Origin: Parapedobacter defluvii
GTDB taxonomy: Bacteria; Bacteroidota; Bacteroidia; Sphingobacteriales; Sphingobacteriaceae
Direction: 5' to 3'
NCBI RefSeq assembly: GCF_014642075.1
Contig: NZ_BMIK01000005.1
Coordinates: forward strand, 124,001-188,000
DNA length: 64,000 nucleotides
Program-made: the position numbers and the translations under genes
Shown here: piece by piece, positions 1 to 64,000 of the stretch
Position numbering within the stretch: position 1 is the stretch's first letter
How the letters are laid out: every line of letters starts with the position of its first letter
Notes under the pieces: generated by a model
The model's database searches: none
What the model was told of the DNA's origin: nothing
Seen by the model: only the letters and a program-made list of their open reading frames with translations

Positions 1-1
1 G

Positions 2-850
2 GCCAATATCCAAAAAGGAGGGACTTATTCCGTTGTGCCGCGTATTCCGGGCGGTGAAATCACACCGGACAGATTGGTTGTCATCGGCGAGGTGGCGAAA
101 AAATATGGGTTGTATACGAAAATAACGGGTGCGCAGCGCATCGATATGTTTGGGGCTTACTTGGATGACCTGCCCCTGATCTGGGAAGAATTGATTGCCG
201 CCGGATTTGAGAGCGGGCATGCGTATGGGAAGGCCTTGCGTACAGTGAAGAGCTGTGTAGGAAGTACGTGGTGCCGCTTTGGGTTGCATGATAGCGTATC
301 ATTCGCCATCCAGATCGAAGAACGGTACCGCGGGCTACGGGCGCCACATAAGATTAAATCAGCCGTGAGCGGTTGCATCCGGGAATGTGCAGAGGCCCAA
401 AGCAAGGATTTTGGAATCATTGCCACGGAAAAAGGATGGAATCTCTATGTCTGTGGCAACGGCGGCAGCAAACCCCAGCACGCGCTGCTTCTCGCGGCTG
501 ATGTGGATAGCGAAACCTGTATCCGTTACATCGACCGTTTCCTGATGTTTTATATCCGGACCGCCGATCCACTGACACGGACCGCTACGTGGCTCAATAA
601 GATGGAGGGCGGTATCGAATACCTGCGTAATGTGGTGGTAAACGACAGTTTGGGGATGGCTGCTCAATGGGAAGCCGAAATGGAGGACAGAGCCCGTGAC
701 TATCGATGCGAATGGAAGGCGGCCGTAGAAGATCCGGAGATCAGGAAGCGGTTCAGTCATTTTGTCAACGCCCCCGGAGAAAAAGATCCGACGGTAAAGT
801 TTGAAGAAATGCGCGGGCAGAAACGAGCTGCAGACTGGACACTGATATAG
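2..850 (+). CDS. nirB: Nitrite reductase [NAD(P)H] large subunit, C-terminal part (window-truncated)
   Basis: The reading frame is open from base 2, so this is the last 282 codons of a gene that begins before the window. It is the sulfite/nitrite reductase hemoprotein half of cytoplasmic NirB, which reduces nitrite to ammonium using siroheme and a [4Fe-4S] cluster. Numbering from the GTG at 35, the four cluster/siroheme cysteines are visible as C74-x5-C80 (CVGSTWC) and C114-x3-C118 (CIREC), in the expected order. The FAD/NADH and BFD-like [2Fe-2S] domains would lie upstream. nirD follows after 33 bp and a nitrite channel after that, so this is the 3' part of a nirB-nirD-FNT operon. The GTG at 35 is internal and should not be read as a start. 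Confidence 0.95.
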   Translation, partial: ANIQKGGTYSVVPRIPGGEITPDRLVVIGEVAKKYGLYTKITGAQRIDMFGAYLDDLPLIWEELIAAGFESGHAYGKALRTVKSCVGSTWCRFGLHDSVSFAIQIEERYRGLRAPHKIKSAVSGCIRECAEAQSKDFGIIATEKGWNLYVCGNGGSKPQHALLLAADVDSETCIRYIDRFLMFYIRTADPLTRTATWLNKMEGGIEYLRNVVVNDSLGMAAQWEAEMEDRARDYRCEWKAAVEDPEIRKRFSHFVNAPGEKDPTVKFEEMRGQKRAADWTLI

Positions 851-883
851 ATGCATCAACGACACTTACAATAATTAAAACAT

Positions 884-1231
884 ATGGAAACAATAGCAAC
901 AACAGAATGGTTGGCAGCATGCCGCGTGGAAGATGCGGTGAAAAACGGTGGGGTTTGTGTAAGACACGGGAACGAGCAGATCGCCTTATTCTATTTCACC
1001 CGGCGCAACGAATGGTATGCTACCCAAAACGAATGCCCGCACCGGCGACAAATGGCGTTGAGCCGGGGTATGCTCGGTTCGGTCGGTGAAGAGCCTAAAA
1101 TCGCTTGTCCATTTCACAAGAAGACCTTTTCCTTGTCTTCCGGTGAATGTCTTTCGGGCGGTGAATGCGCGATTAAGACCTATCCCGTAAAAGTCGAAAA
1201 TGGATTGGTGTATATCGGGTTGGATGACTGA
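884..1231 (+). CDS. nirD: Nitrite reductase small subunit NirD, Rieske-type
   Basis: A 115-aa protein that partners NirB. It has a Rieske ferredoxin fold, and here the complete [2Fe-2S] ligand set is present: C51-x-H53 (CPH) and C75-x2-H78 (CPFH), separated by 21 residues. Some NirD proteins keep the fold but have lost the ligands, so this one probably carries a functional cluster that helps electron flow or stabilises the complex; that role is inference. It starts 33 bp after nirB and lies 38 bp before the FNT gene, in one operon. No Shine-Dalgarno is visible, as is usual in Bacteroidetes. Confidence 0.93.
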   Translation: METIATTEWLAACRVEDAVKNGGVCVRHGNEQIALFYFTRRNEWYATQNECPHRRQMALSRGMLGSVGEEPKIACPFHKKTFSLSSGECLSGGECAIKTYPVKVENGLVYIGLDD

Positions 1232-1269
1232 GTTGAATACTTTCTTTTGCATAATTTAAATAAAACTGT

Positions 1270-2082
1270 ATGGACTACATCAATCCCAAAGAAGTGGCAG
1301 GAGCCATGATGACTGCTGCCGTTAACAAATCCATGCTATCCGTCAAGGATTTATTGATCCGCGGAGCATTATCGGGCGCATTGCTGGCCATTTCGGTCAC
1401 CCTCGCAAACCTGGCCACCTCGCAGACCTCCTTGAGCCTGATCGGTGCGTTCGTTTTTCCGGTGGGTTTCGTCATTATTGTCATCCTTGGCCTTGAACTT
1501 GTGACGGGCAGCTTTGCACTTGTACCGCTTGCGTGGTTTGAAAAGAAAATTACCGGCCTCGCGATGTTGAAAAACCTGTTTTGGGTTTTTGCGGGTAACT
1601 TGATTGGCAGCGTATTGTTCGCGGTCATGTTTTGGGCAGCATCCAGTGATACCGGGCAGTCGGCCCAGTTGGGTGCAATCGAACAATTGTTGGTCAGCGC
1701 AAGCGAGAAAAAAACCATCGGTTATGTACAGCACGGGAGTGCAGGACTCTTTTCGGCTTTTATAAAGGCTATTTTGTGTAACTGGATGGTTTGTATGGGG
1801 GTAGTGATGTCGATGACTTCCAAATCGACGTTGGGGAAAATATTAGCAGCAGGCATTCCCATTTTTATCTTTTTTGCACTGGGGTATGAGCATGCCGTTG
1901 TCAATATGTTTGTGATTCCAGCGGGGATGATGTTCGGTGCGCAGGTGTCGTTTGCCGATTGGTGGCTGTACAATCAGTTGATTGTGACGGCGGGCAATAT
2001 TGTTGGCGGCCTGTTATTTACCGGCATGGCTATTTATTATACACACAGCAAAAAAGAAGATCCTCTACCTTCCGTTAACTAA
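1270..2082 (+). CDS. Formate/nitrite transporter family channel (NirC-like)
   Basis: A 270-aa inner-membrane protein of the FocA/NirC (FNT) family, which forms pentameric anion channels for nitrite, formate or related small acids. About six hydrophobic segments are visible, with family motifs LGLELVTGSF near residue 74 and EHAVVNMFVIP near residue 207; H208 matches the conserved central pore histidine. Its place directly after nirBD points to nitrite as substrate (inference). A small outer-membrane gene follows after 13 bp, so all four genes are probably one transcript. Confidence 0.9.
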   Translation: MDYINPKEVAGAMMTAAVNKSMLSVKDLLIRGALSGALLAISVTLANLATSQTSLSLIGAFVFPVGFVIIVILGLELVTGSFALVPLAWFEKKITGLAMLKNLFWVFAGNLIGSVLFAVMFWAASSDTGQSAQLGAIEQLLVSASEKKTIGYVQHGSAGLFSAFIKAILCNWMVCMGVVMSMTSKSTLGKILAAGIPIFIFFALGYEHAVVNMFVIPAGMMFGAQVSFADWWLYNQLIVTAGNIVGGLLFTGMAIYYTHSKKEDPLPSVN

Positions 2083-2095
2083 ACAAATCAGAACA

Positions 2096-2500
2096 ATGAA
2101 ACAAATGGGAAAAGCTGTCCTTTGGGGTGGCATGGTCATCTTTATGCTTCAAGGAACCGTCCTTGGCCAGGAAGCAAAACTAAAAGCCGCGATTTTTGAA
2201 GGTGTTTTAGTAGGCGGGTATACAGATCATGGTGCATACCTCAACTGTACGGGGCCTGCCATCAAGTATCAGGCCAAGTCGTTTAGTGTGATGCTTGGGT
2301 TACTGCCGACATTGAAGTTTAAAAAGGAGCGAACGGTAGGCGATGCTCCGAAAAACTCGGTAATGACACCTACATTGGGTTTTGGGCTTACCGCTATTTT
2401 CCGGCATTTTGCTATACAGCTACCTGCATTTTATTCGCCGAAAACCGGCGTCGACAATGGTAAGTGGAAGCCCGGTATCGGCGTGGGATACCGATTTTGA
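2096..2500 (+). CDS. Small secreted outer-membrane protein of unknown function
   Basis: 134 aa starting at the ATG 13 bp after the FNT gene; a longer in-frame start at 2000 would lie inside that gene and is unlikely. Residues 1-24 form a signal peptide ending near VLGQ. The rest has alternating hydrophobic residues, Gly/aromatic richness and a C-terminal GVGYRF ending in Phe, typical of a small beta-barrel outer-membrane protein. No family recognised. As the last gene of the nirBD-FNT operon it may help nitrite or nitrate cross the outer membrane, but nothing in the sequence proves that. Confidence 0.7.
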   Translation: MKQMGKAVLWGGMVIFMLQGTVLGQEAKLKAAIFEGVLVGGYTDHGAYLNCTGPAIKYQAKSFSVMLGLLPTLKFKKERTVGDAPKNSVMTPTLGFGLTAIFRHFAIQLPAFYSPKTGVDNGKWKPGIGVGYRF

Positions 2501-2518
2501 ATGAGGAGGGCAAATGCA

Positions 2519-2555
2519 AAGCAAGGTCCGCACATCGGGGATGTACGGACCGCTT
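2519..2555. terminator. Bidirectional terminator between convergent genes
   Basis: A stem-loop with arms at 2525-2536 and 2540-2551 (one mismatch, GGG loop) extended by AAGC/GCTT at its base. It lies between the nir operon and the convergent Crp/Fnr gene and can serve both. Confidence 0.7.
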
Positions 2556-2561
2556 TGGCTT

Positions 2562-3254
2562 TTAACCCAGGTAGCTGTTCGCCATTGCAGACAGTCCAGT
2601 TAGATTTTCAATGTGGATTTGCCTACCGTCTATCGTAATCAGACCCTCGCGGGTCAATTCATTCATCATCCGGAAAAGCGATTCGTAGGTTGTGCCTACA
2701 TACGAAGCAAGATCCTGTCGGCTCAATTGGATGTCGATAAATCCCGAAGCGGTTGTTCCAAATTCCTCGTGTAATCGGATAATCGCTAAAGCCAACCGGT
2801 GCTTTACGGTCATATGAACCAGGTTATACATCTTTTGCTCGGATTCTCTCAGCTCATTGGCATAGAATAGCATCAACTGATAGGTTAACTCCGGGTTTAC
2901 TTTTAGGGTGGACAAAAAGAAATCCAGTTCAACAAAGCATACGAGGGTAGGTTCCAATGCGGTTGCCGATATGGGAAACACACTACCCTTTGCAGTGAAG
3001 CCACGATGTCCAACAATGGCGCCGTTATGCGCAAAACGCACAATAAGTTCTTTATCCCCCCATTGCTTGTGCACTTTTACTTTTCCCGAGCAGACAAAAT
3101 AAATACCGGTAACCGGATCGCCCTCCCGGATGAATCGGTTACCTTTATTCAATGGTATATTCTTCTTTTTTGTGCCTAAAAAAGGAACCCATTCCGGCAA
3201 TGCATGCCGGCACATGAAACAGGTTTTTAGATCACATTGCCTGGGTGGTTTCAC
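2562..3254 (-). CDS. Crp/Fnr family regulator with FNR-like cysteines
   Basis: 230 aa from a GTG start at 3254; the overlapping ATG at 3256 runs straight into a stop. A cyclic-nucleotide-binding-type beta-roll (about 30-125), dimer helix and winged HTH (about 178-205, with E191-S192 and R195 in the recognition helix) are visible. Cysteines C7, C12 and C15 lie N-terminal to the beta roll and C106 sits in TLVCFVELDF, which aligns by context with E. coli FNR C122 (MVCEIPF). This suggests an oxygen-sensing [4Fe-4S] cluster, though the N-terminal spacing (C-x4-C-x2-C) differs from FNR (C-x2-C-x5-C). It converges on the nir operon and is a plausible regulator of it. Confidence 0.88.
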   Translation of the reverse strand: MKPPRQCDLKTCFMCRHALPEWVPFLGTKKKNIPLNKGNRFIREGDPVTGIYFVCSGKVKVHKQWGDKELIVRFAHNGAIVGHRGFTAKGSVFPISATALEPTLVCFVELDFFLSTLKVNPELTYQLMLFYANELRESEQKMYNLVHMTVKHRLALAIIRLHEEFGTTASGFIDIQLSRQDLASYVGTTYESLFRMMNELTREGLITIDGRQIHIENLTGLSAMANSYLG

Positions 3255-3342
3255 ATGAGAAGTCTTAACGACACAAATAAACAGATAAATAGATCGCCTT
3301 ACAACAGCCTCCGCTCAGAAAATTTAAAAAATACGATCGAAA

Positions 3343-3374
3343 TTTGCTTTCCCAGAATATTTCTTCTAAATTTG
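3343..3374 (+). promoter_or_regulatory. Bacteroidetes-type promoter of marR
   Basis: TTTG at 3343-3346, exactly 20 bp, then TAAATTTG at 3367-3374: a perfect match to the Bacteroidetes primary sigma consensus TTTG-N19/21-TAnnTTTG. Transcription should start near 3381, which favours the marR ATG at 3423 over longer ORF starts that lie upstream of or on the promoter. Confidence 0.8.
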
Positions 3375-3422
3375 CTATGCATGCATAATAAATTACAGAG
3401 AAAAATAGGCTGGCAACCGGTT

Positions 3423-3854
3423 ATGAGCGACGACAATACCATTGACTATTATTTGAAGGCTGCATGGCAATCCGCTGCCAATAAATATAATCAGATTGCC
3501 TCTCAATTCGGGATTACGCAGGCAACGGGTTACGTGTTGATCAATATCCATAAGGAAGGCACGCCGGTTTCGCAAATTGCCAACCTGTTGGGTGTAAAGA
3601 CTACGAGCTTATCACGTATCCTGAACAATTTGGAAGGGTTAGGGTTGATTTACAGAGAGACAAACCATGCCGATAAGCGCTCGGTAAAGGTTTATCTCAC
3701 GGCACTTGGTATGGAGAAGCGTGAATTGGCGAAAGACGTCGTTCGCAAGTTCAATGCCTATTTGGATGAACACATTGGGAGCGACGAACGCCAGGTACTG
3801 GTTGATACATTGAAACGCATTAACCAACTGGCTATACAATATAAACCGGAATAA
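3423..3854 (+). CDS. MarR family transcriptional regulator (fatty acid operon)
   Basis: 143 aa. The winged HTH covers about residues 30-105: GTPVSQIANLLGVKTTSLSR is the HTH and the DKRSVKVYLT segment the wing. The ATG at 3423 is chosen because a perfect promoter ends at 3374 and family members begin near ...DDNTIDYYLKAAW; the ATG at 3381 would be nearly leaderless. It is followed by fadN, fadA and fadE on the same strand, so it is very probably an acyl-CoA-responsive repressor of beta-oxidation (inference from context, as in other Bacteroidetes fad operons). Confidence 0.88.
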   Translation: MSDDNTIDYYLKAAWQSAANKYNQIASQFGITQATGYVLINIHKEGTPVSQIANLLGVKTTSLSRILNNLEGLGLIYRETNHADKRSVKVYLTALGMEKRELAKDVVRKFNAYLDEHIGSDERQVLVDTLKRINQLAIQYKPE

Positions 3855-3861
3855 GGTAGGG

Positions 3862-3931
3862 GACATCAGACATGAGACATCAGATTTGAGATATGAGACA
3901 TCAGATATGAGACATGAGACAATAGACAAGA
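3862..3931 (+). repeat. Heptanucleotide tandem repeat (GAYATSA), 10 units
   Basis: Ten consecutive 7-bp units: GACATCA, GACATGA, GACATCA, GATTTGA, GATATGA, GACATCA, GATATGA, GACATGA, GACAATA, GACAAGA. The array starts just after marR and runs into the first codons of fadN. Only the ATG in unit 7 (3907) is in the fadN frame; the ATGs at 3872, 3893 and 3914 are one frame off and reach stops within four to six codons. Confidence 0.93.
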
Positions 3932-6351
3932 GGCGCATCAAAAAGGTAGCGGTATTGGGCTCGGGGGTGATGGGTTCACGCATCGCCTGCCATTTTGCTA
4001 ATATCGGTGTGGAGGTATTGTTGCTTGATATCGTTCCAAGGGAACTGACGCCACAGGAAGAGGCTAAGGGCCTGACGCTCGAAAGTAAGGCAGTCCGCAA
4101 CCGCATCGTCAACCAGTCGCTCGATACCGCCATTAAGACAAATCCTTCACCTGTGTTCAGCAAACGTACGGTTAAGTTGATCACGACGGGTAATTTCGAC
4201 GATGACATGGCCGCAATTGCGTCGGCAGATTGGGTGATCGAAGTGGTTGTCGAACGGTTAGATGTCAAAAAACAGGTATTCGACCGGGTGGAGCAACACC
4301 GCAAGGCGGGAACGCTGGTTACTTCCAATACGTCGGGTATTCCCATCCATCTGATGGCGGAAGGGCGGAGCGACGACTTCAAAGCGCATTTCTGCGGCAC
4401 ACACTTCTTCAATCCACCCCGTTACCTGCGGTTACTGGAGATTATTCCTACTCCGGATACCAAACGAGAAGTGGTGGATTTCCTGATGCATTACGGCGAA
4501 AAGTTCCTTGGTAAGACCACGGTGTTGTGCAAGGATACCCCCGCATTTATTGGCAATCGGATAGGGGTGTATTCCATGCTGGCGCTTACGCATCTGGTAG
4601 ACCAACTGGGGCTTACGGTCGAAGAAGTCGACAAATTCACCGGCCCCGCGATGGGGCATCCCAAATCGGCCACGTTCCGCACGGCGGACGTCGTGGGGCT
4701 GGACACCTTGGTGAATGTGGCCAACGGGCTGGCTGAAAATGCCAGGGACGATGAAGCGTCGGGTATCTTCCAATTGCCTACCTATATCCGGCAGATGGTC
4801 GATAAGAAATGGCTGGGTGAAAAGAGCGGCCAAGGGTTTTACAAAAAAATAAAAGACGATAAAGGGAGCAGCGAAATCCTGGTGCTCGACCTGAAAACAC
4901 TGGAATACCGGAAGCAGGAAAAGGTGAAATCAGCAACGTTGGAGGCTACCAAACCGGTTGACGGCATCCGCAAGCGCATGAAAGTGTACGAGCAGGGAAC
5001 AGATAAGGCCGGGGCTTTTTTCCGGGCCATGCATTACCCGTTATTTGAATACGTATCACGGCGTGTACCGGAGATTACGGACGAGTTTTTCCGTATCGAT
5101 GACGCCATGCGTGCCGGCTTCGGCTGGGACCTGGGACCTTTCGAGGTATGGGATGCGTTGGGTGTGAAAGAGACGCTGGACAAAATACGTGCCGAGGAGA
5201 AGCGGATACCGGGCCACAGCGGCGAGGTGGCCGATTGGGTTCGCGAGATGCTTGCTGCGGGCAACGATTCGTTCTACCGGGTGGAGAACGGCATCCGGCA
5301 TTATTACGATATCCGCAGCAAATCCTATAAGCCGATTCCAGGCACGGAGGGTTTCATCATCCTGGACAATATCCGCGCACAGAAGACCGTCTGGAAAAAC
5401 AGCGGTCTCACGGTGACTGATCTGGGCGATGGTATCCTTAATGCAGAGTTCCACACGAAGATGAATACCCTCGGGAGCGATGTCATCCAAGGGCTGCATA
5501 AGGCCATTGACCTAGCGGAAAAGGATTTCCGTGGTTTGGTCATCGGCAACGATGGGGCCAATTTCTCGGCGGGGGCCAACATCGGCATGATCTTCATGAT
5601 GGCCGTGGAGCAGGATTACGACGAGCTGAACATGGCAGTAAAAACCTTCCAGCAGACGTCCATGCGGTTGCGCTATTCGTCGATACCGGTGGTGGCGGCA
5701 CCGTTCGCGTTGACACTGGGTGGGGGATGCGAGTTTTCCATGCATGCCGACTTTGTGCAGCTCCACGCGGAAACCTACATGGGGTTGGTAGAGTTTGGGG
5801 TGGGAGTCATCCCCGGCGGAGGGGGGTCCAAGGAGTTTGCCCTGCGTGCATCGGACGAAATGAAAGAAGGGCAGATCGAGCAGCAGGTGCTGCGCGACCG
5901 TTTCCTCACCATCGGTCAGGCCAAGGTGTCGACCTCGGCGGTGGAAGCCTTCGAACTGGGGTATCTACAGGCCGGCAAATATGCGGTCAGCATGAACCGA
6001 AGCCGCCTACTGGCGGATGCGAAGGCAAAAGCCATTGAGTTGGCCGAAGCGGGTTATACCCAGCCTGTACCCCGCAAAGACATCAAGGTGCTCGGCAAGC
6101 AGGGACTCGGCATCGTCTATGTAGGCGCCAACTCCATGCGTTCGGGAAATTACATTTCTGAGCACGATCAAAAGATTTCGGAAAAGCTCGGCTGGGTGAT
6201 GTGCGGCGGTGATTTGTCTTCGCCTACCGAAGTATCCGAGCAGTACCTGTTGGATCTGGAACGGGAAGCGTTTTTATCGTTATGTGGCGAGCGCAAGACG
6301 TTGGAGCGGATACAGCATATGTTAACTACAGGTAAACCACTAAGAAATTAA
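3907..6351 (+). CDS. fadN: 3-hydroxyacyl-CoA dehydrogenase / enoyl-CoA hydratase
   Basis: 814 aa from the ATG at 3907 (a TTG at 3886 would add seven repeat-encoded residues). The N-terminal Rossmann domain starts with VAVLGSGVMGSRIACHFAN (GxGxxG), the 3HCDH domain follows (CGTHFFNPPRYLRLLEIIP, then GNRIGVYS), and the C-terminal ~300 residues are a crotonase domain (GANFSAGANIGMI; LGGGCEFSMHAD). This order (dehydrogenase first, hydratase last) is that of B. subtilis FadN, reversed relative to E. coli FadB. It catalyses the hydration and NAD-dependent oxidation steps of beta-oxidation. fadA starts 4 bp downstream. The extreme N-terminus, before RIKKVAVLG, is encoded by a heptamer tandem repeat and is not conserved family sequence. 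Confidence 0.95.
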   Translation: MRHETIDKRRIKKVAVLGSGVMGSRIACHFANIGVEVLLLDIVPRELTPQEEAKGLTLESKAVRNRIVNQSLDTAIKTNPSPVFSKRTVKLITTGNFDDDMAAIASADWVIEVVVERLDVKKQVFDRVEQHRKAGTLVTSNTSGIPIHLMAEGRSDDFKAHFCGTHFFNPPRYLRLLEIIPTPDTKREVVDFLMHYGEKFLGKTTVLCKDTPAFIGNRIGVYSMLALTHLVDQLGLTVEEVDKFTGPAMGHPKSATFRTADVVGLDTLVNVANGLAENARDDEASGIFQLPTYIRQMVDKKWLGEKSGQGFYKKIKDDKGSSEILVLDLKTLEYRKQEKVKSATLEATKPVDGIRKRMKVYEQGTDKAGAFFRAMHYPLFEYVSRRVPEITDEFFRIDDAMRAGFGWDLGPFEVWDALGVKETLDKIRAEEKRIPGHSGEVADWVREMLAAGNDSFYRVENGIRHYYDIRSKSYKPIPGTEGFIILDNIRAQKTVWKNSGLTVTDLGDGILNAEFHTKMNTLGSDVIQGLHKAIDLAEKDFRGLVIGNDGANFSAGANIGMIFMMAVEQDYDELNMAVKTFQQTSMRLRYSSIPVVAAPFALTLGGGCEFSMHADFVQLHAETYMGLVEFGVGVIPGGGGSKEFALRASDEMKEGQIEQQVLRDRFLTIGQAKVSTSAVEAFELGYLQAGKYAVSMNRSRLLADAKAKAIELAEAGYTQPVPRKDIKVLGKQGLGIVYVGANSMRSGNYISEHDQKISEKLGWVMCGGDLSSPTEVSEQYLLDLEREAFLSLCGERKTLERIQHMLTTGKPLRN

Positions 6352-6355
6352 GAGG

Positions 6356-7531
6356 ATGGAAGCATACATCATAGCAGGATATCGAACGGCGGTGGGTAAA
6401 GCGCCGCGTGGTGTATTTCGTTTTACAAGGGCTGATGACCTTGCGGCAAAAGTAATCAGGCACCTGGTGGCTTCGGTGCCGAACCTGGACAAGGAACAAA
6501 TCGATGATGTGATCGTCGGAAATGCAACCCCCGAGGCGGAGCAGGGCCTTAATATCGGCCGGATGATTTCACTGATGGGGCTGGATACAGAGAAAGTGCC
6601 GGGAGTGACGGTCAACCGTTACTGTGCCTCGGGCCTTGAAACCATCGCTACCGCCGTGGCCAAAATCCGGTCGGGAATGGCGGATGCTATCATTGCCGGT
6701 GGCGTGGAGGTGATGTCGGGCATGCCATTCGGTGGATGGAAACTGGTGCCTAATTCCGAAGTGGCCCAGCGGCACCCCGATTGGTATTGGGGAATGGGAC
6801 TTACCGCAGAAGCAGTGGCCAAAGAATACAACGTCAGTCGGGAAGACCAGGATGCTTTTTCACTGAAATCCCACCAAAAAGCCGTGGCGGCGATCAAAAA
6901 CGGCCACCTCACCGCGGGTGTGGTGCCTATTACGGTGAAAGAGAACTATCTGGCTGATGGAAAGAAAATTAAGACGCGCGAATATGTAGTGGATACCGAC
7001 GAAGGGCCACGTGCAGATACCAACTTAGAGGCATTGGCCAAACTAAAGCCTGTCTTCGCAGCGGGTGGTACCGTCACTGCGGGCAACTCGTCGCAGACAT
7101 CGGACGGAGCCGCATTTGTATTGGTTGTTTCCGAGCGGAAACTAAAGGAACTGGGAGTGCAGCCCATCGCCCGTTTGGTCAGTTATGGTGTTGCCGGCGT
7201 ACCGCCGCGCATCATGGGGATCGGACCGATCGAGGCCATTCCCAAAGCCCTGAAGATGGCAGGCATGAAACTGGAAGACATCAGCCTCATCGAGTTGAAC
7301 GAGGCATTTGCTTCCCAATCGCTGGCCGTGGTACGCGAATTGGACATCAACCCGGATATACTCAACGTAAATGGCGGTGCCATTGCATTGGGCCATCCCC
7401 TGGGGTGTACCGGCGCTAAATTATCCGTACAGCTATTCCACGAACTGAAGCGCAGGAACCAGCAATACGGTATGGTGACGATGTGTGTAGGCACCGGACA
7501 GGGAGCCGCGGGGATTTTTGAAATTTTATAA
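6356..7531 (+). CDS. fadA: Acetyl-CoA C-acyltransferase (3-ketoacyl-CoA thiolase)
   Basis: 391 aa, the usual thiolase length. The nucleophilic cysteine is in VNRYCASGLETIA, the catalytic histidine in GGAIALGHPLGCTGAKL, and the C-terminal base cysteine in CVGTGQGAAGIFEIL. It cleaves 3-ketoacyl-CoA with CoA in the last step of each beta-oxidation cycle. It lies 4 bp after fadN and 9 bp before the acyl-CoA dehydrogenase gene, the same order as B. subtilis fadNAE, and is certainly cotranscribed with them. Confidence 0.96.
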   Translation: MEAYIIAGYRTAVGKAPRGVFRFTRADDLAAKVIRHLVASVPNLDKEQIDDVIVGNATPEAEQGLNIGRMISLMGLDTEKVPGVTVNRYCASGLETIATAVAKIRSGMADAIIAGGVEVMSGMPFGGWKLVPNSEVAQRHPDWYWGMGLTAEAVAKEYNVSREDQDAFSLKSHQKAVAAIKNGHLTAGVVPITVKENYLADGKKIKTREYVVDTDEGPRADTNLEALAKLKPVFAAGGTVTAGNSSQTSDGAAFVLVVSERKLKELGVQPIARLVSYGVAGVPPRIMGIGPIEAIPKALKMAGMKLEDISLIELNEAFASQSLAVVRELDINPDILNVNGGAIALGHPLGCTGAKLSVQLFHELKRRNQQYGMVTMCVGTGQGAAGIFEIL

Positions 7532-7540
7532 CCTAATATA

Positions 7541-9331
7541 ATGGAAACGACTAACAAATCGGCAATAAAAGGTGGGGAATTTGTGATCAAAGAAACATCC
7601 GTTGAGGAGGTGTTTATCCCCGAGGAGTTTGATGAGGAACAGGTAATGATCCGGCAGACCTGTGAAGATTTTTTAGAGGCGGAAATCTTCCCGAACCTTG
7701 ACCGGATTGATGCACAGGAAGAAGGGTTGATGCAGCGCCTGCTCGATAAAGCGGGCGAATTGGGGTTGTTGGGAGTATCCGTGCCGGAGCAGTACGGTGG
7801 TTTTGGCAAGAACTTCAACACGTCCATGTTGGTAGCCGATGTCATCGGAGCGGGTCATTCCTTTGCAGTGGCGCTTTCCGCGCATACCGGCATCGGCACG
7901 TTACCCATTCTGTATTACGGCAACGATGCGCAGAAAGACAAGTACGTGCCCAAGCTGGCTACGGGTGAATGGAAGGCAGCCTATTGCCTGACGGAGCCCA
8001 ACTCCGGATCCGACGCCAATTCGGGACGGACGAGTGCCAGGCTGAATGCAGAAGGCACGCACTACCTCATCAACGGGCAGAAGATGTGGATTACCAATGG
8101 TGGTTTTGCAGACGTGTTCATCGTATTTGCCAAAATAGACGACGACAAGAACCTGACGGCGTTCATCGTAGAGCGGGACTTCGGCGGTATCACCATGAAT
8201 CCGGAAGAACACAAGCTCGGCATCAAAGGTTCTTCTACCCGCCAGGTGTTTTTCAACGATTGCCCTGTGCCGGTCGAAAACATGCTTTCTGAGCGGGAGA
8301 ATGGGTTTAAAATCGCCGTGAACATTCTCAACGTCGGGCGCATCAAATTGGGTGCGGCTACCATCGGTTCCGCACGCCGCGTAATCAACCAAGCGGTCAA
8401 CTACGCCAATGAACGCGTGCAATTTGGGTTGACGATTTCCAAATTCGGCGCGATACGGCATAAGCTGGCGGAAATGGCGGTACGGAATTTTGCGGTGGAA
8501 AGTGCGGCTTATCGCGCCGGCCAGAACATTGACGACGCCTACGAAGCCCTTGTGGCCGGTGGGATGGATACCACTAAGGCGAAGTTGAAAGCCACGGAAC
8601 AGTTTGCCGTCGAATGTGCCATCTTAAAAGTGTGGGGATCGGAGATGCTGGATTATGTCGTGGATGAAGGCGTGCAGATTTACGGTGGAATGGGATATTC
8701 CGCAGATGCGCCGATGGAACGGGCTTACCGCGATTCGCGTATCAACCGGATATTCGAGGGAACGAATGAAGTGAACCGGTTGCTCATCGTGGACATGCTG
8801 CTCAAGCGCGCACTGAAAGGTGAACTTGACTTGATGGGCCCGGCACAGGCTGTAGCTGGCGAGTTGATGGCCATTCCCGACTTCGGGGAGGTAGACGATG
8901 CGCCTTTTGTGTATGAAAAGAAGCTGGTCGCCAACCTGAAGAAGGTCGGCCTGCTGGTTGCGGGAGCTGCGGTTCAGAAATTGATGATGACGCTGCAAAA
9001 GGAACAGGAGATCTTGATGAACATTGCGGATATCATCGGTTATGTCTACCTCGCGGAATCTGTCCTGCTACGCGCGGAGAAGATCGCCGGTATGAAAGAA
9101 GAACATACGGCACAGGGAGCATTGGATATGGCACGGATTTACCTGTATACCGCGGTTGACAAGGTATACTTAGCGGGCAAGGAAGCATTGCTTTCATTTG
9201 CCGAAGGCGACGAACTGAAAATGATGCTGGTGGGACTGCGGCGTTTCACCAAAACGGAACCCTATAATATCAAGGAAGCCCGGCAACGGGTAGTCAAACA
9301 ATTAATCGAAGCAAATGGCTGGTGTTTTTGA
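7541..9331 (+). CDS. fadE: Acyl-CoA dehydrogenase (VLCAD-like)
   Basis: 596 aa FAD flavoprotein catalysing the first beta-oxidation step. The acyl-CoA dehydrogenase core (about 25-430) shows CLTEPNSGSDANS (FAD/substrate loop), WITNGGFADVFIVFAK and the catalytic glutamate in INRIFEGTNEVNRLL. A ~170-residue helical C-terminal extension follows, as in very-long-chain acyl-CoA dehydrogenases. It closes the fadN-fadA-fadE operon; a strong terminator begins 48 bp downstream. Confidence 0.95.
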   Translation: METTNKSAIKGGEFVIKETSVEEVFIPEEFDEEQVMIRQTCEDFLEAEIFPNLDRIDAQEEGLMQRLLDKAGELGLLGVSVPEQYGGFGKNFNTSMLVADVIGAGHSFAVALSAHTGIGTLPILYYGNDAQKDKYVPKLATGEWKAAYCLTEPNSGSDANSGRTSARLNAEGTHYLINGQKMWITNGGFADVFIVFAKIDDDKNLTAFIVERDFGGITMNPEEHKLGIKGSSTRQVFFNDCPVPVENMLSERENGFKIAVNILNVGRIKLGAATIGSARRVINQAVNYANERVQFGLTISKFGAIRHKLAEMAVRNFAVESAAYRAGQNIDDAYEALVAGGMDTTKAKLKATEQFAVECAILKVWGSEMLDYVVDEGVQIYGGMGYSADAPMERAYRDSRINRIFEGTNEVNRLLIVDMLLKRALKGELDLMGPAQAVAGELMAIPDFGEVDDAPFVYEKKLVANLKKVGLLVAGAAVQKLMMTLQKEQEILMNIADIIGYVYLAESVLLRAEKIAGMKEEHTAQGALDMARIYLYTAVDKVYLAGKEALLSFAEGDELKMMLVGLRRFTKTEPYNIKEARQRVVKQLIEANGWCF

Positions 9332-9379
9332 TGGTAGTACACGTTACCAAAAATTCACAGGCACACATGAAGACGGGAG

Positions 9380-9411
9380 CCGGGGCGATGATAGCGTCCC
9401 GGTTTCTTTTT
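9380..9411 (+). terminator. Rho-independent terminator of the fad operon
   Basis: Stem CCGGGGCG/CGTCCCGG (8 bp, one G-U) with a 7-nt loop, followed by TTTCTTTTT. It sits between fadE and the convergent yceI-like gene. Confidence 0.8.
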
Positions 9412-9419
9412 GAAGGCGG

Positions 9420-10052
9420 TTATTTGCAGTTATCGAGGAGCAAGGTAAACGCCACGTCAAAATCGTCTTTTACCTTGACCAGTCCGCCGACCTTTTTGGG
9501 TGGGCGTAGGTTAAAATCAGCAAACGTAAACGCCCTGCTGCCCTGAAGTTTATAACCGCTACTGGTTTTGGAAAACGCGTACCTGAGGTAGAATGGCTTG
9601 CGTTGGCCGGCAAGTTCGATGATCACCTTGCCGGAAATAAAGTCTTCGCCGCCATCGCAGAGGGGCATGCGTTCCAGCCAGACGAAATGGATGGTCATTT
9701 GCGGATACTCGTCGGCTTTGAGGGTTTTCCGCAGGTCGCTGGTCAGCATCCGGTTGCCGCAGTCGAATTGGTTGATGGCGATGCTGATGGAGCCCTTCAT
9801 GTCTACGCTTTTGCCGTTTTTTGCGAGGATACCGACCAACGGCTGGGCGGTGAAGGTGCCGGATGCATCACATCCGAACGTGTTGACGTTGGAACTGCCC
9901 TTGATGGCGATGGAGCTGCTAGGAAGTACGTTCCAATGCAGAGAACTACTTCCCTCATCCCTTGATTCCATTGATCTGAAGGAAGTCAAGCTACCTAGCA
10001 TTCCAAGGGATAGCAGTATGGAAAGGGGGGGTATGTAAATCGTTGCCTTCAT
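9420..10052 (-). CDS. YceI-like domain protein (second copy)
   Basis: 210 aa with an N-terminal hydrophobic segment (residues 8-24) that may be a signal peptide or anchor. The rest resembles the YceI lipid-binding lipocalin-like fold: IAIKGSSNVNTFGC at the start, LRKTLKADEYPQMTIHF in the middle (compare LDTDKHKNISFTMTS in the paralogue at 11575-12168) and a closing strand ending VAFTLLLDN. It is the last gene of a YceI-porin-YceI set and is separated from the porin gene by an inverted repeat, so its expression may be lower. YceI proteins bind polyisoprenoid or other apolar ligands in the periplasm; the ligand here is unknown. Confidence 0.75.
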   Translation of the reverse strand: MKATIYIPPLSILLSLGMLGSLTSFRSMESRDEGSSSLHWNVLPSSSIAIKGSSNVNTFGCDASGTFTAQPLVGILAKNGKSVDMKGSISIAINQFDCGNRMLTSDLRKTLKADEYPQMTIHFVWLERMPLCDGGEDFISGKVIIELAGQRKPFYLRYAFSKTSSGYKLQGSRAFTFADFNLRPPKKVGGLVKVKDDFDVAFTLLLDNCK

Positions 10053-10074
10053 GTCGTCATTCGTTAGTTGGAAC

Positions 10075-10122
10075 GTCCAAAAAGCCCCACCCCACGAACC
10101 GCACTTTGGGAGCTTTTTGGAC
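10075..10122 (-). terminator. Inverted repeat / attenuator between porin and yceI genes
   Basis: Perfect 11-bp inverted repeat GTCCAAAAAGC (10075-10085) / GCTTTTTGGAC (10112-10122) with a 26-nt loop that can pair further (CCC/GGG). It lies 27 bp downstream of the porin gene and 22 bp upstream of the second yceI-like gene, so it could be a partial terminator or an mRNA-stability element. Confidence 0.6.
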
Positions 10123-10149
10123 GACTTCTTTGTTGCGGCCGGGTTCTGA

Positions 10150-11535
10150 TTAGAACGCGATGACCGCCTGGAGGGATATCCCGTCGAATTTACCGTTGTG
10201 GCGGTAGTCCGTGTCCGGGAAATCCGTATAGCTTTGTGTCACGTATTCTCCTTTCATCAGAATGTTTTTGGTGATGAACCAGCCTGCACCTACGGCAAAG
10301 CGGTCTACCTTGATCTGTTCGATGTTGCCACCGAACACCTGTTCCGAATTAACGATGTTGTAGCGAATGCCGGCGAACAGGTTTTCATTGTTACCAAACC
10401 GATAGATGCCTTCGGCAGCATATTGTGTCGTTTTCCGGAGCTCGGTTTGTGCACTGGTATGGCCATTTGCAAATTCGGCGGTGCCAAAGAATTCGAAGCC
10501 CTGAATTTTGGCAAACCCGTTGACCATCACCGCATCCAGCTTGCCGCTATACAACGGGTTGAAGCGTCCGGAAGCGTACATGGCGGTAAGAGCTTTTGCT
10601 GCTCCGTCAGCGGTGTACCATTGTTCCATGACATTGGTGTAGTTGGAACCGGTGCGGTCGCCCGCATACAGGGTCAGTCCCGTTCCCGCGGTACCCGTGT
10701 TGTGGTACCAACTGCCGCTCAGGCGAAGCCTGATAGCTTCATTCACCTGTTTGTCCACACCACCTTTCAGGTAAATTGAGGGGTTTCTTGCGGTGATGTC
10801 ATTGGGGCTGGTTGTAATTTCCTGGACGTGGCCACGGATCATGCCGTTGCTCACACCAACCATACCGAAGATTCCGTTCTTCTGTACATAAACCTCACCG
10901 GCAATTTCGGTAGCAAATGCATCCATGACGTTGCCTTCCATAAAGGGGCTGTACAACGTGTGTCCGCCGTCTGGCCTGCGGAAGTGTGCGTCACCGTAGT
11001 TGATTTCCATGTGCCCGGCTTTCACTGTTACCAATTCACTCAGGTCATCCCAAAATTTACCTTTGAAAGGAAACTTATCGATTTGCAGGTAGCCGCCTTT
11101 TACCCAAAACTCATTGTGGTGTTTGGATGCCATGTAATTGGCCAGGTGTAAGCGGATACCTTCGGCCAGTTGGGCATCGATATACAGGTTGGCTTGCGCG
11201 AGGCTGAAGCCGGCGGCTAAGGGATATAGCGCATTTGGTTCAGTTCCGCTGTTGTTCAGCGCACCCGGATTTTCGTTTTTCAACGCTTGGAATTGCTGTG
11301 CAAAACCGGCACCTATACTGATCTTTCTGCCTTCATAGGGTTTATTGAGATCTTCCTTCGTGGTTTCAAAAACGTGCAGGCCACGTTTGTCATACGGGCG
11401 GAAGAAATCTGCTTCCCCATACCGTACAATCGGGCCTTTATCGATCTCTTTTTCATCCTGGGCATAGGTGGCTGCAGGAATTGCCGTGGTTGCCACAGCG
11501 GCCAGGATTGCGAGGGTTGTAAATTTAGTTTTCAT
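10150..11535 (-). CDS. Outer-membrane porin-like beta-barrel protein
   Basis: 461 aa with a clear signal peptide (MKTKFTTLAILAAVATTAIPAATYAQ). The mature part has many alternating amphipathic strands (VTVKAGHMEINYGDAHFRR, AVGAGWFITKNILMKGEYV) and ends in a short strand AVIAF with C-terminal Phe, the usual barrel signature. It resembles bacterial phosphate/carbohydrate-type porins in general layout, but no substrate can be read from the sequence. It lies 39 bp after the first yceI gene and is probably cotranscribed with it. Confidence 0.75.
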   Translation of the reverse strand: MKTKFTTLAILAAVATTAIPAATYAQDEKEIDKGPIVRYGEADFFRPYDKRGLHVFETTKEDLNKPYEGRKISIGAGFAQQFQALKNENPGALNNSGTEPNALYPLAAGFSLAQANLYIDAQLAEGIRLHLANYMASKHHNEFWVKGGYLQIDKFPFKGKFWDDLSELVTVKAGHMEINYGDAHFRRPDGGHTLYSPFMEGNVMDAFATEIAGEVYVQKNGIFGMVGVSNGMIRGHVQEITTSPNDITARNPSIYLKGGVDKQVNEAIRLRLSGSWYHNTGTAGTGLTLYAGDRTGSNYTNVMEQWYTADGAAKALTAMYASGRFNPLYSGKLDAVMVNGFAKIQGFEFFGTAEFANGHTSAQTELRKTTQYAAEGIYRFGNNENLFAGIRYNIVNSEQVFGGNIEQIKVDRFAVGAGWFITKNILMKGEYVTQSYTDFPDTDYRHNGKFDGISLQAVIAF

Positions 11536-11574
11536 TTATTTTTCAAATTAAGTGGTGAGAGATCTGTTAGTTAA

Positions 11575-12168
11575 TCACTGTGCGGTTAGTTTTCCGTTGT
11601 AGTCTACCGTAATCTGATCACCGGTTTTGATGGTACCCATCATAACCGTCGGTGGTTTTACGTTATATGCAGTCATGTTGAATGTGGTACTGCCCTTTAC
11701 CGCAATGCTCTTGTCTGATGGATTGAATTGACCGGTGGCGGTAATCGTCGTTTGCTTTGACGTGCCGGCGACGGTCAGTTTGCCCGTGGCCTTTACCTGG
11801 AAGGTGTTGTTGCCGGTCGGGGTTACGGTTCCTGATGTCATCGTAAAACTGATGTTTTTGTGTTTGTCTGTGTCCAACGCTTTATACGCATTTTTGTCCA
11901 ATCCGCTTTTGTCGCTTTTTAGCGATTCAGCGGATACGGTGAATGAGAGCGTGTTGATGGCTTTCACCTGATTCCCTTCCACGGTAAAAGACGCTTTGGT
12001 CTGGCCCTTGGATGATGTCATGTCCCAATCGTGCAAGGTCGACGTTCCCTTTATGGTAGTTTGCGTGGAGTTTGATTGATAAGTTATCTGCGCTTGTAGA
12101 CGGCCAAGGGAGGTGGTAAGCACCAACATCATGATTCCCAAAGTTGCCAGTTTCATTGTTGTTTCCAT
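11575..12168 (-). CDS. YceI family protein (first copy)
   Basis: 197 aa. Residues 1-26 form a signal peptide (LGIMMLVLTTSLGRLQAQ), followed by a canonical YceI domain: STLHDWDMTSSKGQTKASF, LKSDKSGLDKNAYKALDTDKHKNISFTMTSG and PPTVMMGTIKTGDQITVDY. YceI is a periplasmic lipocalin-like barrel that binds isoprenoid-type ligands. It heads the operon yceI-porin-yceI and its promoter region carries two inverted repeats. A second ATG four codons in (12156) is an alternative start. Confidence 0.88.
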   Translation of the reverse strand: METTMKLATLGIMMLVLTTSLGRLQAQITYQSNSTQTTIKGTSTLHDWDMTSSKGQTKASFTVEGNQVKAINTLSFTVSAESLKSDKSGLDKNAYKALDTDKHKNISFTMTSGTVTPTGNNTFQVKATGKLTVAGTSKQTTITATGQFNPSDKSIAVKGSTTFNMTAYNVKPPTVMMGTIKTGDQITVDYNGKLTAQ

Positions 12169-12198
12169 GTTCAGTCGTTTTAACGTGATGATCTTTCC

Positions 12199-12263
12199 TG
12201 TAATCTTCCTGATTACATCACAAAACTATGGGGTATAGGCTGTCCTACCGATGGTGTAGGACA
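12199..12263 (-). promoter_or_regulatory. Promoter and operator-like dyads of the yceI-porin operon
   Basis: Read on the minus strand, the -7 box is TAGTTTTG (plus 12221-12228). No TTTG is found at the -33 position; instead a perfect dyad TGTCCTAC-N7-GTAGGACA (12241-12263) covers it. A second perfect dyad TGTAATC-N5-GATTACA (12199-12217) lies on the expected transcription start and leader. The arrangement suggests a regulated promoter whose activator or repressor is unknown. Confidence 0.55.
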
Positions 12264-12462
12264 ATCGAAAAAGTAATCTTCGTTAAGTTTTTAAGAAACT
12301 CGAAAAAGCGATTTTATACTCTTTTGAAGCACTTGATGGAGATTTTGATCCTCATGTAGTATTTTTTGTGATCGGCGTCATTTTAGAGAACGTTTATTCT
12401 ATGGAAACCGGGGTCAATCTGCATCTTATCTCAGACAGGCCGGCACAATGGAGGAAGTTTTG

Positions 12463-12470
12463 TATTTTTG
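12463..12470 (+). promoter_or_regulatory. Candidate -7 box of the ECF sigma gene
   Basis: TATTTTTG matches TAnnTTTG. It lies inside the longest ORF reading (from 12448), so if it is used, transcription begins near 12477 and translation must start further down, at the GTG 12508. Confidence 0.4.
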
Positions 12471-12507
12471 GGATAAGCCGTTACAGGGATCTTTTAAACA
12501 ACACATC

Positions 12508-13062
12508 GTGTCTGACGAACAACGCCTTCTGACAGCATACAGGAAAACCGGAAATCTGCAGGTATTGGGTAGGTTATACGAACCTTATATGCCGCTTATT
12601 TATGGATTGTGTTTTAAATACTATAAAGACGAAGCGAGAAGCGAAGATGCGGTGATGCAAATCTTTGAATCACTGATATCAAAGCTACGCGTTCACGAAG
12701 TGAGTAACTTCAAAAGTTGGCTATATACGTTGGCCCGTAACCATTGCCTGATGGAATTACGTACGGCCAATCGCATCAATACGGTAGATATCGAGGAACA
12801 TATTGTGGAAAGTGATATTTTTTTGCATCAAAAAAATAGTGGGGAACAAATTCCCGAGGAGCAACTTGCATGGATGGAGTCGTGTTTAGAAACACTCAAC
12901 GAGGAACAGCGGGTTTGTCTTACGTTGTTTTACTTAGAACAGCGATGTTATAAAGATGTAGCTGAAATAACTGGATATGACCTTAATAAGGTAAAAAGTC
13001 ATATTCAGAACGGTAAGCGTAATTTAAAAATTTGCATGGAGAAGAAGCAGGATGAACAATAA
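12508..13062 (+). CDS. ECF RNA polymerase sigma factor
   Basis: 184 aa from GTG 12508; the ORF is open from ATG 12448 (204 aa), but a -7-like box falls in that extension and family members begin at the equivalent of SDEQRLLTAYRKTG. Region 2 is visible in LGRLYEPYMPLIYGLCFKYY and SEDAVMQIFESL, and region 4 in LNEEQRVCLTLFYLEQRCYKDVAEITG with an HTH. It directs RNA polymerase to unknown extracytoplasmic-response promoters. Its stop overlaps the next gene by 11 bp, implying translational coupling with a membrane partner, and it diverges from the yceI-porin operon, a possible target. Confidence 0.88.
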   Translation: MSDEQRLLTAYRKTGNLQVLGRLYEPYMPLIYGLCFKYYKDEARSEDAVMQIFESLISKLRVHEVSNFKSWLYTLARNHCLMELRTANRINTVDIEEHIVESDIFLHQKNSGEQIPEEQLAWMESCLETLNEEQRVCLTLFYLEQRCYKDVAEITGYDLNKVKSHIQNGKRNLKICMEKKQDEQ

Positions 13063-13699
13063 TTACCATATCATTCGTATACAGCAATATCTCAGCGGTG
13101 AATTAAGCAGCGATGAGATGTATAAGCTTGAACGCGAGGCGCTTGACGATCCGTTGCTGCAGGATGCCATCGATGGTTACCGGATGCAGCAGAACGTGAG
13201 TCATCGTCGGTTGAGCTTACTGCAAAAACGGCTTGCCGCACGCATTGCGGATCAGGTCAAGGAGCGGGATGCCTTTTTCTTCGGGTGGCAGCGCCTGGGC
13301 GTGGCGGCTACGGCCTGTGTACTAATGGTATTGGTATTGGTTTTACTGTGGATGCGTAATCAACACCTACAGCCAAAAATAACAGAGCGGGAAGTGAAAG
13401 TAGAACTGGCTCCGGAGGCGGTGGTTCATGCAGCCGCAATGGATCGCAAAATGGGATTCGATGCCAGTCCGGAACAGGGATGGCAGCGGTTTAATGCCTA
13501 TCTTTCCGAAAATAAGGAAACCCATGCGATCACTGGCCAGATTGTATTGACCTTTAAAGTCGATCACAAGGGAAAACCGTACGCTATCGAAGAAGTGAGT
13601 GCGGAAGACCTCGTATTAGTGGCAGAGGCGAAACGATTGTTGCAGGAAGGACCACGTTGGAATGGTACCAAAGGGAAAATTGTCATTTCATTTGAATAG
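13052..13699 (+). CDS. Single-pass membrane protein, anti-sigma-like with TonB-like C-terminus
   Basis: 215 aa. Residues 1-75 are cytoplasmic and helical (IQQYLSGELSSDEMYKLEREALDDPLLQDAIDGY), the layout seen in Bacteroidetes anti-sigma-type proteins; no zinc-binding cysteines are present. One membrane helix spans about 87-106. The outer segment ends in a fold resembling the TonB/energy-transducer C-terminus (ITGQIVLTFKVDHKGKPYAIEEV...). Overlap with the ECF sigma gene makes a role as its regulator likely, but this is inference. The combination of anti-sigma-like N-terminus and TonB-like C-terminus is widespread but poorly characterised. Confidence 0.7.
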   Translation: MNNNYHIIRIQQYLSGELSSDEMYKLEREALDDPLLQDAIDGYRMQQNVSHRRLSLLQKRLAARIADQVKERDAFFFGWQRLGVAATACVLMVLVLVLLWMRNQHLQPKITEREVKVELAPEAVVHAAAMDRKMGFDASPEQGWQRFNAYLSENKETHAITGQIVLTFKVDHKGKPYAIEEVSAEDLVLVAEAKRLLQEGPRWNGTKGKIVISFE

Positions 13700-13722
13700 C
13701 ATGAAACGGTTGGTGGCTTCTG

Positions 13723-14151
13723 TTACCGATCGGCTGGGACACCGCCGTAGTCATCCTTCCTTGCGGTTTCAGGCTGATAGTGAAAGCCTGGTGTCAACCA
13801 AAAGAGGAGAATAACGCGTGAATACCGATAATTTAGAGGTGCGAACAAGAGTGTTGTTGCGATCGCAACCGTTAGGTACAGCCAGAAAGAGTCGTCAATT
13901 TTTGTGATAAGATAGGTCACCAAACAAGCAATAACCATCTCTGCCACACTCAGCGCATAGCTGACAAACATGGATACATAGAAATGCCCCGGCCGCTGTT
14001 CAAACTTCAGGTGACAGTGTGGGCAATATTCGTTCATCTTCTGTACTTTAAATCCGTATGCTTTTCCGGTAAACATAGCCCCGGTGCGGCATCTTGGGCA
14101 TCTTGCATGGGTTGCAGCTTTGAATTCGCTGATTTCTTGGGTTGTTGCCAT
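13723..14151 (-). CDS. DUF983 family membrane protein
   Basis: 142 aa from ATG 14151; an upstream ATG at 14166 adds five residues. The N-terminus has two zinc-ribbon-like Cys pairs, CPRC (about residue 18) and CPHC (about 43), followed by two to three membrane helices (about 55-110). DUF983 proteins are common in Bacteroidetes and alphaproteobacteria, sometimes near cytochrome oxidase genes; function unknown. It converges on the anti-sigma-like gene with only 23 bp between them. Confidence 0.83.
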   Translation of the reverse strand: MATTQEISEFKAATHARCPRCRTGAMFTGKAYGFKVQKMNEYCPHCHLKFEQRPGHFYVSMFVSYALSVAEMVIACLVTYLITKIDDSFWLYLTVAIATTLLFAPLNYRYSRVILLFWLTPGFHYQPETARKDDYGGVPADR

Positions 14152-14213
14152 AGCGCGAAGGTACAATTATTTTCAGATAGGGCTATGGTACTTTTTATCA
14201 GTTTAGTGGTAAG

Positions 14214-14789
14214 TTATTCCTCCCACTGTATTTTTTCCAAGACTGGTTTTCGGGTAGCCTCGCGCGCTGATTCATCGTGAAATCCCATGTAAAAGAAGCC
14301 CAGGCATTCTTCATTGGCCGCTAACGACAGGAAGTCGCCCATGTATTTAACGGTGCCAGGACTGCTCCAATAGCCACCTATGCCAGCTGCAGAGGCAGCA
14401 AGCCAAAGGTTTTGTACGGCACATGCGGTAGCTGCAAGCTCCTCCCATTGAGGGAGTGATCCGCTATAGGAAACAACGATAGCGATAACAGCTCCGGATT
14501 GAAGCACCTTCTCCCGCGTATTTTCATACTTCTTCTGTAGGAATTGTTCCGGTGAGGTATGTGTTTTGTATTGTTCGGCAAGCTGATCTGCCAGCTTCTC
14601 GCGGCCATTTTCCCTAAAGATGATAAACCGCCAAGGTTGTGTAAGTTTATGGGTAGGCGCCGTATTGGCACATTCCAGTAATTCGACCAACAGCGTTTTG
14701 GGTATTTCTTTTTTGATATAACTGGGCGGGAATATGGCCCGGCGTTGCTTGATCGCCTGTTTTATAACTTGATAAACGGTGTTTTGCAT
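14214..14789 (-). CDS. Nitroreductase family protein (YdjA-like)
   Basis: 191 aa from ATG 14789. The N-terminal IKQRRAIFPPSYIKKEIPK and NTAPTHKLTQPWRFIIF are the FMN-binding start of nitroreductase-like flavoenzymes; AVQNLWLAASAAGIGGYWSSP is the conserved dimer/FMN helix. Such enzymes reduce nitro compounds or quinones with NAD(P)H; the substrate is unknown. It follows pepT by 13 bp and is probably cotranscribed. Confidence 0.88.
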   Translation of the reverse strand: MQNTVYQVIKQAIKQRRAIFPPSYIKKEIPKTLLVELLECANTAPTHKLTQPWRFIIFRENGREKLADQLAEQYKTHTSPEQFLQKKYENTREKVLQSGAVIAIVVSYSGSLPQWEELAATACAVQNLWLAASAAGIGGYWSSPGTVKYMGDFLSLAANEECLGFFYMGFHDESAREATRKPVLEKIQWEE

Positions 14790-14802
14790 GATAAAAATAT
14801 CG

Positions 14803-16065
14803 TTAAGTGCGTTCCTCCCATAATGCGGCGATATGCAGTATGGTGCGTACCGTGCGTTCCATATCTTGTACAGATACCCATTCCTGCTTGCCGTGGAAAG
14901 CATGTCCGCCCGCAAAGATATTGGGGCAGGGAAGGCCCATGAAAGAAAGCCTTGAGCCATCCGTGCCTCCGCGTATGCTTCGCCTGATGGGTTGCATTCC
15001 GGCCCGACGGATTGCTTCCAGTCCGACTTCCATGATTTGGGGATATTGATCAAGTACCTGCTTCATGTTCCGGTACTGCTCTTTTACCTGGAATTGATAA
15101 CTGCAGCTGGGATATCGGGCGATGACGGCTTTCACGATATCTTCCAATTCCTGTTCATGCGTTTCCAGCTGATTGTCAACAAAGTCCCGCACAATGAAAT
15201 CAATGGTTACCTGTTCTACACCGCCGTTGATAGATACGGGATGCACGAAACCCTCGCGGTTACTGGTGGTCTCTGGGGAAAGCCGATCTTTGGGCAATGC
15301 GTTAATAACTTCCGCGGCGATTTTTAGAGCACTTTGAAGCTTCCCTTTGGCAAATCCCGGATGTACACTGACACCGTTTATAATGACGGTGACGCCATCC
15401 GCAGAAAAGGTTTCGTCTTCAATGGATCCTGCCGTTTCTCCGTCAATGGTATAGGCAAAATCAGCTCCCAGCTTAGCCAGGTTCACCTTGTCTACGCCCC
15501 GGCCAATTTCTTCATCGGGTGTGAAGAGTATTTTTAAGGTGCCATGCTTGATTTCAGGATGGTTCATCAGTACTTCGGCGGCAGCCATGATTGCTGCAAT
15601 GCCGGCTTTATCGTCTGCGCCAAGCAGTGTAGCGCCGGATGCAGTAATGATGTCATTGCCCAGCTGATTCCGGAGATCGGGATGTTCGCTTGGTCGGATG
15701 ACCACGGTAGAGTCATCGGGCAATACGATGTCGTCGCCGCGGTAATTGCGGTGTATGACAGGTTTAACATGTGTTCCCGAACAATCGGGAGACGTATCCA
15801 TATGGGAGCAGAAGCAGATGACCGGTACCGCCTTGTCGCTGTTGGCTGGAATCGTCGCATATACATAGCCGTAATCGTCGAGATGCGCATCGGTAATACC
15901 GATAGCCAGCAATTCATCGACAAGCATCTTTCCAAGGTCCCTCTGTTTTTCCGTAGAGGGGCACGTCGCAGAACCCGGGTCGGATTGCGTATCCACCTGC
16001 ACGTAACGCAAGAACCGCTCGCCAGCAGAAGTATGGGCTACGTTGTTAATGATCGAATCGTTCAT
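14803..16065 (-). CDS. pepT: Peptidase T (tripeptide aminopeptidase)
   Basis: 420 aa M20B metallopeptidase of normal length, removing N-terminal residues from tripeptides in the cytoplasm. Metal and catalytic motifs are all visible: CSHMDTSPD (His ligand and adjacent Asp), LLGADDKAG (bridging Asp), TPDEEIGRG (catalytic Glu-Glu), TIDGE (Asp ligand) and NIFAGGHAFHGKQEW (His ligand). A nitroreductase gene follows after 13 bp. Confidence 0.95.
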   Translation of the reverse strand: MNDSIINNVAHTSAGERFLRYVQVDTQSDPGSATCPSTEKQRDLGKMLVDELLAIGITDAHLDDYGYVYATIPANSDKAVPVICFCSHMDTSPDCSGTHVKPVIHRNYRGDDIVLPDDSTVVIRPSEHPDLRNQLGNDIITASGATLLGADDKAGIAAIMAAAEVLMNHPEIKHGTLKILFTPDEEIGRGVDKVNLAKLGADFAYTIDGETAGSIEDETFSADGVTVIINGVSVHPGFAKGKLQSALKIAAEVINALPKDRLSPETTSNREGFVHPVSINGGVEQVTIDFIVRDFVDNQLETHEQELEDIVKAVIARYPSCSYQFQVKEQYRNMKQVLDQYPQIMEVGLEAIRRAGMQPIRRSIRGGTDGSRLSFMGLPCPNIFAGGHAFHGKQEWVSVQDMERTVRTILHIAALWEERT

Positions 16066-16113
16066 GGTAGCGCCAAACTTAGCTAATTTTCTTCTATATG
16101 CAATAGAATTGTG

Positions 16114-16608
16114 TCATCCCATCTCATCTGCACTCGGCCCGTAGCTCCCCGGTATCGGGATGTCCAATAGGCGCAGGAAAACGCCCAGCTGGGCGCGATG
16201 GTGTATCGTTTGGCTAAATGCATGCCGGATCATGCCGTATTTCGTCGTATCCAGGTACACTGCCTCACCACCCCGCATGATCCAAGGCTTGTCCAATAGG
16301 GCTTCCGGTAAACGTTCCAGCGCAGATTTGCCCGTATGATACGATTTTTCAAGCAAGGCCAACAAGTCAGCATTGCTCTTGATCGGCGTGGGTTGGTAAC
16401 TGCCTTCATTGAAATCTAGCACATCCTGATCTACGGCAAGCGTAAACCAAGCGGGGATTTCGGCGAGATGCGTAGCCAACCGTTTTAGCGTCATGCTTTT
16501 GGGGTGCGGTGCCCAGTCAAACCGATCTTCAGGTACAAGTGCCAACATTTTGCGGCTGATGGCCATTTCGCTTTCCAATTCGCTCAGTAATTCTTTGATA
16601 ATATCCAT
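16114..16608 (-). CDS. DinB family protein
   Basis: 164 aa from ATG 16608 (the ORF extends upstream without family sequence). It is a four-helix-bundle DinB/YfiT-like protein with the three-His metal site plausible at LATHLAEIP and IHHRAQLGVFLRLL. DinB-like proteins are metal-dependent thiol transferases or of unknown function. It stands alone with 48 bp to pepT on the same strand. Confidence 0.85.
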   Translation of the reverse strand: MDIIKELLSELESEMAISRKMLALVPEDRFDWAPHPKSMTLKRLATHLAEIPAWFTLAVDQDVLDFNEGSYQPTPIKSNADLLALLEKSYHTGKSALERLPEALLDKPWIMRGGEAVYLDTTKYGMIRHAFSQTIHHRAQLGVFLRLLDIPIPGSYGPSADEMG

Positions 16609-16689
16609 TGCTGTACTATTTTGGTTTCTTAGGCCAAAGGTATCAAGGGGCACTGACAACCCTATGGCAGGGGACAATGGAAAACCCGG

Positions 16690-17085
16690 CTATTTTGCTT
16701 GCTCCAATGCAGCAATCCGTTGTTTCAGCGCATCGATGGTAATTTCCTGCGAACGGATGGTTGTTTCTTGCGAGGAGATCACCTGCTTCAGTGTGTGGAT
16801 CAGTTCATCGGTTAATTTTGACGTTTCCGGCGGTGAATAATTTTCGGGGAGATCAGTCAGGATGTCGGCTTTTTTCATTTCACCCTCGCCTTTCAATAAC
16901 CATTCCGCCGAATAGTGCGGATAATTTTCAGCTAATTTTACTACCCATTTGCTTTGGATGTCGGTCCCGTTGGCCAAAGCCCGCGAAAAAACGCCCTTGC
17001 TGGCACCTATTGCTGCTTCTAACGCTGTCACACTGAGGCCTTCCTGCTGTGCGATTTCTTTAATTCTCTTCAATATAGAATCCAT
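16690..17085 (-). CDS. HTH repressor-like protein with C-terminal coiled coil
   Basis: 131 aa. Residues 1-65 are a lambda-repressor-type HTH (LSVTALEAAIGASKGVFSRAL, then SKWVVKLAENYPHYSAEWLLKGEG), a family frequent in Bacteroidetes accessory regions. Residues 91-130 form a heptad-like coiled coil (ISSQETTIRSQEITIDALKQ) that probably dimerises it. It is transcribed divergently from the 271-aa/HEPN pair, with a perfect 8-bp dyad in the 106-bp gap, so it is likely the autoregulated repressor of that cassette (inference). Confidence 0.78.
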   Translation of the reverse strand: MDSILKRIKEIAQQEGLSVTALEAAIGASKGVFSRALANGTDIQSKWVVKLAENYPHYSAEWLLKGEGEMKKADILTDLPENYSPPETSKLTDELIHTLKQVISSQETTIRSQEITIDALKQRIAALEQAK

Positions 17086-17097
17086 TCAGAAAAAATA

Positions 17098-17141
17098 TTC
17101 TTCAAAATATTTTTATTGAAGAAAAATAGTTCTTAAATTTG
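17098..17141 (+). promoter_or_regulatory. Operator dyad and promoter of the HEPN cassette
   Basis: Perfect inverted repeat TTCTTCAA (17098-17105) / TTGAAGAA (17116-17123) overlaps the -33 region, with the -7 box TAAATTTG at 17134-17141. A repressor bound to the dyad would block this promoter; the divergent HTH gene starts 13 bp away from the dyad. Confidence 0.65.
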
Positions 17142-17191
17142 GTTCGACGGAAATAATTAAATCTAAACTATCTTTCTTAAACCTTAAAGGG

Positions 17192-18007
17192 ATGAAATTT
17201 AAACAAAAGAAACTGAAAGCTGAAAATTTTCGGTATGTAATCAAACGAGTGATTAAAAACCCATTGATTTATCTAACTGATTTTTTTGGCTATCAGACCC
17301 AGATTGACAACTGGATGCGAACGATTAGCCTAACCCTGAATGCGGGCGCGTGTCCGGAAATGGCATGTCCTGATGTTTTGGAAAACGGATTCCATTGCAA
17401 GGAACTCATCGAACAGGTAGAAGTAGCTTATGTCATTTACAAACAGTGTGGGCTGAAAAAGCAGCGAAACCCATTGGCCTTTTTCAGAACAAGGGATGAC
17501 TATTTCGCCTACAGGTCACGTGGCGAGTACGCCTTTGACGGTCAAATTAACCCAGCGGATACGCTAAGCAAATTTTTTTCATTTCAATCCTTAAAAAAAT
17601 GGTACGGAACGTTGGATGATATTATGCTATCGCTTACGCAGGCAAAGGCCACCAATTATGACCGATTCGGTGATAAAATCGCTATCATCCAAGAACTGTT
17701 GCTCCGGCTTGCGCAGGCAATGTATGTGATTTACCGGAATGGAGGGCTTCCATTACAGGTACCCTCATATGTCATCGCTCAACCCTCGGATACCTTCGAA
17801 GGGAAGATGCCACTATCCAAATTAGGTGAACTGATACATAGCATCGCCGATAAACGTCATGCGGAAGCAGCCGCTGAATTGGAATCTGTTTTTGAGAAAG
17901 CGTACGGTGGGACAGAACCTGAGGACATAGCGAATCCGGATGACCGTGGCGATGAACAGAAAGACCATAGTGAGGATGGAGTGATGACTGAAGAGGCACC
18001 GGAATAA
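17192..18007 (+). CDS. Unknown alpha-helical protein of the HEPN cassette
   Basis: 271 aa, no recognised domain and no signal or membrane segment. Residues 1-195 look all-helical (FRYVIKRVIKNPLIYLTDFF; KELIEQVEVAYVIYKQCGL; FFSFQSLKKWYGTLDDIMLS; IIQELLLRLAQAMYVIYRNG). Residues 240-271 form an acidic, probably disordered tail. It lies 52 bp upstream of the pseudo-NTase/HEPN protein on the same strand and behind the HTH-controlled promoter. The pairing suggests the two work together, but no function can be assigned. Confidence 0.72.
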   Translation: MKFKQKKLKAENFRYVIKRVIKNPLIYLTDFFGYQTQIDNWMRTISLTLNAGACPEMACPDVLENGFHCKELIEQVEVAYVIYKQCGLKKQRNPLAFFRTRDDYFAYRSRGEYAFDGQINPADTLSKFFSFQSLKKWYGTLDDIMLSLTQAKATNYDRFGDKIAIIQELLLRLAQAMYVIYRNGGLPLQVPSYVIAQPSDTFEGKMPLSKLGELIHSIADKRHAEAAAELESVFEKAYGGTEPEDIANPDDRGDEQKDHSEDGVMTEEAPE

Positions 18008-18059
18008 GTGTTAAAAAAATAAGCGAATGAAATGACCGGATAACTAATATAGTTAAATC

Positions 18060-19763
18060 ATGAACCCAACAACCGCTCAACCCGACCATGCGCTTCAGCT
18101 CATTATCCAGCGCATCACCGAAAATCTATTGATCGACCAGATCTATCTGCATCCGTATAGGATTCAGGGTAAGCAAGTCAATCAGCTGTATGTCTTATTG
18201 CGTAATTCCGCCGGGCAGGGGATTACCTCCGCACGTGCACTCTGTAACTTAGCCGTGGCTGAGAAGCCGCAATACCGCTGCCACGTTGCAACGCCGGAAG
18301 ACCTGAACCGCAAAATCAGGCAAGGGAACATGCGGGCTACGCTGATCTGCCAACCCGATAAACTGGTTTTTGAGCATCCCGATGTGGACACATGTATCCA
18401 ACTACCGAAAGTAGACTTCCAGGTATGGCATGAGCAAGCAGAGGCGTATTTTGAAAAGGAGATTGCCCGAATTCACGCATTTGAAGAGGGCTATACATTT
18501 TACATGAGCAACGCGAATTGTGGGCAGGCGGCGTTTATGCTTCATCAGGTAATCGAGCAGGGATATCGCGCGGCTGAAAACCTGGTGATGGGCAAAGAGA
18601 AAATCAGCCATTCCCTGCGTAACCATCAGGAATACATTGCACCCTTCTGTCCGGAGTTGGGCGTGCTTTTCGAAAAGCAGCATGAAGTGAGCATAATGGG
18701 CAAATTGGACGAGTCGTATAGCTCGGCGCGGTATGACCACGATTTCTCCATGTCGAAGGAGGACCTGGCTATAGCAGCAAACAAAGTGAACGAATTAATC
18801 GCATACGTGATAGCTTATCACCGTGATCTGTTAAACGATATCCAGCAATATAAAGATAAGGCATCGGAAATTATCAGCTCAGAACCAACGCCGGAAGATG
18901 AAATACAGGACAGTGTAGAAGCAGGCGGCATCGAACTATATAGCGATGCCAGTTCCCATTGTGAACGTATCCTTTCGGTCGTCAATCGATATTTCATGCC
19001 TACCCATGTGTTTTGTTATGCACATCGATCGCGGGAAGAGTACTCGGTGAATCTGCTGGCATTGAATAATACAAAGATACAGCAGCATCGGTATTACCTG
19101 GCGATTTTAACGGAAGAGCTGCCGGATCAGGCGTTACACAAGCAGCACCAGATAAACGAGGCATTGGGGGATGAGCTGGAAATTGTGGCACTCTATTTCA
19201 AATTGAGTACGTTCAATAAGAAATTGGAGGAAGGGCACGGTTTTTTTCATTTTTTAGCCAAGGAAGCAGAGAGGTGGTGTGGCGAAGAGAAGCTGTTGTG
19301 TGCAGGGGATATGCCTGAGCCGGTCGACCCCGAGAAACAGCGCTGGCAGTGGAATCGGTATTTTTGGAATGCGGAGGGGTTGATGGAAATGGTCGAAAAT
19401 CAAATTGGTAGCCGATACGATGAATGCTGTTCAGTCGTTATGTCGCAAGCCATGGAACAACTTTGTCTTGGACTGTTGCATGTCATTTGGGGCTATAGGC
19501 CGGATAGTATTCTTAACTTAATGTACCTGATCCAGTTGACAGAGTCCATTACCCCACTCGCCAGAAAATGCTTCTGCCTCGATATACCGGAAGAACGGGA
19601 AATGGTTGTGGAGCTTTCGAAAGCACTGAGTGAGTTTAGGTATAATTCAAATTTCAATGTGAATGGATTTGACTTATGTATTTTACGTGATCGATTAGTA
19701 AGGTTTTCAAACGAAGCAGCGCAATTAGTCAACCGTCATTTTGAAACGTTGGATGGGGGTTAG
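18060..19763 (+). CDS. Duplicated pseudo-nucleotidyltransferase/HEPN protein
   Basis: 567 aa, soluble. The protein looks like two copies of one module. Copy 1 has an NTase-like alpha/beta segment (about 10-115, lacking the catalytic GSxxxG...DxD motif) and a HEPN-type helical segment (about 120-260). Copy 2 has the same order (about 298-415 and 430-562). Matching points: KIRQGNMRATLI versus KLEEGHGFFHFL; ARYDHDFSMSKEDL versus FRYNSNFNVNGFDL. The canonical HEPN RNase motif R-x4-6-H is not clear in either copy, so nuclease activity is uncertain. HEPN/MNT pairs are typical toxin-antitoxin modules; here both halves are fused and doubled. Its stop overlaps the convergent Usp gene by 4 bp. Confidence 0.72.
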   Translation: MNPTTAQPDHALQLIIQRITENLLIDQIYLHPYRIQGKQVNQLYVLLRNSAGQGITSARALCNLAVAEKPQYRCHVATPEDLNRKIRQGNMRATLICQPDKLVFEHPDVDTCIQLPKVDFQVWHEQAEAYFEKEIARIHAFEEGYTFYMSNANCGQAAFMLHQVIEQGYRAAENLVMGKEKISHSLRNHQEYIAPFCPELGVLFEKQHEVSIMGKLDESYSSARYDHDFSMSKEDLAIAANKVNELIAYVIAYHRDLLNDIQQYKDKASEIISSEPTPEDEIQDSVEAGGIELYSDASSHCERILSVVNRYFMPTHVFCYAHRSREEYSVNLLALNNTKIQQHRYYLAILTEELPDQALHKQHQINEALGDELEIVALYFKLSTFNKKLEEGHGFFHFLAKEAERWCGEEKLLCAGDMPEPVDPEKQRWQWNRYFWNAEGLMEMVENQIGSRYDECCSVVMSQAMEQLCLGLLHVIWGYRPDSILNLMYLIQLTESITPLARKCFCLDIPEEREMVVELSKALSEFRYNSNFNVNGFDLCILRDRLVRFSNEAAQLVNRHFETLDGG

Positions 19764-20590
19764 GCCACCGGCCTATTTTTCAGCAACACGACAGGTACAT
19801 CGGCGATGTTCAGCAGTTTCTTGCTTACGCTGCTGTGGAAAAGCCGTTGGAAAAAGCCATAGTTGCGTGATGCCATCAGAATTAGGTCGATATGGTGCTT
19901 TTTCACATATTCCAGAATCCCCTCCGCCTTGTCACCCGGCTCGTAAACAACCTCAAACAGGGGGTGAAGAATGGCCAACATCTTGAGTATTTCCCGTTTG
20001 CCGAGGATTTTTTCAGGTGTTTGTCCCTGTGTCGCTGGATCGACATGTACGACGTGTGTTTCCGCTTCCAATTGGCTGGCCAAGCGGATGATGCTTGCCG
20101 TCGGGGTTACATGTTCCACATTTTTCAGATCGGTTGCGTAAACCACTCTTTTTATGGGCCTGAAAGCATGATTTCGGGGTACAATTAGCAGGGGAGCAGC
20201 CCCGGATTCTGCTACGGCCATTGTATTGCGGCCGATCAGTGTGTTTTCAATGTCCGATAATCCGGCGATACCCATCACAATTAACGATATCGAATAGTGG
20301 GCGACAATTGCCTCTACACCCAATCTCACGGGTTGGTCATCGGCTAAAAAAATAAACTGTCTGACAGACAAAGGCGCGGGAATGTGCAGCTTGGAGGCCA
20401 TTTTTTCCAAATGCCTAAGCGTTGTTTGCTTGTATCCCGTATGTTCGTCGTATCCGTCCGCTGGCCGGTGAGCATAGGAATGGTAGAAAATCACTTGCTC
20501 CGCTTGAAGATGTGCAGCCATATCCAGCGCATACTGTGCAGTCGTATACGACACATCCGAGAAATCCACGGGAATTAGGAAATTCTTCAT
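19760..20590 (-). CDS. Universal stress protein, two tandem Usp domains
   Basis: 276 aa from ATG 20590; the ORF opens earlier but MKNFLIPVDFSD is the typical Usp start. Domain 1 is about 1-140 (LIPVDFSD..., ending MAVAESGAAPLLIVPR) and domain 2 about 145-276 (RVVYATDLKN..., ending NIADVPVVLLKNRP). The ATP-binding G-x2-G-x9-G pattern is only partly present (MGIAGLSDIENTLIGRNT), as in many Bacteroidetes tandem Usps. Cytoplasmic stress role; partner unknown. It lies 10 bp after the DUF4197 gene. Confidence 0.88.
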   Translation of the reverse strand: MKNFLIPVDFSDVSYTTAQYALDMAAHLQAEQVIFYHSYAHRPADGYDEHTGYKQTTLRHLEKMASKLHIPAPLSVRQFIFLADDQPVRLGVEAIVAHYSISLIVMGIAGLSDIENTLIGRNTMAVAESGAAPLLIVPRNHAFRPIKRVVYATDLKNVEHVTPTASIIRLASQLEAETHVVHVDPATQGQTPEKILGKREILKMLAILHPLFEVVYEPGDKAEGILEYVKKHHIDLILMASRNYGFFQRLFHSSVSKKLLNIADVPVVLLKNRPVA

Positions 20591-20600
20591 GGGCTGATTC

Positions 20601-21362
20601 CTATTTTTTCTGCTTGTCGGCGTAGCCAAATACTTTTTGTAGCAACGGTGTCGTGCGGGCACCTCCTAAATTATCACGGATTTTGAGCTCTTCTGCTGCA
20701 ACCTGGTGAAACAGCCCATCAATGGCTTTTTGGGTTACGTATTTGTTTAAATCCGTTTCTATCTTTTCGTTTACCAACGGAATCTGGTTATAACGGCTTA
20801 CTACTGCGTTCCAATATTGGGCAACATTGTGCTTGCCAAGTGCGCTCTCCACGATTGGGCTGAACCGCTTCGTCAGTTCACCGGTTGTAGTCCGTTTGAA
20901 AAAGTCCGTAGCGGCATCCGGCTGCCCACTTAAAAGAATGTTGGTGGCATCGCGGATCGTTAATTGGGAAAGAGCGGATACAAAAACCGGAGTAGCCTCG
21001 CTCACGGCACTTTCGGCCGCACGGTTGAGGCTTTGGATCAGATTGTCGCAGAGTGAACCCAAACCAATACTCCGAAGGGTGCTTTCCACCTTTTGTGCCT
21101 CGGGTGGCATCAGGATTTTGACTGCAGCATTGCCTAGGAAGCCATCCTGAACCGCCAGTGATTTGATGCTGCGATCCAGGCCTTGACTCAGTGCCTGTTT
21201 AATGCCAGAGGCTGCCTCGCTTGAACTGATTGAGTTAGCCGACCCGCTGGATGGAGCCTGCCCGCCACTTGTTCCATTGGTGGTGGTCATTTGGCTCAAT
21301 GTATCACATTGGCTGAACAGCAATAGGCAAACAGCTACCGGGAATAAAAATAAACGGTTCAT
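20601..21362 (-). CDS. DUF4197 lipoprotein
   Basis: 253 aa with a lipoprotein signal (LFLFPVAVCLLLFSQC, lipobox Cys19), a Ser/Gly-rich linker (about 27-50) and a helical DUF4197 domain (about 51-250: GIKQALSQGLDRSIKSLA..., AVKILMPPEAQKVESTLRSIG). DUF4197 proteins are periplasmic with unknown role. It is probably anchored to a membrane facing the periplasm and precedes the Usp gene by 10 bp. Confidence 0.85.
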   Translation of the reverse strand: MNRLFLFPVAVCLLLFSQCDTLSQMTTTNGTSGGQAPSSGSANSISSSEAASGIKQALSQGLDRSIKSLAVQDGFLGNAAVKILMPPEAQKVESTLRSIGLGSLCDNLIQSLNRAAESAVSEATPVFVSALSQLTIRDATNILLSGQPDAATDFFKRTTTGELTKRFSPIVESALGKHNVAQYWNAVVSRYNQIPLVNEKIETDLNKYVTQKAIDGLFHQVAAEELKIRDNLGGARTTPLLQKVFGYADKQKK

Positions 21363-21435
21363 AAGGGCACAACTAAATTATGTGACTAAATTGCATCTTG
21401 CCAAACATAGGCAACTTGCGGGTTATATACAAGAA

Positions 21436-22272
21436 TCAAAAGGCGCGCACCTCAGCCATCACCGGAAAATGATCGGAAGGCGTCTTACCTTGATAGCTAT
21501 CGGTCAGAATGCCATATCTCACCACTGTAAACGGTTTGGACAAGAAGATGTGATCAATACGGCTATCGCCCGTTGTACCGACTTTAAAGCCATTGTATGT
21601 ACTGTTCGGAGCATATTTCAACGGCGATAACTCGTAAGCATCGGTTACCTCGCCACCGTCGTTGAGCACGCGATAGCTCTCATTCCGTTGATCTACATTG
21701 AAATCTCCGGTGATGATCATGGGGATGCCGTTGCCCAGCTCGTGCGCTTTTCTGACAATCAGTTTGGCACTTTCCTTACGTGCCTCCACACCTATGTGAT
21801 CGAAATGCGTGTTGAAAAAGAAAAACTCAAAGCCGGTTTGTTTATCCTTGAAAAGTCCCCATGTGCAGATCCGGGGCAATGCGGCGTCCCATCCCTTGTT
21901 GGGGGTTTCTGTATTTTCGGCAAGCCAAAAATTACCCTGTTTAATCACCTCAAACTTATCGGTGTTATAAAAGATGGCTGCATGCTCACCCTTATCTTTT
22001 CCATCATCCCGGCCTACACCGATGTACGTATAGCCCGGAAGGTTTTTTTGGATGTCTTCCAGCTGGTGTTTAAGGCCTTCCTGGGTGCCAAATATGTCAA
22101 AGCCATGGAACCGGATCAGTTGCACAAGGTGCGGATACCTGTCTTTCCAAAGGTTGCCTACGTCGCCTGAAGCATCGTACCGGATGTTATAAGTGGCCAC
22201 GATAAACTGCTGTGCAAAGCTGAATGCTACGCAGACAAAAAGCAAAAGGAGAGTGCTCAGAAAACCTTTCAT
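21436..22272 (-). CDS. Secreted endonuclease/exonuclease/phosphatase family hydrolase
   Basis: 278 aa with a signal peptide ending SFAQQ. EEP-fold motifs are visible: ATYNIRYD (metal Asn), FGTQEGLKHQ (catalytic Glu), FFNTHFDHIGVEAR (His), ITGDFNVDQRN (Asp-x-Asn) and the terminal PSDHFPVMAEV (Asp-His pair). Substrates in this family include phosphoesters of nucleic acids, inositol phosphates or sphingomyelin; the secreted Bacteroidetes type is usually a non-specific phosphodiesterase. It lies 7 bp after the GDPD gene, so the pair may degrade phosphodiesters together. Confidence 0.9.
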   Translation of the reverse strand: MKGFLSTLLLLFVCVAFSFAQQFIVATYNIRYDASGDVGNLWKDRYPHLVQLIRFHGFDIFGTQEGLKHQLEDIQKNLPGYTYIGVGRDDGKDKGEHAAIFYNTDKFEVIKQGNFWLAENTETPNKGWDAALPRICTWGLFKDKQTGFEFFFFNTHFDHIGVEARKESAKLIVRKAHELGNGIPMIITGDFNVDQRNESYRVLNDGGEVTDAYELSPLKYAPNSTYNGFKVGTTGDSRIDHIFLSKPFTVVRYGILTDSYQGKTPSDHFPVMAEVRAF

Positions 22273-22279
22273 CCGATTA

Positions 22280-23062
22280 TTATTTGGTGTTATGGATCAC
22301 GTTTAGCAATAATGCCGGTTCGTCCGTAGTGATGAATTCAACATCTTGGTCCAGTAAATTCACCATTTCATCGTCGGTATTTACGGTCCATGCATTGACC
22401 ACTAGTCCGAGATCATGCGCTTCGCGTATCCAGGTTGGATTCTTCTTAAAGATGCTGAAATGGTAATCCAGGCCATATAACTTGTCTTTTTTGGCTTCCG
22501 CAGGCGTTTTGTCGCCATTGAGGTAATAGACCTTTGCATTGGGATCAAGCTCAACGATGCGTTTGCAGGCATCGTAATCGAAAGCGATGTATTCTACCCA
22601 ATCCTCAGCGCCTAATTTATGGACAAGTTGTACCGCCAAATCAGCCGAATACAAGGTGCGCTCCTTACCCAGTTTTGAGGTTTTGAGCTCATAAATGAGT
22701 TTGGTCTTTTGCTGTTTCATTCCTTCCAGCAAGTATGCTTCTGCGGTTGGAATCGACTCTCCGTTGGGGTGCTTTTTTGCAAGCAGTTCTGAATACGTGG
22801 CTGTAGCAATATCGATTCCATAAAAGTCATTGTCATGATTAACAACCAATACATTGTCTTTGGTAAGGTGCACATCAAACTCCGAACCGGCGCAGCCCAG
22901 CTCCACCGCACGCTGTAAGGAGGCGATGGAGTTTTGGGGGAGATTATCCACCTTCCAGGCCCCGCGGTGTGCGATGGCTTGATTTTGATTAAATTGGGCA
23001 GCAGATACATGCCACATGGCGCAAACAGTTAATGTCAGAAAAATACGGGTTGCAGTGTTCAT
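22280..23062 (-). CDS. Secreted glycerophosphodiester phosphodiesterase
   Basis: 260 aa with a signal peptide ending VSAAQF. GDPD motifs: AIAHRGAW and LPQNSIASLQRAVELG (the usual HRG...PENT region with Gln in place of Glu at LPQN), CAGSEFDVHLTKDNVLVVNHD (metal-binding E-x-D and the second His) and the C-terminal NAWTVNTDDEM. It releases glycerol 3-phosphate from glycerophosphodiesters in the periplasm. The Glu-to-Gln change at the first motif is worth noting because that Glu is normally a metal ligand. Confidence 0.88.
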   Translation of the reverse strand: MNTATRIFLTLTVCAMWHVSAAQFNQNQAIAHRGAWKVDNLPQNSIASLQRAVELGCAGSEFDVHLTKDNVLVVNHDNDFYGIDIATATYSELLAKKHPNGESIPTAEAYLLEGMKQQKTKLIYELKTSKLGKERTLYSADLAVQLVHKLGAEDWVEYIAFDYDACKRIVELDPNAKVYYLNGDKTPAEAKKDKLYGLDYHFSIFKKNPTWIREAHDLGLVVNAWTVNTDDEMVNLLDQDVEFITTDEPALLLNVIHNTK

Positions 23063-23226
23063 TTGTGATTAATGTTTATAGCTCTATTTTTTGCCAAGTA
23101 AACAGAGTTGTGTTAGCATACGATGGGATAAAGGTAATCATTTTGTTAAGCTGATAAAATCAGGAAGCCGATAAATTGGAAAACAATTGTAACTTTATCT
23201 TCGGTAAAACATCCTAATACATAACG

Positions 23227-23544
23227 ATGCAAAGCAAGCAATTATTTCGAAAGCTTCCCATTGAATGGATGTGCTGGATGACGGCGCTGATTTTGCTTTA
23301 TTTTTCCGATCCACATACCCATCATTTTACATTGTGCCCATTGGAAAACATGGGCTTGGAATGGTGTCCGGGATGCGGGTTAGGTCGTGCGATTGCGCTG
23401 TTCATGCACGGCGAAATCGAGGCCTCATTTCGGATGCACTGGCTCGGGATTCCGGCATTTTTTAGTATCATACATCGGATTTATACGCTATCAAAACTCA
23501 CATACAATCATTGGACAATCGCATATTACCATGAACAACCGTAA
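23227..23544 (+). CDS. DUF2752 membrane protein
   Basis: 105 aa with two to three hydrophobic segments and the DUF2752 signature CPGCGLGRAIALFMHGEIEASF. The family is of unknown function. The TM2 gene starts inside its last codons (14-bp overlap), so the two are translationally coupled and probably act together. Confidence 0.86.
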   Translation: MQSKQLFRKLPIEWMCWMTALILLYFSDPHTHHFTLCPLENMGLEWCPGCGLGRAIALFMHGEIEASFRMHWLGIPAFFSIIHRIYTLSKLTYNHWTIAYYHEQP

Positions 23545-23890
23545 TATTTTAATGGGCATTCCCGGCATTTCGCCGGAAGAATTGATGTATCTCCAGCATG
23601 CCACGGCATCATTGAATGAAGACCAGTTGAAAAACTTTGTGTTTTTATATACTGGCAAACGTAAAAATACACAGGATATCCTGTTATTTACACTGCTGGG
23701 GTTCCTTGGGTTCGCCGGCATCCAGCGTTTTGTGCTCAATCAGGTAGCCATGGGAATCATCTATTTCCTGACCGTAGGGTTCTGTTGGATAGGAACAATC
23801 GTCGATCTTATCAATCACAAAAGCATGACCGATGAATACAATCAACGGATTACGCGGGAATGTTTGCAAATGGTGATGGGCGGGTTTTAG
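23531..23890 (+). CDS. TM2 domain membrane protein
   Basis: 119 aa from ATG 23531, chosen because it starts MNNRNILMGIPGISPEEL like other family members. Two TM2 helices are seen: ILLFTLLGFLGFAGIQRFVL and MGIIYFLTVGFCWIGTIVDLI, joined by the typical tight turn. It overlaps the DUF2752 gene upstream and the convergent HD gene by 4 bp downstream. Function unknown. Confidence 0.87.
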   Translation: MNNRNILMGIPGISPEELMYLQHATASLNEDQLKNFVFLYTGKRKNTQDILLFTLLGFLGFAGIQRFVLNQVAMGIIYFLTVGFCWIGTIVDLINHKSMTDEYNQRITRECLQMVMGGF

Positions 23891-24531
23891 TTACCTTCCC
23901 ATTCCCGGAAAAACTGTTCAAGATACCGCTCCATAAAGGCATGTCTTTCTGCAGCGATCCGCTTGGCCGTATCTGTATTCATCCTATCTTTCAATAAGAG
24001 GAGCTTCTCGTAAAAATGATTGATTGTGGGCGCCGTACTGTTCTTATACGTTTCCCTGTCCTGGTGAAGGTCGGGAACGATGGCCGGGTCATATAACTGA
24101 CGGTTTTTAAATCCACCGTAATGGAATGCCCTTGCAATGCCAATGGCACCTATCGCATCCAATCGGTCGGCATCCTGTACAATTTCCAGCTCTTTGGAAC
24201 GAAAGCTCACCACTCCCAGACTCGCTTTGTAAGACATATGGAAGATGATGTCTTGAACATGTCTTACAAGGTTCTCCGGTACACCGATACTGTTTAAAAA
24301 CTCACCTGCCAGGGTTGGTCCCAGGGTTTCGTCTCCATTGTGGAATTTGCTATCGGCAATATCGTGCAGCAACGCTGCCAGTTCACAGGTGATCCGATCG
24401 GCCTTTTCCTGCTTGAGTAAGGTTCTGACATTCTTCCAAACGCGAAGTATATGCCACCAATCGTGGCCTGCTTCGGCGTTCGCAAGCCGTTGGCGAACAA
24501 AATCAGCGGTTTGATCAATGTAAGCCTGCAT
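23887..24531 (-). CDS. HD domain metal-dependent phosphohydrolase
   Basis: 214 aa from ATG 24531. HD-domain metal ligands are visible: GHDWWH, ALLHDIADSKF (the HD pair) and IVQDADRLDAIGAIG. It resembles YedJ-like HD hydrolases that act on phosphoesters or nucleotides; substrate unknown. Its first 17 bp overlap the end of the methyltransferase gene upstream, so the two are coupled. Confidence 0.88.
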   Translation of the reverse strand: MQAYIDQTADFVRQRLANAEAGHDWWHILRVWKNVRTLLKQEKADRITCELAALLHDIADSKFHNGDETLGPTLAGEFLNSIGVPENLVRHVQDIIFHMSYKASLGVVSFRSKELEIVQDADRLDAIGAIGIARAFHYGGFKNRQLYDPAIVPDLHQDRETYKNSTAPTINHFYEKLLLLKDRMNTDTAKRIAAERHAFMERYLEQFFREWEGN

Positions 24532-25708
24532 CAGTAGGTTTTTCGCTTTTTGTTCTGCGGCTTCCTTCGTAAATTTCGTATTCCAATAAGCGGCAATCCA
24601 GCTTGCCGTTATAAAATTCTGTTTTCCGGGAAGCGTGGAGACCAATTTTTTTGGCTAAATCGGGATTACCTGTAAATACATAACCACGTTTACCGGCACA
24701 GTGCTGTTTCAGGAAATCACCGATCCGGCTGTATGTCGCTTCCAGCTTGGTGTGTATACCCATTCTTTCTCCGTATTCGGGGTTAAAAACAACGACACCT
24801 GCGCCGGTTGGCAGCGGAGCTTCGGCAAAGTCTGCTATATGGAATTCGATGAGCTGGTCTACTCCCGCCGTCTTGGCGTTCATTTGGGCAATCTGAACGG
24901 CCTCCTTCGACAGGTCCGAAGCAATGATTTTTGCGGAGATAACTTTATTCACCTGTTCCTTGAGTCTTCGCCGTTCGGCAAAAAAAACTTGTTCATCATA
25001 TCCCAGGATGTGCATGAATGCATAATTCATACGGAAAAGGCCGGGTTTTCGGTTAGTCGCTATGAGTGCGGCTTCGATGGCCAGCGTGCCCGATCCGCAC
25101 ATGGGGTTGGCAAAAATCGTTTGCCCGTCCCATGCAGTGGCATACACCACACCTGCAGCAAGGGCTTCGAGCATGGGTGCTTTGCCCGGATGCTTCCGGT
25201 AGCCGTGTTTGGCCAGTGTCTCCCCGGAGGTATCCAGAAAGATTTCCGCCTGATTGTCCTGCCAGTAGAGATGAATTACGGTTTTATGCAAATCAGGTCC
25301 GCTATCCGGCCGTAACCCTTTCTTGCTTTTAATCCGGTCGGCAATGGCATCCTTCACTTTGAGGTTGGCAAACAGGGGCGTAGAGATCGTTGGATTGTTC
25401 ACGTTTGAAGTGACCGAAACATAGCCGTCAAACGCAATCAGATCTTCCCAGGGAAGGGTTATCAACCATTCGTAAAGTTCAGTTGGATCGTTTGCGGCGG
25501 AGGTGCCAAGCGAGTAAAGTACCTGGCTGGCGCAATGCAGATTGAGGTTAAGCCGTATACAGTCATTGACGGTAGCCACTAATTCCGCACCGGTGGCAAA
25601 GCCACGTTTGATGTCAAATCCCAATCGCCGGATTTCCTCCTGCAGGTAGGGAGACAATCGCCTGTTGCAGGTAACAATGATTTTGCTGGGTGTGTTGAAA
25701 ACTTCCAT
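24515..25708 (-). CDS. THUMP-domain rRNA guanine-N2 methyltransferase (RlmL-like)
   Basis: 397 aa. A THUMP RNA-binding region covers about 45-165, then a class I SAM methyltransferase with motif I NPMCGSGTLAIEA (201-213) and motif IV NPEYGERMG (309-317). It resembles the N-terminal methyltransferase of RlmL, which makes m2G2445 in 23S rRNA. Motif IV reads NPEY where NPPY is the general consensus. A -7 box (TACCTTTG on the minus strand, plus 25719-25726) lies only 10 bp upstream of the ATG, so the mRNA leader is very short or absent. Confidence 0.88.
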   Translation of the reverse strand: MEVFNTPSKIIVTCNRRLSPYLQEEIRRLGFDIKRGFATGAELVATVNDCIRLNLNLHCASQVLYSLGTSAANDPTELYEWLITLPWEDLIAFDGYVSVTSNVNNPTISTPLFANLKVKDAIADRIKSKKGLRPDSGPDLHKTVIHLYWQDNQAEIFLDTSGETLAKHGYRKHPGKAPMLEALAAGVVYATAWDGQTIFANPMCGSGTLAIEAALIATNRKPGLFRMNYAFMHILGYDEQVFFAERRRLKEQVNKVISAKIIASDLSKEAVQIAQMNAKTAGVDQLIEFHIADFAEAPLPTGAGVVVFNPEYGERMGIHTKLEATYSRIGDFLKQHCAGKRGYVFTGNPDLAKKIGLHASRKTEFYNGKLDCRLLEYEIYEGSRRTKSEKPTDAGLH

Positions 25709-25846
25709 AAAAATTTAGCAAAGGTAGGTATTATGGTAAGTAAAAAATACGTAATTTTACAGTTTCATCAGAATATATAATTTGTTAATAGAACGCCGGG
25801 CGGCTGTTGCGGTTATCAACACGAGTCCGGTAAAAAGACGTAAGTA

Positions 25847-26236
25847 ATGGAAATACGAGGAAAAGTGCATGAAATTGGTGCTGTTCAGCAGGTTACCGAT
25901 ACATTCAAGAAACGGGATTTGGTCGTGCAGTATGCGGAAAACCCCCAATTTGTCGAATATATACGCTTCGAAGCTACTCAAGATCGGACATCTTTATTTG
26001 ACAATTTGAACGTAGGGGATGAAGTGGAAGTTTCCTTCAATCTTCGCGGACGGCCATGGACGAATAGGGATGGAGTAACCAGTTATTTTAATTCACTCGT
26101 TGCTTGGCGGGTGGCGAAGGTTACGACTACGGCGGTAGATCCAGGACAGTCCGCTCCGGGCCCGCAGGCGTTTGACGCGCCTTCTCCTGTGGATATTTCT
26201 GCTGACGAGGGAAAAGACGATGATCTGCCCTTCTGA
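25847..26236 (+). CDS. DUF3127 protein with SSB-like acidic tip
   Basis: 129 aa. The N-terminal ~85 residues are the DUF3127 domain (MEIRGKVHEIG..., VGDEVEVSFNLRGRPWTNRDG), probably an OB fold. A Pro/Ala/Asp linker then leads to DDDLPF, nearly identical to the DDDIPF tip with which bacterial SSB recruits repair and replication proteins. This suggests a single-strand nucleic-acid-binding role using the same partners (inference). It is followed by a strong terminator. Confidence 0.82.
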   Translation: MEIRGKVHEIGAVQQVTDTFKKRDLVVQYAENPQFVEYIRFEATQDRTSLFDNLNVGDEVEVSFNLRGRPWTNRDGVTSYFNSLVAWRVAKVTTTAVDPGQSAPGPQAFDAPSPVDISADEGKDDDLPF

Positions 26237-26275
26237 TCGAATGATATAGTTTTAGTTGATAATAAATCAAAGGAG

Positions 26276-26304
26276 AGGTGGTGCCGTGTGTACCGCCTTT
26301 TTTT
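26276..26304 (+). terminator. Rho-independent terminator of the DUF3127 gene
   Basis: Stem AGGTGGT/ACCGCCT (7 bp, one G-U), 9-nt loop, then seven T. Confidence 0.8.
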
Positions 26305-26307
26305 GTT

Positions 26308-26318
26308 CCCCCCCCCCC
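26308..26318. repeat. Homopolymer tract of 11 C
   Basis: Eleven C on the plus strand (G11 on the coding strand of the neighbouring lipoprotein gene), directly after that gene's stop codon and before the convergent terminator. Prone to length variation and sequencing error. Confidence 0.9.
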
Positions 26319-26319
26319 G

Positions 26320-26823
26320 TCATTCCCATCGTTTTTTGGGTACGCACGTGATGTCAGCAGTTTTTCGCAATAAAAGCGGCCGCTGATCATAACGGCTTTC
26401 CAAAACAAGTGAATCCGTAGCATACCTGACGATTTTAAAACGGGGAAGATATTGGCCGATACGGTAACAGCCCGAAATTTTCTGTTTCCAATCGGACTTT
26501 GTGTATAAACCATCCACAATCAGGCTGTCACCGCGCACCACGTAAATGCCCTTCGCATATTCGGTCCATTGTCCGTTGTTATAGCAGGAATCGGCAATGT
26601 TCTTGACCGTAGCGGTTGTATGCAGAACCGCGTATATCGAATCACATGTAAATTTCAATTCATGCAATGTGTACTGCAACAGTGCATCCTGCATGGGAAC
26701 ACTGTCCTGTATCCATACTCCCTGTAGGTAGTCAGCACCTTCGCTCTGAATATCGGGGTTAAAACGGCAACCGGTAATGCACAGAACGAATATACCTGCT
26801 ATGAATAAACAGCGATTAATCAC
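26320..26823 (-). CDS. Unknown lipoprotein downstream of fumC
   Basis: 167 aa from a GTG start that overlaps the fumC stop as GTGA, so it is translationally coupled to fumC. The signal [19 protein letters not shown] has a lipobox at Cys19. The mature part is beta-rich with Cys residues at about 60, 81, 119 and 161; its [10 protein letters not shown]...[10 protein letters not shown] layout resembles lipocalin-like small lipoproteins of Bacteroidetes. No function known. An 11-base G run follows its stop codon. Confidence 0.72.
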
Positions 26824-28217
26824 TTCAGTCCGCCAATCATATCCTCAGGACGTACCCACTCATCAAATTGCTCATTTGTGAGCAAGCCTAATTCCAATGC
26901 AGCCTCCCGTAGCGACTTATTTTCCTTGTGGGCTTTTTTCGCGATTTTTGCTGCGTTTTCATAGCCGATATGCGGGTTGAGGGCGGTGACTAGCATCAAC
27001 GAATTTTCGAGGTGTTTTTTTATGCCGTCGTAGTTGGGCTCGATACCCATGGCACAGTGATCGTTGAAGGACACACATGCATCACCGATGAGCTGGGCGG
27101 ATTGAAGAAAATTAGCAGCCATAACCGGTTTAAACACGTTAAGCTCGTAGTGACCATTGGCACCGCCGAAGGCAATGGTCACGTCGTTACCAATGACCTG
27201 TGCAGCCACCATGGTGAGCGCTTCACATTGGGTTGGATTTACTTTACCCGGCATGATAGACGAACCCGGTTCGTTTTCGGGGATCAGGATTTCGCCGATA
27301 CCCGAGCGTGGCCCGGAGGCTAACATCCGGATATCATTGGCAATTTTATGCAACGAAACGGCCAATTGTTTTAGGGCACCGTGAGTTTCAACGATGGCAT
27401 CGTGTGATGCCAATGCTTCAAATTTATTGGGCGCGGTACGGAATGGAAGAGCAGTAAATTCAGCGATGTATTTAGCTACATTTTCCGCATAGCCTTTCGG
27501 CGTGTTGATACCAGTACCTACCGCGGTGCCACCCAATGCCAATTCGGACAAATGTGCCAACGTATTGTTAAGCGCCTTTAACCCATAATCGAGCTGCGCC
27601 ACGTAACCCGAAAACTCTTGTCCTAAGGTAAGCGGTGTAGCATCCATCAAGTGGGTGCGGCCGATTTTTACCACATTGGCGAAAGCATCCGATTTTGCTT
27701 TCAGTGTATTACGGAGTTTCTCAACACCGGGAAGGGTTACTTCCACCACCTTCTTATAGGCAGCGATGTGCATGGCGGTTGGATAGGTATCATTGGACGA
27801 CTGTGATTTATTCACATCGTCATTTGGGTGGATGAAGGGTTTACCTTCGCCCAATTGATTGCCTTGAATGACATGAGCCCGGTTGGATACTACCTCATTC
27901 ACATTCATGTTGGATTGCGTGCCTGATCCGGTTTGCCAAATAACCAACGGGAATTGGTCGGCCAACTGCCCCGCAAGGATTTCGTCGCACACCTGTGCAA
28001 TCAAATCCCGTTTTTCAAGGGGGAGTATACCTGCGTCCGCATTGGTGTACGCTGCTGCTTTTTTAAGGTATGCGAAAGCCTCGATGATTTCCCGGGGCAT
28101 GGAAGCTGAAGGGCCGATCTTGAAGTTGTTGCGTGAGCGTTCGGTCTGCGCTCCCCAATACTTATCGGCAGGCACTTGCACCTCGCCCATGGTATCGTGC
28201 TCTATTCTATATGACAT
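26820..28217 (-). CDS. fumC: Class II fumarate hydratase
   Basis: 465 aa from ATG 28217 ([22 protein letters not shown]), the normal start and length. It interconverts fumarate and malate in the TCA cycle. Signature [11 protein letters not shown] is intact, as are [13 protein letters not shown] and [14 protein letters not shown]. It is homotetrameric and needs no Fe-S cluster, useful in an organism facing NO and oxygen shifts. A lipoprotein gene is coupled at its 3' end. Confidence 0.97.
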
Positions 28218-28243
28218 GGAAGTGTTGTTTTTTGATAACGTTA

Positions 28244-28275
28244 CAAACTTAGATAAATTGACCTTTATATACAAT
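28244..28275 (-). promoter_or_regulatory. Promoter of fumC
   Basis: On the minus strand ATTG (-33, one mismatch to TTTG), 20-bp spacer, TAAGTTTG (-7). The -33 element falls on the stop region of the upstream membrane-protein gene, and transcription would start about 20 bp before the fumC ATG. Confidence 0.7.
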
Positions 28276-29485
28276 TTTCATTTCGTGCCTTTTGACTCCA
28301 TAGCAAGAAGATCAGACCGATGGCGATAATGCCTGCGGCCACAGCCAGTGCCATGGGAGTATATCCTACGGAGGCATTAATAAAACCTGCGATACCTTGT
28401 AGCAGTAAGAGCAATTCATTTAAAATAATACCGATAACCAGTATTCCGGTCGCAATGACCGCAGTACGGTTGCTGGACAGAATTTTTTGCATATAGCCAT
28501 AGGCAACCAGGAAAAGTGTGATGATCACGAGCAATACGAGATGAAGGTACCCGATAACAATCGCCCGGAAGCCGTAGGTTAACTGACTTAACGAAGGAAA
28601 AATAGAGAGATCCTGAAGGAGTATTTTGATGCTGACAGCGAGCATGACGCCTATGAGTAGCCACTTTGAAACTGCCGAAAGGTGATGAGCATATTGCCGG
28701 TGTGCTGTCAATACCGAATGTAGCCAGACGATCCAAGCAACCGTCTGCAACATCAGTGCAACGGCCACCAGGCAGTAAAGCCAACCGGGTATATTCCACC
28801 ACAAGGTCGAGAGAAAATAAGTAGGTATGCATGACAGGGTGAAGGCCCAAAATACAAAAGGCATGTGTCTCAGCGATATACCCCGGCTTCGTAACCAATG
28901 GTAGGCTAAGCCGAAGCAGGCAAACATAAACCACCCGTTATACTGAAAATGCAGGAAAAAATAAATCGACGCCAACTGCAGCCGCATATCCGTGTTATGA
29001 GATGACATCAAATACGCTAAGTGGAAGGTGCCGACCGAGGAAAGCACGAGAAAGATCAGTGCGGCGCGAAACCACCGATGGGTAGTGTCCCGCCAGCATA
29101 TCGCCGTGAATAGATACGAAATGATGACGGTAGCCGTAGCGGCACAGATCGAATACAATCCATACCCCTGCAGGAAGAAGCTTACGAGCATAGCGTATGA
29201 AGCGAACAGGTTGGCTACGACTAATGTTTGGTATTTACGCGGTAGAGCCTGCCTACTTCCCGTATTGCATATGGCAGCCGCAATCAGCACCATTAATGTA
29301 TGGGATACCCATCCCGAAAAAGCGAAGTGTGAATGGGCATGCAATACATACTTTTGATTGATGGCCGGCAATGGAATTAAAAACTTGATCCGCATAAGCA
29401 AGCCTAATGCTGCAACTAGCAATAGATTGAATATTCCCAATATCAACCAACGGCGAATCGTTATTTTGATGATCAATTCTTTCAC
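28265..29485 (-). CDS. Multi-pass membrane protein, NnrS/heme-copper-oxidase-subunit-like
   Basis: 406 aa with about eleven or twelve hydrophobic segments. Histidine-bearing helices include [20 protein letters not shown] (near residue 48), [25 protein letters not shown] (near 175) and [13 protein letters not shown] (near 312). This layout is like NnrS and the oxidase-subunit-I-like proteins found in nitrogen-oxide clusters, where the His residues bind heme and copper. It lies 12 bp downstream of the Crp/Fnr regulator gene and next to the nos operon, so a role in NO handling is likely; the exact family is uncertain. Confidence 0.6.
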
Positions 29486-29497
29486 GAAACTAAAATA

Positions 29498-30106
29498 TCA
29501 CAAACCATCCGCTGGTACAAATACCTTACCTTTTACAATGCTTAGCCGGTCTTCTTTTTCCATGTGTTTAATAACCCTGATGATGGTCTCCACGCGCAAC
29601 CCCGTCATATTGGCCAATTGCTGACGGGTGAGCATTAGCCGGTTGCAATCCTTGCAAATGAATTTTCCGTGTTGGTTGAAATAGCCGATCAGTTTGGAGA
29701 TCACTGCTTCGGGATTGTTTTGGGATAGCAAATCTGTTAAAAAGAATTTAAAACGGAGGTGTTGCACCAATGTTTTCGTAAAGTCAAAATGGACTTCGGG
29801 GTTTTCATGCAATAGCTGATGGAAAGAGGAGGTGCACAATTTTAGGATGATACAGGGTGCATCTGCAATGGCGCTGGCGGCGTACGGTGCATCGTCAAAT
29901 AAGGGAAACTCGCCAAAACTTTCACCGGCCTCCACGATGCGGTGGAGTATTTCCCTGCCATCCTCCGTAATATTGCACCACCTTACACGCCCCGACACCA
30001 ATTGGTAATAATAGGTTGCAGGCGCCCCTTCATCGAAAATGATATCGCCTGGTGCCGCTTTGCGATAAGTAGCGCCCCGTTGCAGAAGAAGATCTGTTGG
30101 AATCAT
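29498..30106 (-). CDS. Crp/Fnr family regulator of the nos region
   Basis: 202 aa from ATG 30106 (the ORF extends 28 codons further without family sequence). Beta-roll about 15-105, dimer helix, then HTH with the recognition helix GLRVETIIRVIKHM (R171, E173, R177). Before the HTH there is a C151-x2-C154 pair (ICKDCNRLMLT), common in Bacteroidetes members but not an FNR-type cluster set. It is divergent from the cytochrome c/nosZ operon and 12 bp upstream of the NnrS-like gene, so it most likely controls N2O/NO metabolism. A perfect dyad in its own leader suggests autoregulation. Confidence 0.87.
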   Translation of the reverse strand: MIPTDLLLQRGATYRKAAPGDIIFDEGAPATYYYQLVSGRVRWCNITEDGREILHRIVEAGESFGEFPLFDDAPYAASAIADAPCIILKLCTSSFHQLLHENPEVHFDFTKTLVQHLRFKFFLTDLLSQNNPEAVISKLIGYFNQHGKFICKDCNRLMLTRQQLANMTGLRVETIIRVIKHMEKEDRLSIVKGKVFVPADGL

Positions 30107-30136
30107 AGGCGGTTTTTTAAAAACATTCCCTAATAG

Positions 30137-30153
30137 ATACTTGTTGCAAGTAT
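30137..30153 (-). promoter_or_regulatory. Dyad in the leader/promoter of the nos-region Crp/Fnr gene
   Basis: Perfect inverted repeat ATACTTG-TTG-CAAGTAT. Its right arm overlaps a -7-like TATACTTG on the minus strand (plus 30147-30154), so a protein bound here would affect expression of the regulator. Confidence 0.5.
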
Positions 30154-30225
30154 ACAGGAAGTGATTCCTATCTGCATTGATAGATATCACATCAAGAGGT
30201 GACGAAGATCAGGGTTGGCGTTTTT

Positions 30226-30239
30226 GTTTGTTAACATAC
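30226..30239. promoter_or_regulatory. Near-perfect 14-bp palindrome in the divergent nos promoter region
   Basis: GTTTGTTAACATAC is symmetric at 12 of 14 positions around TGTTAACA. It lies between the divergent regulator and the cytochrome c gene, about 113 bp upstream of the latter's -7 box. Confidence 0.4.
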
Positions 30240-30305
30240 TGTAATTCAGAGTCATTTATTTATGGAAAGACCTATATTATTTTGAAAAAAATGACCGATG
30301 CCTAC

Positions 30306-30352
30306 TTTATGATTCCACGCATAAAATCGCCTTGGTCCTATGGATATCTTTG
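30306..30352 (+). promoter_or_regulatory. Promoter and activator-like dyad of the cytochrome c/nosZ operon
   Basis: TATCTTTG (-7) at 30345-30352 without a TTTG at -33. Instead TTTATG-N8-CATAAA (30306-30325) is centred 29.5 bp upstream of the -7 box, near -41.5 from the expected start, the class II activator position of Crp/Fnr proteins. Confidence 0.5.
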
Positions 30353-30435
30353 TCTTGGCAAAGGAAATTACATCGTAACTTGTAAGATCACGAAAATAAA
30401 TACCACATAACTATCAAACTCAAAACAACTGAAAA

Positions 30436-30903
30436 ATGAAACAATTAGCGATTATTTTGGTGCTGGGCATATTGATTTATGCCTGCTCATCGGGAGGCAA
30501 GCAGAGCTCGGAGAATGGTTCAACAAACACAGAAACTCAACAACAGCCGACAGACTATGATCCTAATCGCGGAGAGGGTAAGTTCGATCACGTAGACGTG
30601 GGAGAGAAATTGGATGTACAGCTTGCCAAGGATGGGAAAGTCGTGGCCGATTTGAAATGTGCAAGCTGCCATAAGTACACCGACGAGCGGTTGGTGGGTC
30701 CGGGATGGGCAGGTGTTACCGAAAGGCACCGTCCGGAATGGATCATGAACTTCATTACCAATCCGGATCCGATGATCGACAAGGATCCTAAATTGCTCGC
30801 CCAATTGGAAATCTGTTTGGTACGCATGCCCAACCAGAACCTGTCTGATGAGGATGCCCGCAAAATCCTGGAGTTCATGCGTGAAAATGACGGAGTTAAG
30901 TAG
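30436..30903 (+). CDS. Lipoprotein cytochrome c of the nos operon
   Basis: 155 aa. Lipoprotein signal ending LIYAC (Cys17), then a Ser/Thr/Gln-rich linker, then a small mono-heme cytochrome c: C75-A-S-C78-H79 binds heme and M131 in LVRMPNQNL is the likely axial ligand. It probably delivers electrons to NosZ, as the nos-associated cytochromes of clade II clusters are thought to do. nosZ begins 117 bp downstream on the same strand. Confidence 0.9.
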   Translation: MKQLAIILVLGILIYACSSGGKQSSENGSTNTETQQQPTDYDPNRGEGKFDHVDVGEKLDVQLAKDGKVVADLKCASCHKYTDERLVGPGWAGVTERHRPEWIMNFITNPDPMIDKDPKLLAQLEICLVRMPNQNLSDEDARKILEFMRENDGVK

Positions 30904-31020
30904 TGATACTCTTTTTATTTATCATCAATATATCGTATAATGAAACCTGTCCTGTCATCGCCTTATGGAAAAGAAGATGAAAATGCAGGTTCCATATAGC
31001 CATAAAAAACAATTTTTGAT

Positions 31021-32991
31021 ATGAAACCAAAACAATATCTTCTATGGATGGCCGCCGCTGCGGCAGTGTCCATATCCTTCAGCGCCTGCAGACCCAAAGG
31101 GGCGGGCAGTGCCGTATCGGGTAACGCTGCCCAGCGGACGTATGTGCCTCCCGGGCAGTACGATGAGTTTTACAACTTTGTGTCCGGCGGATTCAGCGGG
31201 CAGATGAGCGTATACGGATTGCCCAGCGGACGCCTGTTTCGCGTAATCCCTGTTTTCTCGGTCGATCCCGAAAAGGCATGGGGATACAGTGAGGAGACCA
31301 AGCCCATGTTGATGACATCGCATGGTTTTGTCCCCTGGGATGATCTCCACCACATCGAATCGTCTTTTACCGACGGGATGCCCGACGGTAAATGGATGTT
31401 TGCCAACTCCAACAACACACCGCGCCTGGCGAGAATAGACCTCACCACGTACCGGACGGCGGAAATCATCGAAATTCCCAATACGGGGGGTAACCACTGT
31501 TCACCCTTCACCACCGAAAATTCGGAATACGTTATTGCCGCGACACGCTTCAGTGTACCGCCGGATGGACCGCAAGGCGATGTGCCGATTAGTTCTTATA
31601 AACAAAATTTCAAGGGACACATCAGCTTTGTCAGTGTAGACAAAGAAACCGGTGAATTCAATATCGCTTTCCAGTTGAAAACGCCGGGATTAAACTTCGA
31701 CCTGTCCAGCGCTGGAAAGGGTGTGTCCAATGGCTGGCTTTTCCTCAGTTGCTACAATTCGGAGCAAGCACACACCTTGTTGGAAGTCAATGCTTCCCAA
31801 AATGACAAAGACTTCATTCTGGCCATTAACTGGAAGAAAGCTGAAGAATATTTCAAGGCCGGAAAGGGTACAAAACAAACCAATGTACGCTACGCGCACA
31901 ATAAATACAATGAGCATACCCACTCGGCTACTCACGAAATCAAAACTGAAGTTACCGTGCTTGACGTCGCTGACTTTGAGGACCTGGCTTACCTGATTCC
32001 GTGCCCGAAATCACCGCATGGTACGGATGTGAACCCCACAGGTGAATACATCGTGGGGAGTGGAAAATTGGCCGCATTGATTCCGGTGTTCAGCTTCGAT
32101 AAAATACAGAAGGCAATCGCTGCCGGTGATTTTGAAAGCGAGCGCTACGACGGCATCCCGGTAATAAAATATGAATCTGCCCTGCACGGTGAAGTGGAAA
32201 AACCGGGCTTAGGACCTTTACATACCGAGTTTGATGACAAGGGGAATGCATATACCTCATTTTTTGTCTCTTCGGAAGTGGTGAAATGGAATGTTGAAAA
32301 ATTGGAGGTACTGGATAGGCAGCCCACTTACTATTCTGTGGGTCACCTCATGGTAGCAGGAGGCAACTCTAAAAAGCCCTACGGCAAATACTTGGTGGCA
32401 TACAACAAGATCACCAAGGACCGCTTCCTACCGACCGGGCCGGAGCTCTGCCATGCCGCACAGCTGTTTGACATCAGTGGCGATAAAATGGAACTGTTAC
32501 TCGACTTTCCAACCATCGGCGAGCCTCACTATGCACAGGCCATACCTGCCGATGTGATTAAAGATAGGTCGTTGAAAATATATGACATCAATGCCAATAA
32601 TCACCCTTTCAAAGCAAATGGAGAAGGCGACGCCCGGGTGGAGCGCGATGGAAACATTGTGCGTGTATACATGACTACTATCCGTTCTCACCTGACTCCC
32701 GATGTCATCGAAGGGATCCAGCAGGGTGATGAGGTATACTTCCACATAACCAACATCGAGCAGGATTGGGACATGCCGCATGGCTTTGCAATCAAGGGTG
32801 CGGGTAATTCCGAACTGCTGATCATGCCGGGAGAGACTCAGACCCTGAAGTGGGTGCCAGATCGCGTGGGAATCTTTCCCTTCTATTGTACCGATTTCTG
32901 TTCTGCATTACACCAGGAGATGTCCGGCTATGTCCGGGTATCCCCCAAGGGAAGCAATGTAGCGCTTACGTCCTATGCGGGCAATAAATAA
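31021..32991 (+). CDS. nosZ: Nitrous oxide reductase, clade II, lipoprotein-type
   Basis: 656 aa periplasmic copper enzyme reducing N2O to N2. The N-terminal seven-bladed propeller carries the CuZ histidines (DLHHIESS, H110-H111; GGNHCSPF, H159; and later HGTD, LHTE, GHL and EPHYAQ). The C-terminal cupredoxin holds CuA: C623-x3-C627-x3-H631-x2-M634 plus the His of WDMPHGFAI. The leader lacks a twin-arginine motif and instead ends in a lipobox (SFSAC, Cys23), so it is Sec-exported and probably lipid-anchored. That is the atypical clade II form found in Bacteroidetes. It is followed after 6 bp by a membrane-protein gene. Confidence 0.97.
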   Translation: MKPKQYLLWMAAAAAVSISFSACRPKGAGSAVSGNAAQRTYVPPGQYDEFYNFVSGGFSGQMSVYGLPSGRLFRVIPVFSVDPEKAWGYSEETKPMLMTSHGFVPWDDLHHIESSFTDGMPDGKWMFANSNNTPRLARIDLTTYRTAEIIEIPNTGGNHCSPFTTENSEYVIAATRFSVPPDGPQGDVPISSYKQNFKGHISFVSVDKETGEFNIAFQLKTPGLNFDLSSAGKGVSNGWLFLSCYNSEQAHTLLEVNASQNDKDFILAINWKKAEEYFKAGKGTKQTNVRYAHNKYNEHTHSATHEIKTEVTVLDVADFEDLAYLIPCPKSPHGTDVNPTGEYIVGSGKLAALIPVFSFDKIQKAIAAGDFESERYDGIPVIKYESALHGEVEKPGLGPLHTEFDDKGNAYTSFFVSSEVVKWNVEKLEVLDRQPTYYSVGHLMVAGGNSKKPYGKYLVAYNKITKDRFLPTGPELCHAAQLFDISGDKMELLLDFPTIGEPHYAQAIPADVIKDRSLKIYDINANNHPFKANGEGDARVERDGNIVRVYMTTIRSHLTPDVIEGIQQGDEVYFHITNIEQDWDMPHGFAIKGAGNSELLIMPGETQTLKWVPDRVGIFPFYCTDFCSALHQEMSGYVRVSPKGSNVALTSYAGNK

Positions 32992-32997
32992 ACTGAC

Positions 32998-33594
32998 GTG
33001 AACAATCGACATCGCATTATATCCTTGCACAGGGCCATACTCATCATCAGTGGTGTGGCCCTGCTTGCCGTCATCGCATTGCCCATATGGCGTATTGAGC
33101 TGGATGCAGCCCAATATCCCGAAGGCCTCGAACTGTTGATATACAGCTACAAGCTGGATGGGCATGTCGACATCATCAATGGGTTGAATCATTACATCGG
33201 GATGAAGACACTCCGTGCCGATGACTTCATCGAGTTTACGGTGTTGCCATACCTCATTGGTATTTATGGCCTTGCTTTTATCGTGGTGGGGTTTTTGGGT
33301 AAGCGGAAAGGGCTTTATATTTTGTTTGCCGCCTTTCTTCTTTTTGGCGTCGTATCCATGGTTGACTTTTGGCGTTGGCTGTATGAATACGGCCATGACT
33401 TGGATCCGACCGCACCGATCAAGGTACCAGGTATGGCTTATCAGCCACCACTGATCGGGTTCAAGCAATTACTCAATTTCGGTGCGTTTTCCATTCCGGC
33501 TATCGGTGGCTGGATATTTATTGCCAGCGGGGTACTATTGGCATATTGTGTATTTGGAGAATGGCGTATCGCTAAAACATGGGCAAAATCATGA
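32998..33594 (+). CDS. Nos-cluster membrane protein (NosB-like position)
   Basis: 198 aa from a GTG 6 bp after nosZ. Four membrane helices are visible: AILIISGVALLAVIALPIW, FTVLPYLIGIYGLAFIVVGFL, GLYILFAAFLLFGVVSMVDF and SIPAIGGWIFIASGVLLAYCVF. The large loop between helices 1 and 2 (about 35-75) contains conserved-looking His and Asp. Clade II nos clusters usually have such a protein right after nosZ; its function is unknown, and a role in copper-site assembly or electron supply has been proposed only from context. Its stop overlaps the nosL ATG as ATGA. Confidence 0.75.
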   Translation: MNNRHRIISLHRAILIISGVALLAVIALPIWRIELDAAQYPEGLELLIYSYKLDGHVDIINGLNHYIGMKTLRADDFIEFTVLPYLIGIYGLAFIVVGFLGKRKGLYILFAAFLLFGVVSMVDFWRWLYEYGHDLDPTAPIKVPGMAYQPPLIGFKQLLNFGAFSIPAIGGWIFIASGVLLAYCVFGEWRIAKTWAKS

Positions 33595-34037
33595 AACACA
33601 TTCGGTTGTTAAGTATACTTTTTCCGGGGCTGGTACTCGCATGTAGTACACAAGCTTGTGGAGGCGATGGTCCCAAGCCCATTAACTTTGGACAAGACCA
33701 GTGTGCCCACTGCCGGATGACGGTGAGCGATGCACGTTTCGGCAGTCAGTTGGTGACAACCAAGGGGCGGGCTTACGTGTTTGATGACGTGCAATGCCTG
33801 ATCGCTTTCGTGAAGGCCGGCACCGTGGCATCGGAAGACGTGGCCGCTTATTATTTGTCGGACTATGTCAATGAAAACAAGCTGCAGCCGGTAGAAAAGC
33901 TTCTGTTCCTGAGAAGTGAGTCATTGAAGAGCCCCATGCGAGGCGACATCGCCGCATTCGCCAGTCGGGAGGACCTCGAAAAGGTGAGGGAAGTCCATGG
34001 GGGAGATGTCCTGACCTGGGAAGACTTGTGGAAGTAG
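33591..34037 (+). CDS. nosL: NosL copper chaperone lipoprotein
   Basis: 148 aa from the ATG at 33591, which overlaps the previous stop as ATGA; an in-frame ATG at 33579 is possible. Lipoprotein signal ending LVLAC (Cys18). The copper motif is C38-x2-C41-x-M43 (CAHCRM), followed by typical NosL segments FGSQLVTTKGRAYVFDDVQCL. NosL binds Cu(I) outside the cytoplasm and supplies it to apo-NosZ for CuZ assembly. In-operon position between the nosZ-linked membrane protein and nosD fits. Confidence 0.94.
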   Translation: MKHIRLLSILFPGLVLACSTQACGGDGPKPINFGQDQCAHCRMTVSDARFGSQLVTTKGRAYVFDDVQCLIAFVKAGTVASEDVAAYYLSDYVNENKLQPVEKLLFLRSESLKSPMRGDIAAFASREDLEKVREVHGGDVLTWEDLWK

Positions 34038-34051
34038 GTGAAGGTATAAAA

Positions 34052-35311
34052 ATGATACGGTATTTTATAGTTGTATTTGAGCTATGTGTTTGCCTGTTGG
34101 TAAGCGGCATGGGACATGCCGCTACCATTCAGGTAAGTGCTACGCATCGGATTACGTCTATAAAACGTGCGCTGGAAATCGCTGTAGATGGAGATACCAT
34201 CCAAGTGTATGCGGGTACCTACCGTGAAGGTAACATTGTTATCCGGAAACGTGTCGCGCTGATCGGTGTGGGCAATCCAGTAATAGATGGTGAAAAACAA
34301 TACGAGCCTATCTCCATTTTTGTTCCGCATGTGACGGTCAGTGGATTCACCATTAAGGCATCCGGCCAATCGTCGGTACGGGATATCGCGGCAGTAAAGC
34401 TTTACGAAACGCACCATGTGACCGTTGCCGATAATGTCTTGGATGACAATTTCTTCGGTATCTACCTACAAGGTTCCAAGCAGTGTACCATCCGCAATAA
34501 CCGGCTGACGGCGTATGGCAAGACCGAACAGGTGACGGGAAACGGCATACACGGTTGGAAAAGCGACAGCCTTGTTATTTCGGGAAACACGGTGGTGGGG
34601 CATCGAGACGGGATTTACCTGGAATTCGTGACACACACCGATGTGCGGGATAATCAAGTGCTGAATAACCGTCGTTATGGACTGCATTTCATGTTTTCGC
34701 ATGAGAATGGATACTATGACAACGCCTTTACCGGAAACGGTTCGGGGGTAGCGGTCATGTACACCAAGCATGTGCGTATGGAGCGTAATGTGTTCAGTGA
34801 GAACTGGGGTGATGCGGCCTACGGACTGCTGCTCAAAGAGATTACCGACAGCCATATCGAACACAACGTGTTCGTCCGCAACACGACCGGGATATTAATG
34901 GAAGGCAGTAACCGTGTTCAGATCCAGCACAATCAATTTGAAGGAAACGGTTGGGCACTGAAGATACAGACCAGCTGCATGGATAATGTACTCACGCAGA
35001 ACAATTTCGTGCACAATACTTTCGACGTTGCTACCAACGGCTCATTGATGCTCAACAAATTCGAGCGTAATTATTGGGATAAGTATGAGGGCTATGACCT
35101 GGATAAAGACCGCGAGGGCGATGTGCCTTACCGGCCCGTGAGCTTGTATTCAATGGTCGTGGAAAAGTATCCGATGGCCATGCTGTTATTCCGCAGTTTT
35201 ATGGTTACCTTGCTTGACCGCACGGAGCGCGTGATGCCCAGCCTTATCCCGGAAGATTTGAAAGATGATTACCCGCTGATGAGGCCTGTCGTAATGGCTT
35301 ACGCGGAATGA
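34052..35311 (+). CDS. nosD: NosD periplasmic copper-site maturation protein
   Basis: 419 aa from ATG 34052. Signal peptide ends GHAATIQV. The body is a right-handed parallel beta-helix (pectate-lyase/CASH type) with repeating units such as HHVTVADNVLDDNFFGIYLQGS and ENGYYDNAFTGNGSGVAVMYT. NosD works with the NosFY ABC transporter in forming the CuZ [4Cu-S] centre of NosZ. The gene lies 14 bp after nosL and 13 bp before nosF. Confidence 0.94.
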   Translation: MIRYFIVVFELCVCLLVSGMGHAATIQVSATHRITSIKRALEIAVDGDTIQVYAGTYREGNIVIRKRVALIGVGNPVIDGEKQYEPISIFVPHVTVSGFTIKASGQSSVRDIAAVKLYETHHVTVADNVLDDNFFGIYLQGSKQCTIRNNRLTAYGKTEQVTGNGIHGWKSDSLVISGNTVVGHRDGIYLEFVTHTDVRDNQVLNNRRYGLHFMFSHENGYYDNAFTGNGSGVAVMYTKHVRMERNVFSENWGDAAYGLLLKEITDSHIEHNVFVRNTTGILMEGSNRVQIQHNQFEGNGWALKIQTSCMDNVLTQNNFVHNTFDVATNGSLMLNKFERNYWDKYEGYDLDKDREGDVPYRPVSLYSMVVEKYPMAMLLFRSFMVTLLDRTERVMPSLIPEDLKDDYPLMRPVVMAYAE

Positions 35312-35324
35312 ATCTTATTGATAT

Positions 35325-36059
35325 ATGATCACAATCCAGAACATATCCAAACGGTTTGGAAAGCTCCAGGTGCTTGACAACGTTTCGCTGACGTTGAACG
35401 GAGGGCAATGCGTGGCATTGATCGGGCCCAACGGAAGCGGAAAGACCACGTTGATTAAGTCTATCCTGGGCATGGTCATGCCGCAGTCCGGCGCCTTGCT
35501 GTTCAAGGGGAACCCTGTGGGGCAACAGTGGGAGTACCGGCGGGACATCGGGTACATGCCACAGATTGGCCGTTACCCGGAGAACATGACCATCGGGCAG
35601 GTGCTGGATATGATGAAAGATATCCGCAAGGTGCCGGAGGCCGCATTGGATCGGGACCTGTTCGACGTGTTCGAACTCGATAAAATGCTGGACAAGCGCA
35701 TGGGTACCCTGTCCGGAGGGACAAGGCAGAAAGTCAGTGCCTGCCTGGCATTTATGTTTAAACCGGAAGTGCTCATCCTGGATGAGCCTACGGCCGGTTT
35801 GGATCCGGTGTCTACCGAATTATTGAAAGACAAGATCCTGGCCGAAAAGAATAATAACCGATTGATTATCATCACCTCACATGTGCTGAGTGATCTGGAT
35901 GATTTGGCGACCGAAGTAATCTATATGCAAGAGGGCCGGCCGCTGTTTCATAAACCGTTGGAAGTACTCAAGGAAGAAACCGGGACGGACCGGTTGGCTA
36001 AGGCCATTGCAAGGATCATGGCAAAACAGGGGATGAAGAAAGGAGTGACGACGGTATGA
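35325..36059 (+). CDS. nosF: NosF ABC transporter ATPase
   Basis: 244 aa. Walker A GPNGSGKTT (34-42), Q-loop around MPQIGRYPENMT, ABC signature LSGGTRQKVSA, Walker B VLILDEPTAGLDP, and the H-loop in IITSHVLSDLDD. With NosY it forms the ABC complex thought to move a sulfur species for CuZ assembly. Its stop overlaps the nosY ATG as ATGA. Confidence 0.95.
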   Translation: MITIQNISKRFGKLQVLDNVSLTLNGGQCVALIGPNGSGKTTLIKSILGMVMPQSGALLFKGNPVGQQWEYRRDIGYMPQIGRYPENMTIGQVLDMMKDIRKVPEAALDRDLFDVFELDKMLDKRMGTLSGGTRQKVSACLAFMFKPEVLILDEPTAGLDPVSTELLKDKILAEKNNNRLIIITSHVLSDLDDLATEVIYMQEGRPLFHKPLEVLKEETGTDRLAKAIARIMAKQGMKKGVTTV

Positions 36060-36823
36060 GCAAGATTGTCAAATATGTCATTGCCGATTTACTTCGGAGC
36101 CGGGCGATTATGGTGTACGCATTGGTGTTGCTGGTATTATCAATCAGTGTATTCAGCATTGAGGACAACGCAGATAAAGGAGTGGTCAGCTTACTGAACA
36201 TCATCTTGTTTGTGGTCCCCCTGGTGAGCATTATTTTCTCAACGGTATACCTGTATAACAGCGCGGAATTCATCGAACTGCTCGTAAGCCAGCCGCTGAA
36301 GCGCCGGACGATATGGATGAGTATATTCACCGGGTTGGCTGGGGCTGTGGCGCTGGCATTCCTGATAGGGGTAGGGGTTCCCATTTTGTTGTACGCCTTC
36401 ACTCCGTCGGGGATCATATTGTTACTATCCGGTATGATGTTATCCCTGATTTTTGTGTCGATAGCCATGTGGGCGGCGGTGCGTATCCGTGATAAAGCGA
36501 AAGGCATCGGCCTGTCGATTTTGTTGTGGCTGTATTTTGCCTTGTTGTTCGACGCACTGGTGCTTTTTATCCTGTTCCAATTCTCAGATTATCCGATTGA
36601 AAATGGAATGGTTGCTGTGGCGATGCTCAATCCGATCGACATTAGCCGGATACTCATTTTGTTGCAGGTCGATATATCGGCTATGATGGGCTACACGGGT
36701 GCCATATTCCGGAATTTCTTTGGCACGGGTTGGGGAATGACCATTACCGTCTTGGTGTTAATGGCTTGGACGGCCGTCCCGGTATGGTTTTCCTTACGAT
36801 TTTTTAAGCAGAAGGATTTGTAG
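36056..36823 (+). CDS. nosY: NosY ABC transporter permease
   Basis: 255 aa, six membrane helices, ABC-2 type permease. Typical features are the N-terminal IVKYVIADLLRSRAIMVYAL, the cytoplasmic loop AEFIELLVSQPLKRRTIW and the helix pair around FALLFDALVLFILFQF. It starts within the nosF stop and ends the nosZ-nosY operon; a weak terminator and a new promoter follow. Confidence 0.94.
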   Translation: MSKIVKYVIADLLRSRAIMVYALVLLVLSISVFSIEDNADKGVVSLLNIILFVVPLVSIIFSTVYLYNSAEFIELLVSQPLKRRTIWMSIFTGLAGAVALAFLIGVGVPILLYAFTPSGIILLLSGMMLSLIFVSIAMWAAVRIRDKAKGIGLSILLWLYFALLFDALVLFILFQFSDYPIENGMVAVAMLNPIDISRILILLQVDISAMMGYTGAIFRNFFGTGWGMTITVLVLMAWTAVPVWFSLRFFKQKDL

Positions 36824-36886
36824 GTGGATGGTTAAGGATGGCTGATTATCAGCATCATGTAAAAATAAGTATAAAGCAGAACTAAT

Positions 36887-36909
36887 AAAGGACAAAAAAG
36901 TCTTTTTTT
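36887..36909 (+). terminator. Weak terminator after nosY
   Basis: AAAGGAC, A6 loop, GTCTTTT (7-bp stem with one G-U), then more T. It sits just upstream of the ric -7 box and could also be an operator-like dyad for that promoter. Confidence 0.5.
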
Positions 36910-36911
36910 AA

Positions 36912-36919
36912 TATATTTG
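36912..36919 (+). promoter_or_regulatory. -7 box of the ric operon
   Basis: TATATTTG matches TAnnTTTG, 20 bp before the ATG at 36940. No TTTG at -33 and no RTGM-N6-KCAY dyad at the class II position. Confidence 0.5.
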
Positions 36920-36939
36920 AAAATCAAATTCATAAAGTC

Positions 36940-37893
36940 ATGATAAAAACAGCAATACTGGATGTTACGCAGATAGAACCTCGGCTGAAGCATCCGACGA
37001 TTTTCGAGCATTTCGATGCATTGGAGCAGGGTGAAAGTTTCATCATCCACAATGACCACGATCCCAGGCCGCTTTATTACCAGCTCTTGGGCGAGCGTGG
37101 CAATATCTTCACGTGGGAATACCTGGAATCGGGACCCTTACATTGGCAGGTGCAGCTAGCTAAACCCGCTGCCGAGGCGGAAGAGACCATAGGCGAAATT
37201 GCTGCCAAAGATATACGGAAGGCAGCCGTTTTCAAAAAACTGGGTATTGATTTCTGCTGTGGCGGAAAGCAGACGCTCAAAGAGGCCGTCCATCAGGCGG
37301 GCCTGACCGAGGAACAGGTACAGGAAGCATTGGACCGTTCGGAAGCTGTCGTTGCAGGGCAGGTCACACACGATTTCGGTTCATGGGACCTGGGCTTTCT
37401 AGCAGATTATATTTATAACGTCCATCACAAGTATATCCGCGAAAGTGGACCGGTCATCGAACAGTTAGCAGAAAAGGTCGCTATGCGTCACGGGCAGGTA
37501 CATCCCGAACTTTTCGAATTGGCGAATGGACTGAAAGGGCTGATAAATGAACTGTACAGCCATGTGCAGAAAGAAGAACGGGTATTGTTTCCAGCTATCA
37601 AAGCCCTGGAAGGTAATGGAGCGAACACTCAGATACCGGTCGGAATCAAAGGGCCGGTGCAAGTAATGGAAGCGGAACATGGATCTGCGGGTGATGAACT
37701 CAAGGCATTGAGGAAGCTGACGAGTGATTACGAACTGCCGGCCGACGCCTGCAATTCATATACCTACCTTTTCGAAAAAATAAAGGAATTTGAAAATGAT
37801 CTTTTCCAACACATCCATTTGGAAAATAATATTTTATTCCCCAAAGCTTTGAAGCTGGAAAAGGAGCGCCTGAGTAGTGCTGGTGCATTATAA
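36940..37893 (+). CDS. ric: Iron-sulfur cluster repair di-iron protein (RIC/ScdA) with DUF2249
   Basis: 317 aa. N-terminal DUF2249 (about 5-72: LDVTQIEPRLKHPTIFEHFDAL), then the ScdA_N segment (about 80-140) with C106-C107 in GIDFCCGGKQ, then a hemerythrin-like di-iron domain (about 145-305) with ligands in YNVHHKY, HPELFEL, YSHVQKEERVLFP, MEAEHGSAGDEL and HIHLENNILFP. RIC proteins restore Fe-S clusters damaged by NO or oxidants, or release NO from iron. Placement right after nosY fits nitrosative stress. The DUF2249 fusion is an addition to the classical YtfE layout. Confidence 0.93.
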   Translation: MIKTAILDVTQIEPRLKHPTIFEHFDALEQGESFIIHNDHDPRPLYYQLLGERGNIFTWEYLESGPLHWQVQLAKPAAEAEETIGEIAAKDIRKAAVFKKLGIDFCCGGKQTLKEAVHQAGLTEEQVQEALDRSEAVVAGQVTHDFGSWDLGFLADYIYNVHHKYIRESGPVIEQLAEKVAMRHGQVHPELFELANGLKGLINELYSHVQKEERVLFPAIKALEGNGANTQIPVGIKGPVQVMEAEHGSAGDELKALRKLTSDYELPADACNSYTYLFEKIKEFENDLFQHIHLENNILFPKALKLEKERLSSAGAL

Positions 37894-37905
37894 GGAGGGA
37901 CAGCG

Positions 37906-38739
37906 ATGGTTATCAACAAACACACCCGCGTATCGGAGGTCATCAAAGCGAATGCGGATAGCATCGCAGCCATAGCGGAACTTGCGAAGCCCTTGCGCAA
38001 ATTGAAAAATCCGTTGCTGCGGCGCGTTATGGCCCCGCGGGTGACATTGGCCGAGGCAGCCGCCATTGGCGGCTGCTCGCTGGCAGATATCCGTGCGGCA
38101 CTGGAACCCTTGGGCTTCCAGTTTGCCGATGAGGCGACAGACAAGGAGGATGGACGGGACAAGGGGCAGCGTCCGGATTGGCTCGACGCTGCGGAAGATG
38201 GTGCAATCGACCTATTCGACGTACGCCAGCTGATCGAATCGGGTGATGATCCGCTCAAAGCCATCATACAACGATACCGAGTGTTGCCAGCCGGCAACCT
38301 GCTGTGTATCGTCAATTCCTTTATTCCTTACCCGTTGATCAATTTGTTGGGGAAAAAAGGAGCAGATAGCTTTGTGGAAACGGTAGCAGATAACGTGCAT
38401 TATACCTGGTTTTTCAAGCGTGATGTGCCTGCTGGACAGACTGAGGCTCCGGAAGGAGACCAGGTGACGATGCACGATGCGTCCTCATTCGATCGGGTAT
38501 TGGCGGCGTATCCGGAGACCCGTCTGGTCCACCTCGACGTCCGTCCCTTGCCGATGCCGCAACCCATGGAAACCATCTTGGAAACCTTGCCAACGCTGGC
38601 ACCCGGACAGGCACTGTTCGTACAGCATAAGCGGGTGCCCCTGCACCTGCTGGAGGAACTCGCCGAGCAGGCGTATGTGGTGCATATTTATGAGGTGGTG
38701 GAAGGGGATGTGAAGCTGTTAATCGTGGGGAGTAATTAG
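37906..38739 (+). CDS. DUF1858-DUF2249 fusion protein
   Basis: 277 aa. Residues 1-65 are a DUF1858/ScdA_N-like domain (INKHTRVSEVIKANADSI... AAIGGCSLADIRAAL). Two DUF2249-like segments follow: about 98-170 (IDLFDVRQLIESGDDPLKAIIQRYRVLPAGNLL...) and 198-275 (LVHLDVRPLPMPQPMETILETLPTLAPGQALF...). It shares both minor domains of the RIC protein before it but lacks the di-iron domain. An AGGAGG Shine-Dalgarno-like sequence precedes the ATG, unusual in this window. Likely an accessory in NO/Fe-S response; function unproven. Confidence 0.82.
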   Translation: MVINKHTRVSEVIKANADSIAAIAELAKPLRKLKNPLLRRVMAPRVTLAEAAAIGGCSLADIRAALEPLGFQFADEATDKEDGRDKGQRPDWLDAAEDGAIDLFDVRQLIESGDDPLKAIIQRYRVLPAGNLLCIVNSFIPYPLINLLGKKGADSFVETVADNVHYTWFFKRDVPAGQTEAPEGDQVTMHDASSFDRVLAAYPETRLVHLDVRPLPMPQPMETILETLPTLAPGQALFVQHKRVPLHLLEELAEQAYVVHIYEVVEGDVKLLIVGSN

Positions 38740-38758
38740 TATTTAGTACGAAGTAGGT

Positions 38759-40042
38759 ATGGCGGCAGATATCAGCATCGGGAAAGCACCCCACCCTTTG
38801 GCGGTATTGCCTTTTTACGGTACGGGAGCGGGGTTCTTTGCCGCACTGGCCGTATTGCTTTTCATGACCGCCGGTGAACTGACCGGACACCATTTTAATC
38901 CGCATGTGCTGGCAATTGTCCATACAGCCGCATTGGGCTGGGGGACGATGGTTATTTTCGGGGCGGCTTACCAGCTGTTACCGGTGATCTGCGAGCGCGA
39001 CTTGTACAGCGTGGCACTGGCGGTCGTATCATATGTGCTGCTCACAATAGGGACTATCCTGTTGGTTTGGTCGTTTTGGGTGTTTGAAGTGGGCGCGTTG
39101 ATGATTACGGGCGGTTCGTTGGTGGTAGTTGCGGCCTTACTCTATACCGTCAATACGTGTGCTACCGCCGCGCTGCATCAAAACAGCTCGGTCCAACGGG
39201 CATTCATCGTGAGCTCGGCACTGTGGCTGCTTATTACCGTCATCATTGGGCTTTTATTGGCTATCAACCTACGGGTTACCTTTATTCCGCGCAACCACCT
39301 CGATATGCTGAAGCTCCATGCCCATGCCGGCTTGGTGGGATGGTTCCTGCAACTGATTACCGGTGTGAGTACCAAGCTGGTGCCGATGTTCCTATTGGGA
39401 AAGTCGAAGCGGGAGTGGCTGCTCTACGCCGCCCTGGTATTACAGAACGTCGGATTAGTGCTGTTCCTTGCCGACGGCTACTTCAATCCCATTACGGCAA
39501 AGATGCTGATTTATGCGGGTATCGTTGCGTTGGGTACGGCAGCGTGGCTGGTTTACCTCGCCGATGCCTATCGCAACCGCTTGCGCAGGAAAGTAGAGCT
39601 GCTGATGAAGCATACCGCCGTCTCGTTCGCCTGCCTGGCGGTGGGATTCGTTCTGCTCCCGATGGCGTATTACTTCACCGATACCCGTTGGGTCTCCCTC
39701 TATGGCACCTTCCTGTTTCTGGGATGGATTACCGCCATTATCTTGGGCAAAACCTTTAAGACGTTGCCGTTTATCGTCTGGAGCAGCCATTACCGGCACC
39801 TCACCGGCAAAGTAAAGGTACCGCTGCCCAAGCAACTGTACAGCGAGCGGCTTACCGTCTACCAGTTTTACCTCTACCTGGCCGCCTTTGTGCTACTGGT
39901 TGCAGGTATGATCGCGGATTATATGCCGTTGATCCGTGTCGCGCTGGTGCTGTGGATGATGCTGGCTGCGGTATACGCCGCCAACGTGGCGAAGATAATT
40001 TTTCACAAACCCATGATTACAGATGGAAATAGAACTCAATAG
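38759..40042 (+). CDS. Heme-copper-oxidase-subunit-I/NnrS-like membrane protein
   Basis: 427 aa with about twelve membrane helices. Two helices carry the expected metal-type histidines: IVHTAALGWGTMVIFGAAYQ (near 53) and LKLHAHAGLVGWFLQLITGV (near 188), a layout shared by cytochrome oxidase subunit I and NnrS. It is probably a heme protein active on or protecting from NO. It overlaps the SufT-like gene downstream by 20 bp and follows the DUF2249 protein, part of a conserved Bacteroidetes nitrosative-stress block. Confidence 0.75.
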   Translation: MAADISIGKAPHPLAVLPFYGTGAGFFAALAVLLFMTAGELTGHHFNPHVLAIVHTAALGWGTMVIFGAAYQLLPVICERDLYSVALAVVSYVLLTIGTILLVWSFWVFEVGALMITGGSLVVVAALLYTVNTCATAALHQNSSVQRAFIVSSALWLLITVIIGLLLAINLRVTFIPRNHLDMLKLHAHAGLVGWFLQLITGVSTKLVPMFLLGKSKREWLLYAALVLQNVGLVLFLADGYFNPITAKMLIYAGIVALGTAAWLVYLADAYRNRLRRKVELLMKHTAVSFACLAVGFVLLPMAYYFTDTRWVSLYGTFLFLGWITAIILGKTFKTLPFIVWSSHYRHLTGKVKVPLPKQLYSERLTVYQFYLYLAAFVLLVAGMIADYMPLIRVALVLWMMLAAVYAANVAKIIFHKPMITDGNRTQ

Positions 40043-40352
40043 CCCGTTTGCTGCAGAATTGGTTAAAGCGCAGACGGCCCTGATGCAGGTGATTGACCCC
40101 GAACTGTACGTTAATATCGTCGACCTGGGTTTGGTTTATGGGGTTGACTTTACAAATGAGGCCAAGGTGAAAGTGACGATGACCCTTTCTACACCCGGCT
40201 GCCCCATGGGAGACGCGATTACCGGAGGCGTGAAGAACGCATTGGAAACCGTTTTTCCCGGTCGGGAAATCGAGGTCAATATTGTGTGGGAACCACGATG
40301 GAACTACCACATGATTACGGATGAGGGTAAAGCCCAGATGGGACTGGAATAG
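40023..40352 (+). CDS. MIP18/SufT-like metal-sulfur cluster assembly factor (DUF59)
   Basis: 109 aa. DUF59 core: LMQVIDPELYVNIVDLGLVYGVDF and STPGCPMGDAITGGVKNAL, with the conserved Cys of TPGCP and a trailing VWEPRWNYHMIT. Family members (SufT, PaaD, MIP18) help mature Fe-S proteins. The gene overlaps the oxidase-like gene by 20 bp; in this block it likely helps repair or build Fe-S clusters under NO. Confidence 0.92.
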   Translation: MEIELNSPFAAELVKAQTALMQVIDPELYVNIVDLGLVYGVDFTNEAKVKVTMTLSTPGCPMGDAITGGVKNALETVFPGREIEVNIVWEPRWNYHMITDEGKAQMGLE

Positions 40353-40390
40353 GCTTCCATTAAAATTTATGATTCCCATCACTTCCACGG

Positions 40391-40433
40391 GTGACCGGCG
40401 TCACGTGGCGTCGTCGGCAAAGCGCTAATTTTG
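40391..40433 (+). promoter_or_regulatory. Class II Crp/Fnr-type promoter of the 608-aa gene
   Basis: GTGA-N6-TCAC (40391-40404), the exact Crp-type dyad core, is centred 28.5 bp upstream of the -7 box TAATTTTG (40426-40433). It replaces the missing TTTG at -33 and sits near -41.5. Confidence 0.65.
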
Positions 40434-40484
40434 TAAGGGTTAATCCGTCATCAACGTGACGAAGCCAACAAGTGAACATACACA

Positions 40485-42311
40485 ATGAACGAAACCAATC
40501 CACATACTTTTCACATCCCGGTGATGGGGTTAGGGTTTACCATTGACACGCCGTTGAAAGTGGCGCGGTTTGGTATATCATCGGCACTATCCCTCGCCGA
40601 CGATCACCTCATGGAGCAGATGCGTGAATTTTACGCGGGGGAATACGGCCGCCCATTCAGTCCCATTTCACCGAAATCCGACGACTATCGCGCCAAGCGG
40701 ATCACGGCATACCTCAATCTGGTGCATGATATCGTCAATCAGCAGGTCGAGCAATTGCGTAGTGACACATTTGAGGCGGATAGCGAGCTGACCCGCTATT
40801 TTGAACTGTTGCCGGAAGGATCACCCGTTAAACGCAGCTACCTGGCGATGTGCGCGAGCAATGACGAAAAACAGGAATCGTTGGCCGCTGACCTTCGACA
40901 GGCAGTAACCGCGGGCGCGATTGATGTGAATATCATGACCAAGGTGGACAAGACCAACTATGCACCGGATGGCACCCCACTGCCACCGGAATATTCGGAT
41001 GCATCGGCTGCTCTTCGAGGATTTGCCCTAAGCAACCTCCGTTCATCCGTTATTTTGTCGGCCGGGCTGAATCCCCGGTTGTACGGTTACTTCGAAAAAT
41101 TCGACAATTTCTTCCCCGATGGGGACGGACGGCTTACCAAACGGATTATCCTAAAGGTAAGCGACTATCGGTCTGCATTGATCCAGGGTAAGCTGCTGGC
41201 TAAGAAAGGGTTGTGGGTATCCGAGTTCCGGATAGAATCCGGCCTGAACTGCGGAGGGCATGCATTCGTTAGCGACGGGGTGCTCCTGGGACCTATTATG
41301 GAGGCATTCAAGACCCAGCGGGAAGTGCTTTATGCCGAATTGAAAAGCCTATGTGATGCGGCACTTGCGGGTAAGGGGAGGCAGGGGTTCAGCAAGGACC
41401 CTGTACAGCGCATCACGGTGCAGGGCGGTATCGGTACGGTCGGCGAAGACCGTTTCCTGCGGGACTACTACCAGTTGGACGGCACCGGTTGGGGTAGCCC
41501 ATTCTTATTGGTGCCCGAGGCGACCAATGTAGACGACGATACCCTCGGGAAATTGGTAAATGCGCAACCGGACGATTTTTACCTGAGCGAAGCCTCGCCG
41601 TTGGGTGTGCCGTTCCATAATTTCCGGCCGAGTAGCTCCGAAGAACAGCGGAAATCGCGGGTAGCCAAAAACCGTCCGGGTAGTCCATGTCACAAGAAAT
41701 TCCTGTCATTCAATACCGAATTTACCGAAAAGCCGATTTGCACGGCTTCCCGGCAATACCAAAACCTGAAACTCAAGGAAGCAAGGGAGAAGTATCCCGA
41801 CGAACAGGCGTATCAACAGGCTGCGGCAGCCATTGTCGAAAAAGATTGCCTGTGTGAGGGGCTCGCGGCACCGGCAGTGCTGACCAATGGCATACCGCCC
41901 AAGCACAACCTCAAGGCAGTGACGATATGCCCGGGCCCGAATATGGTCTATTTTTCCAAAATCGCTTCGCTGAAAGAGATGGTCAATCACATCTATGGGA
42001 AGATCAGCCTGCTGAACGAGCGGTTCCGTTCAAACCTGTTTGTCAATGAACTGCGGCTTTATATCGATTACCTAAAAAAGGAAATCGAAAAACACCAACA
42101 TGATTTTACGGAGAAGCAAGGTGTCCACTACCGGACATTCCGGGACAACCTACTGCTTGGAATCGAATACTACCGATCCTTGATCCCGTCGATGCAGCGC
42201 TATGCCCAAACCAACATAGATGATATGAAAACCGCTATGGCAGATGCGGAAAAAATACTGCTTGGATTGACTGTTTTTGATGTTAAAAAGCCGATATTGC
42301 AGCCCGTTTGA
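40485..42311 (+). CDS. Cys-rich 608-aa protein of unknown function
   Basis: Not recognised with certainty. No signal peptide or membrane helix. The first ~400 residues read like an alpha/beta barrel-type enzyme (FHIPVMGLGFTIDTPLKVARFGIS; SVILSAGLNPRLYGYFE; FRIESGLNCGGHAFVSDGV; VQGGIGTVGEDRFLRDYY), recalling FMN-dependent TIM-barrel proteins. The later part has clustered cysteines: GSPCHKKF (about 404), KPICTASRQY (about 420), KDCLCEG (about 460) and TICPGPN (about 486), a possible Fe-S site. It stands behind a Crp/Fnr-type promoter in the NO/N2O region and 43 bp before the copper-import genes. Function unknown. Confidence 0.75.
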   Translation: MNETNPHTFHIPVMGLGFTIDTPLKVARFGISSALSLADDHLMEQMREFYAGEYGRPFSPISPKSDDYRAKRITAYLNLVHDIVNQQVEQLRSDTFEADSELTRYFELLPEGSPVKRSYLAMCASNDEKQESLAADLRQAVTAGAIDVNIMTKVDKTNYAPDGTPLPPEYSDASAALRGFALSNLRSSVILSAGLNPRLYGYFEKFDNFFPDGDGRLTKRIILKVSDYRSALIQGKLLAKKGLWVSEFRIESGLNCGGHAFVSDGVLLGPIMEAFKTQREVLYAELKSLCDAALAGKGRQGFSKDPVQRITVQGGIGTVGEDRFLRDYYQLDGTGWGSPFLLVPEATNVDDDTLGKLVNAQPDDFYLSEASPLGVPFHNFRPSSSEEQRKSRVAKNRPGSPCHKKFLSFNTEFTEKPICTASRQYQNLKLKEAREKYPDEQAYQQAAAAIVEKDCLCEGLAAPAVLTNGIPPKHNLKAVTICPGPNMVYFSKIASLKEMVNHIYGKISLLNERFRSNLFVNELRLYIDYLKKEIEKHQHDFTEKQGVHYRTFRDNLLLGIEYYRSLIPSMQRYAQTNIDDMKTAMADAEKILLGLTVFDVKKPILQPV

Positions 42312-42354
42312 AACGGCCGCAACGTTGTGCGGTGACGATGGTAAAACAAAGATA

Positions 42355-42747
42355 ATGCAAAAGTTAACGTTGGTTTTGAAACGCGTGGTACCCTTCCTGA
42401 TGGTGGCTGCTGTATTGATGCAGGCACTGAACAAGGATTTGGTGGCAGCGGCGTTTTATCTCAACCAGCGGTATATCGCGGAAAATCTTTGCGAGAACAT
42501 CGGCCGGCCGGAAATGCACTGCAATGGGATCTGCCAACTGAAAAAAGCGCTCCAAAAGGCAGCAGAAAAGGAAAAAGAGGCGACTTCTTCCCTGATCAAG
42601 GTTGAGGTACAAATCTGCGAACGCTGGCCTGAAACTCTTTTGGCGGCATGTTTTGGTTCGTATACGGCGTACCAATACCCGACGGACTATTTGCTTTCGC
42701 CATTGCGTATACCAAACGATATTTTTCGGCCGCCCATCGGCTGTTAG
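42355..42747 (+). CDS. Small membrane-anchored CNGxC protein of the copper-uptake locus
   Basis: 130 aa from ATG 42355. One N-terminal membrane helix (RVVPFLMVAAVLMQALNKDLVAAAF), then a periplasmic stretch with the Bacteroidetes motif LCENIGRPEMHCNGICQLKK (Cys spacing C-x9-C-x3-C), then a charged helix. Similar small proteins sit beside TonB receptors for copper in many Bacteroidetes. The three thiols could bind Cu(I). Function unproven. Confidence 0.75.
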   Translation: MQKLTLVLKRVVPFLMVAAVLMQALNKDLVAAAFYLNQRYIAENLCENIGRPEMHCNGICQLKKALQKAAEKEKEATSSLIKVEVQICERWPETLLAACFGSYTAYQYPTDYLLSPLRIPNDIFRPPIGC

Positions 42748-42761
42748 TGCTTGCTATTTAT

Positions 42762-42778
42762 TCCCCTTCGATAGGGGA
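42762..42778 (+). other. Hairpin in the 182-bp gap of the copper locus
   Basis: TCCCCT-TCGAT-AGGGGA stem-loop, followed 12 bp later by eight T. A second complementary pair, GCTTGC/GCAAGC, lies near 42827-42857. They may be a terminator plus leader structure; no clear promoter was seen in the gap. Confidence 0.4.
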
Positions 42779-42929
42779 GCATTCACACATTTTTTTTAAA
42801 TAAAGGGATACCTGTGTGCCGGTAGCTTGCGTTGCAGCGACCGGCGAAAGCAAGCTTCGCCATTGCAAAAAGCAAACGTGGCGGTGAACATTCAGGTTCT
42901 ATGAAACAATTGAAAGACAAATTATTATC

Positions 42930-43712
42930 ATGAATAAGATTTTAACAGTACTGATTCTTGTCGGATGCAGTGCGCTATCCTGCAAGAAAGAACATACGGA
43001 GCCTATTGAATCCGGTCTTAACCAACTGGCGGAGGCTTCCATCCCGGATGGCCGTAAAGTCATCCTGTTGGCCGATAAGGAGCAGTTGAGGGTGGGATAC
43101 CAAGCCATTTACCTTCGTATCGAAGATGCGTCGGGCAAGACCGATAAACAGGCAGACGTAAAAGTAACTCCGATGATGGATATGCACACCATGCAGCACA
43201 GCAGTCCCGTCGAACAACCGGTCTATGTTGCGTCACAGGACGTGTACGCCGGAGCTGTGGTCTTTACCATGTCATCCGGTGAAATGGGCACCTGGAAACT
43301 CGCCGTGGAGGTGGATGGCCACCCCGTAGATTTGGACGTGACCGTAGCCGAAGCGGCTGCAGGCAACAGGCCTGTAAGCACATTTGTCGGGACGGACGGG
43401 ACGAGCTATACCATCGCGTTGGTACAACCCCAGGTGCCAAAAACGGGGATGAACGACTTGGAAGTGCTGATCAGCAGCCGAACGGATATGCACCATTTCC
43501 CGCCGGTCAACGGTTTGGAAGTGACCTTCGAGCCGGAGATGCCCTCGATGGGGCATGGTTCGCCCAACAACATCGACCCAACGGGCAACGGCAATGGCCG
43601 CTATCGCGGTAAGGCCAATTTTACGATGACGGGCGACTGGCGGCTGCATTTCACACTGAAGCGGAATGGGGAAACCATCGCCGAGGATGTATACCTTGAC
43701 ATTGTATTTTAA
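42930..43712 (+). CDS. Copper-binding YtkA/FixH-like lipoprotein
   Basis: 260 aa. Lipoprotein signal ending CSALSC (Cys18). Two YtkA-like beta-sandwich repeats follow: about 40-140 with the Met/His cluster MMDMHTMQHSSP, and about 150-260 with EMPSMGHGSPNN and MHHFPP. Met/His motifs of this type bind copper outside the cytoplasm. It sits between the CNGxC protein and an OprC-type TonB receptor and likely passes copper from the receptor into the periplasmic pool (inference). Confidence 0.85.
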   Translation: MNKILTVLILVGCSALSCKKEHTEPIESGLNQLAEASIPDGRKVILLADKEQLRVGYQAIYLRIEDASGKTDKQADVKVTPMMDMHTMQHSSPVEQPVYVASQDVYAGAVVFTMSSGEMGTWKLAVEVDGHPVDLDVTVAEAAAGNRPVSTFVGTDGTSYTIALVQPQVPKTGMNDLEVLISSRTDMHHFPPVNGLEVTFEPEMPSMGHGSPNNIDPTGNGNGRYRGKANFTMTGDWRLHFTLKRNGETIAEDVYLDIVF

Positions 43713-43739
43713 TAAAAATAAATCCATACCTGTCACATC

Positions 43740-45767
43740 ATGATTCGGTTGACAAACTTTTTTTGGGGAATCTTCCTGTTTCCATTCGCTGTATCTGCGC
43801 AGCATGTACCGATGCCGGCCGATAGCAACTTGAAGAACGTCTTGCTGCATGAGGTTGTCGTGCTGCGCCAGCAGGGTGTTTCGGAGGCGGACCAGCAAGA
43901 ACACCGGGCGGGCCTGCAGGCACAGACGGACAATTTATTGGCAGATATTCCCGGCGTGCAGCTTGTACGCCGGGGAAATTATGCCTGGGAGCCTACCATT
44001 CGCAGTCTGAATGCCGGCCAGATCAACGTCACCATCGATGGGATGCATATCTTTGGTGCCTGTACGGATCGCATGGATCCCGTGAGCTCCTACATTGAAC
44101 CCAACAACCTGAAAAGCATTGCGGTCAGCCTCGGCCCCGACTATGGCAACCACGGCGGGACTGTCGGCGGTGGGATCAACTTTAAATTAAATACCCCCCA
44201 GCTCCGTTCCTTAAGCCGGGTAAGCGGAATGGTCGGCACCGGATACGAGAGCAATGCCCAAGGGGTGCAGACGCTCGCCTCAATGGCATACAGCGGTGAA
44301 CGGTTTGCGCTCAATGCCAATGGCATTTTTCGCAGGGCGGCTAATTACCAGGCGGCCGGGGGAGAGGAAGTCCTATTTTCGCAGTACCGGAAATGGAATG
44401 TCGCACTATCAGGCCGCTACCAGCTCGATCGTCGCCACTCGCTGGAAGCCAGCTATATCCAAGATGAGGGCAGGGACATCGGCTACCCGGCACTGAGTAT
44501 GGATGTCGCTTTCGCGAACGCCAAGATCGGTTCTCTATCCCACCACTACCACGGCCACGAGGGAAGATTAGCCCATGTGGAGACCAAACTGTATTATAAT
44601 TTCATCGACCACGCGATGGACGACACCAAGCGGCCCGCTGAGCAGGTACCGATGCATATGGACATGCCCGGTAAGTCTTGGACCGGAGGTTTTTATAGCG
44701 AGACTTCCTACCACCTGCACGCAAAACATGTACTCAACGCCCGCATCAGCGGCTACCGCAACCGCTTAACGGCTGATATGACCATGTATCCCCACAGCGG
44801 TGCGCCCATGTATATGTACACCATACCGGATGCACAGCGAAGCTTCCTGGGGCTTGATGTGTCAGACCATATCTGTATCACCGATCGCTTGGATTTGGCC
44901 GTCAACGGCACCTTGAGCTACAACAGTTCGATCATCTACAGCGAGGCTGGCAAGGCCCAGTTATCGGGCGTCGTACCCGGCAATCCGGATCGGGAAGATT
45001 TCCTGTGGAGTGCCAACCTGAAAACCTACTATCGATTTTCTCCGGCTTGGCAACTTTCGGTGAATGTGGGCAAGACCATGCGTGTGGCGTCGTTGCAGGA
45101 ATATTATGCGTTCTATATTTTCAACAGGTTGGATGGTTTTGATTACATCGGCAATGCGCAACTGGCAGATGAACGGGCCGTCAATACCAACCTTGGACTC
45201 ACCTTCCAGCGGGGAATATTCCGGGTGGAGGCAACGGGTTTCGGCTACTTCTTCTCGGATTACATTGCCGGGCGTATTTTGCCCGATTACAACGTGATGA
45301 CCATTGGGGCCAACGGCGTGAAGCAATACCAGAACATCGGCAAGGCGACGCTTTACGGCGGTGAACTGGCGGTGGGGATGCAGCTCAGTGAGCAGGTCAG
45401 GTTCAGCAGTGTCAATACCTACACCCGGGGCCAGGATGCTGATGGCTATGCCTTGCCCTTGGTCAGCCCCTTTCAATCCATCAATACCGTATTCACACAC
45501 GTAAGGGGGTATCATTTCCATGCCGAAATGGAAACCGCAGCGGCGCAACGGCATGTTTCTTTCGAGCGGTACGGTGAGACGGAGACGCCTTCTTCCACGG
45601 TGTTCAACGTTGGTGTCCGGAAAGTCTTTGCCATTGGGAAAATGGGCTTGAATACCGCGCTACGGGTTGAGAATGTATTTGATCGCTATTATCACCGCCA
45701 CTTGGATATCATGAAAATCGCCCGGCCGGGCAGGAATGTAGTGATGCAGGTAGCGGTGGAATTTTAA
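43740..45767 (+). CDS. TonB-dependent copper receptor (OprC/NosA type)
   Basis: 675 aa. Signal peptide ends AVSAQ; plug domain about 35-150 (LLADIPGVQLVRRGNYAWEP...), then a 22-strand-type barrel ending MQVAVEF. The copper-site motif of OprC, CxxxM plus HxM, is intact: C108-TDR-M112 in the plug and H291-A-M293 in the barrel, 183 residues apart (180 in OprC, from memory). Extra Met/His clusters (VPMHMDMPGK, GAPMYMYTIPD) support copper. In Pseudomonas the homologue NosA was linked to NosZ copper supply; proximity to the nos cluster here supports the same job. Confidence 0.92.
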   Translation: MIRLTNFFWGIFLFPFAVSAQHVPMPADSNLKNVLLHEVVVLRQQGVSEADQQEHRAGLQAQTDNLLADIPGVQLVRRGNYAWEPTIRSLNAGQINVTIDGMHIFGACTDRMDPVSSYIEPNNLKSIAVSLGPDYGNHGGTVGGGINFKLNTPQLRSLSRVSGMVGTGYESNAQGVQTLASMAYSGERFALNANGIFRRAANYQAAGGEEVLFSQYRKWNVALSGRYQLDRRHSLEASYIQDEGRDIGYPALSMDVAFANAKIGSLSHHYHGHEGRLAHVETKLYYNFIDHAMDDTKRPAEQVPMHMDMPGKSWTGGFYSETSYHLHAKHVLNARISGYRNRLTADMTMYPHSGAPMYMYTIPDAQRSFLGLDVSDHICITDRLDLAVNGTLSYNSSIIYSEAGKAQLSGVVPGNPDREDFLWSANLKTYYRFSPAWQLSVNVGKTMRVASLQEYYAFYIFNRLDGFDYIGNAQLADERAVNTNLGLTFQRGIFRVEATGFGYFFSDYIAGRILPDYNVMTIGANGVKQYQNIGKATLYGGELAVGMQLSEQVRFSSVNTYTRGQDADGYALPLVSPFQSINTVFTHVRGYHFHAEMETAAAQRHVSFERYGETETPSSTVFNVGVRKVFAIGKMGLNTALRVENVFDRYYHRHLDIMKIARPGRNVVMQVAVEF

Positions 45768-45807
45768 GTGTTGAAGTTTTTGCTTCGTGCAGTGTCGACT
45801 TAAGAAA

Positions 45808-47007
45808 CTAGCCGTTGATTAACCCCGGTTTGGCGACTTTCATGCCGGTGATGTACAGCACGATGCTGGCAGCAAATAATAAACAGAAAGGTATTTCCCA
45901 GTTTCCAGTCAAGTCGTGCAACGCGCCGAATAATGGCGGTCCCATCGCAGAAAGGGCGTATCCAAGGGATTGCGCCATCCCCGAAATCCGGGCAGCATCC
46001 CGGGTGGTTTCCGTTCGGAGGACGAACCACATCATGACCAAACTGAATGCAAGTCCGGTGCCCAGGCCAAAAAGAATCACAGCAGGGATGATGAACTGTG
46101 TCCTCCACCCGATGATTAATATAACGCTCAGAACCAATGTGCCACCAATAAACCAAAGCAGGGGTGTGTGATCCTTTAAACGGCCGATAAGGATGGGGCC
46201 CACGAACATAATGGGAAGCTGGGTGAACTGAATGAACGAGAGCACCCATCCCGATCTTTCAGATGCCATGCCCCATTCTTGCAGCACGACCGGCAGCCAC
46301 GCTACGGAACAATAGAAAAGCAGTGACTGGAGACCCATAAAAATCGTGATACACCAGGCAAGTCGGGATTTGAGCATGGACCTATCCTTTTGCGGGTGGG
46401 TTACGGAATTACCATGCGGCGTTTTCCCCCCGTTGCGCAATAGCTGTGGAATCCAAAAGAGGATGGAGATGACCGCAAAAACCAACCATACACCGATTGA
46501 ACCTTTCCAACCCCTGCCGGTCCAGTTGCCAATGGCAATGCTGAATCCCGAGGCCAGGGATGCGGTGATATTCATCGCGACGCTGTAAATACCTGTGACC
46601 AAACCGATTTTTCCGGGAAACCATCGTTTGATAAACGGAGGTACGAGTACGTTGCCAAACGCGATGCCACAACCTATGAGTGCCGTTCCGGAAAATAACA
46701 GCACCGCGTTGGATGAAGTTCGGATGAATAGCCCCAAACCAATAGCCCAGATAGCTGCCCAGAGGATCGTTTCTATGCTCCACTTTTCGGCTAATTTTGG
46801 TGCAATGGGGGAGAGGAGTGCAAACGCCAGCAGCGGTATCGTGGTGATGAGTCCCGTCAACGTATTGGAAAGGTGCAGCGCCGCCTGGATTTGTGGAACC
46901 ACTGGCCCTACACTGGTAATGGGGGCACGTAGGTTGGAAGCTATTAAGACAATACCGATAAGCAGTATGATTTTCCCAAACCGTGTTATCTCTGACGTTT
47001 TCTCCAT
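45808..47007 (-). CDS. MFS transporter, CynX/NimT family
   Basis: 399 aa, twelve membrane helices, with the family start LIASNLRAPITSVGPVVPQIQAAL and the central loop about residues 195-210. CynX/NimT members are linked to cyanate or 2-nitroimidazole efflux in E. coli; the natural substrate here is unknown. It is convergent with the copper receptor gene (40 bp between stops) and divergent from nrdD. Confidence 0.9.
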   Translation of the reverse strand: MEKTSEITRFGKIILLIGIVLIASNLRAPITSVGPVVPQIQAALHLSNTLTGLITTIPLLAFALLSPIAPKLAEKWSIETILWAAIWAIGLGLFIRTSSNAVLLFSGTALIGCGIAFGNVLVPPFIKRWFPGKIGLVTGIYSVAMNITASLASGFSIAIGNWTGRGWKGSIGVWLVFAVISILFWIPQLLRNGGKTPHGNSVTHPQKDRSMLKSRLAWCITIFMGLQSLLFYCSVAWLPVVLQEWGMASERSGWVLSFIQFTQLPIMFVGPILIGRLKDHTPLLWFIGGTLVLSVILIIGWRTQFIIPAVILFGLGTGLAFSLVMMWFVLRTETTRDAARISGMAQSLGYALSAMGPPLFGALHDLTGNWEIPFCLLFAASIVLYITGMKVAKPGLING

Positions 47008-47174
47008 GATCTATCGACGAAAGTAGAGCCTGCCGCTGCTACGCCCGCGAAAGTAACGCTAATTTGTGTCATCTGGTTGGCAACCGCATCTATTTTGACA
47101 GTAGGATTATTGATCGGATACCGAACGGGTTATCCACAACGCCATCCTGTTGTGAATATCTTTTCTCCCCGATT

Positions 47175-47218
47175 GTGCGCGTAGTCATAAAGGCGACCGG
47201 GGAAGTGGGGTAATTTTG
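47175..47218 (+). promoter_or_regulatory. Promoter and activator-like dyad of nrdD
   Basis: -7 box TAATTTTG at 47211-47218, only 6 bp before the ATG at 47225, so the mRNA would be leaderless or nearly so. An imperfect dyad GTGC-N6-TCAT (47175-47188) is centred 29.5 bp upstream of the -7 box, the same place as in the 608-aa and nos promoters. Confidence 0.45.
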
Positions 47219-47224
47219 TGTGAT

Positions 47225-49348
47225 ATGGAAAAATACGTCATCAAACGAAGCGGGGCTTACGAACCCTTTATGCCTTATAAGATCAACGATGCCATCGAGA
47301 AAGGATTCGAAAGTGTATCCCAGCAGCCGGATAAGACGGCGTTCGACGCCGTAATGGCGTCGTTGGACACCAAGGATACCTGGGCGGTGGAGGAAATCCA
47401 GGACTGCATCGAAAAGGTACTTTATGAACGGCGCCACTTTGAAGCAATGCGCTCCTTCATGCTGTACCGGCACACCCGTAAACTCCAGCGTGAGCATATC
47501 CATGGCTTCAACGAAGACACCACTTACGTAGACAGTACGCAAACCATCGAAGAATACATCAGCCAAACAGACTGGCGCATCAACGCCAACGCGAACGTTT
47601 CCTATTCCAGTGCCGGGCTGATCAACAATACGGCAGGTAAGGTGATTGCTAACTATTGGCTGGATAAGGTATACAGCAAGGAAGAGGGATACGCGCACCG
47701 CAACGGAGATATCCATATCCACGACCTCGACTGCCTCACCGGCTACTGCGCCGGATGGAGCCTGCGCGTATTGCTCAACGAGGGGTTCAATGGCGTACGT
47801 GGGCGGGTGGAAAGCCGGCCGCCATCCCACTTCCGCGAAGCCCTCGGACAGATGGCCAATTTCCTGGGTATCCTGCAGAGTGAATGGGCGGGCGCACAGG
47901 CGTTCAGTTCGTTCGACACCTATTTGGCTCCCTATGTGTTCAAGGACCGGCTGCCCTATACCGAAGTGTTAAAAGCCATCCGCAGTTTTGTTTACAACGT
48001 AAACGTGCCGGCGCGCTGGGGGCAATCGCCGTTTACTAATATTACGTTGGACTGGAATGTGCCGGACGATCTGAAGGATCAGATACCGACCAAAAAGGAC
48101 ATACACCTCTTTGCAGGATTGCAAGACGAAGAACTGCTGCAAGAGGCACGGCAACGCGGTGCCTCCTCGCTGGAAGACCTGTGCTATCGGCATTTCCAAT
48201 CAGAAATGGACCTGATCAACAAAGCGTATTATACGGTGATGACAGAAGGTGATGCCAACGGGCAGCCTTTCACGTTTCCCATTCCTACGGTCAATATCAC
48301 GGAGGACTTCGACTGGGCAAGTGAAAATGCCACCCTGCTCTTTGAGAATACTGCCAAGATCGGCTCATCCTACTTCCAAAACTTTGTAGGGAGCCAGTAT
48401 ATGCTGGACGAATCGGGCAACCGCGTGGAAAACCCGGAAGCATATAAACCCAATGCCGTGCGGAGCATGTGCTGCCGGTTGCAGCTCGACCTGCGGGAAT
48501 TGCTCAAACGCGGGAACGGCCTGTTCGGCAGCGCTGAGATGACCGGCAGCATCGGGGTGGTCACCGTCAACATGGCACGCCTGGGCTACCTGTACCGGGG
48601 CGACAAGGCGGGGTTGTACCAGCGGCTTGACCACTGGCTTTACCTCGCCAAATCTACCTTGGAAAAAAAGCGGAAATTCATCCAGGAGCTGTATGACCGC
48701 GGATTATATCCCTATACCAAGCGCTACCTGCCGCATTTCCGCAACCATTTTTCTACCATCGGCGTCAACGGCATGAATGAGATGATACGGAATTTTACGG
48801 GAGACCGCGATGATATCGTTTCACAAAGCGGGATGGCTTTCGCCATCGACATCCTCGAGCACATCCGCATGCGCATGCGGGAATTCCAGGAAAGCACCGG
48901 AAACCTATACAACCTGGAAGCCACACCGGCCGAAGGGACGACCTATCGATTTGCCAAAGAGGATAAAAAGCGGTTTCCGGATATCCTGCAGGCGGGGCAG
49001 GGCGAAAATATTTACTATACCAACAGCTCGCAACTGCCTGTAGACCATACCGAAGATCCGTTTGAAGCCCTGCTGTTGCAGGATACGCTGCAATGCAAAT
49101 ATACCGGTGGTACGGTACTGCACCTGTATATGAGCGAGCGGATCAGCTCGCCAGAGGCCTGCCGTAACTTCGTGCGGACGGTGATCAGCCATTTCAAACT
49201 GCCCTATATCACCGTCACGCCGGTATTCAGCATCTGCCCCGTGCATGGGTACCTCAATGGCGAGCATGAGTACTGTCCGAAATGCGACGATCTAATTTTA
49301 GCCACTCACCAAAATTCAATACAAGATGGATATACAACAGCAACATGA
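47225..49348 (+). CDS. nrdD: Anaerobic ribonucleoside-triphosphate reductase, main part
   Basis: 707 aa from ATG 47225. N-terminal ATP-cone (MEKYVIKRSGAYEPFMPYKI...), then the ten-stranded barrel with HIHDLDCLTGYCAGWSL, the catalytic cysteine region RSMCCRLQLDLREL, and the C-terminal zinc site CPVHGYLNGEHEYCPKC. The enzyme makes dNTPs without oxygen, using a glycyl radical. The usual C-terminal glycyl-radical segment (RVxGY...FNxGK) is missing: this ORF stops 24 codons after the zinc site, and the missing segment is encoded in the overlapping next ORF in another frame. Confidence 0.93.
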   Translation: MEKYVIKRSGAYEPFMPYKINDAIEKGFESVSQQPDKTAFDAVMASLDTKDTWAVEEIQDCIEKVLYERRHFEAMRSFMLYRHTRKLQREHIHGFNEDTTYVDSTQTIEEYISQTDWRINANANVSYSSAGLINNTAGKVIANYWLDKVYSKEEGYAHRNGDIHIHDLDCLTGYCAGWSLRVLLNEGFNGVRGRVESRPPSHFREALGQMANFLGILQSEWAGAQAFSSFDTYLAPYVFKDRLPYTEVLKAIRSFVYNVNVPARWGQSPFTNITLDWNVPDDLKDQIPTKKDIHLFAGLQDEELLQEARQRGASSLEDLCYRHFQSEMDLINKAYYTVMTEGDANGQPFTFPIPTVNITEDFDWASENATLLFENTAKIGSSYFQNFVGSQYMLDESGNRVENPEAYKPNAVRSMCCRLQLDLRELLKRGNGLFGSAEMTGSIGVVTVNMARLGYLYRGDKAGLYQRLDHWLYLAKSTLEKKRKFIQELYDRGLYPYTKRYLPHFRNHFSTIGVNGMNEMIRNFTGDRDDIVSQSGMAFAIDILEHIRMRMREFQESTGNLYNLEATPAEGTTYRFAKEDKKRFPDILQAGQGENIYYTNSSQLPVDHTEDPFEALLLQDTLQCKYTGGTVLHLYMSERISSPEACRNFVRTVISHFKLPYITVTPVFSICPVHGYLNGEHEYCPKCDDLILATHQNSIQDGYTTAT

Positions 49349-49508
49349 CCTGGTTTTGCAGCAAAATCAGGAGAAGCGTAGCAAATGCTTGGTTTACACA
49401 CGGGTTATGGGATATCATCGCCCGGTAGAAAGTTTCAATATCGGGAAGAAGGGGGAACATCGGCAACGCATGCATTTTACCGAACGAAGTGCCGACACCC
49501 ATCTATAA
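49326..49508 (+). CDS. Stand-alone glycyl-radical segment of anaerobic RNR
   Basis: 60 aa starting at ATG 49326, overlapping the nrdD end by 23 bp and the nrdG start by 20 bp. The core CLVYTRVMGYHRPVESFNIG and KKGEHRQRMHF aligns with the radical-bearing end of NrdD proteins (E. coli RRVCGYLG...FNAGKQEEVKRR); G29 is the expected radical glycine. It would have to dock into the 707-aa subunit, as the spare-part protein GrcA does for pyruvate formate-lyase. Two readings are possible: a natural gene split or a frameshift (real, programmed or a sequencing error) in a single gene. The proper ATG and the smooth overlap favour a natural split. Confidence 0.8.
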   Translation: MDIQQQHDLVLQQNQEKRSKCLVYTRVMGYHRPVESFNIGKKGEHRQRMHFTERSADTHL

Positions 49509-50166
49509 CATTACCCCCTTCACGTTATTGGACTACCCGGGCAGAACAGCCTGCATCCTTTGGTTTGCAGGCTGTAACATGCGTTGCGTGTATTGCTATA
49601 ATCCCGATATCGTGCTGGGAAAAGGCCGTCTGTCCATTGCCGAGGCGTTGACGTTCCTCCGGTCGCGCCAGGGATTGCTGCAGGGAGTGGTGTTGAGCGG
49701 GGGTGAATGCACATTGCATCCCACGATTTTTCCGTTGCTTGAAACCGTTAAGGAATATGGCTTTGACGTGAAAATCGACACCAACGGTTCACGACCAAGG
49801 GTACTGGAAGAGTTGATGACCCGGCAACTGGTTGATTACGTTGCCCTGGATTTCAAGGCACTGGAACATCGGTTCCACGCCGTTACCAAATCGGGATTGT
49901 TTTCGGAGTTTGTCGAAAGCCTATCCTTGCTCAACCGTTCGGATGTATCGTTTGAGGTGCGGACAACGGTGCACAGCGATTTAATTGGTTTGGCAGACCT
50001 GCAAGAGATGGTCAAGTTTTTACAGCATGTGGATTACAGGGGGAGGTATTACATCCAGCATTACGTAAATGGGGTGCCGGTACTGGGTGGGTTGGGACGG
50101 TCCGAAAAAAATGAACGTTTATCAACGTTGTCTACCGACCAAATTCAAATTGTGATTCGGGAATAG
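49489..50166 (+). CDS. nrdG: Anaerobic RNR-activating radical SAM protein
   Basis: 225 aa from GTG 49489. Radical SAM cluster motif C-x3-C-x2-C is CNMRCVYC, with LLDYPGRTACILWFAGC before it and VVLSGGECTLHP (GGE motif) after it. It uses S-adenosylmethionine to make the glycyl radical on the reductase. It overlaps the 60-aa glycyl-radical ORF by 20 bp, so reductase, radical segment and activase are translated as one chain. Confidence 0.93.
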   Translation: MPTPIYNITPFTLLDYPGRTACILWFAGCNMRCVYCYNPDIVLGKGRLSIAEALTFLRSRQGLLQGVVLSGGECTLHPTIFPLLETVKEYGFDVKIDTNGSRPRVLEELMTRQLVDYVALDFKALEHRFHAVTKSGLFSEFVESLSLLNRSDVSFEVRTTVHSDLIGLADLQEMVKFLQHVDYRGRYYIQHYVNGVPVLGGLGRSEKNERLSTLSTDQIQIVIRE

Positions 50167-50222
50167 GCAGGTAGGTGTTTCCTTACCAAATAAAAATAAA
50201 TAGGTTATTGTTGCTTCAAGCA

Positions 50223-50277
50223 ATTGGGTAGTAATAGGTACTTTATAGGGATTTCATAGGGACATTATAGGGGAAAA
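50223..50277. repeat. Helically phased 11-bp repeat (ATAGGG core), 5 units
   Basis: ATTGGG, ATAGGT, ATAGGG, ATAGGG, ATAGGG start at 50223, 50234, 50245, 50256 and 50267, spaced exactly 11 bp. Two inverted copies, ACCTAT, follow at 50279 and 50286. Lies in the 258-bp gap between convergent nrdG and carB. Confidence 0.75.
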
Positions 50278-50358
50278 TACCTATAACCTATGAATAATTT
50301 ACGTACTACTTTTCTATAAGCTAATGATAGTAACTGGAATCGATAATGAAAGGATAAT

Positions 50359-50409
50359 AAAACAATACCGTATTCAACATCGAGACGATGCCGAATACGG
50401 TATTGTTTT
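50359..50409. terminator. Strong bidirectional terminator between nrdG and carB
   Basis: Perfect 17-bp stem with arms at 50359-50375 and 50393-50409 (AAAACAATACCGTATTC on the left arm), inner 5-bp stem CATCG/CGATG and AGA loop. The outer AAAA/TTTT makes it work for both convergent genes. Confidence 0.92.
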
Positions 50410-50424
50410 GTTTTAAAGTGACTA

Positions 50425-53241
50425 TTATTTGCTGAGGTACATCGACTTTTTGGCGTACATCTCCCGGAAAAAGGGGTCATCCAAATCTTTGATGAAGCGG
50501 ATAGCCTCACCGGTCGATTTCATTTCCGGGCCGAGTTGTTTGTCGACATCAGGGAATTTATCAAACGAAAAGATCGGTTCCTTGATGGCATAACCGGTAA
50601 GTTTGCGTTCGATGTTAAAATCCTTTAGTTTATTCACACCCAACATTATTTTGGTAGCGATATTGATGTAGGGTACATCGTAAGCTTTGGCAATGAAAGG
50701 TACGGTGCGGGACGCCCGCGGATTGGCCTCGATCACATACACTTTTTCATCTTTGATGGCAAACTGTATATTCAGCAGGCCTTTTACATTGAGCGCTTTG
50801 GCCAGTTTGATCGTATACTCCTCCATTTTGCCCTGTACATGCTCCGAAAGACTGAAAGGAGGGAGAACAGCGCTGGAATCACCTGAGTGGATGCCCGCAG
50901 GTTCGATATGCTCCATCATACCGATAATATGCACGTCTTCTCCGTCGCAGATCGAATCAGACTCGGCTTCTTCGGCCCGGTCGAGGAAGTGGTCAATGAG
51001 TACACGGTTGCCGGGGAGGTTACGCAATAGTTTTACGACGGCCCTTTCCAGCTCTTCGTCGTTGATGACAATACTCATGCGCTCACCACCCAATACGTAA
51101 CTTGGGCGTACGAGTACCGGATACCCCACCTCTTTGGCTACCTTCAAAGCTTCCTCGGCACTCTCCGCAACTCCGTATTTCGGATAAGGGATATCCAGCG
51201 ATTTAAGCAGATCGGAGAAGCGGCCCCGATCTTCGGCCAAATCCATGTCCTGGAAGGAAGTTCCAATGATTTTAATACCGTTTGATTCCAACTGCTCTGC
51301 CATTTTGAGTGCGGTCTGTCCGCCTAATTGGACGATTACTCCTTCCGGTTTTTCCAGCTCAATGATTTCGCGGACGTGTTCCCAATAAACAGGCTCAAAA
51401 TACAATTTATCCGCCATGTTGAAATCTGTGGACACTGTTTCGGGATTGCAGTTTATCATGACAGACTCGTATCCGGCTTCTTTGGCCGCGAGCAGCCCAT
51501 GTACACAGGAGTAATCAAACTCAATACCCTGCCCGATGCGGTTCGGGCCTGAGCCGAGGACGATGATTTTCTTCTTGTCGGATACGATAGATTCATTTTC
51601 GTCCTCAAAGGTCGAGTAATAGTAGGGCGTTTGTGCCGGGAATTCCGCTGCGCAGGTATCCACCATTTTGTATACCCGCCGGATGCCAAGTTCCTTGCGT
51701 CGGTTGTATACCTCGTCTTCGGTTACATTGCCCAGTAACCAGGCAATCTGTACATCGGAATATCCTTTTTGTTTCAGCGTCAGAAAGAAATCTCTCGGAA
51801 TATTGTTAAGCTGATACCGTCGAAGTTCGGCTTCCAGGGTTACCAATTCCTGGATTTGCAGGAGGAACCATTTGTCAATATATGTGGCCTTACGGATGGA
51901 TTCGAGTGGTACACCCAGTTCGAAAGCGTCTTTGATATGGAAGATGCGGTCGCTGCTCGGATGTTCAAGGCTGTTCATGATTTCCTCTAAGTCGCGCAAC
52001 TGTTTGCCATCGGCCCCTAAGCCATGGCGTCCCGTTTCAAGGCTTTGGCAGGCTTTCTGTAACGCTTCGATGAACGTACGGCCGATGGCCATCACCTCAC
52101 CAACGGACTTCATCTGTAGTCCGAGCTCACGGTTCGCACCTTTGAACTTGGCAAAGTTCCAACGGGGCACCTTTACGATGACATAATCAAGCGTGGGTTC
52201 GAAATAAGCAGATGTAGTTTTCGTTATCTGGTTTTCGATTTCATCAAGGTTATAACCGATAGCCAGCTTAGAGGCAATTTTGGCAATTGGATATCCCGTT
52301 GCTTTGGAAGCCAGCGCTGAAGAGCGGGATACACGCGGATTGATTTCGATGGCAATGATGTCTTCGTTTTCGGGGTTAACTGAAAACTGCACGTTGCAGC
52401 CGCCGGCGAAGTTACCAATGGCCCGCATCATCTTAATGGCCTGATTACGCATTTCCTGGTAGCAGCGGTCGCTCAGTGTCATGCCCGGCGCTACGGTAAT
52501 CGAATCGCCCGTATGGATGCCCATTGGATCAAAGTTTTCAATGGTACAGATGATGATGACGTTGTCATTGCTGTCACGCAATAACTCCAGCTCAAATTCC
52601 TTCCAGCCCAATACGGCTTGTTCTACGAGGACTTCGTGCGTGGGGGAGGCCTGTAATCCCCGGCTTAACGCAGCTTCAAAATCTTCCTTTTTATGGACGA
52701 AGCCGCCGCCGGTACCGCCTAAGGTATAAGAGGGTCGGATGACCAGTGGGAATCCGATTTGTTGTGCAGCCTCTTTACCTTCCAGAAAGGAATTGGCAAT
52801 TTTTGACCTGGCTACACCCACACCGATATCCACCATCAAGCGGCGGAATTCTTCCCGGTTTTCTGTCTTTTCGATAGCAGCTACATCGACGCCGATGACT
52901 TTAACTCCGTATTTTTCCCAAAGTCCGCGTTCAGAAGCCTCGATGCATAGATTAAGCGCCGTTTGCCCCCCCATGGTGGGTAATACAGCATCGATGTGCT
53001 GCTCTTGCAGGATTTTTTCGATGCTTTCACAGGTAAGGGGTAATAAGTACACGTGGTCAGCAATCACTTTATCGGTCATGATTGTTGCCGGGTTAGAGTT
53101 AATGATGGATACTTCAATACCTTCCTCTTTCAGTGAAAGGGAAGCCTGTGATCCGGAATAGTCAAACTCGCAAGCCTGTCCGATGACAATGGGGCCAGAG
53201 CCGATGATTAAAACAGAATTGATGGAAGTGTTTCTGGGCAT
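50425..53241 (-). CDS. carB: Carbamoyl-phosphate synthase large subunit lacking the allosteric domain
   Basis: 938 aa from ATG 53241. Two homologous ATP-grasp halves are present: the first begins [21 protein letters not shown], the second [20 protein letters not shown]. The chain ends soon after [17 protein letters not shown], where the E. coli enzyme (1073 aa) continues into the MGS-like domain that binds UMP and ornithine. That domain is absent, so the usual feedback control should be missing, a form frequent in Bacteroidetes. It makes carbamoyl phosphate for pyrimidine and arginine synthesis; carA is not adjacent. Confidence 0.95.
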
Positions 53242-53326
53242 TATATGGTGAAAAACGTTAACAATTTCAACGATAAGCTTGATCGCCAAAACAGCATGAA
53301 ATGCCTGTGTTATGTTGGAAGGTATT

Positions 53327-53354
53327 CCGACTGTTTTGTCGGAGTGCAAAGGTA
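53327..53354 (-). promoter_or_regulatory. carB -7 box and 5' leader hairpin
   Basis: On the minus strand TACCTTTG (plus 53347-53354) matches the -7 consensus, giving a leader of about 100 nt. The very 5' end of that RNA folds as CCGAC-N6-GTCGG (53327-53342), which may stabilise the transcript. Confidence 0.5.
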
Positions 53355-53470
53355 TGTTTTTTAATGGAATAAATAGTTAATAATTTTTGAGAAAGCCGTT
53401 AACCCCGTTGATGTGTACCCCTACGGGCTACCTATTTTTAGGTATTTTTTCCTAATTGTTTAAATTATTT

Positions 53471-53500
53471 TTCTGCTAATCGCAGAATATCTTACTTTTG
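53471..53500 (+). promoter_or_regulatory. Promoter of the 170-aa outer-membrane protein gene, with dyad
   Basis: -7 box TACTTTTG at 53493-53500. The spacer holds a perfect dyad TTCTGC-TAATC-GCAGAA (53471-53487), which could be an operator. Confidence 0.5.
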
Positions 53501-53527
53501 GGCGTAAATTCAGAAAAATTTAAGACC

Positions 53528-54040
53528 ATGAAAATTAAATTGACATTGTTGACCTTTTTTGCAGCATTTGCGCTTACCGCTTCTGCGCAGAGTGATTACA
53601 AAAATTCAATCGGTATCCGTTTTGGCGGAGGGTACTACGATTTAATCGGCGTTGCCTTTAAAACCTTCATGTCGGAACAAGGGGCTTTGGAGTTTGATTT
53701 AGGCGTTAAGCCAACCGTTTCTTATGGTGGTTTCAGCGATGGGGTTACCAACCTGTCTCTATCAGGAGCGTATCAACACCATTTTCCCATTGGTACGATT
53801 GAAGGATTCAAGTGGTTTGTGGGTGGAGGTGCTATCATAGCCAATACCTTCTCTGACTACGACGACTGGTCGGGTATTTCTGTGGGTATTTTCCCTACAG
53901 GCGGTGTTGATTACAAGTTGAAAAATGCACCGTTTGCTTTTTCTGCTGATATTAGACCCACAGCACACTTTGTGAAGTCATACGGTGGAATCGGTGGGTT
54001 CCTATTCAATGGTGGCTTAACCGCTCGCTACGTTTTTTAA
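53528..54040 (+). CDS. Small outer-membrane beta-barrel protein
   Basis: 170 aa from ATG 53528. Signal peptide MKIKLTLLTFFAAFALTASAQ. The mature chain has regular amphipathic strands (SIGIRFGGGYYDLIGVAF; GALEFDLGVKPTV; FVGGGAII; FAFSADIRPTAHF) and ends GLTARYVF, with terminal Phe as in OmpA/OmpX-like 8-strand barrels. Function unknown. It has its own promoter and a strong terminator downstream. Confidence 0.78.
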   Translation: MKIKLTLLTFFAAFALTASAQSDYKNSIGIRFGGGYYDLIGVAFKTFMSEQGALEFDLGVKPTVSYGGFSDGVTNLSLSGAYQHHFPIGTIEGFKWFVGGGAIIANTFSDYDDWSGISVGIFPTGGVDYKLKNAPFAFSADIRPTAHFVKSYGGIGGFLFNGGLTARYVF

Positions 54041-54068
54041 GCATAGCCACTGAAAATTTTGATAAGTT

Positions 54069-54104
54069 TGCCATTGGTTTAAACGCCAATGGCATTTCTT
54101 TTTT
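54069..54104 (+). terminator. Terminator after the outer-membrane protein gene
   Basis: TGCCATTGG / CCAATGGCA (9-bp perfect stem, 8-nt loop) followed by TTTCTTTTTT; it ends just before the NadR-like ORF. Confidence 0.85.
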
Positions 54105-54111
54105 ATGCAGG

Positions 54112-54663
54112 ATGACTAAACTGAATGTTTCTAAGTTGGTGAAGATAGCGGTGGTGGGACCGGAGTCTACCGGTAAATCAATCCTATCCGAAAGGTTAGC
54201 AAAACAGTATGGAACGGTATATGTTCCGGAGTATGCGAGGGAGTATTGCCGTGACCTTAACCGTGAATATTCCCTGCAGGATGAGTTAAATATGTTCTAT
54301 GGGCAATTGGCCTTGGAGCGTAGTCTAGTGCCGCTTGCACAGAATAATATATTGATCTGCGATACGACATTGCTCACGATAAAGGTTTGGTGCGATCATC
54401 TTTTCGGCGGTACGCCTTCCGTCGTGACAGATGAAATCCAGTCTGCTTATTACGATTTCTACTTGTTAATGGATATTGACTTGCCTTGGGTAGATGATCC
54501 ATTGCGGGATTTTCCGAATCTCCGTGAACATTTCATGCAAGTATGGCACGATGAATTACGCGCGATCCACGCGACATATCAAGTCGTCTCCGGCTTGGGT
54601 GAAGAGCGGTTTCAGAATGCACGGATAGCGGTTGCTAATTTTTTGTCTAGCAGGCAATCATAG
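54112..54663 (+). CDS. NadR-like P-loop kinase
   Basis: 183 aa. Walker A GPESTGKSIL (about 16-25), YVPEYAREYCRDLN as the family's conserved block, ICDTTLLTIKVWCDHLFG with the Walker B-like Asp, and DIDLPWVDDPLRDFP. It matches the C-terminal ribosylnicotinamide-kinase domain of NadR without the adenylyltransferase or HTH parts, so it likely phosphorylates nicotinamide riboside for NAD salvage. Context gives no extra support. Confidence 0.87.
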   Translation: MTKLNVSKLVKIAVVGPESTGKSILSERLAKQYGTVYVPEYAREYCRDLNREYSLQDELNMFYGQLALERSLVPLAQNNILICDTTLLTIKVWCDHLFGGTPSVVTDEIQSAYYDFYLLMDIDLPWVDDPLRDFPNLREHFMQVWHDELRAIHATYQVVSGLGEERFQNARIAVANFLSSRQS

Positions 54664-54741
54664 ACTCTTGTAAAACATTGATAAGGACAGTTGAAAAAAC
54701 ATCATTTCAATTGCTCCGATCGTATGTTAAGCTAAAAGAGC

Positions 54742-54764
54742 GAAGGCATCAATTTGATGCCTTC
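54742..54764. terminator. Terminator between the NadR-like gene and ahcY
   Basis: Arms GAAGGCATCAA (54742-54752) and TTGATGCCTTC (54754-54764); the central bases form a short loop. It lies 6 bp from the ahcY stop and serves convergent genes. Confidence 0.75.
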
Positions 54765-54770
54765 TATTTG

Positions 54771-56084
54771 TTAATAACGGTAATGATCGGGTTTATACGG
54801 GCCCTCCATCGGTACACCGATATACGCTGCTTGATGCGGATCAAGCTCGTCCAACTCCACGCCGATTTTGGCAAGGTGCAACCGAGCTACTTTCTCATCG
54901 AGGTGTTTTGGAAGTGTGTATACCTTATTTTCATAGTTTTTACGATTCGTCCACAACTCAATTTGAGCCAGCGTTTGATTGGTGAACGAGTTGCTCATTA
55001 CGAATGAGGGATGCCCAGTGGCACAACCGAGGTTAACCAGCCGGCCTTCTGCCAGTAGGATAATATCCTTTCCTTCGATGGTATATTTATCTACCTGTGG
55101 TTTGATTTCTACTTTCGTATCTCCATAGTTCTGATTGAGCCAAGCGACGTCGATTTCGTTATCGAAGTGACCAATGTTACAAACAACGGTCTTATCTTTC
55201 ATGGTTTTGAAGTGCTCGGCGCGGACAATGTCGCGGTTGCCGGTAGCGGTAACTACGATATCTGCTTCTTTAATGGCATTGGCGAACTTTTTCACCTCGT
55301 ATCCCTCCATGGCTGCTTGCAGGGCACAGATGGGGTCTATTTCCGTGACGATAACCCGCACACCTGCGCTGCGCAGTGATTCTGCGGAGCCTTTTCCCAC
55401 ATCACCGTAACCGGCTACAACAGCCACTTTTCCGGCCAACATAAGATCCGTTGCGCGGCGGATGGCGTCTACGAGTGATTCACGGCAGCCGTATTTGTTA
55501 TCAAACTTGGATTTGGTTACCGAGTCGTTCACATTGATGGCGGGAAGGTGTAACGTTCCGTTTTTCATGCGCTCATAGAGCCGGTGTACGCCTGTAGTCG
55601 TTTCTTCCGATAAACCATTAATCCCGCTGATTAATTCGGGATATTTGTCGAAAACCATATTGGTCAGGTCACCCCCGTCATCGAGAATCATATTGAGCGG
55701 CTTGCGTTCTTCGCCAAAGAAAAGTGTCTGCTCGATGCACCAATTGAATTCGGATTCGTTCATTCCTTTCCAGGCATACACAGGTATTCCGGCAGCAGCG
55801 ATGGCTGCGGCGGCATGATCCTGTGTGGAAAATATATTACAGGACGACCAGGTAACTTCCGCACCCAATTCGATAAGTGTTTCGATCAACACCGCTGTTT
55901 GGATCGTCATATGCAGACAACCGGCAATACGTGCCCCCTTAAGCGGTTGGGAAGCACCGAATTCCTGCCGCAATGCCATCAGGCCCGGCATTTCGGCTTC
56001 AGCCAATTCAATTTCTTTACGGCCCCATTCGGCGAGACTGATATCCTTTACTTTATAAGGTGTGTACGTGGTATCTACAGACAT
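54771..56084 (-). CDS. ahcY: S-adenosylhomocysteinase
   Basis: 437 aa, normal length. It hydrolyses S-adenosylhomocysteine to adenosine and homocysteine in the methyl cycle. Visible motifs: [39 protein letters not shown], the NAD-binding [13 protein letters not shown], and the C-terminal PDHYRY with the conserved Lys/Tyr. It has a perfect promoter upstream and diverges from a bacilliredoxin gene. Confidence 0.97.
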
Positions 56085-56109
56085 TGCAATTGTTTTTAAA
56101 ATAATTCAG

Positions 56110-56141
56110 CAAAGATAGGGTTTTCATAAGCCACTCACAAA
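56110..56141 (-). promoter_or_regulatory. Promoter of ahcY
   Basis: On the minus strand TTTG (plus 56138-56141), 20 bp, TATCTTTG (plus 56110-56117): a perfect Bacteroidetes promoter with a leader of roughly 20 nt, too short for a riboswitch. Confidence 0.82.
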
Positions 56142-56188
56142 AAAAGTCAGCACGGGGCTGAATTCTGACATTCAATTGAACGATTGTA

Positions 56189-56220
56189 CTTGTTTAAGGT
56201 TCAGTAGCCTCTTATCTTTG
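56189..56220 (+). promoter_or_regulatory. Promoter of the bacilliredoxin gene
   Basis: CTTG (-33, one mismatch), 20 bp, TATCTTTG at 56213-56220, divergent from the ahcY promoter. Confidence 0.7.
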
Positions 56221-56262
56221 CAAAATAATTGTTGAACTCATAAACAGAAAGGACTAAACGCT

Positions 56263-56673
56263 ATGTATCCTGAATACTTGGTAGCGCCGATGCGCAAAGA
56301 ACTGACGGATGTCGGTTTCGAAGAATTAAGAACACCTGAGGAGGTGGATGCAGCCATTAAGCAAGAGGGGACGGTATTTGTTGTGGTTAATTCCGTATGC
56401 GGTTGTGCGGCTGCCAATGCGCGTCCAGCAGCAGTTGCTTCCCTCAAAAATGAGAAACGGCCTGATAAAGTAGTCACCGTTTTTGCAGGGATGGAAAAAG
56501 ATGCGGTTGACCAGGCGCGTAACTATATGCTGCCGTATCCGCCGTCATCGCCGGCCATGGCCTTGTTTAAGGACGGCAAATTGGTGCATATGATTGAACG
56601 CCATCAAATTGAAGGCCGGCCAGCCCAGATGATTGCAGATAACCTAGTTGCTGCATTTGATGCATATTGTTAA
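56263..56673 (+). CDS. BrxA/BrxB family bacilliredoxin
   Basis: 136 aa of the YphP/YqiW (DUF1094) family with a thioredoxin-like fold. The CGC active site is in VNSVCGCAAANARPA (Cys about 44 and 46). In Firmicutes these enzymes remove bacillithiol from proteins; Bacteroidetes members are probably general thiol-disulfide reductases. The gene stands alone with its own promoter and a perfect terminator. Confidence 0.92.
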   Translation: MYPEYLVAPMRKELTDVGFEELRTPEEVDAAIKQEGTVFVVVNSVCGCAAANARPAAVASLKNEKRPDKVVTVFAGMEKDAVDQARNYMLPYPPSSPAMALFKDGKLVHMIERHQIEGRPAQMIADNLVAAFDAYC

Positions 56674-56703
56674 TGATTAGGAATGGTTAATTGTTAAATT
56701 AAT

Positions 56704-56739
56704 AAAAAAATCCCGGCTGGTTCCAGCCGGGATTTTTTT
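56704..56739. terminator. Perfect bidirectional terminator
   Basis: A7, then TCCCGGCTGG-TT-CCAGCCGGGA, then T7. Between the convergent bacilliredoxin and protease genes. Confidence 0.95.
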
Positions 56740-56758
56740 ATTTAATTGATAGCTGTAT

Positions 56759-58321
56759 CTAGTATTCAATGGGTACATTAAGCTCTACGCGGCTGCCTCG
56801 TTGAGGTACGCCCACGATACGGACGATACCCCGCTCGGAGTCTGCCAATGCTGCTTCAACCTCATCAGCGCTGTTTACCGGTTTGCCGTTGATGTGGGTG
56901 ATTACCAGTCCCCGTTGTACATTGAAGTAATCAAATAATCCTCCCTGGTGCACTTGGGTAACGACTACGCCGGAAGACACCCCGAGTTCTTTTTTCTTGG
57001 CATCGGTTGCGGGCACGAAACCGGCACCCAGCTTGTTGTAGATTTCGGTAGCACTGCGTTTTGTTTCCTCGTCCTCCGTTTTGCTTTCTGAAGAACGGGT
57101 ATCTTCCTTCAGGGTGACAGTCACATCCCGTTCTTTACCATCCCGCTTGTAAGTCAATTTTACCTTATCACCTGGCCGCAAACGGTAGATACGTTCCTGT
57201 AAATCTGAAGATGAAGTGATCACGCGTCCGTCTAGTTTCGTGATGATATCGCCCTTTTTAATCCCTGCTTCTTCCGCCGCGCCCTTAGACACAACGTCTT
57301 GGACATACAAGCCATTGATATCACTAATCTCCAATTTTTTGGCTGTGGTAGGATTGAGCTCGGTAAAGGTAATGCCAATTAGACCACGTTTTACCGTACC
57401 ATACTTAATGAAATCGTCCGCAATTTTCTTGACCAGGTTAACTGGTACAGAAAAACCATACCCGGCATACGTACCGGTAGGTGTCATGATGTTGGAATTG
57501 ATACCGATCAGCTCACCATTGGTATTGACCAAGGGCCCGCCACTGTTTCCTTTATTAATCACCGCATCGGTTTGGATAAAGGATTCGACGGCAGTGCTCA
57601 CCGGAACCTCTTCCTCAGACTGCGGATAGCCTCTTTGCTGAAATTGGCGTTGCCGGAGTTCGTTTGCAATAATTCCTGTGGAACGGCCTGTAGCGCTTAC
57701 AATGCCCGCTGTTACCGTTGATTCCAGCCCGAGTGGGTAACCCACTGCCAATACCCATTCGCCGATACGAACGTTGTCTGAATCACCAAACTTCACAAAA
57801 GGAAGGCCTTTTTCATTGATTTTGATCAACGCAAGGTCGGTATTCGGGTCGCGTCCAATAATCTTGGCCTCCAGTACACGTTTGTCGGTCAACTGTACCT
57901 CTATTTTATTGGCGTCTTCCACCACGTGGTTATTGGTCACAATATACCCGTCCTGCGAAATAATGACGCCTGACCCCGTTGCCTTCGCGGGCGGTTGTGA
58001 ACGCTGTTGCCGTTGACGGGGCATGCCGAAAAATTCCTCAAACAGATCCATGGGATCGCCGCCATAGCCACCCCCCGAACGCCCTGGATAGGTCGTTGTG
58101 ATGTGCACCACGGCCGGTGCCACCATAGCCGCGGCTTGGGTGAAATCCGGATTTCCCGTTGACGATACTACATTGGGAACCGGATTATTCGCATAATGCA
58201 ATTCTTGACGTTCCTCAAATGACATCTTGCTTTCCTGTTTGTTCTCAAACAGTTTATAACTGCCAACAGCTATCAAGCCACCAATCAGCGCAGTTAATAA
58301 AGTTAATCCTAGTTTTTTCAT
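56759..58321 (-). CDS. Do/DegQ-type periplasmic serine protease
   Basis: 520 aa from ATG 58321 (an ATG two codons earlier at 58327 is equally possible). An N-terminal helix (LTLLTALIGGLIAVGSYKLF) acts as signal or anchor. The trypsin-like domain has the triad His in NNHVVED, Asp in NTDLALIKI and Ser in GNSGGPLV, with a Gly/Arg-Gln-rich LA loop (GRSGGGYGGDPMDLFEEFFG). PDZ1 is about 315-405 and PDZ2 about 435-515. It degrades or refolds misfolded envelope proteins. Three copies of a 12-15-bp motif lie upstream. Confidence 0.94.
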   Translation of the reverse strand: MKKLGLTLLTALIGGLIAVGSYKLFENKQESKMSFEERQELHYANNPVPNVVSSTGNPDFTQAAAMVAPAVVHITTTYPGRSGGGYGGDPMDLFEEFFGMPRQRQQRSQPPAKATGSGVIISQDGYIVTNNHVVEDANKIEVQLTDKRVLEAKIIGRDPNTDLALIKINEKGLPFVKFGDSDNVRIGEWVLAVGYPLGLESTVTAGIVSATGRSTGIIANELRQRQFQQRGYPQSEEEVPVSTAVESFIQTDAVINKGNSGGPLVNTNGELIGINSNIMTPTGTYAGYGFSVPVNLVKKIADDFIKYGTVKRGLIGITFTELNPTTAKKLEISDINGLYVQDVVSKGAAEEAGIKKGDIITKLDGRVITSSSDLQERIYRLRPGDKVKLTYKRDGKERDVTVTLKEDTRSSESKTEDEETKRSATEIYNKLGAGFVPATDAKKKELGVSSGVVVTQVHQGGLFDYFNVQRGLVITHINGKPVNSADEVEAALADSERGIVRIVGVPQRGSRVELNVPIEY

Positions 58322-58327
58322 TTGCAT

Positions 58328-58668
58328 ATTTGTTTTTTAAAAGTAATAAAGCTTGCGTGAGTTACGTGTATTTCTTGTGTGGTAAACTCATGCAGGTTTC
58401 ATTCATATACTAAATTTGTTTTTTAATTGCCTCATGAAACCTGCATGACAGGGTGTTTACGAAAGTCGCTGACGTGGCAGGTTTCATGTTACTCCAATTG
58501 TTATAAGCCGAACTTTTTATTGCTGTAAAAAGTTGTTCAAATGTAATACCATTTGCGGCTCCAAAGCAAGTAAGTGGCAGTACTTTTCTGTTAAATAATG
58601 TTAAAGCATCTCCGCGGATATAACTACCTTTGGCGCACGGATACAAAAGACAGTTAAGAAGCATATAG
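58328..58668. other. 341-bp intergenic region between protease and dapF genes
   Basis: Contains three copies of GCAGGTTTCAT (listed separately), a plus-strand -7-like TAAATTTG at 58411-58418, a minus-strand -7-like TACATTTG (plus 58538-58545) and the dapF -7 box TACCTTTG at 58625-58632. No convincing small gene was found. Confidence 0.6.
58388..58488. repeat. Three iterons of GCAGGTTTCAT (operator-like)
   Basis: Copy 1 TCATGCAGGTTTCAT at 58388-58402 (plus); copy 2 is its exact 15-bp reverse complement at 58434-58448; copy 3 GCAGGTTTCATG at 58477-58488 (plus), sharing 12 bp with copy 2. Centre spacings are about 46 and 42 bp (four helical turns). Confidence 0.8.
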
Positions 58669-59457
58669 ATGAATACACATATCTTTTACAAATACCAGGG
58701 TGCAGGCAACGATTTTATTGTTTTTGATAATAGAAATGGAGCTTTTGATGCGAATAATGCCGATTTGGTACGTCGTCTCTGCGACAGAAGATTTGGCATC
58801 GGTGGCGATGGTTTAATGCTTTTGCAGCAGGTGGAGGGATACGATTTTGAGATGGTGTACTTCAATGCCGATGGCCGGGAGGGAAGTATGTGTGGTAATG
58901 GGGGCAGGTGTATTGTGGCTTTTGCGCAAGACCTGGGAATTATTGGTTCTGAAACTGACTTTCTGGCAGTAGATGGTGTTCATCATGCCCGGATGCATGA
59001 CACAGTGGGTTGGATTAGCCTCAAAATGGTTGATGTTTCAGAGATACGGGAGGAAGGGGATGCTTATTTGCTGAATACCGGCTCCCCGCATTATGTCAAG
59101 CAGGTGGTAGGTCTTGACACCTACCCGGTAGTCGAGGCCGGACGTCACATCCGATACAGCAATCCCTTTAGCAAGGAAGGCATCAACGTGAATTTTGTGG
59201 AAGCCGAAGGAGATGGGTATTACGTGAGAACCTACGAGCGGGGTGTCGAGGATGAGACCTTAGCATGTGGCACTGGTGCGACAGCTGTCGCATTGGCAAT
59301 GGCAAAATTAAACAAAGTTGAGGGGCAGGTAGAGACCCCGATACGCGTGGCGGGAGGGAGGCTGAATATCCGTTTTACTAAAACCGCAGATCGTTTTACC
59401 GAGGTTTTCCTGGAAGGACCGGCTGAATTTGTTTTCAAAGGGGAAATCACCTGGTGA
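58669..59457 (+). CDS. dapF: Diaminopimelate epimerase
   Basis: 262 aa. The two catalytic cysteines are in MCGNGGRCIVAF and LACGTGATAVALAM, with FYKYQGAGNDFIVFDN at the start. It converts LL- to meso-diaminopimelate for lysine and peptidoglycan synthesis. A -7 box (TACCTTTG, 58625-58632) precedes it. The I-like membrane gene starts 1 bp after its stop, so dapF may be cotranscribed with the ATP synthase genes. Confidence 0.95.
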   Translation: MNTHIFYKYQGAGNDFIVFDNRNGAFDANNADLVRRLCDRRFGIGGDGLMLLQQVEGYDFEMVYFNADGREGSMCGNGGRCIVAFAQDLGIIGSETDFLAVDGVHHARMHDTVGWISLKMVDVSEIREEGDAYLLNTGSPHYVKQVVGLDTYPVVEAGRHIRYSNPFSKEGINVNFVEAEGDGYYVRTYERGVEDETLACGTGATAVALAMAKLNKVEGQVETPIRVAGGRLNIRFTKTADRFTEVFLEGPAEFVFKGEITW

Positions 59458-59458
59458 G

Positions 59459-59848
59459 ATGACGCTTCCCCGTTTTATTATATATTATCATTTGTTCGGG
59501 TTGGGGGTAGCTTGTGCTGCTGTCGCTCTCTCTACTTTGTATGGAGAAGCCTCCATTCTTAGTCCTCATTTTTGGTTACTTTTTGTGGCTGTGTTCGTTT
59601 TAACCTTGGTTGCATATATACTCAGTGATCTGGGCATCCGGAAAGGGGGGGAATTGTCTGTTTATAGCCTGCTCGGTGCGCTTTTTATTAAACTATTTGC
59701 CTGTTTGGCCATTGTGGCTGTATTAATAATTAAATATCCTGAAAATAAGATGCTTACGGCACTTAATTTTTTTTCATTATATTTCTTGTTCACTGTCTTT
59801 GAAGTTACATGTTTGTTGCGTAACTTGCGCGACCAAAATCAGATGTAA
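59459..59848 (+). CDS. ATP synthase subunit I-like membrane protein
   Basis: 129 aa from ATG 59459, almost touching the dapF stop. Four hydrophobic helices are visible (FGLGVACAAVALSTLYG; FWLLFVAVFVLTLVAYILS; YSLLGALFIKLFACLAIVAVLII; ALNFFSLYFLFTVFEVTCLL). Similar four-helix proteins precede atpB in Bacteroidetes and match AtpI by position and topology; AtpI helps assemble the c-ring. Sequence alone does not prove the family. Confidence 0.65.
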   Translation: MTLPRFIIYYHLFGLGVACAAVALSTLYGEASILSPHFWLLFVAVFVLTLVAYILSDLGIRKGGELSVYSLLGALFIKLFACLAIVAVLIIKYPENKMLTALNFFSLYFLFTVFEVTCLLRNLRDQNQM

Positions 59849-59862
59849 AAAATTGGGAATAG

Positions 59863-60948
59863 ATGGATTTTAGGCACTTTTTCGATTCAAAAAAAATCAG
59901 CTTCTTAGCAATTTTCGCCGTTTTAGCGACCTTTTCCGTTACAAATTCAGCCAAAGCGGCGGTGGCTGATACAGCCGCTTCCGTCAGCCATGAAGCCCAT
60001 GGAGAAGAAGAATTTGAGCCTACCAAAATGATCATGGAGCACATCAGTGATGCGCACGATTGGCATCTTTGGGGTCATACGTCCATCCCGCTTCCCGTCA
60101 TCCTGTATACGGACAAGGGTATAGAAGTTTTTCTTTCTTCGGAGTTTCATCACGGTGAACACGATTATCAGGGGAAATATTATACTTATCGATTGGTCGA
60201 CAAGAAGAAGATCAGGGTAGTGGGAGCCGGCGGCGAAGTAGACGAAGCCGCCTCGCAGAACGTTTGGGATTTTTCAATTACAAAAAACGTCGCGTCGATG
60301 TTTTTGGCAGTCATCCTGTTGTTGCTCATATTCACATCCGTTGCCGGTGCATATAAAAAACGGGAGGGTAAGGCACCCAGGGGGCTCCAGTCTTTTCTGG
60401 AACCGATTATTCTATTTGTTAGGGATGACATTGCGCGCCCCAATATCGGTCATAAATATGCACGCTTTATGCCGCTTTTGCTGACTATTTTCTTTTTTAT
60501 TTGGTTTAATAACTTATTGGGATTGATTCCCATATTTCCGGGGGCAGCCAATGTGACTGGTAATATTGCAGTGACGTTTGTATTGGCCTTTATTGTGTTG
60601 ATTGTTGTGAATATCAATGGCAATAAATACTATTGGAAACACATCTTATTACCGGATGTGCCGTGGTGGCTGTATCCGATTATGATTCCTGTGGAGCTCG
60701 TCGGGGTGATATCCAAACCGTTTGCATTGATGATTCGTTTATTTGCAAACATCACCGCAGGGCACATCATTATACTCAGTTTGATTTCGTTGATTTTTGT
60801 GTTCAAGTCCTTGGCCATTGCTCCGGTTTCATTGGCATTTGTGCTTTTTATGAACGTATTGGAATTGCTGGTTGCTGCACTGCAAGCGTTCATATTTACG
60901 TTATTAACCGCGTTGTTTATCGGGATGGCAGTAGAAGAACATCATTAA
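59863..60948 (+). CDS. atpB: F0F1 ATP synthase subunit a
   Basis: 361 aa. Unlike the E. coli protein (271 aa) it has a long N-terminal part: a signal-like helix (ISFLAIFAVLATFSVTNSAKA) and a ~110-residue periplasmic domain rich in His/Glu, as in other Bacteroidetes. The membrane part has the essential arginine in SKPFALMIRLFANITAGHIIIL and the final helix with LLTALFIGMAVEEHH. It forms the proton half-channels next to the c-ring. Confidence 0.95.
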   Translation: MDFRHFFDSKKISFLAIFAVLATFSVTNSAKAAVADTAASVSHEAHGEEEFEPTKMIMEHISDAHDWHLWGHTSIPLPVILYTDKGIEVFLSSEFHHGEHDYQGKYYTYRLVDKKKIRVVGAGGEVDEAASQNVWDFSITKNVASMFLAVILLLLIFTSVAGAYKKREGKAPRGLQSFLEPIILFVRDDIARPNIGHKYARFMPLLLTIFFFIWFNNLLGLIPIFPGAANVTGNIAVTFVLAFIVLIVVNINGNKYYWKHILLPDVPWWLYPIMIPVELVGVISKPFALMIRLFANITAGHIIILSLISLIFVFKSLAIAPVSLAFVLFMNVLELLVAALQAFIFTLLTALFIGMAVEEHH

Positions 60949-60981
60949 ATTGTAACTCCTTATATTAAATATATACATTAA

Positions 60982-61200
<219 letters not shown>

Positions 61201-61229
61201 TAAATCTGGCGAAGAGAACTGAATCAAAA

Positions 61230-61270
61230 AAAGGCCGGACCCCTGACGGTTGGTTTTGTGTCCGGCCTTT
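61230..61270 (+). terminator. Intra-operon hairpin between atpE and atpF
   Basis: Perfect 11-bp stem AAAGGCCGGAC (61230-61240) / GTCCGGCCTTT (61260-61270), 19-nt loop, only three T at the end. Probably a partial terminator or 3'-end stabiliser that raises atpE mRNA over downstream genes. Confidence 0.75.
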
Positions 61271-61306
61271 CATCAAGCATGACATTTGAATTTTAGAAAC
61301 TGAACT

Positions 61307-61807
61307 ATGAGTTTTGATATTGGTAATCCGAGCATCGGATTGGTATTTTGGACCGCGGTCGCTTTTCTTTTATTGTTGGTACTTTTGCGGAAATTCGCTT
61401 GGAAGCCCATCATGGAGGCTATCGGCGAGCGGGAAAAGTCCATTGAAGATGCACTGGCATCTGCTGAAAAAGCCAAGGATGAGATGGCACGCCTGACGAA
61501 TGAAAATGAGCAGTTGCTCAAAGCTGCCCGCGCGGAACGTGATATCATCCTGAAAGAGGCCAAAGAACTGAAAGATCAAATTGTGGCGGACGCAAAAGTA
61601 ACCGCCCAGACCGAAGGAGCGAAATTGATTGAACAGGCGAGAAAAGAAATTGACGATCAGAAGAAACGGGCACTTGCCGAGGTAAAGAATCAGGTATCCT
61701 CTCTTTCTCTTGAGATTGCGCGTAAAGTGCTGCAGAAAGAGTTTGAAGATGGACAAAAGCAAGAGGCGTTGGTAGCCGATTTGCTAAAAGACGTGAAGTT
61801 AAATTAA
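61307..61807 (+). CDS. atpF: F0F1 ATP synthase subunit b
   Basis: 166 aa, normal length. One N-terminal membrane helix (IGLVFWTAVAFLLLLVLL) followed by RKFAWKPIMEAIGEREKSIE and a long charged coiled-coil to the end. It is the peripheral stalk joining F0 to F1. It follows the hairpin after atpE and precedes atpH by 25 bp. Confidence 0.96.
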   Translation: MSFDIGNPSIGLVFWTAVAFLLLLVLLRKFAWKPIMEAIGEREKSIEDALASAEKAKDEMARLTNENEQLLKAARAERDIILKEAKELKDQIVADAKVTAQTEGAKLIEQARKEIDDQKKRALAEVKNQVSSLSLEIARKVLQKEFEDGQKQEALVADLLKDVKLN

Positions 61808-61832
61808 TTTCACACAACGTTAACGGAAGATC

Positions 61833-62381
61833 ATGTCGGAATTCAAAGTAGCATCGCGATACGCAAAATCACTGATCGATTTGGCGCAGGAACAAGGAAA
61901 CTTGGAGTCGGTGAAGCAGGATATGGAGCAGTTCGTTGCCGTACTGAGGTCCAATAAAGAACTACAGGCGGTGCTTAAGAACCCCATCATGAAACAGGAT
62001 AAAAAGGCCAATATTCTTGACGCACTATTTGAGAAAAAGATAAATCCTTCTATTACGGCTTTTTTTCATATCATGGTGCGGAAAGGACGTGCCGGAATTC
62101 TGTATGCCACGGCCCAAGAATTTATCCGTGAGTACGATGAGGTGAAAGGGATTGCTCATGCGACGGTGATTTCCGCTGTTGCGCTTTCACCGCAGCACAT
62201 TGACGCGTTACGGAAAGTAATTGCGAGCGAGATAAAGGCAGATGTGGTTTTAAAAAATGAAGTAGATCCATCATTGATCGGTGGATTTATCGTCAAAGTC
62301 GGCGATCGGCAGGTGGATGCCAGCATTGCCGGTAAACTGAAGAAACTGGAACGTCATTTCGGATCGCAAGTTATAAATTGA
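61833..62381 (+). CDS. atpH: F0F1 ATP synthase subunit delta
   Basis: 182 aa. N-terminal helical domain (ASRYAKSLIDLAQEQGNLE...) and C-terminal part with VDPSLIGGFIVKVGDRQVDASIAGKLKKL, the OSCP/delta signature. It sits on top of F1 and binds subunit b. 40 bp before atpA. Confidence 0.96.
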   Translation: MSEFKVASRYAKSLIDLAQEQGNLESVKQDMEQFVAVLRSNKELQAVLKNPIMKQDKKANILDALFEKKINPSITAFFHIMVRKGRAGILYATAQEFIREYDEVKGIAHATVISAVALSPQHIDALRKVIASEIKADVVLKNEVDPSLIGGFIVKVGDRQVDASIAGKLKKLERHFGSQVIN

Positions 62382-62421
62382 TAATCACTATTAGATCGCT
62401 AAAACCCCTAATACAACTAAA

Positions 62422-63996
62422 ATGATAGAGGTAAGACCAGATGAAGTATCGGCAATTCTGAGAGAGCAATTGTCGGGCTTTAAATCAGAAGCCGAATTGG
62501 AAGAAGTGGGTACCGTATTGCAGATAGGCGACGGTATTGCGCGTATATACGGCTTGACTAAAGTTCAATCCGGCGAATTGGTTGAATTTGATAACGGATT
62601 ACAAGGCATTGTATTGAACCTTGAGGAAGACAACGTAGGTGTTGTATTGCTGGGTCAATCGGATGAAATCAAGGAAGGTGATACCATTAAACGTACCCGA
62701 CGCATCGCATCCATTAAGGTGGGCGAAGGCATGCTGGGGCGTGTGGTGAATACATTGGGGCAGCCTATCGACGGCAAAGGGCCTATTTTGGGGGATACCT
62801 ATGAGATGCCCATCGAACGTAAAGCACCGGGTGTAATTTACCGTCAACCGGTAAATGAGCCATTGCAGACCGGAATTAAGGCGATTGATGCAATGATTCC
62901 GATCGGCCGTGGTCAACGGGAGCTAGTGATCGGTGACCGCCAAACCGGTAAAACAGCTGTGTGTATAGATACCATCATCAACCAGAAGGAATTTTATGAT
63001 GCCGGTGAACCGGTATATTGTATTTATGTAGCGGTAGGTCAAAAGAACTCAACGGTTGCGAATATTGTCCGTACGTTGGAAGAGAGCGGTGCAATGCCTT
63101 ACACAATCGTGGTATCTGCTTCTGCCGCTGATCCGGCGCCGATGCAGTTTTATGCACCCATGGCAGGTGCTGCCATTGGAGAGTTTTTCCGGGATACCGG
63201 CCGCCCGGCTTTAATTATTTACGATGACCTGTCTAAACAGGCAGTGGCATACCGTGAGGTTTCATTGCTGCTCCGTCGCCCTCCCGGTCGCGAAGCTTAT
63301 CCGGGAGATGTGTTTTACCTTCACAGCCGTCTATTGGAACGCGCGGCTAAAATTAACACGTCTGACGAGATTGCACGTCAGATGAACGATTTACCGGAAT
63401 CCCTTAAACCGCTGGTCAAGGGAGGAGGTTCGCTCACTGCATTACCGATCATTGAAACACAAGCGGGGGACGTGTCTGCTTATATTCCCACAAACGTAAT
63501 TTCCATTACGGATGGACAAATCTTTTTGGAGTCCAATCTGTTTAACGCGGGTGTACGCCCGGCCATCAACGTCGGTATCTCTGTGTCGCGCGTAGGAGGT
63601 AATGCACAGATTAAGTCCATGAAGAAAGTAGCCGGTACGTTGAAACTTGATCAAGCACAGTACCGCGAACTGGAAGCATTTGCTAAATTTGGTTCGGATT
63701 TAGATGCCGCCACGAAGGCTGTGTTAGACAAGGGAGTTCGCAACGTAGAAGTCCTCAAGCAGGGTCAATTTTCGCCGGTACCGGTAGAAAAGCAGGTGGC
63801 CATTATCTATGCCGGGACAAAAGGTTTGTTCCGCAGTGTGCCGGTTAATAAAGTAAAGGAGTTCGAGGCAGAATACTTGCACCAGTTAGAGTTGCGTCAT
63901 CCGGAAGTGTTGAGAGAATTGAAGGAAGGCAAGTTCAACGACGAGCTTACCGGCGTATTGGATACGATAGCGAAAGAATTAGCGGATAAGTATTAA
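62422..63996 (+). CDS. atpA: F0F1 ATP synthase subunit alpha
   Basis: 524 aa, complete; the stop codon ends 4 bp before the window edge. Beta-barrel N-terminal domain, then P-loop [29 protein letters not shown], and the arginine-finger region [19 protein letters not shown]. It is the non-catalytic nucleotide subunit of F1. atpG should follow outside the window; atpD and atpC are usually elsewhere in Bacteroidetes. Confidence 0.97.
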
Positions 63997-64000
63997 CGTA

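Follow-up and report, generated by a model that had tools for sequence, protein, structure and literature searches.

A recurrent trio of HTH, repeat-protein and duplicated NTase-like/HEPN genes in Parapedobacter and a related genus: a candidate sensor-effector module with an exchangeable subunit

We describe a three-gene cassette of Parapedobacter defluvii, found in the stretch of 64,000 nucleotides that was analysed (the window). With a probability of about 45%, we read it as a small, mobile, autoregulated sensor-effector module in which a HEPN protein would be the effector and a 271-aa repeat protein, P271, an exchangeable recognition subunit; its inferred function is probably defence-like. 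In related loci, the body of P271 changes from one allele to a very different one, with the HTH and HEPN genes kept. This swap is the cassette's most telling property and speaks for P271 as a recognition subunit, not a dedicated antitoxin. As the preliminary description of this locus had proposed, the ORFs and their coordinates place a small HTH gene on the minus strand, divergent across a 106-bp gap from the P271 gene and a 567-aa NTase-like/HEPN gene, both on the plus strand and separated by 52 bp. The features are as follows.

16690-17085, minus strand: HTH regulator, 131 aa, phage-repressor-like HTH and C-terminal coiled coil (ORF; PHROG; coiled coil read from the sequence)
17086-17191, unstranded: divergent promoter/operator region, 106 bp (gap between the HTH and P271 genes)
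17098-17123, unstranded: putative operator dyad TTCTTCAA-N10-TTGAAGAA (sequence; position kept in relatives)
17134-17141, plus strand: TAAATTTG, Bacteroidota-type -7 element (sequence; similar element in many compared loci)
17192-18007, plus strand: P271, 271 aa, two helical repeat units and an acidic tail, proposed exchangeable recognition subunit (ORF, model, unit HMM; exchange in related loci)
17204-17236, plus strand: conserved P271 leader QKKLKAENFRY (pattern across cassette loci)
17243-17437, plus strand: helical unit A, residues 18-82 (matched by an iterated HMM of the unit, E 5e-21)
17546-17731, plus strand: helical unit B, residues 119-180 (matched by an HMM seeded with unit A alone, E 2e-15)
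18060-19763, plus strand: double NTase-like/HEPN protein, 567 aa, proposed effector (ORF, Pfam, PDB sequence match, model match)
18087-18389, plus strand: degenerate NTase-like domain 1, about residues 10-110 (order of strands and helices in a model of low confidence; precedes HEPN 1, as in the NTase-HEPN order of L140)
18432-18854, plus strand: HEPN domain 1, residues 125-265, with E166, H184 and R224 (PDB 4nqf_A, E 8e-17)
18957-19289, plus strand: degenerate NTase-like domain 2, about residues 300-410 (alignment to the canonical NTase of L140)
19311-19754, plus strand: HEPN domain 2, residues 418-565, His lost (model versus 4nqf Z 10.9, 2hsb Z 10.5, sacsin HEPN Z 10.0)

The trio of HTH, repeat-protein and duplicated NTase-like/HEPN genes recurs together. 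Among 40 loci of the related genus g16, all fetched by a match to P271, the HTH gene adjoins P271 in 39 and an NTase-HEPN gene lies at most 2.5 kb away in 28 (including L104, whose frame is split), which bears out both the proposed three-gene module and the co-occurrence of the P271 and HEPN genes across loci. P271 and the HTH gene occur with no HEPN gene inside 2.5 kb in the other 12 g16 loci and in 2 of 6 Parapedobacter/Olivibacter loci. In the window's genus, an NTase-HEPN gene was found within ∼5 kb in 8 of 14 unit-bearing loci. The divergent HTH partner is present, 69 to 75% identical, in five other genomes. In locus L048, the P271 and HEPN genes overlap by 4 bp. Between pepT and uspA, the cassette sits as a discrete insertion: these flanking genes adjoin without it in five of the seven other genomes of the genus. 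From their sequences, we take the neighbors at the various loci to be lipB, hflX, recG, pepT, uspA and a DinB-like gene.

The exchange of P271 was measured in g16, outside the window's own genus. In near-identical g16 loci, lipB, hflX and HTH1 are 99% identical and HEPN 93%, yet the two versions of P271 share only 34% identity; the switch is sharp at both ends, ∼50 codons inside P271 and 35 bp ahead of HEPN. Over 25 pairs whose lipB identity was 97% or higher, the median identity was.99 for hflX,.92 for HTH2,.83 for HEPN (18 pairs),.80 for HTH1 (23 pairs) and.36 for the P271 body. Nucleotide similarity stopped inside P271 and returned near the start of HEPN in 4/4 pairs examined, and in seven pairs compared the HEPN proteins were 77 to 93% identical yet the P271 bodies only 31 to 36%. 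Class-1 P271 bodies are.76 to.84 identical between flank groups, with their HEPN proteins at.62 to.67 (8 pairs), and two further class-1 pairs with L117 stand at.67 to.68; only class 1 is cited as shared between groups because class 5, a candidate from single linkage, reached a cross-group identity of only.44 to.46. Some close pairs share one P271 allele (e.g., L105 and L106, body.98). For a 432-aa allele, an origin by fusion of two genes was rejected, since its protein and the second gene of L108 match at only 27.6%, and in the N-terminal part. The pairing, at one and the same site, of nearly the same HEPN with widely different P271 bodies amounts to a natural swap experiment, so that the setting of specificity by P271 is directly testable.

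P271 contains two copies of a ∼65-aa helical unit that has no Pfam name. Pfam searches with 40 diverse units returned just five single-member matches (best E 0.012), and in a sample of 296 genomes from the phylum, 17 contained the unit family. The whole protein had one sub-threshold Pfam match (E 0.12), no PHROG match and no PDB match by sequence at E ≤ 1. The earlier account of a helical protein with an acidic tail agrees with the two helical units and with the tail visible in the sequence (residues 189 to 271 have pLDDT < 50 in the model). The model itself (pLDDT 58.8) gave no Foldseek match at E ≤ 0.001 and a best VIA Z of only 4.4, and HepT chains among the weak matches were excluded as evidence. 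The leader pattern occurs, with synonymous variation in its codons, in 44/46 cassette loci, some of them without HEPN, and in 0/6 solo loci. Elsewhere, the unit is fused with NTase-HEPN in a single protein (L043 and L032), unit genes adjoin HEPN under a different HTH type (L057 and L060), and further unit proteins stand in place of HEPN (L045 and L047). L055 (E 9e-5) was dropped as a relative because the P271 HMM did not match it.

The evidence supports the 567-aa protein as a duplicated, degenerate NTase plus HEPN, as first proposed. HEPN is its only Pfam match (residues 156 to 250, 23.2 bits, just above the cut-off of 22), and the same model was matched at E ≤ 0.1 in 9/9 members of A4; the PHROG match (E 0.001) is to a family of unknown function. 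The N-terminal half reaches the HEPN fold by sequence (4nqf_A, E 8e-17). For the C-terminal half, the model matches 4nqf with Z 10.9, rmsd 3.5 and 126 aligned residues, in a range (below about Z 13) where a shared arrangement can be enough for helical bundles to match; two designed proteins took ranks 2 and 6 in the same search, so that this half would not establish the fold by itself. The NTase-like assignment comes from homology to a rhizobial NTase-HEPN protein (L140, WP_278116238.1) with an intact LFGSYARG...FDLLV motif, not from Pfam: its NTase region aligns to the C-terminal-half NTase-like region of the profile (302 to 425) and its HEPN region to the N-terminal half (72 to 270). Inspection of the alignments by eye showed no GS/DxD residues in the window protein. 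From four sequences, AF2 gave a poor model of the 567-aa chain (pLDDT 43.3), of which only the C-terminal HEPN and the strand pattern were used. Neither outcome named beforehand as refuting (no NTase or HEPN fold in predicted structures; homologues of the two genes never together) was seen: the HEPN fold is supported by sequence in the N-terminal half, although the NTase fold was not confirmed by this poor model.

From conservation, we predict an alternative RNase-type site in the first HEPN, E166/H184/R224 (39/39, 39/39 and 36/39, respectively). The canonical Rx4-6H RNase motif is absent, D or N standing four residues past R224 in place of H in 38/39. Active-site conservation is confined to this domain; the second HEPN has a His at column 484 in only 3/39, and the window protein lacks it. 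The pattern fits HEPN-T proteins without the Rx4-6H histidine, which occur according to the portions of PMC3710099 used here, as does an alternative-histidine variant inside HEPN-T. The same 2013 survey describes, in those portions, HEPN fused to MNT in one protein as typically without predicted catalytic residues and most likely inactive.

In the proposed mechanism, an HTH dimer would bind the dyad and hold the operon low. P271 would be tethered to a partner via its N-terminal leader, and its variable helical body would bind something foreign or changeable; recognition would release the first HEPN to cut or block RNA, so that the cell stops growing or undergoes abortive infection. In place of a separate antitoxin, the second HEPN may act together with both dead NTase-like domains as a built-in scaffold or restraint. 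One gene swapped beside a constant, predicted RNA-cutting partner is what would be expected of an undescribed sensor-and-effector system. Tentatively, the cassette may even represent a new class of bacterial sensor-effector system, an interchangeable repeat-unit recognition subunit serving a duplicated active/dead HEPN ribonuclease, with, in one joint claim, a constant docking leader, a hypervariable body and a repeat family undescribed by Pfam. It would then parallel, on a small intracellular scale, the swapping of specificity subunits by recombination between constant neighbors. The recognition gene hsdS of type I restriction is swapped between constant neighbors in this way, by analogy only, but the cassette has no restriction or methylase genes. 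In our judgement, it is often unclear which protein decides when HEPN fires. Bacterial conflict systems commonly use HEPN effectors (PMC3710099, in part), and the unnamed helical repeat family would add to the search for new immune sensors.

We count in favor of the sensor-effector module the co-occurrence, the unit fusions, the discrete insertion, the allele exchange and the site conserved in HEPN 1 only. The setting and the PADLOC, viral and phage searches count against it. Flanks are mostly housekeeping genes, so that the defence islands of the preliminary description are unsupported in the loci seen, although an AbiEii (as in L105), DUF4143 ATPase or PIN gene adjoins HEPN in a few. For all three proteins, no family matched at E ≤ 1 in PADLOC-DB 2.0.0 or in NCBIfam; no match was found in the viral contigs and phages searched. 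No described system matched the cassette in these searches, and in a literature search on NTase-HEPN fusions the term was absent among the matches listed. Also counted against are the loci without HEPN within 2.5 kb, the close pairs with one P271, the likely inactivity of fused HEPN-MNT proteins (PMC3710099, in the part cited above), the poor HEPN model, a P271 without fold match and an exchange measured in g16. The preliminary interpretation thus stands in part, for the module, the duplication and the co-occurrence; it had missed the allele swap.

A toxin-antitoxin module, with HEPN as toxin, P271 as antitoxin encoded just upstream and the HTH protein as autoregulator, seems unlikely to us. 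It would explain the gene order (putative antitoxin first), the close spacing (52 bp in the window, overlap in L048) and the AbiEii gene adjoining HEPN in L105, and HEPN toxins are known in HEPN-MNT pairs (PMC3710099 and PMC7641770, each in part). However, HEPN proteins this similar beside P271 bodies this different, in the seven pairs, are the opposite of tight co-variation, HTH and P271 do without a nearby HEPN at 12/40 and 2/6 loci, and matches to the protein in 27 plasmid records are all partial, none reaching 80% coverage. Somewhat more doubtful is a transcriptional sensing unit, in which P271 would be a ligand-responsive co-regulator of the HTH protein and HEPN just one output among several, or an accessory that binds nucleotides: the leader tracks HTH, not HEPN, and in L045 and L047 further unit proteins take the place of HEPN, but neither the unit-NTase-HEPN fusions nor the unit genes beside HEPN under another HTH type need a link to this HTH. 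That P271 alleles neutralize neighbors' variable toxins in a polymorphic kin-recognition or immunity locus is quite improbable. The allelic diversity is high and the 5′ end and neighbor gene are conserved, but the constant partner is a HEPN protein, and no secreted polymorphic toxin gene was recognized by eye in the neighborhoods inspected.

Like the type VII HEPN-MNT (HepT-MntA) modules, the cassette has NTase-type and HEPN domains as one unit in a short operon. It differs in carrying both in one protein, duplicated and with the NTase-like part degenerate, and in adding the repeat protein and the HTH gene; no separate active MNT gene with GS...DxD lies beside HEPN. With HEPN-T (PF05168; AF0298/2hsb, 4nqf and sacsin HEPN) it shares the Pfam, 4nqf sequence and model matches, the alternative histidine and the retained arginine, but each chain has two HEPN domains, and in 36/39 the His is kept by the first alone. 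L140 likewise carries both domains on one chain, NTase first, and is homologous to each half, but it is a single copy with the NTase motif intact, and no P271-type gene was found in the 5.4 kb fetched around it. According to PMC3710099, AbiV has the alternative histidine arrangement too; the portions of that paper used here mention no exchangeable partner for AbiV or the other abortive-infection proteins with HEPN.

The 131-aa protein had four sub-threshold Pfam matches and none above the cut-off, so its HTH assignment rests on the PHROG transcriptional regulators phrog_8 (E 7e-8) and phrog_4 (E 2e-6). The 8-bp dyad reported earlier in the divergent gap lies exactly at its given position. Taken alone it is weak evidence and not significant, since a perfect arm of at least 8 bp arises in 11.8% of 1,000 dinucleotide shuffles of the gap. 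The arms TTCTTCA/TGAAGAA were nevertheless seen by eye at the same place in 6/6 Parapedobacter/Olivibacter loci, perfect over 7 bp in five and with one mismatch in L048. Downstream of the dyad lies the -7 element, for which the Bacteroidota consensus is TAnnTTTG.

ORF calling and a check of the sequence bore out the three open reading frames and the 106-bp divergent gap of the preliminary description:

16690-17085, minus strand: HTH protein, 131 aa
17098-17123: dyad, a putative operator
17192-18007, plus strand: P271, 271 aa, with two copies of a ~65-aa helical repeat (the unit)
18060-19763, plus strand: HEPN protein, 567 aa, with two NTase-like/HEPN halves (HEPN 1, residues 125 to 265; HEPN 2, residues 418 to 565)

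The cassette forms a discrete insertion. The interval between genes that we take to be uspA-like and pepT-like holds the three cassette genes and one presumably DinB-like gene in the window, and the three genes only in L048, another locus with the cassette. Seven further genomes of the genus lack the cassette in their pepT region. In five of these (L155, L156, L157, L158, and L159), uspA and pepT are neighbors, with no intervening ORF of at least 90 aa; L153 has at this site what we assume to be a dehydrogenase-like gene, and L154 has other genes past pepT. The HTH-P271 pair was found at different sites in other genomes.

We then analyzed P271. An HMM built from its first unit alone and iterated recovered the second unit and converged, among the ORFs of the fetched loci, on 230 units in 96 proteins (a few counted twice because loci overlap), with 1 to 4 units per cassette protein. 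A Pfam search gave no name for the unit. P271 is a repeat protein. An NTase-HEPN gene was found within ~5 kb at 8 of the 14 unit-bearing loci of the window's genus, and the window's genome yielded two unit genes, each of which directly adjoins such a gene. Units and NTase-HEPN also occur in a single chain in L043 and L032, with lengths of 499 and 484 aa, respectively, and the genome G042 contains three such fusion frames, one of which is L043. Fusion and adjacency combined suggest that the units and NTase-HEPN work together.

HTH and P271 are divergent in all six Parapedobacter/Olivibacter loci and HEPN comes next in four of them, with two extra unit proteins (391/384 and 229/232 aa) in its place in L045 and L047. 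P271 is patchy, since its profile matched 64/399 genomes of the family and 48/93 genomes of the related genus g16. In 40 g16 loci, fetched by their P271 match, an HTH gene was located at most 1.5 kb from P271 in 39 cases and an NTase-HEPN gene at most 2.5 kb from it in 28, with a split frame in one (L104); in 3 of the other 12 (L135 to L137), NTase-HEPN is farther away, behind a helicase. Six loci with distant P271 relatives (L050 to L054 and L056) had neither an HTH gene nor a HEPN gene of these types close by. The HEPN frame is split in two in two genomes (L104:9826-11516 and L020:1016-2754), which can be read as if the gene were costly or dispensable.

Residues were counted in the 39 proteins of >500 aa matching the double-HEPN profile. 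H162, Q163, E166, H184, and Y220 of HEPN 1 are invariant (39/39), and R224 is retained in 36, the remaining 3 having K. According to the part of PMC3710099 consulted, an alternative histidine with a retained arginine and without the Rx4-6H histidine occurs in HEPN-T proteins, a variant that H184 and R224 fit; the same part states that catalytic residues are typically missing from a HEPN fused to MNT in the same protein. In HEPN 2, E466 is present in 39/39 and R527 in 33/39, and a histidine occupies the column taken by alignment judgement as equivalent in 3/39. Given this residue pattern, the protein looks like one active plus one dead HEPN. Its NTase-like parts are degenerate, and the canonical NTase of L140, a rhizobial NTase-HEPN fusion with an intact motif, aligns with the C-half one.

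For the g16 site on the lipB/hflX side, we compared all 435 pairs of 30 lipB loci, scoring identity along the shorter of the two proteins. Where lipB was at least 97% identical (25 pairs), the medians were.99 for hflX,.92 for HTH2,.90 for a 406-aa neighbor (24 pairs),.83 for HEPN (18 pairs), and.80 for HTH1 (23 pairs), and for P271 they were.70 over the first 30 residues and.36 over the rest. Some close pairs kept the same P271 allele (L105/L106,.98; L126/L128,.92). The nucleotide sequences of L108 and L123 are 93.8% identical as far as 155 nt inside P271, have no detectable similarity between that point and the position 35 nt before HEPN, and are 92.5% identical through HEPN. Three other pairs are alike, with breaks 51 to 137 nt into P271 and 3 to 30 nt before HEPN, one having a short internal match. 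The exchanged stretch may contain a single unit gene or two. When clustered at 60% identity, 33 P271 bodies formed 13 groups (6 of 39 loci, unmatched by the leader pattern used for cutting, were left out) and 30 HEPN proteins formed 7. Class-1 P271 bodies are.76 to.84 identical across two flank groups (.67 to.68 for the two pairs of L117), where HEPN is.62 to.67; within one flank group, class 1 versus class 5 gave.31 to.36, with HEPN at.77 to.93 (7 pairs). The simplest account of these sequences is that P271 is replaced by recombination between conserved neighbors.

A plain toxin-antitoxin pair is less likely, because the supposed antitoxin, P271, changes without a change of the toxin, HEPN. 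P271 may be a co-regulator, since its conserved N-terminal leader follows HTH: the pattern xKKxK[AE]xxFR[YH] is present in 44/46 cassette loci (missing in L129 and L139) and in 0/6 solo loci, so that the leader tracks HTH more closely than HEPN. L138 has the leader, yet no HTH was found at that locus. Leu, Ala, and Arg of the leader are each encoded by several codons; as the pattern is kept with varied codons, the leader is conserved at the protein level. The cassette as a whole fits a restrained effector with a regulator and a changing recognition subunit, in which HEPN 1 would be the effector, restrained within the larger protein, HTH would regulate the cassette, and P271 would be the recognition subunit pressed to change. 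Any ligand, target RNA, or anti-phage effect of it would be a matter of inference.

The dyad alone was matched by chance in 11.8% of shuffles, which is not significant. By eye, its position is kept in 6/6 Parapedobacter/Olivibacter loci, one of them mismatched, and other palindromes are seen in the gap of some loci with other HTH types. Also by eye, one HTH1 allele (L102, L106, L122, and similar loci) has a long inverted repeat with widely spaced arms around ATAATTATCAATA/TATTGATAATTAT in the HTH-P271 gap, and another HTH1 allele has a different gap sequence.

For the window's three proteins, Pfam gave only HEPN above the cutoff, and NCBIfam and PADLOC gave no match. No relative was found in viral contigs or phages; 27 plasmid records matched part of the HEPN protein at <60% identity, none covering >80% of it. 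No such system appeared among the matches listed or in the portions consulted of the literature on HEPN with Bacteroidetes/defense, Sphingobacterium, Pedobacter, hypervariability, allele/recombination, and NTase-HEPN fusion. No described system was therefore matched, HEPN itself being of an already known kind.

Two g16 genomes have an AbiEii-type gene and a partner gene immediately next to HEPN (L105:4259-5751, Pfam AbiEii E value of 9e-32, and L108:11525-13017, whose gene is in the same cluster), so the HEPN-distal end may gather toxin-antitoxin genes. A PIN-domain gene (L049:7705-8211; Pfam E value of 7e-15) is located just past HEPN in a Parapedobacter locus. In L135:9523-14948, and likewise in L136 and L137, an SNF2 helicase (1160 to 1172 aa) adjoins another double HEPN protein (597 to 612 aa), convergent with a short P271 gene. 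A second type of HTH-controlled cassette occurs in the window's genome and one relative (L058:698-5448, L059:3504-6724, and L064:9494-12704), in the order divergent HTH, small c22/c23 (plus c24 or a unit protein), and single or double NTase-HEPN; those of L059 and L064 are near genes that we take to be integrase-like.
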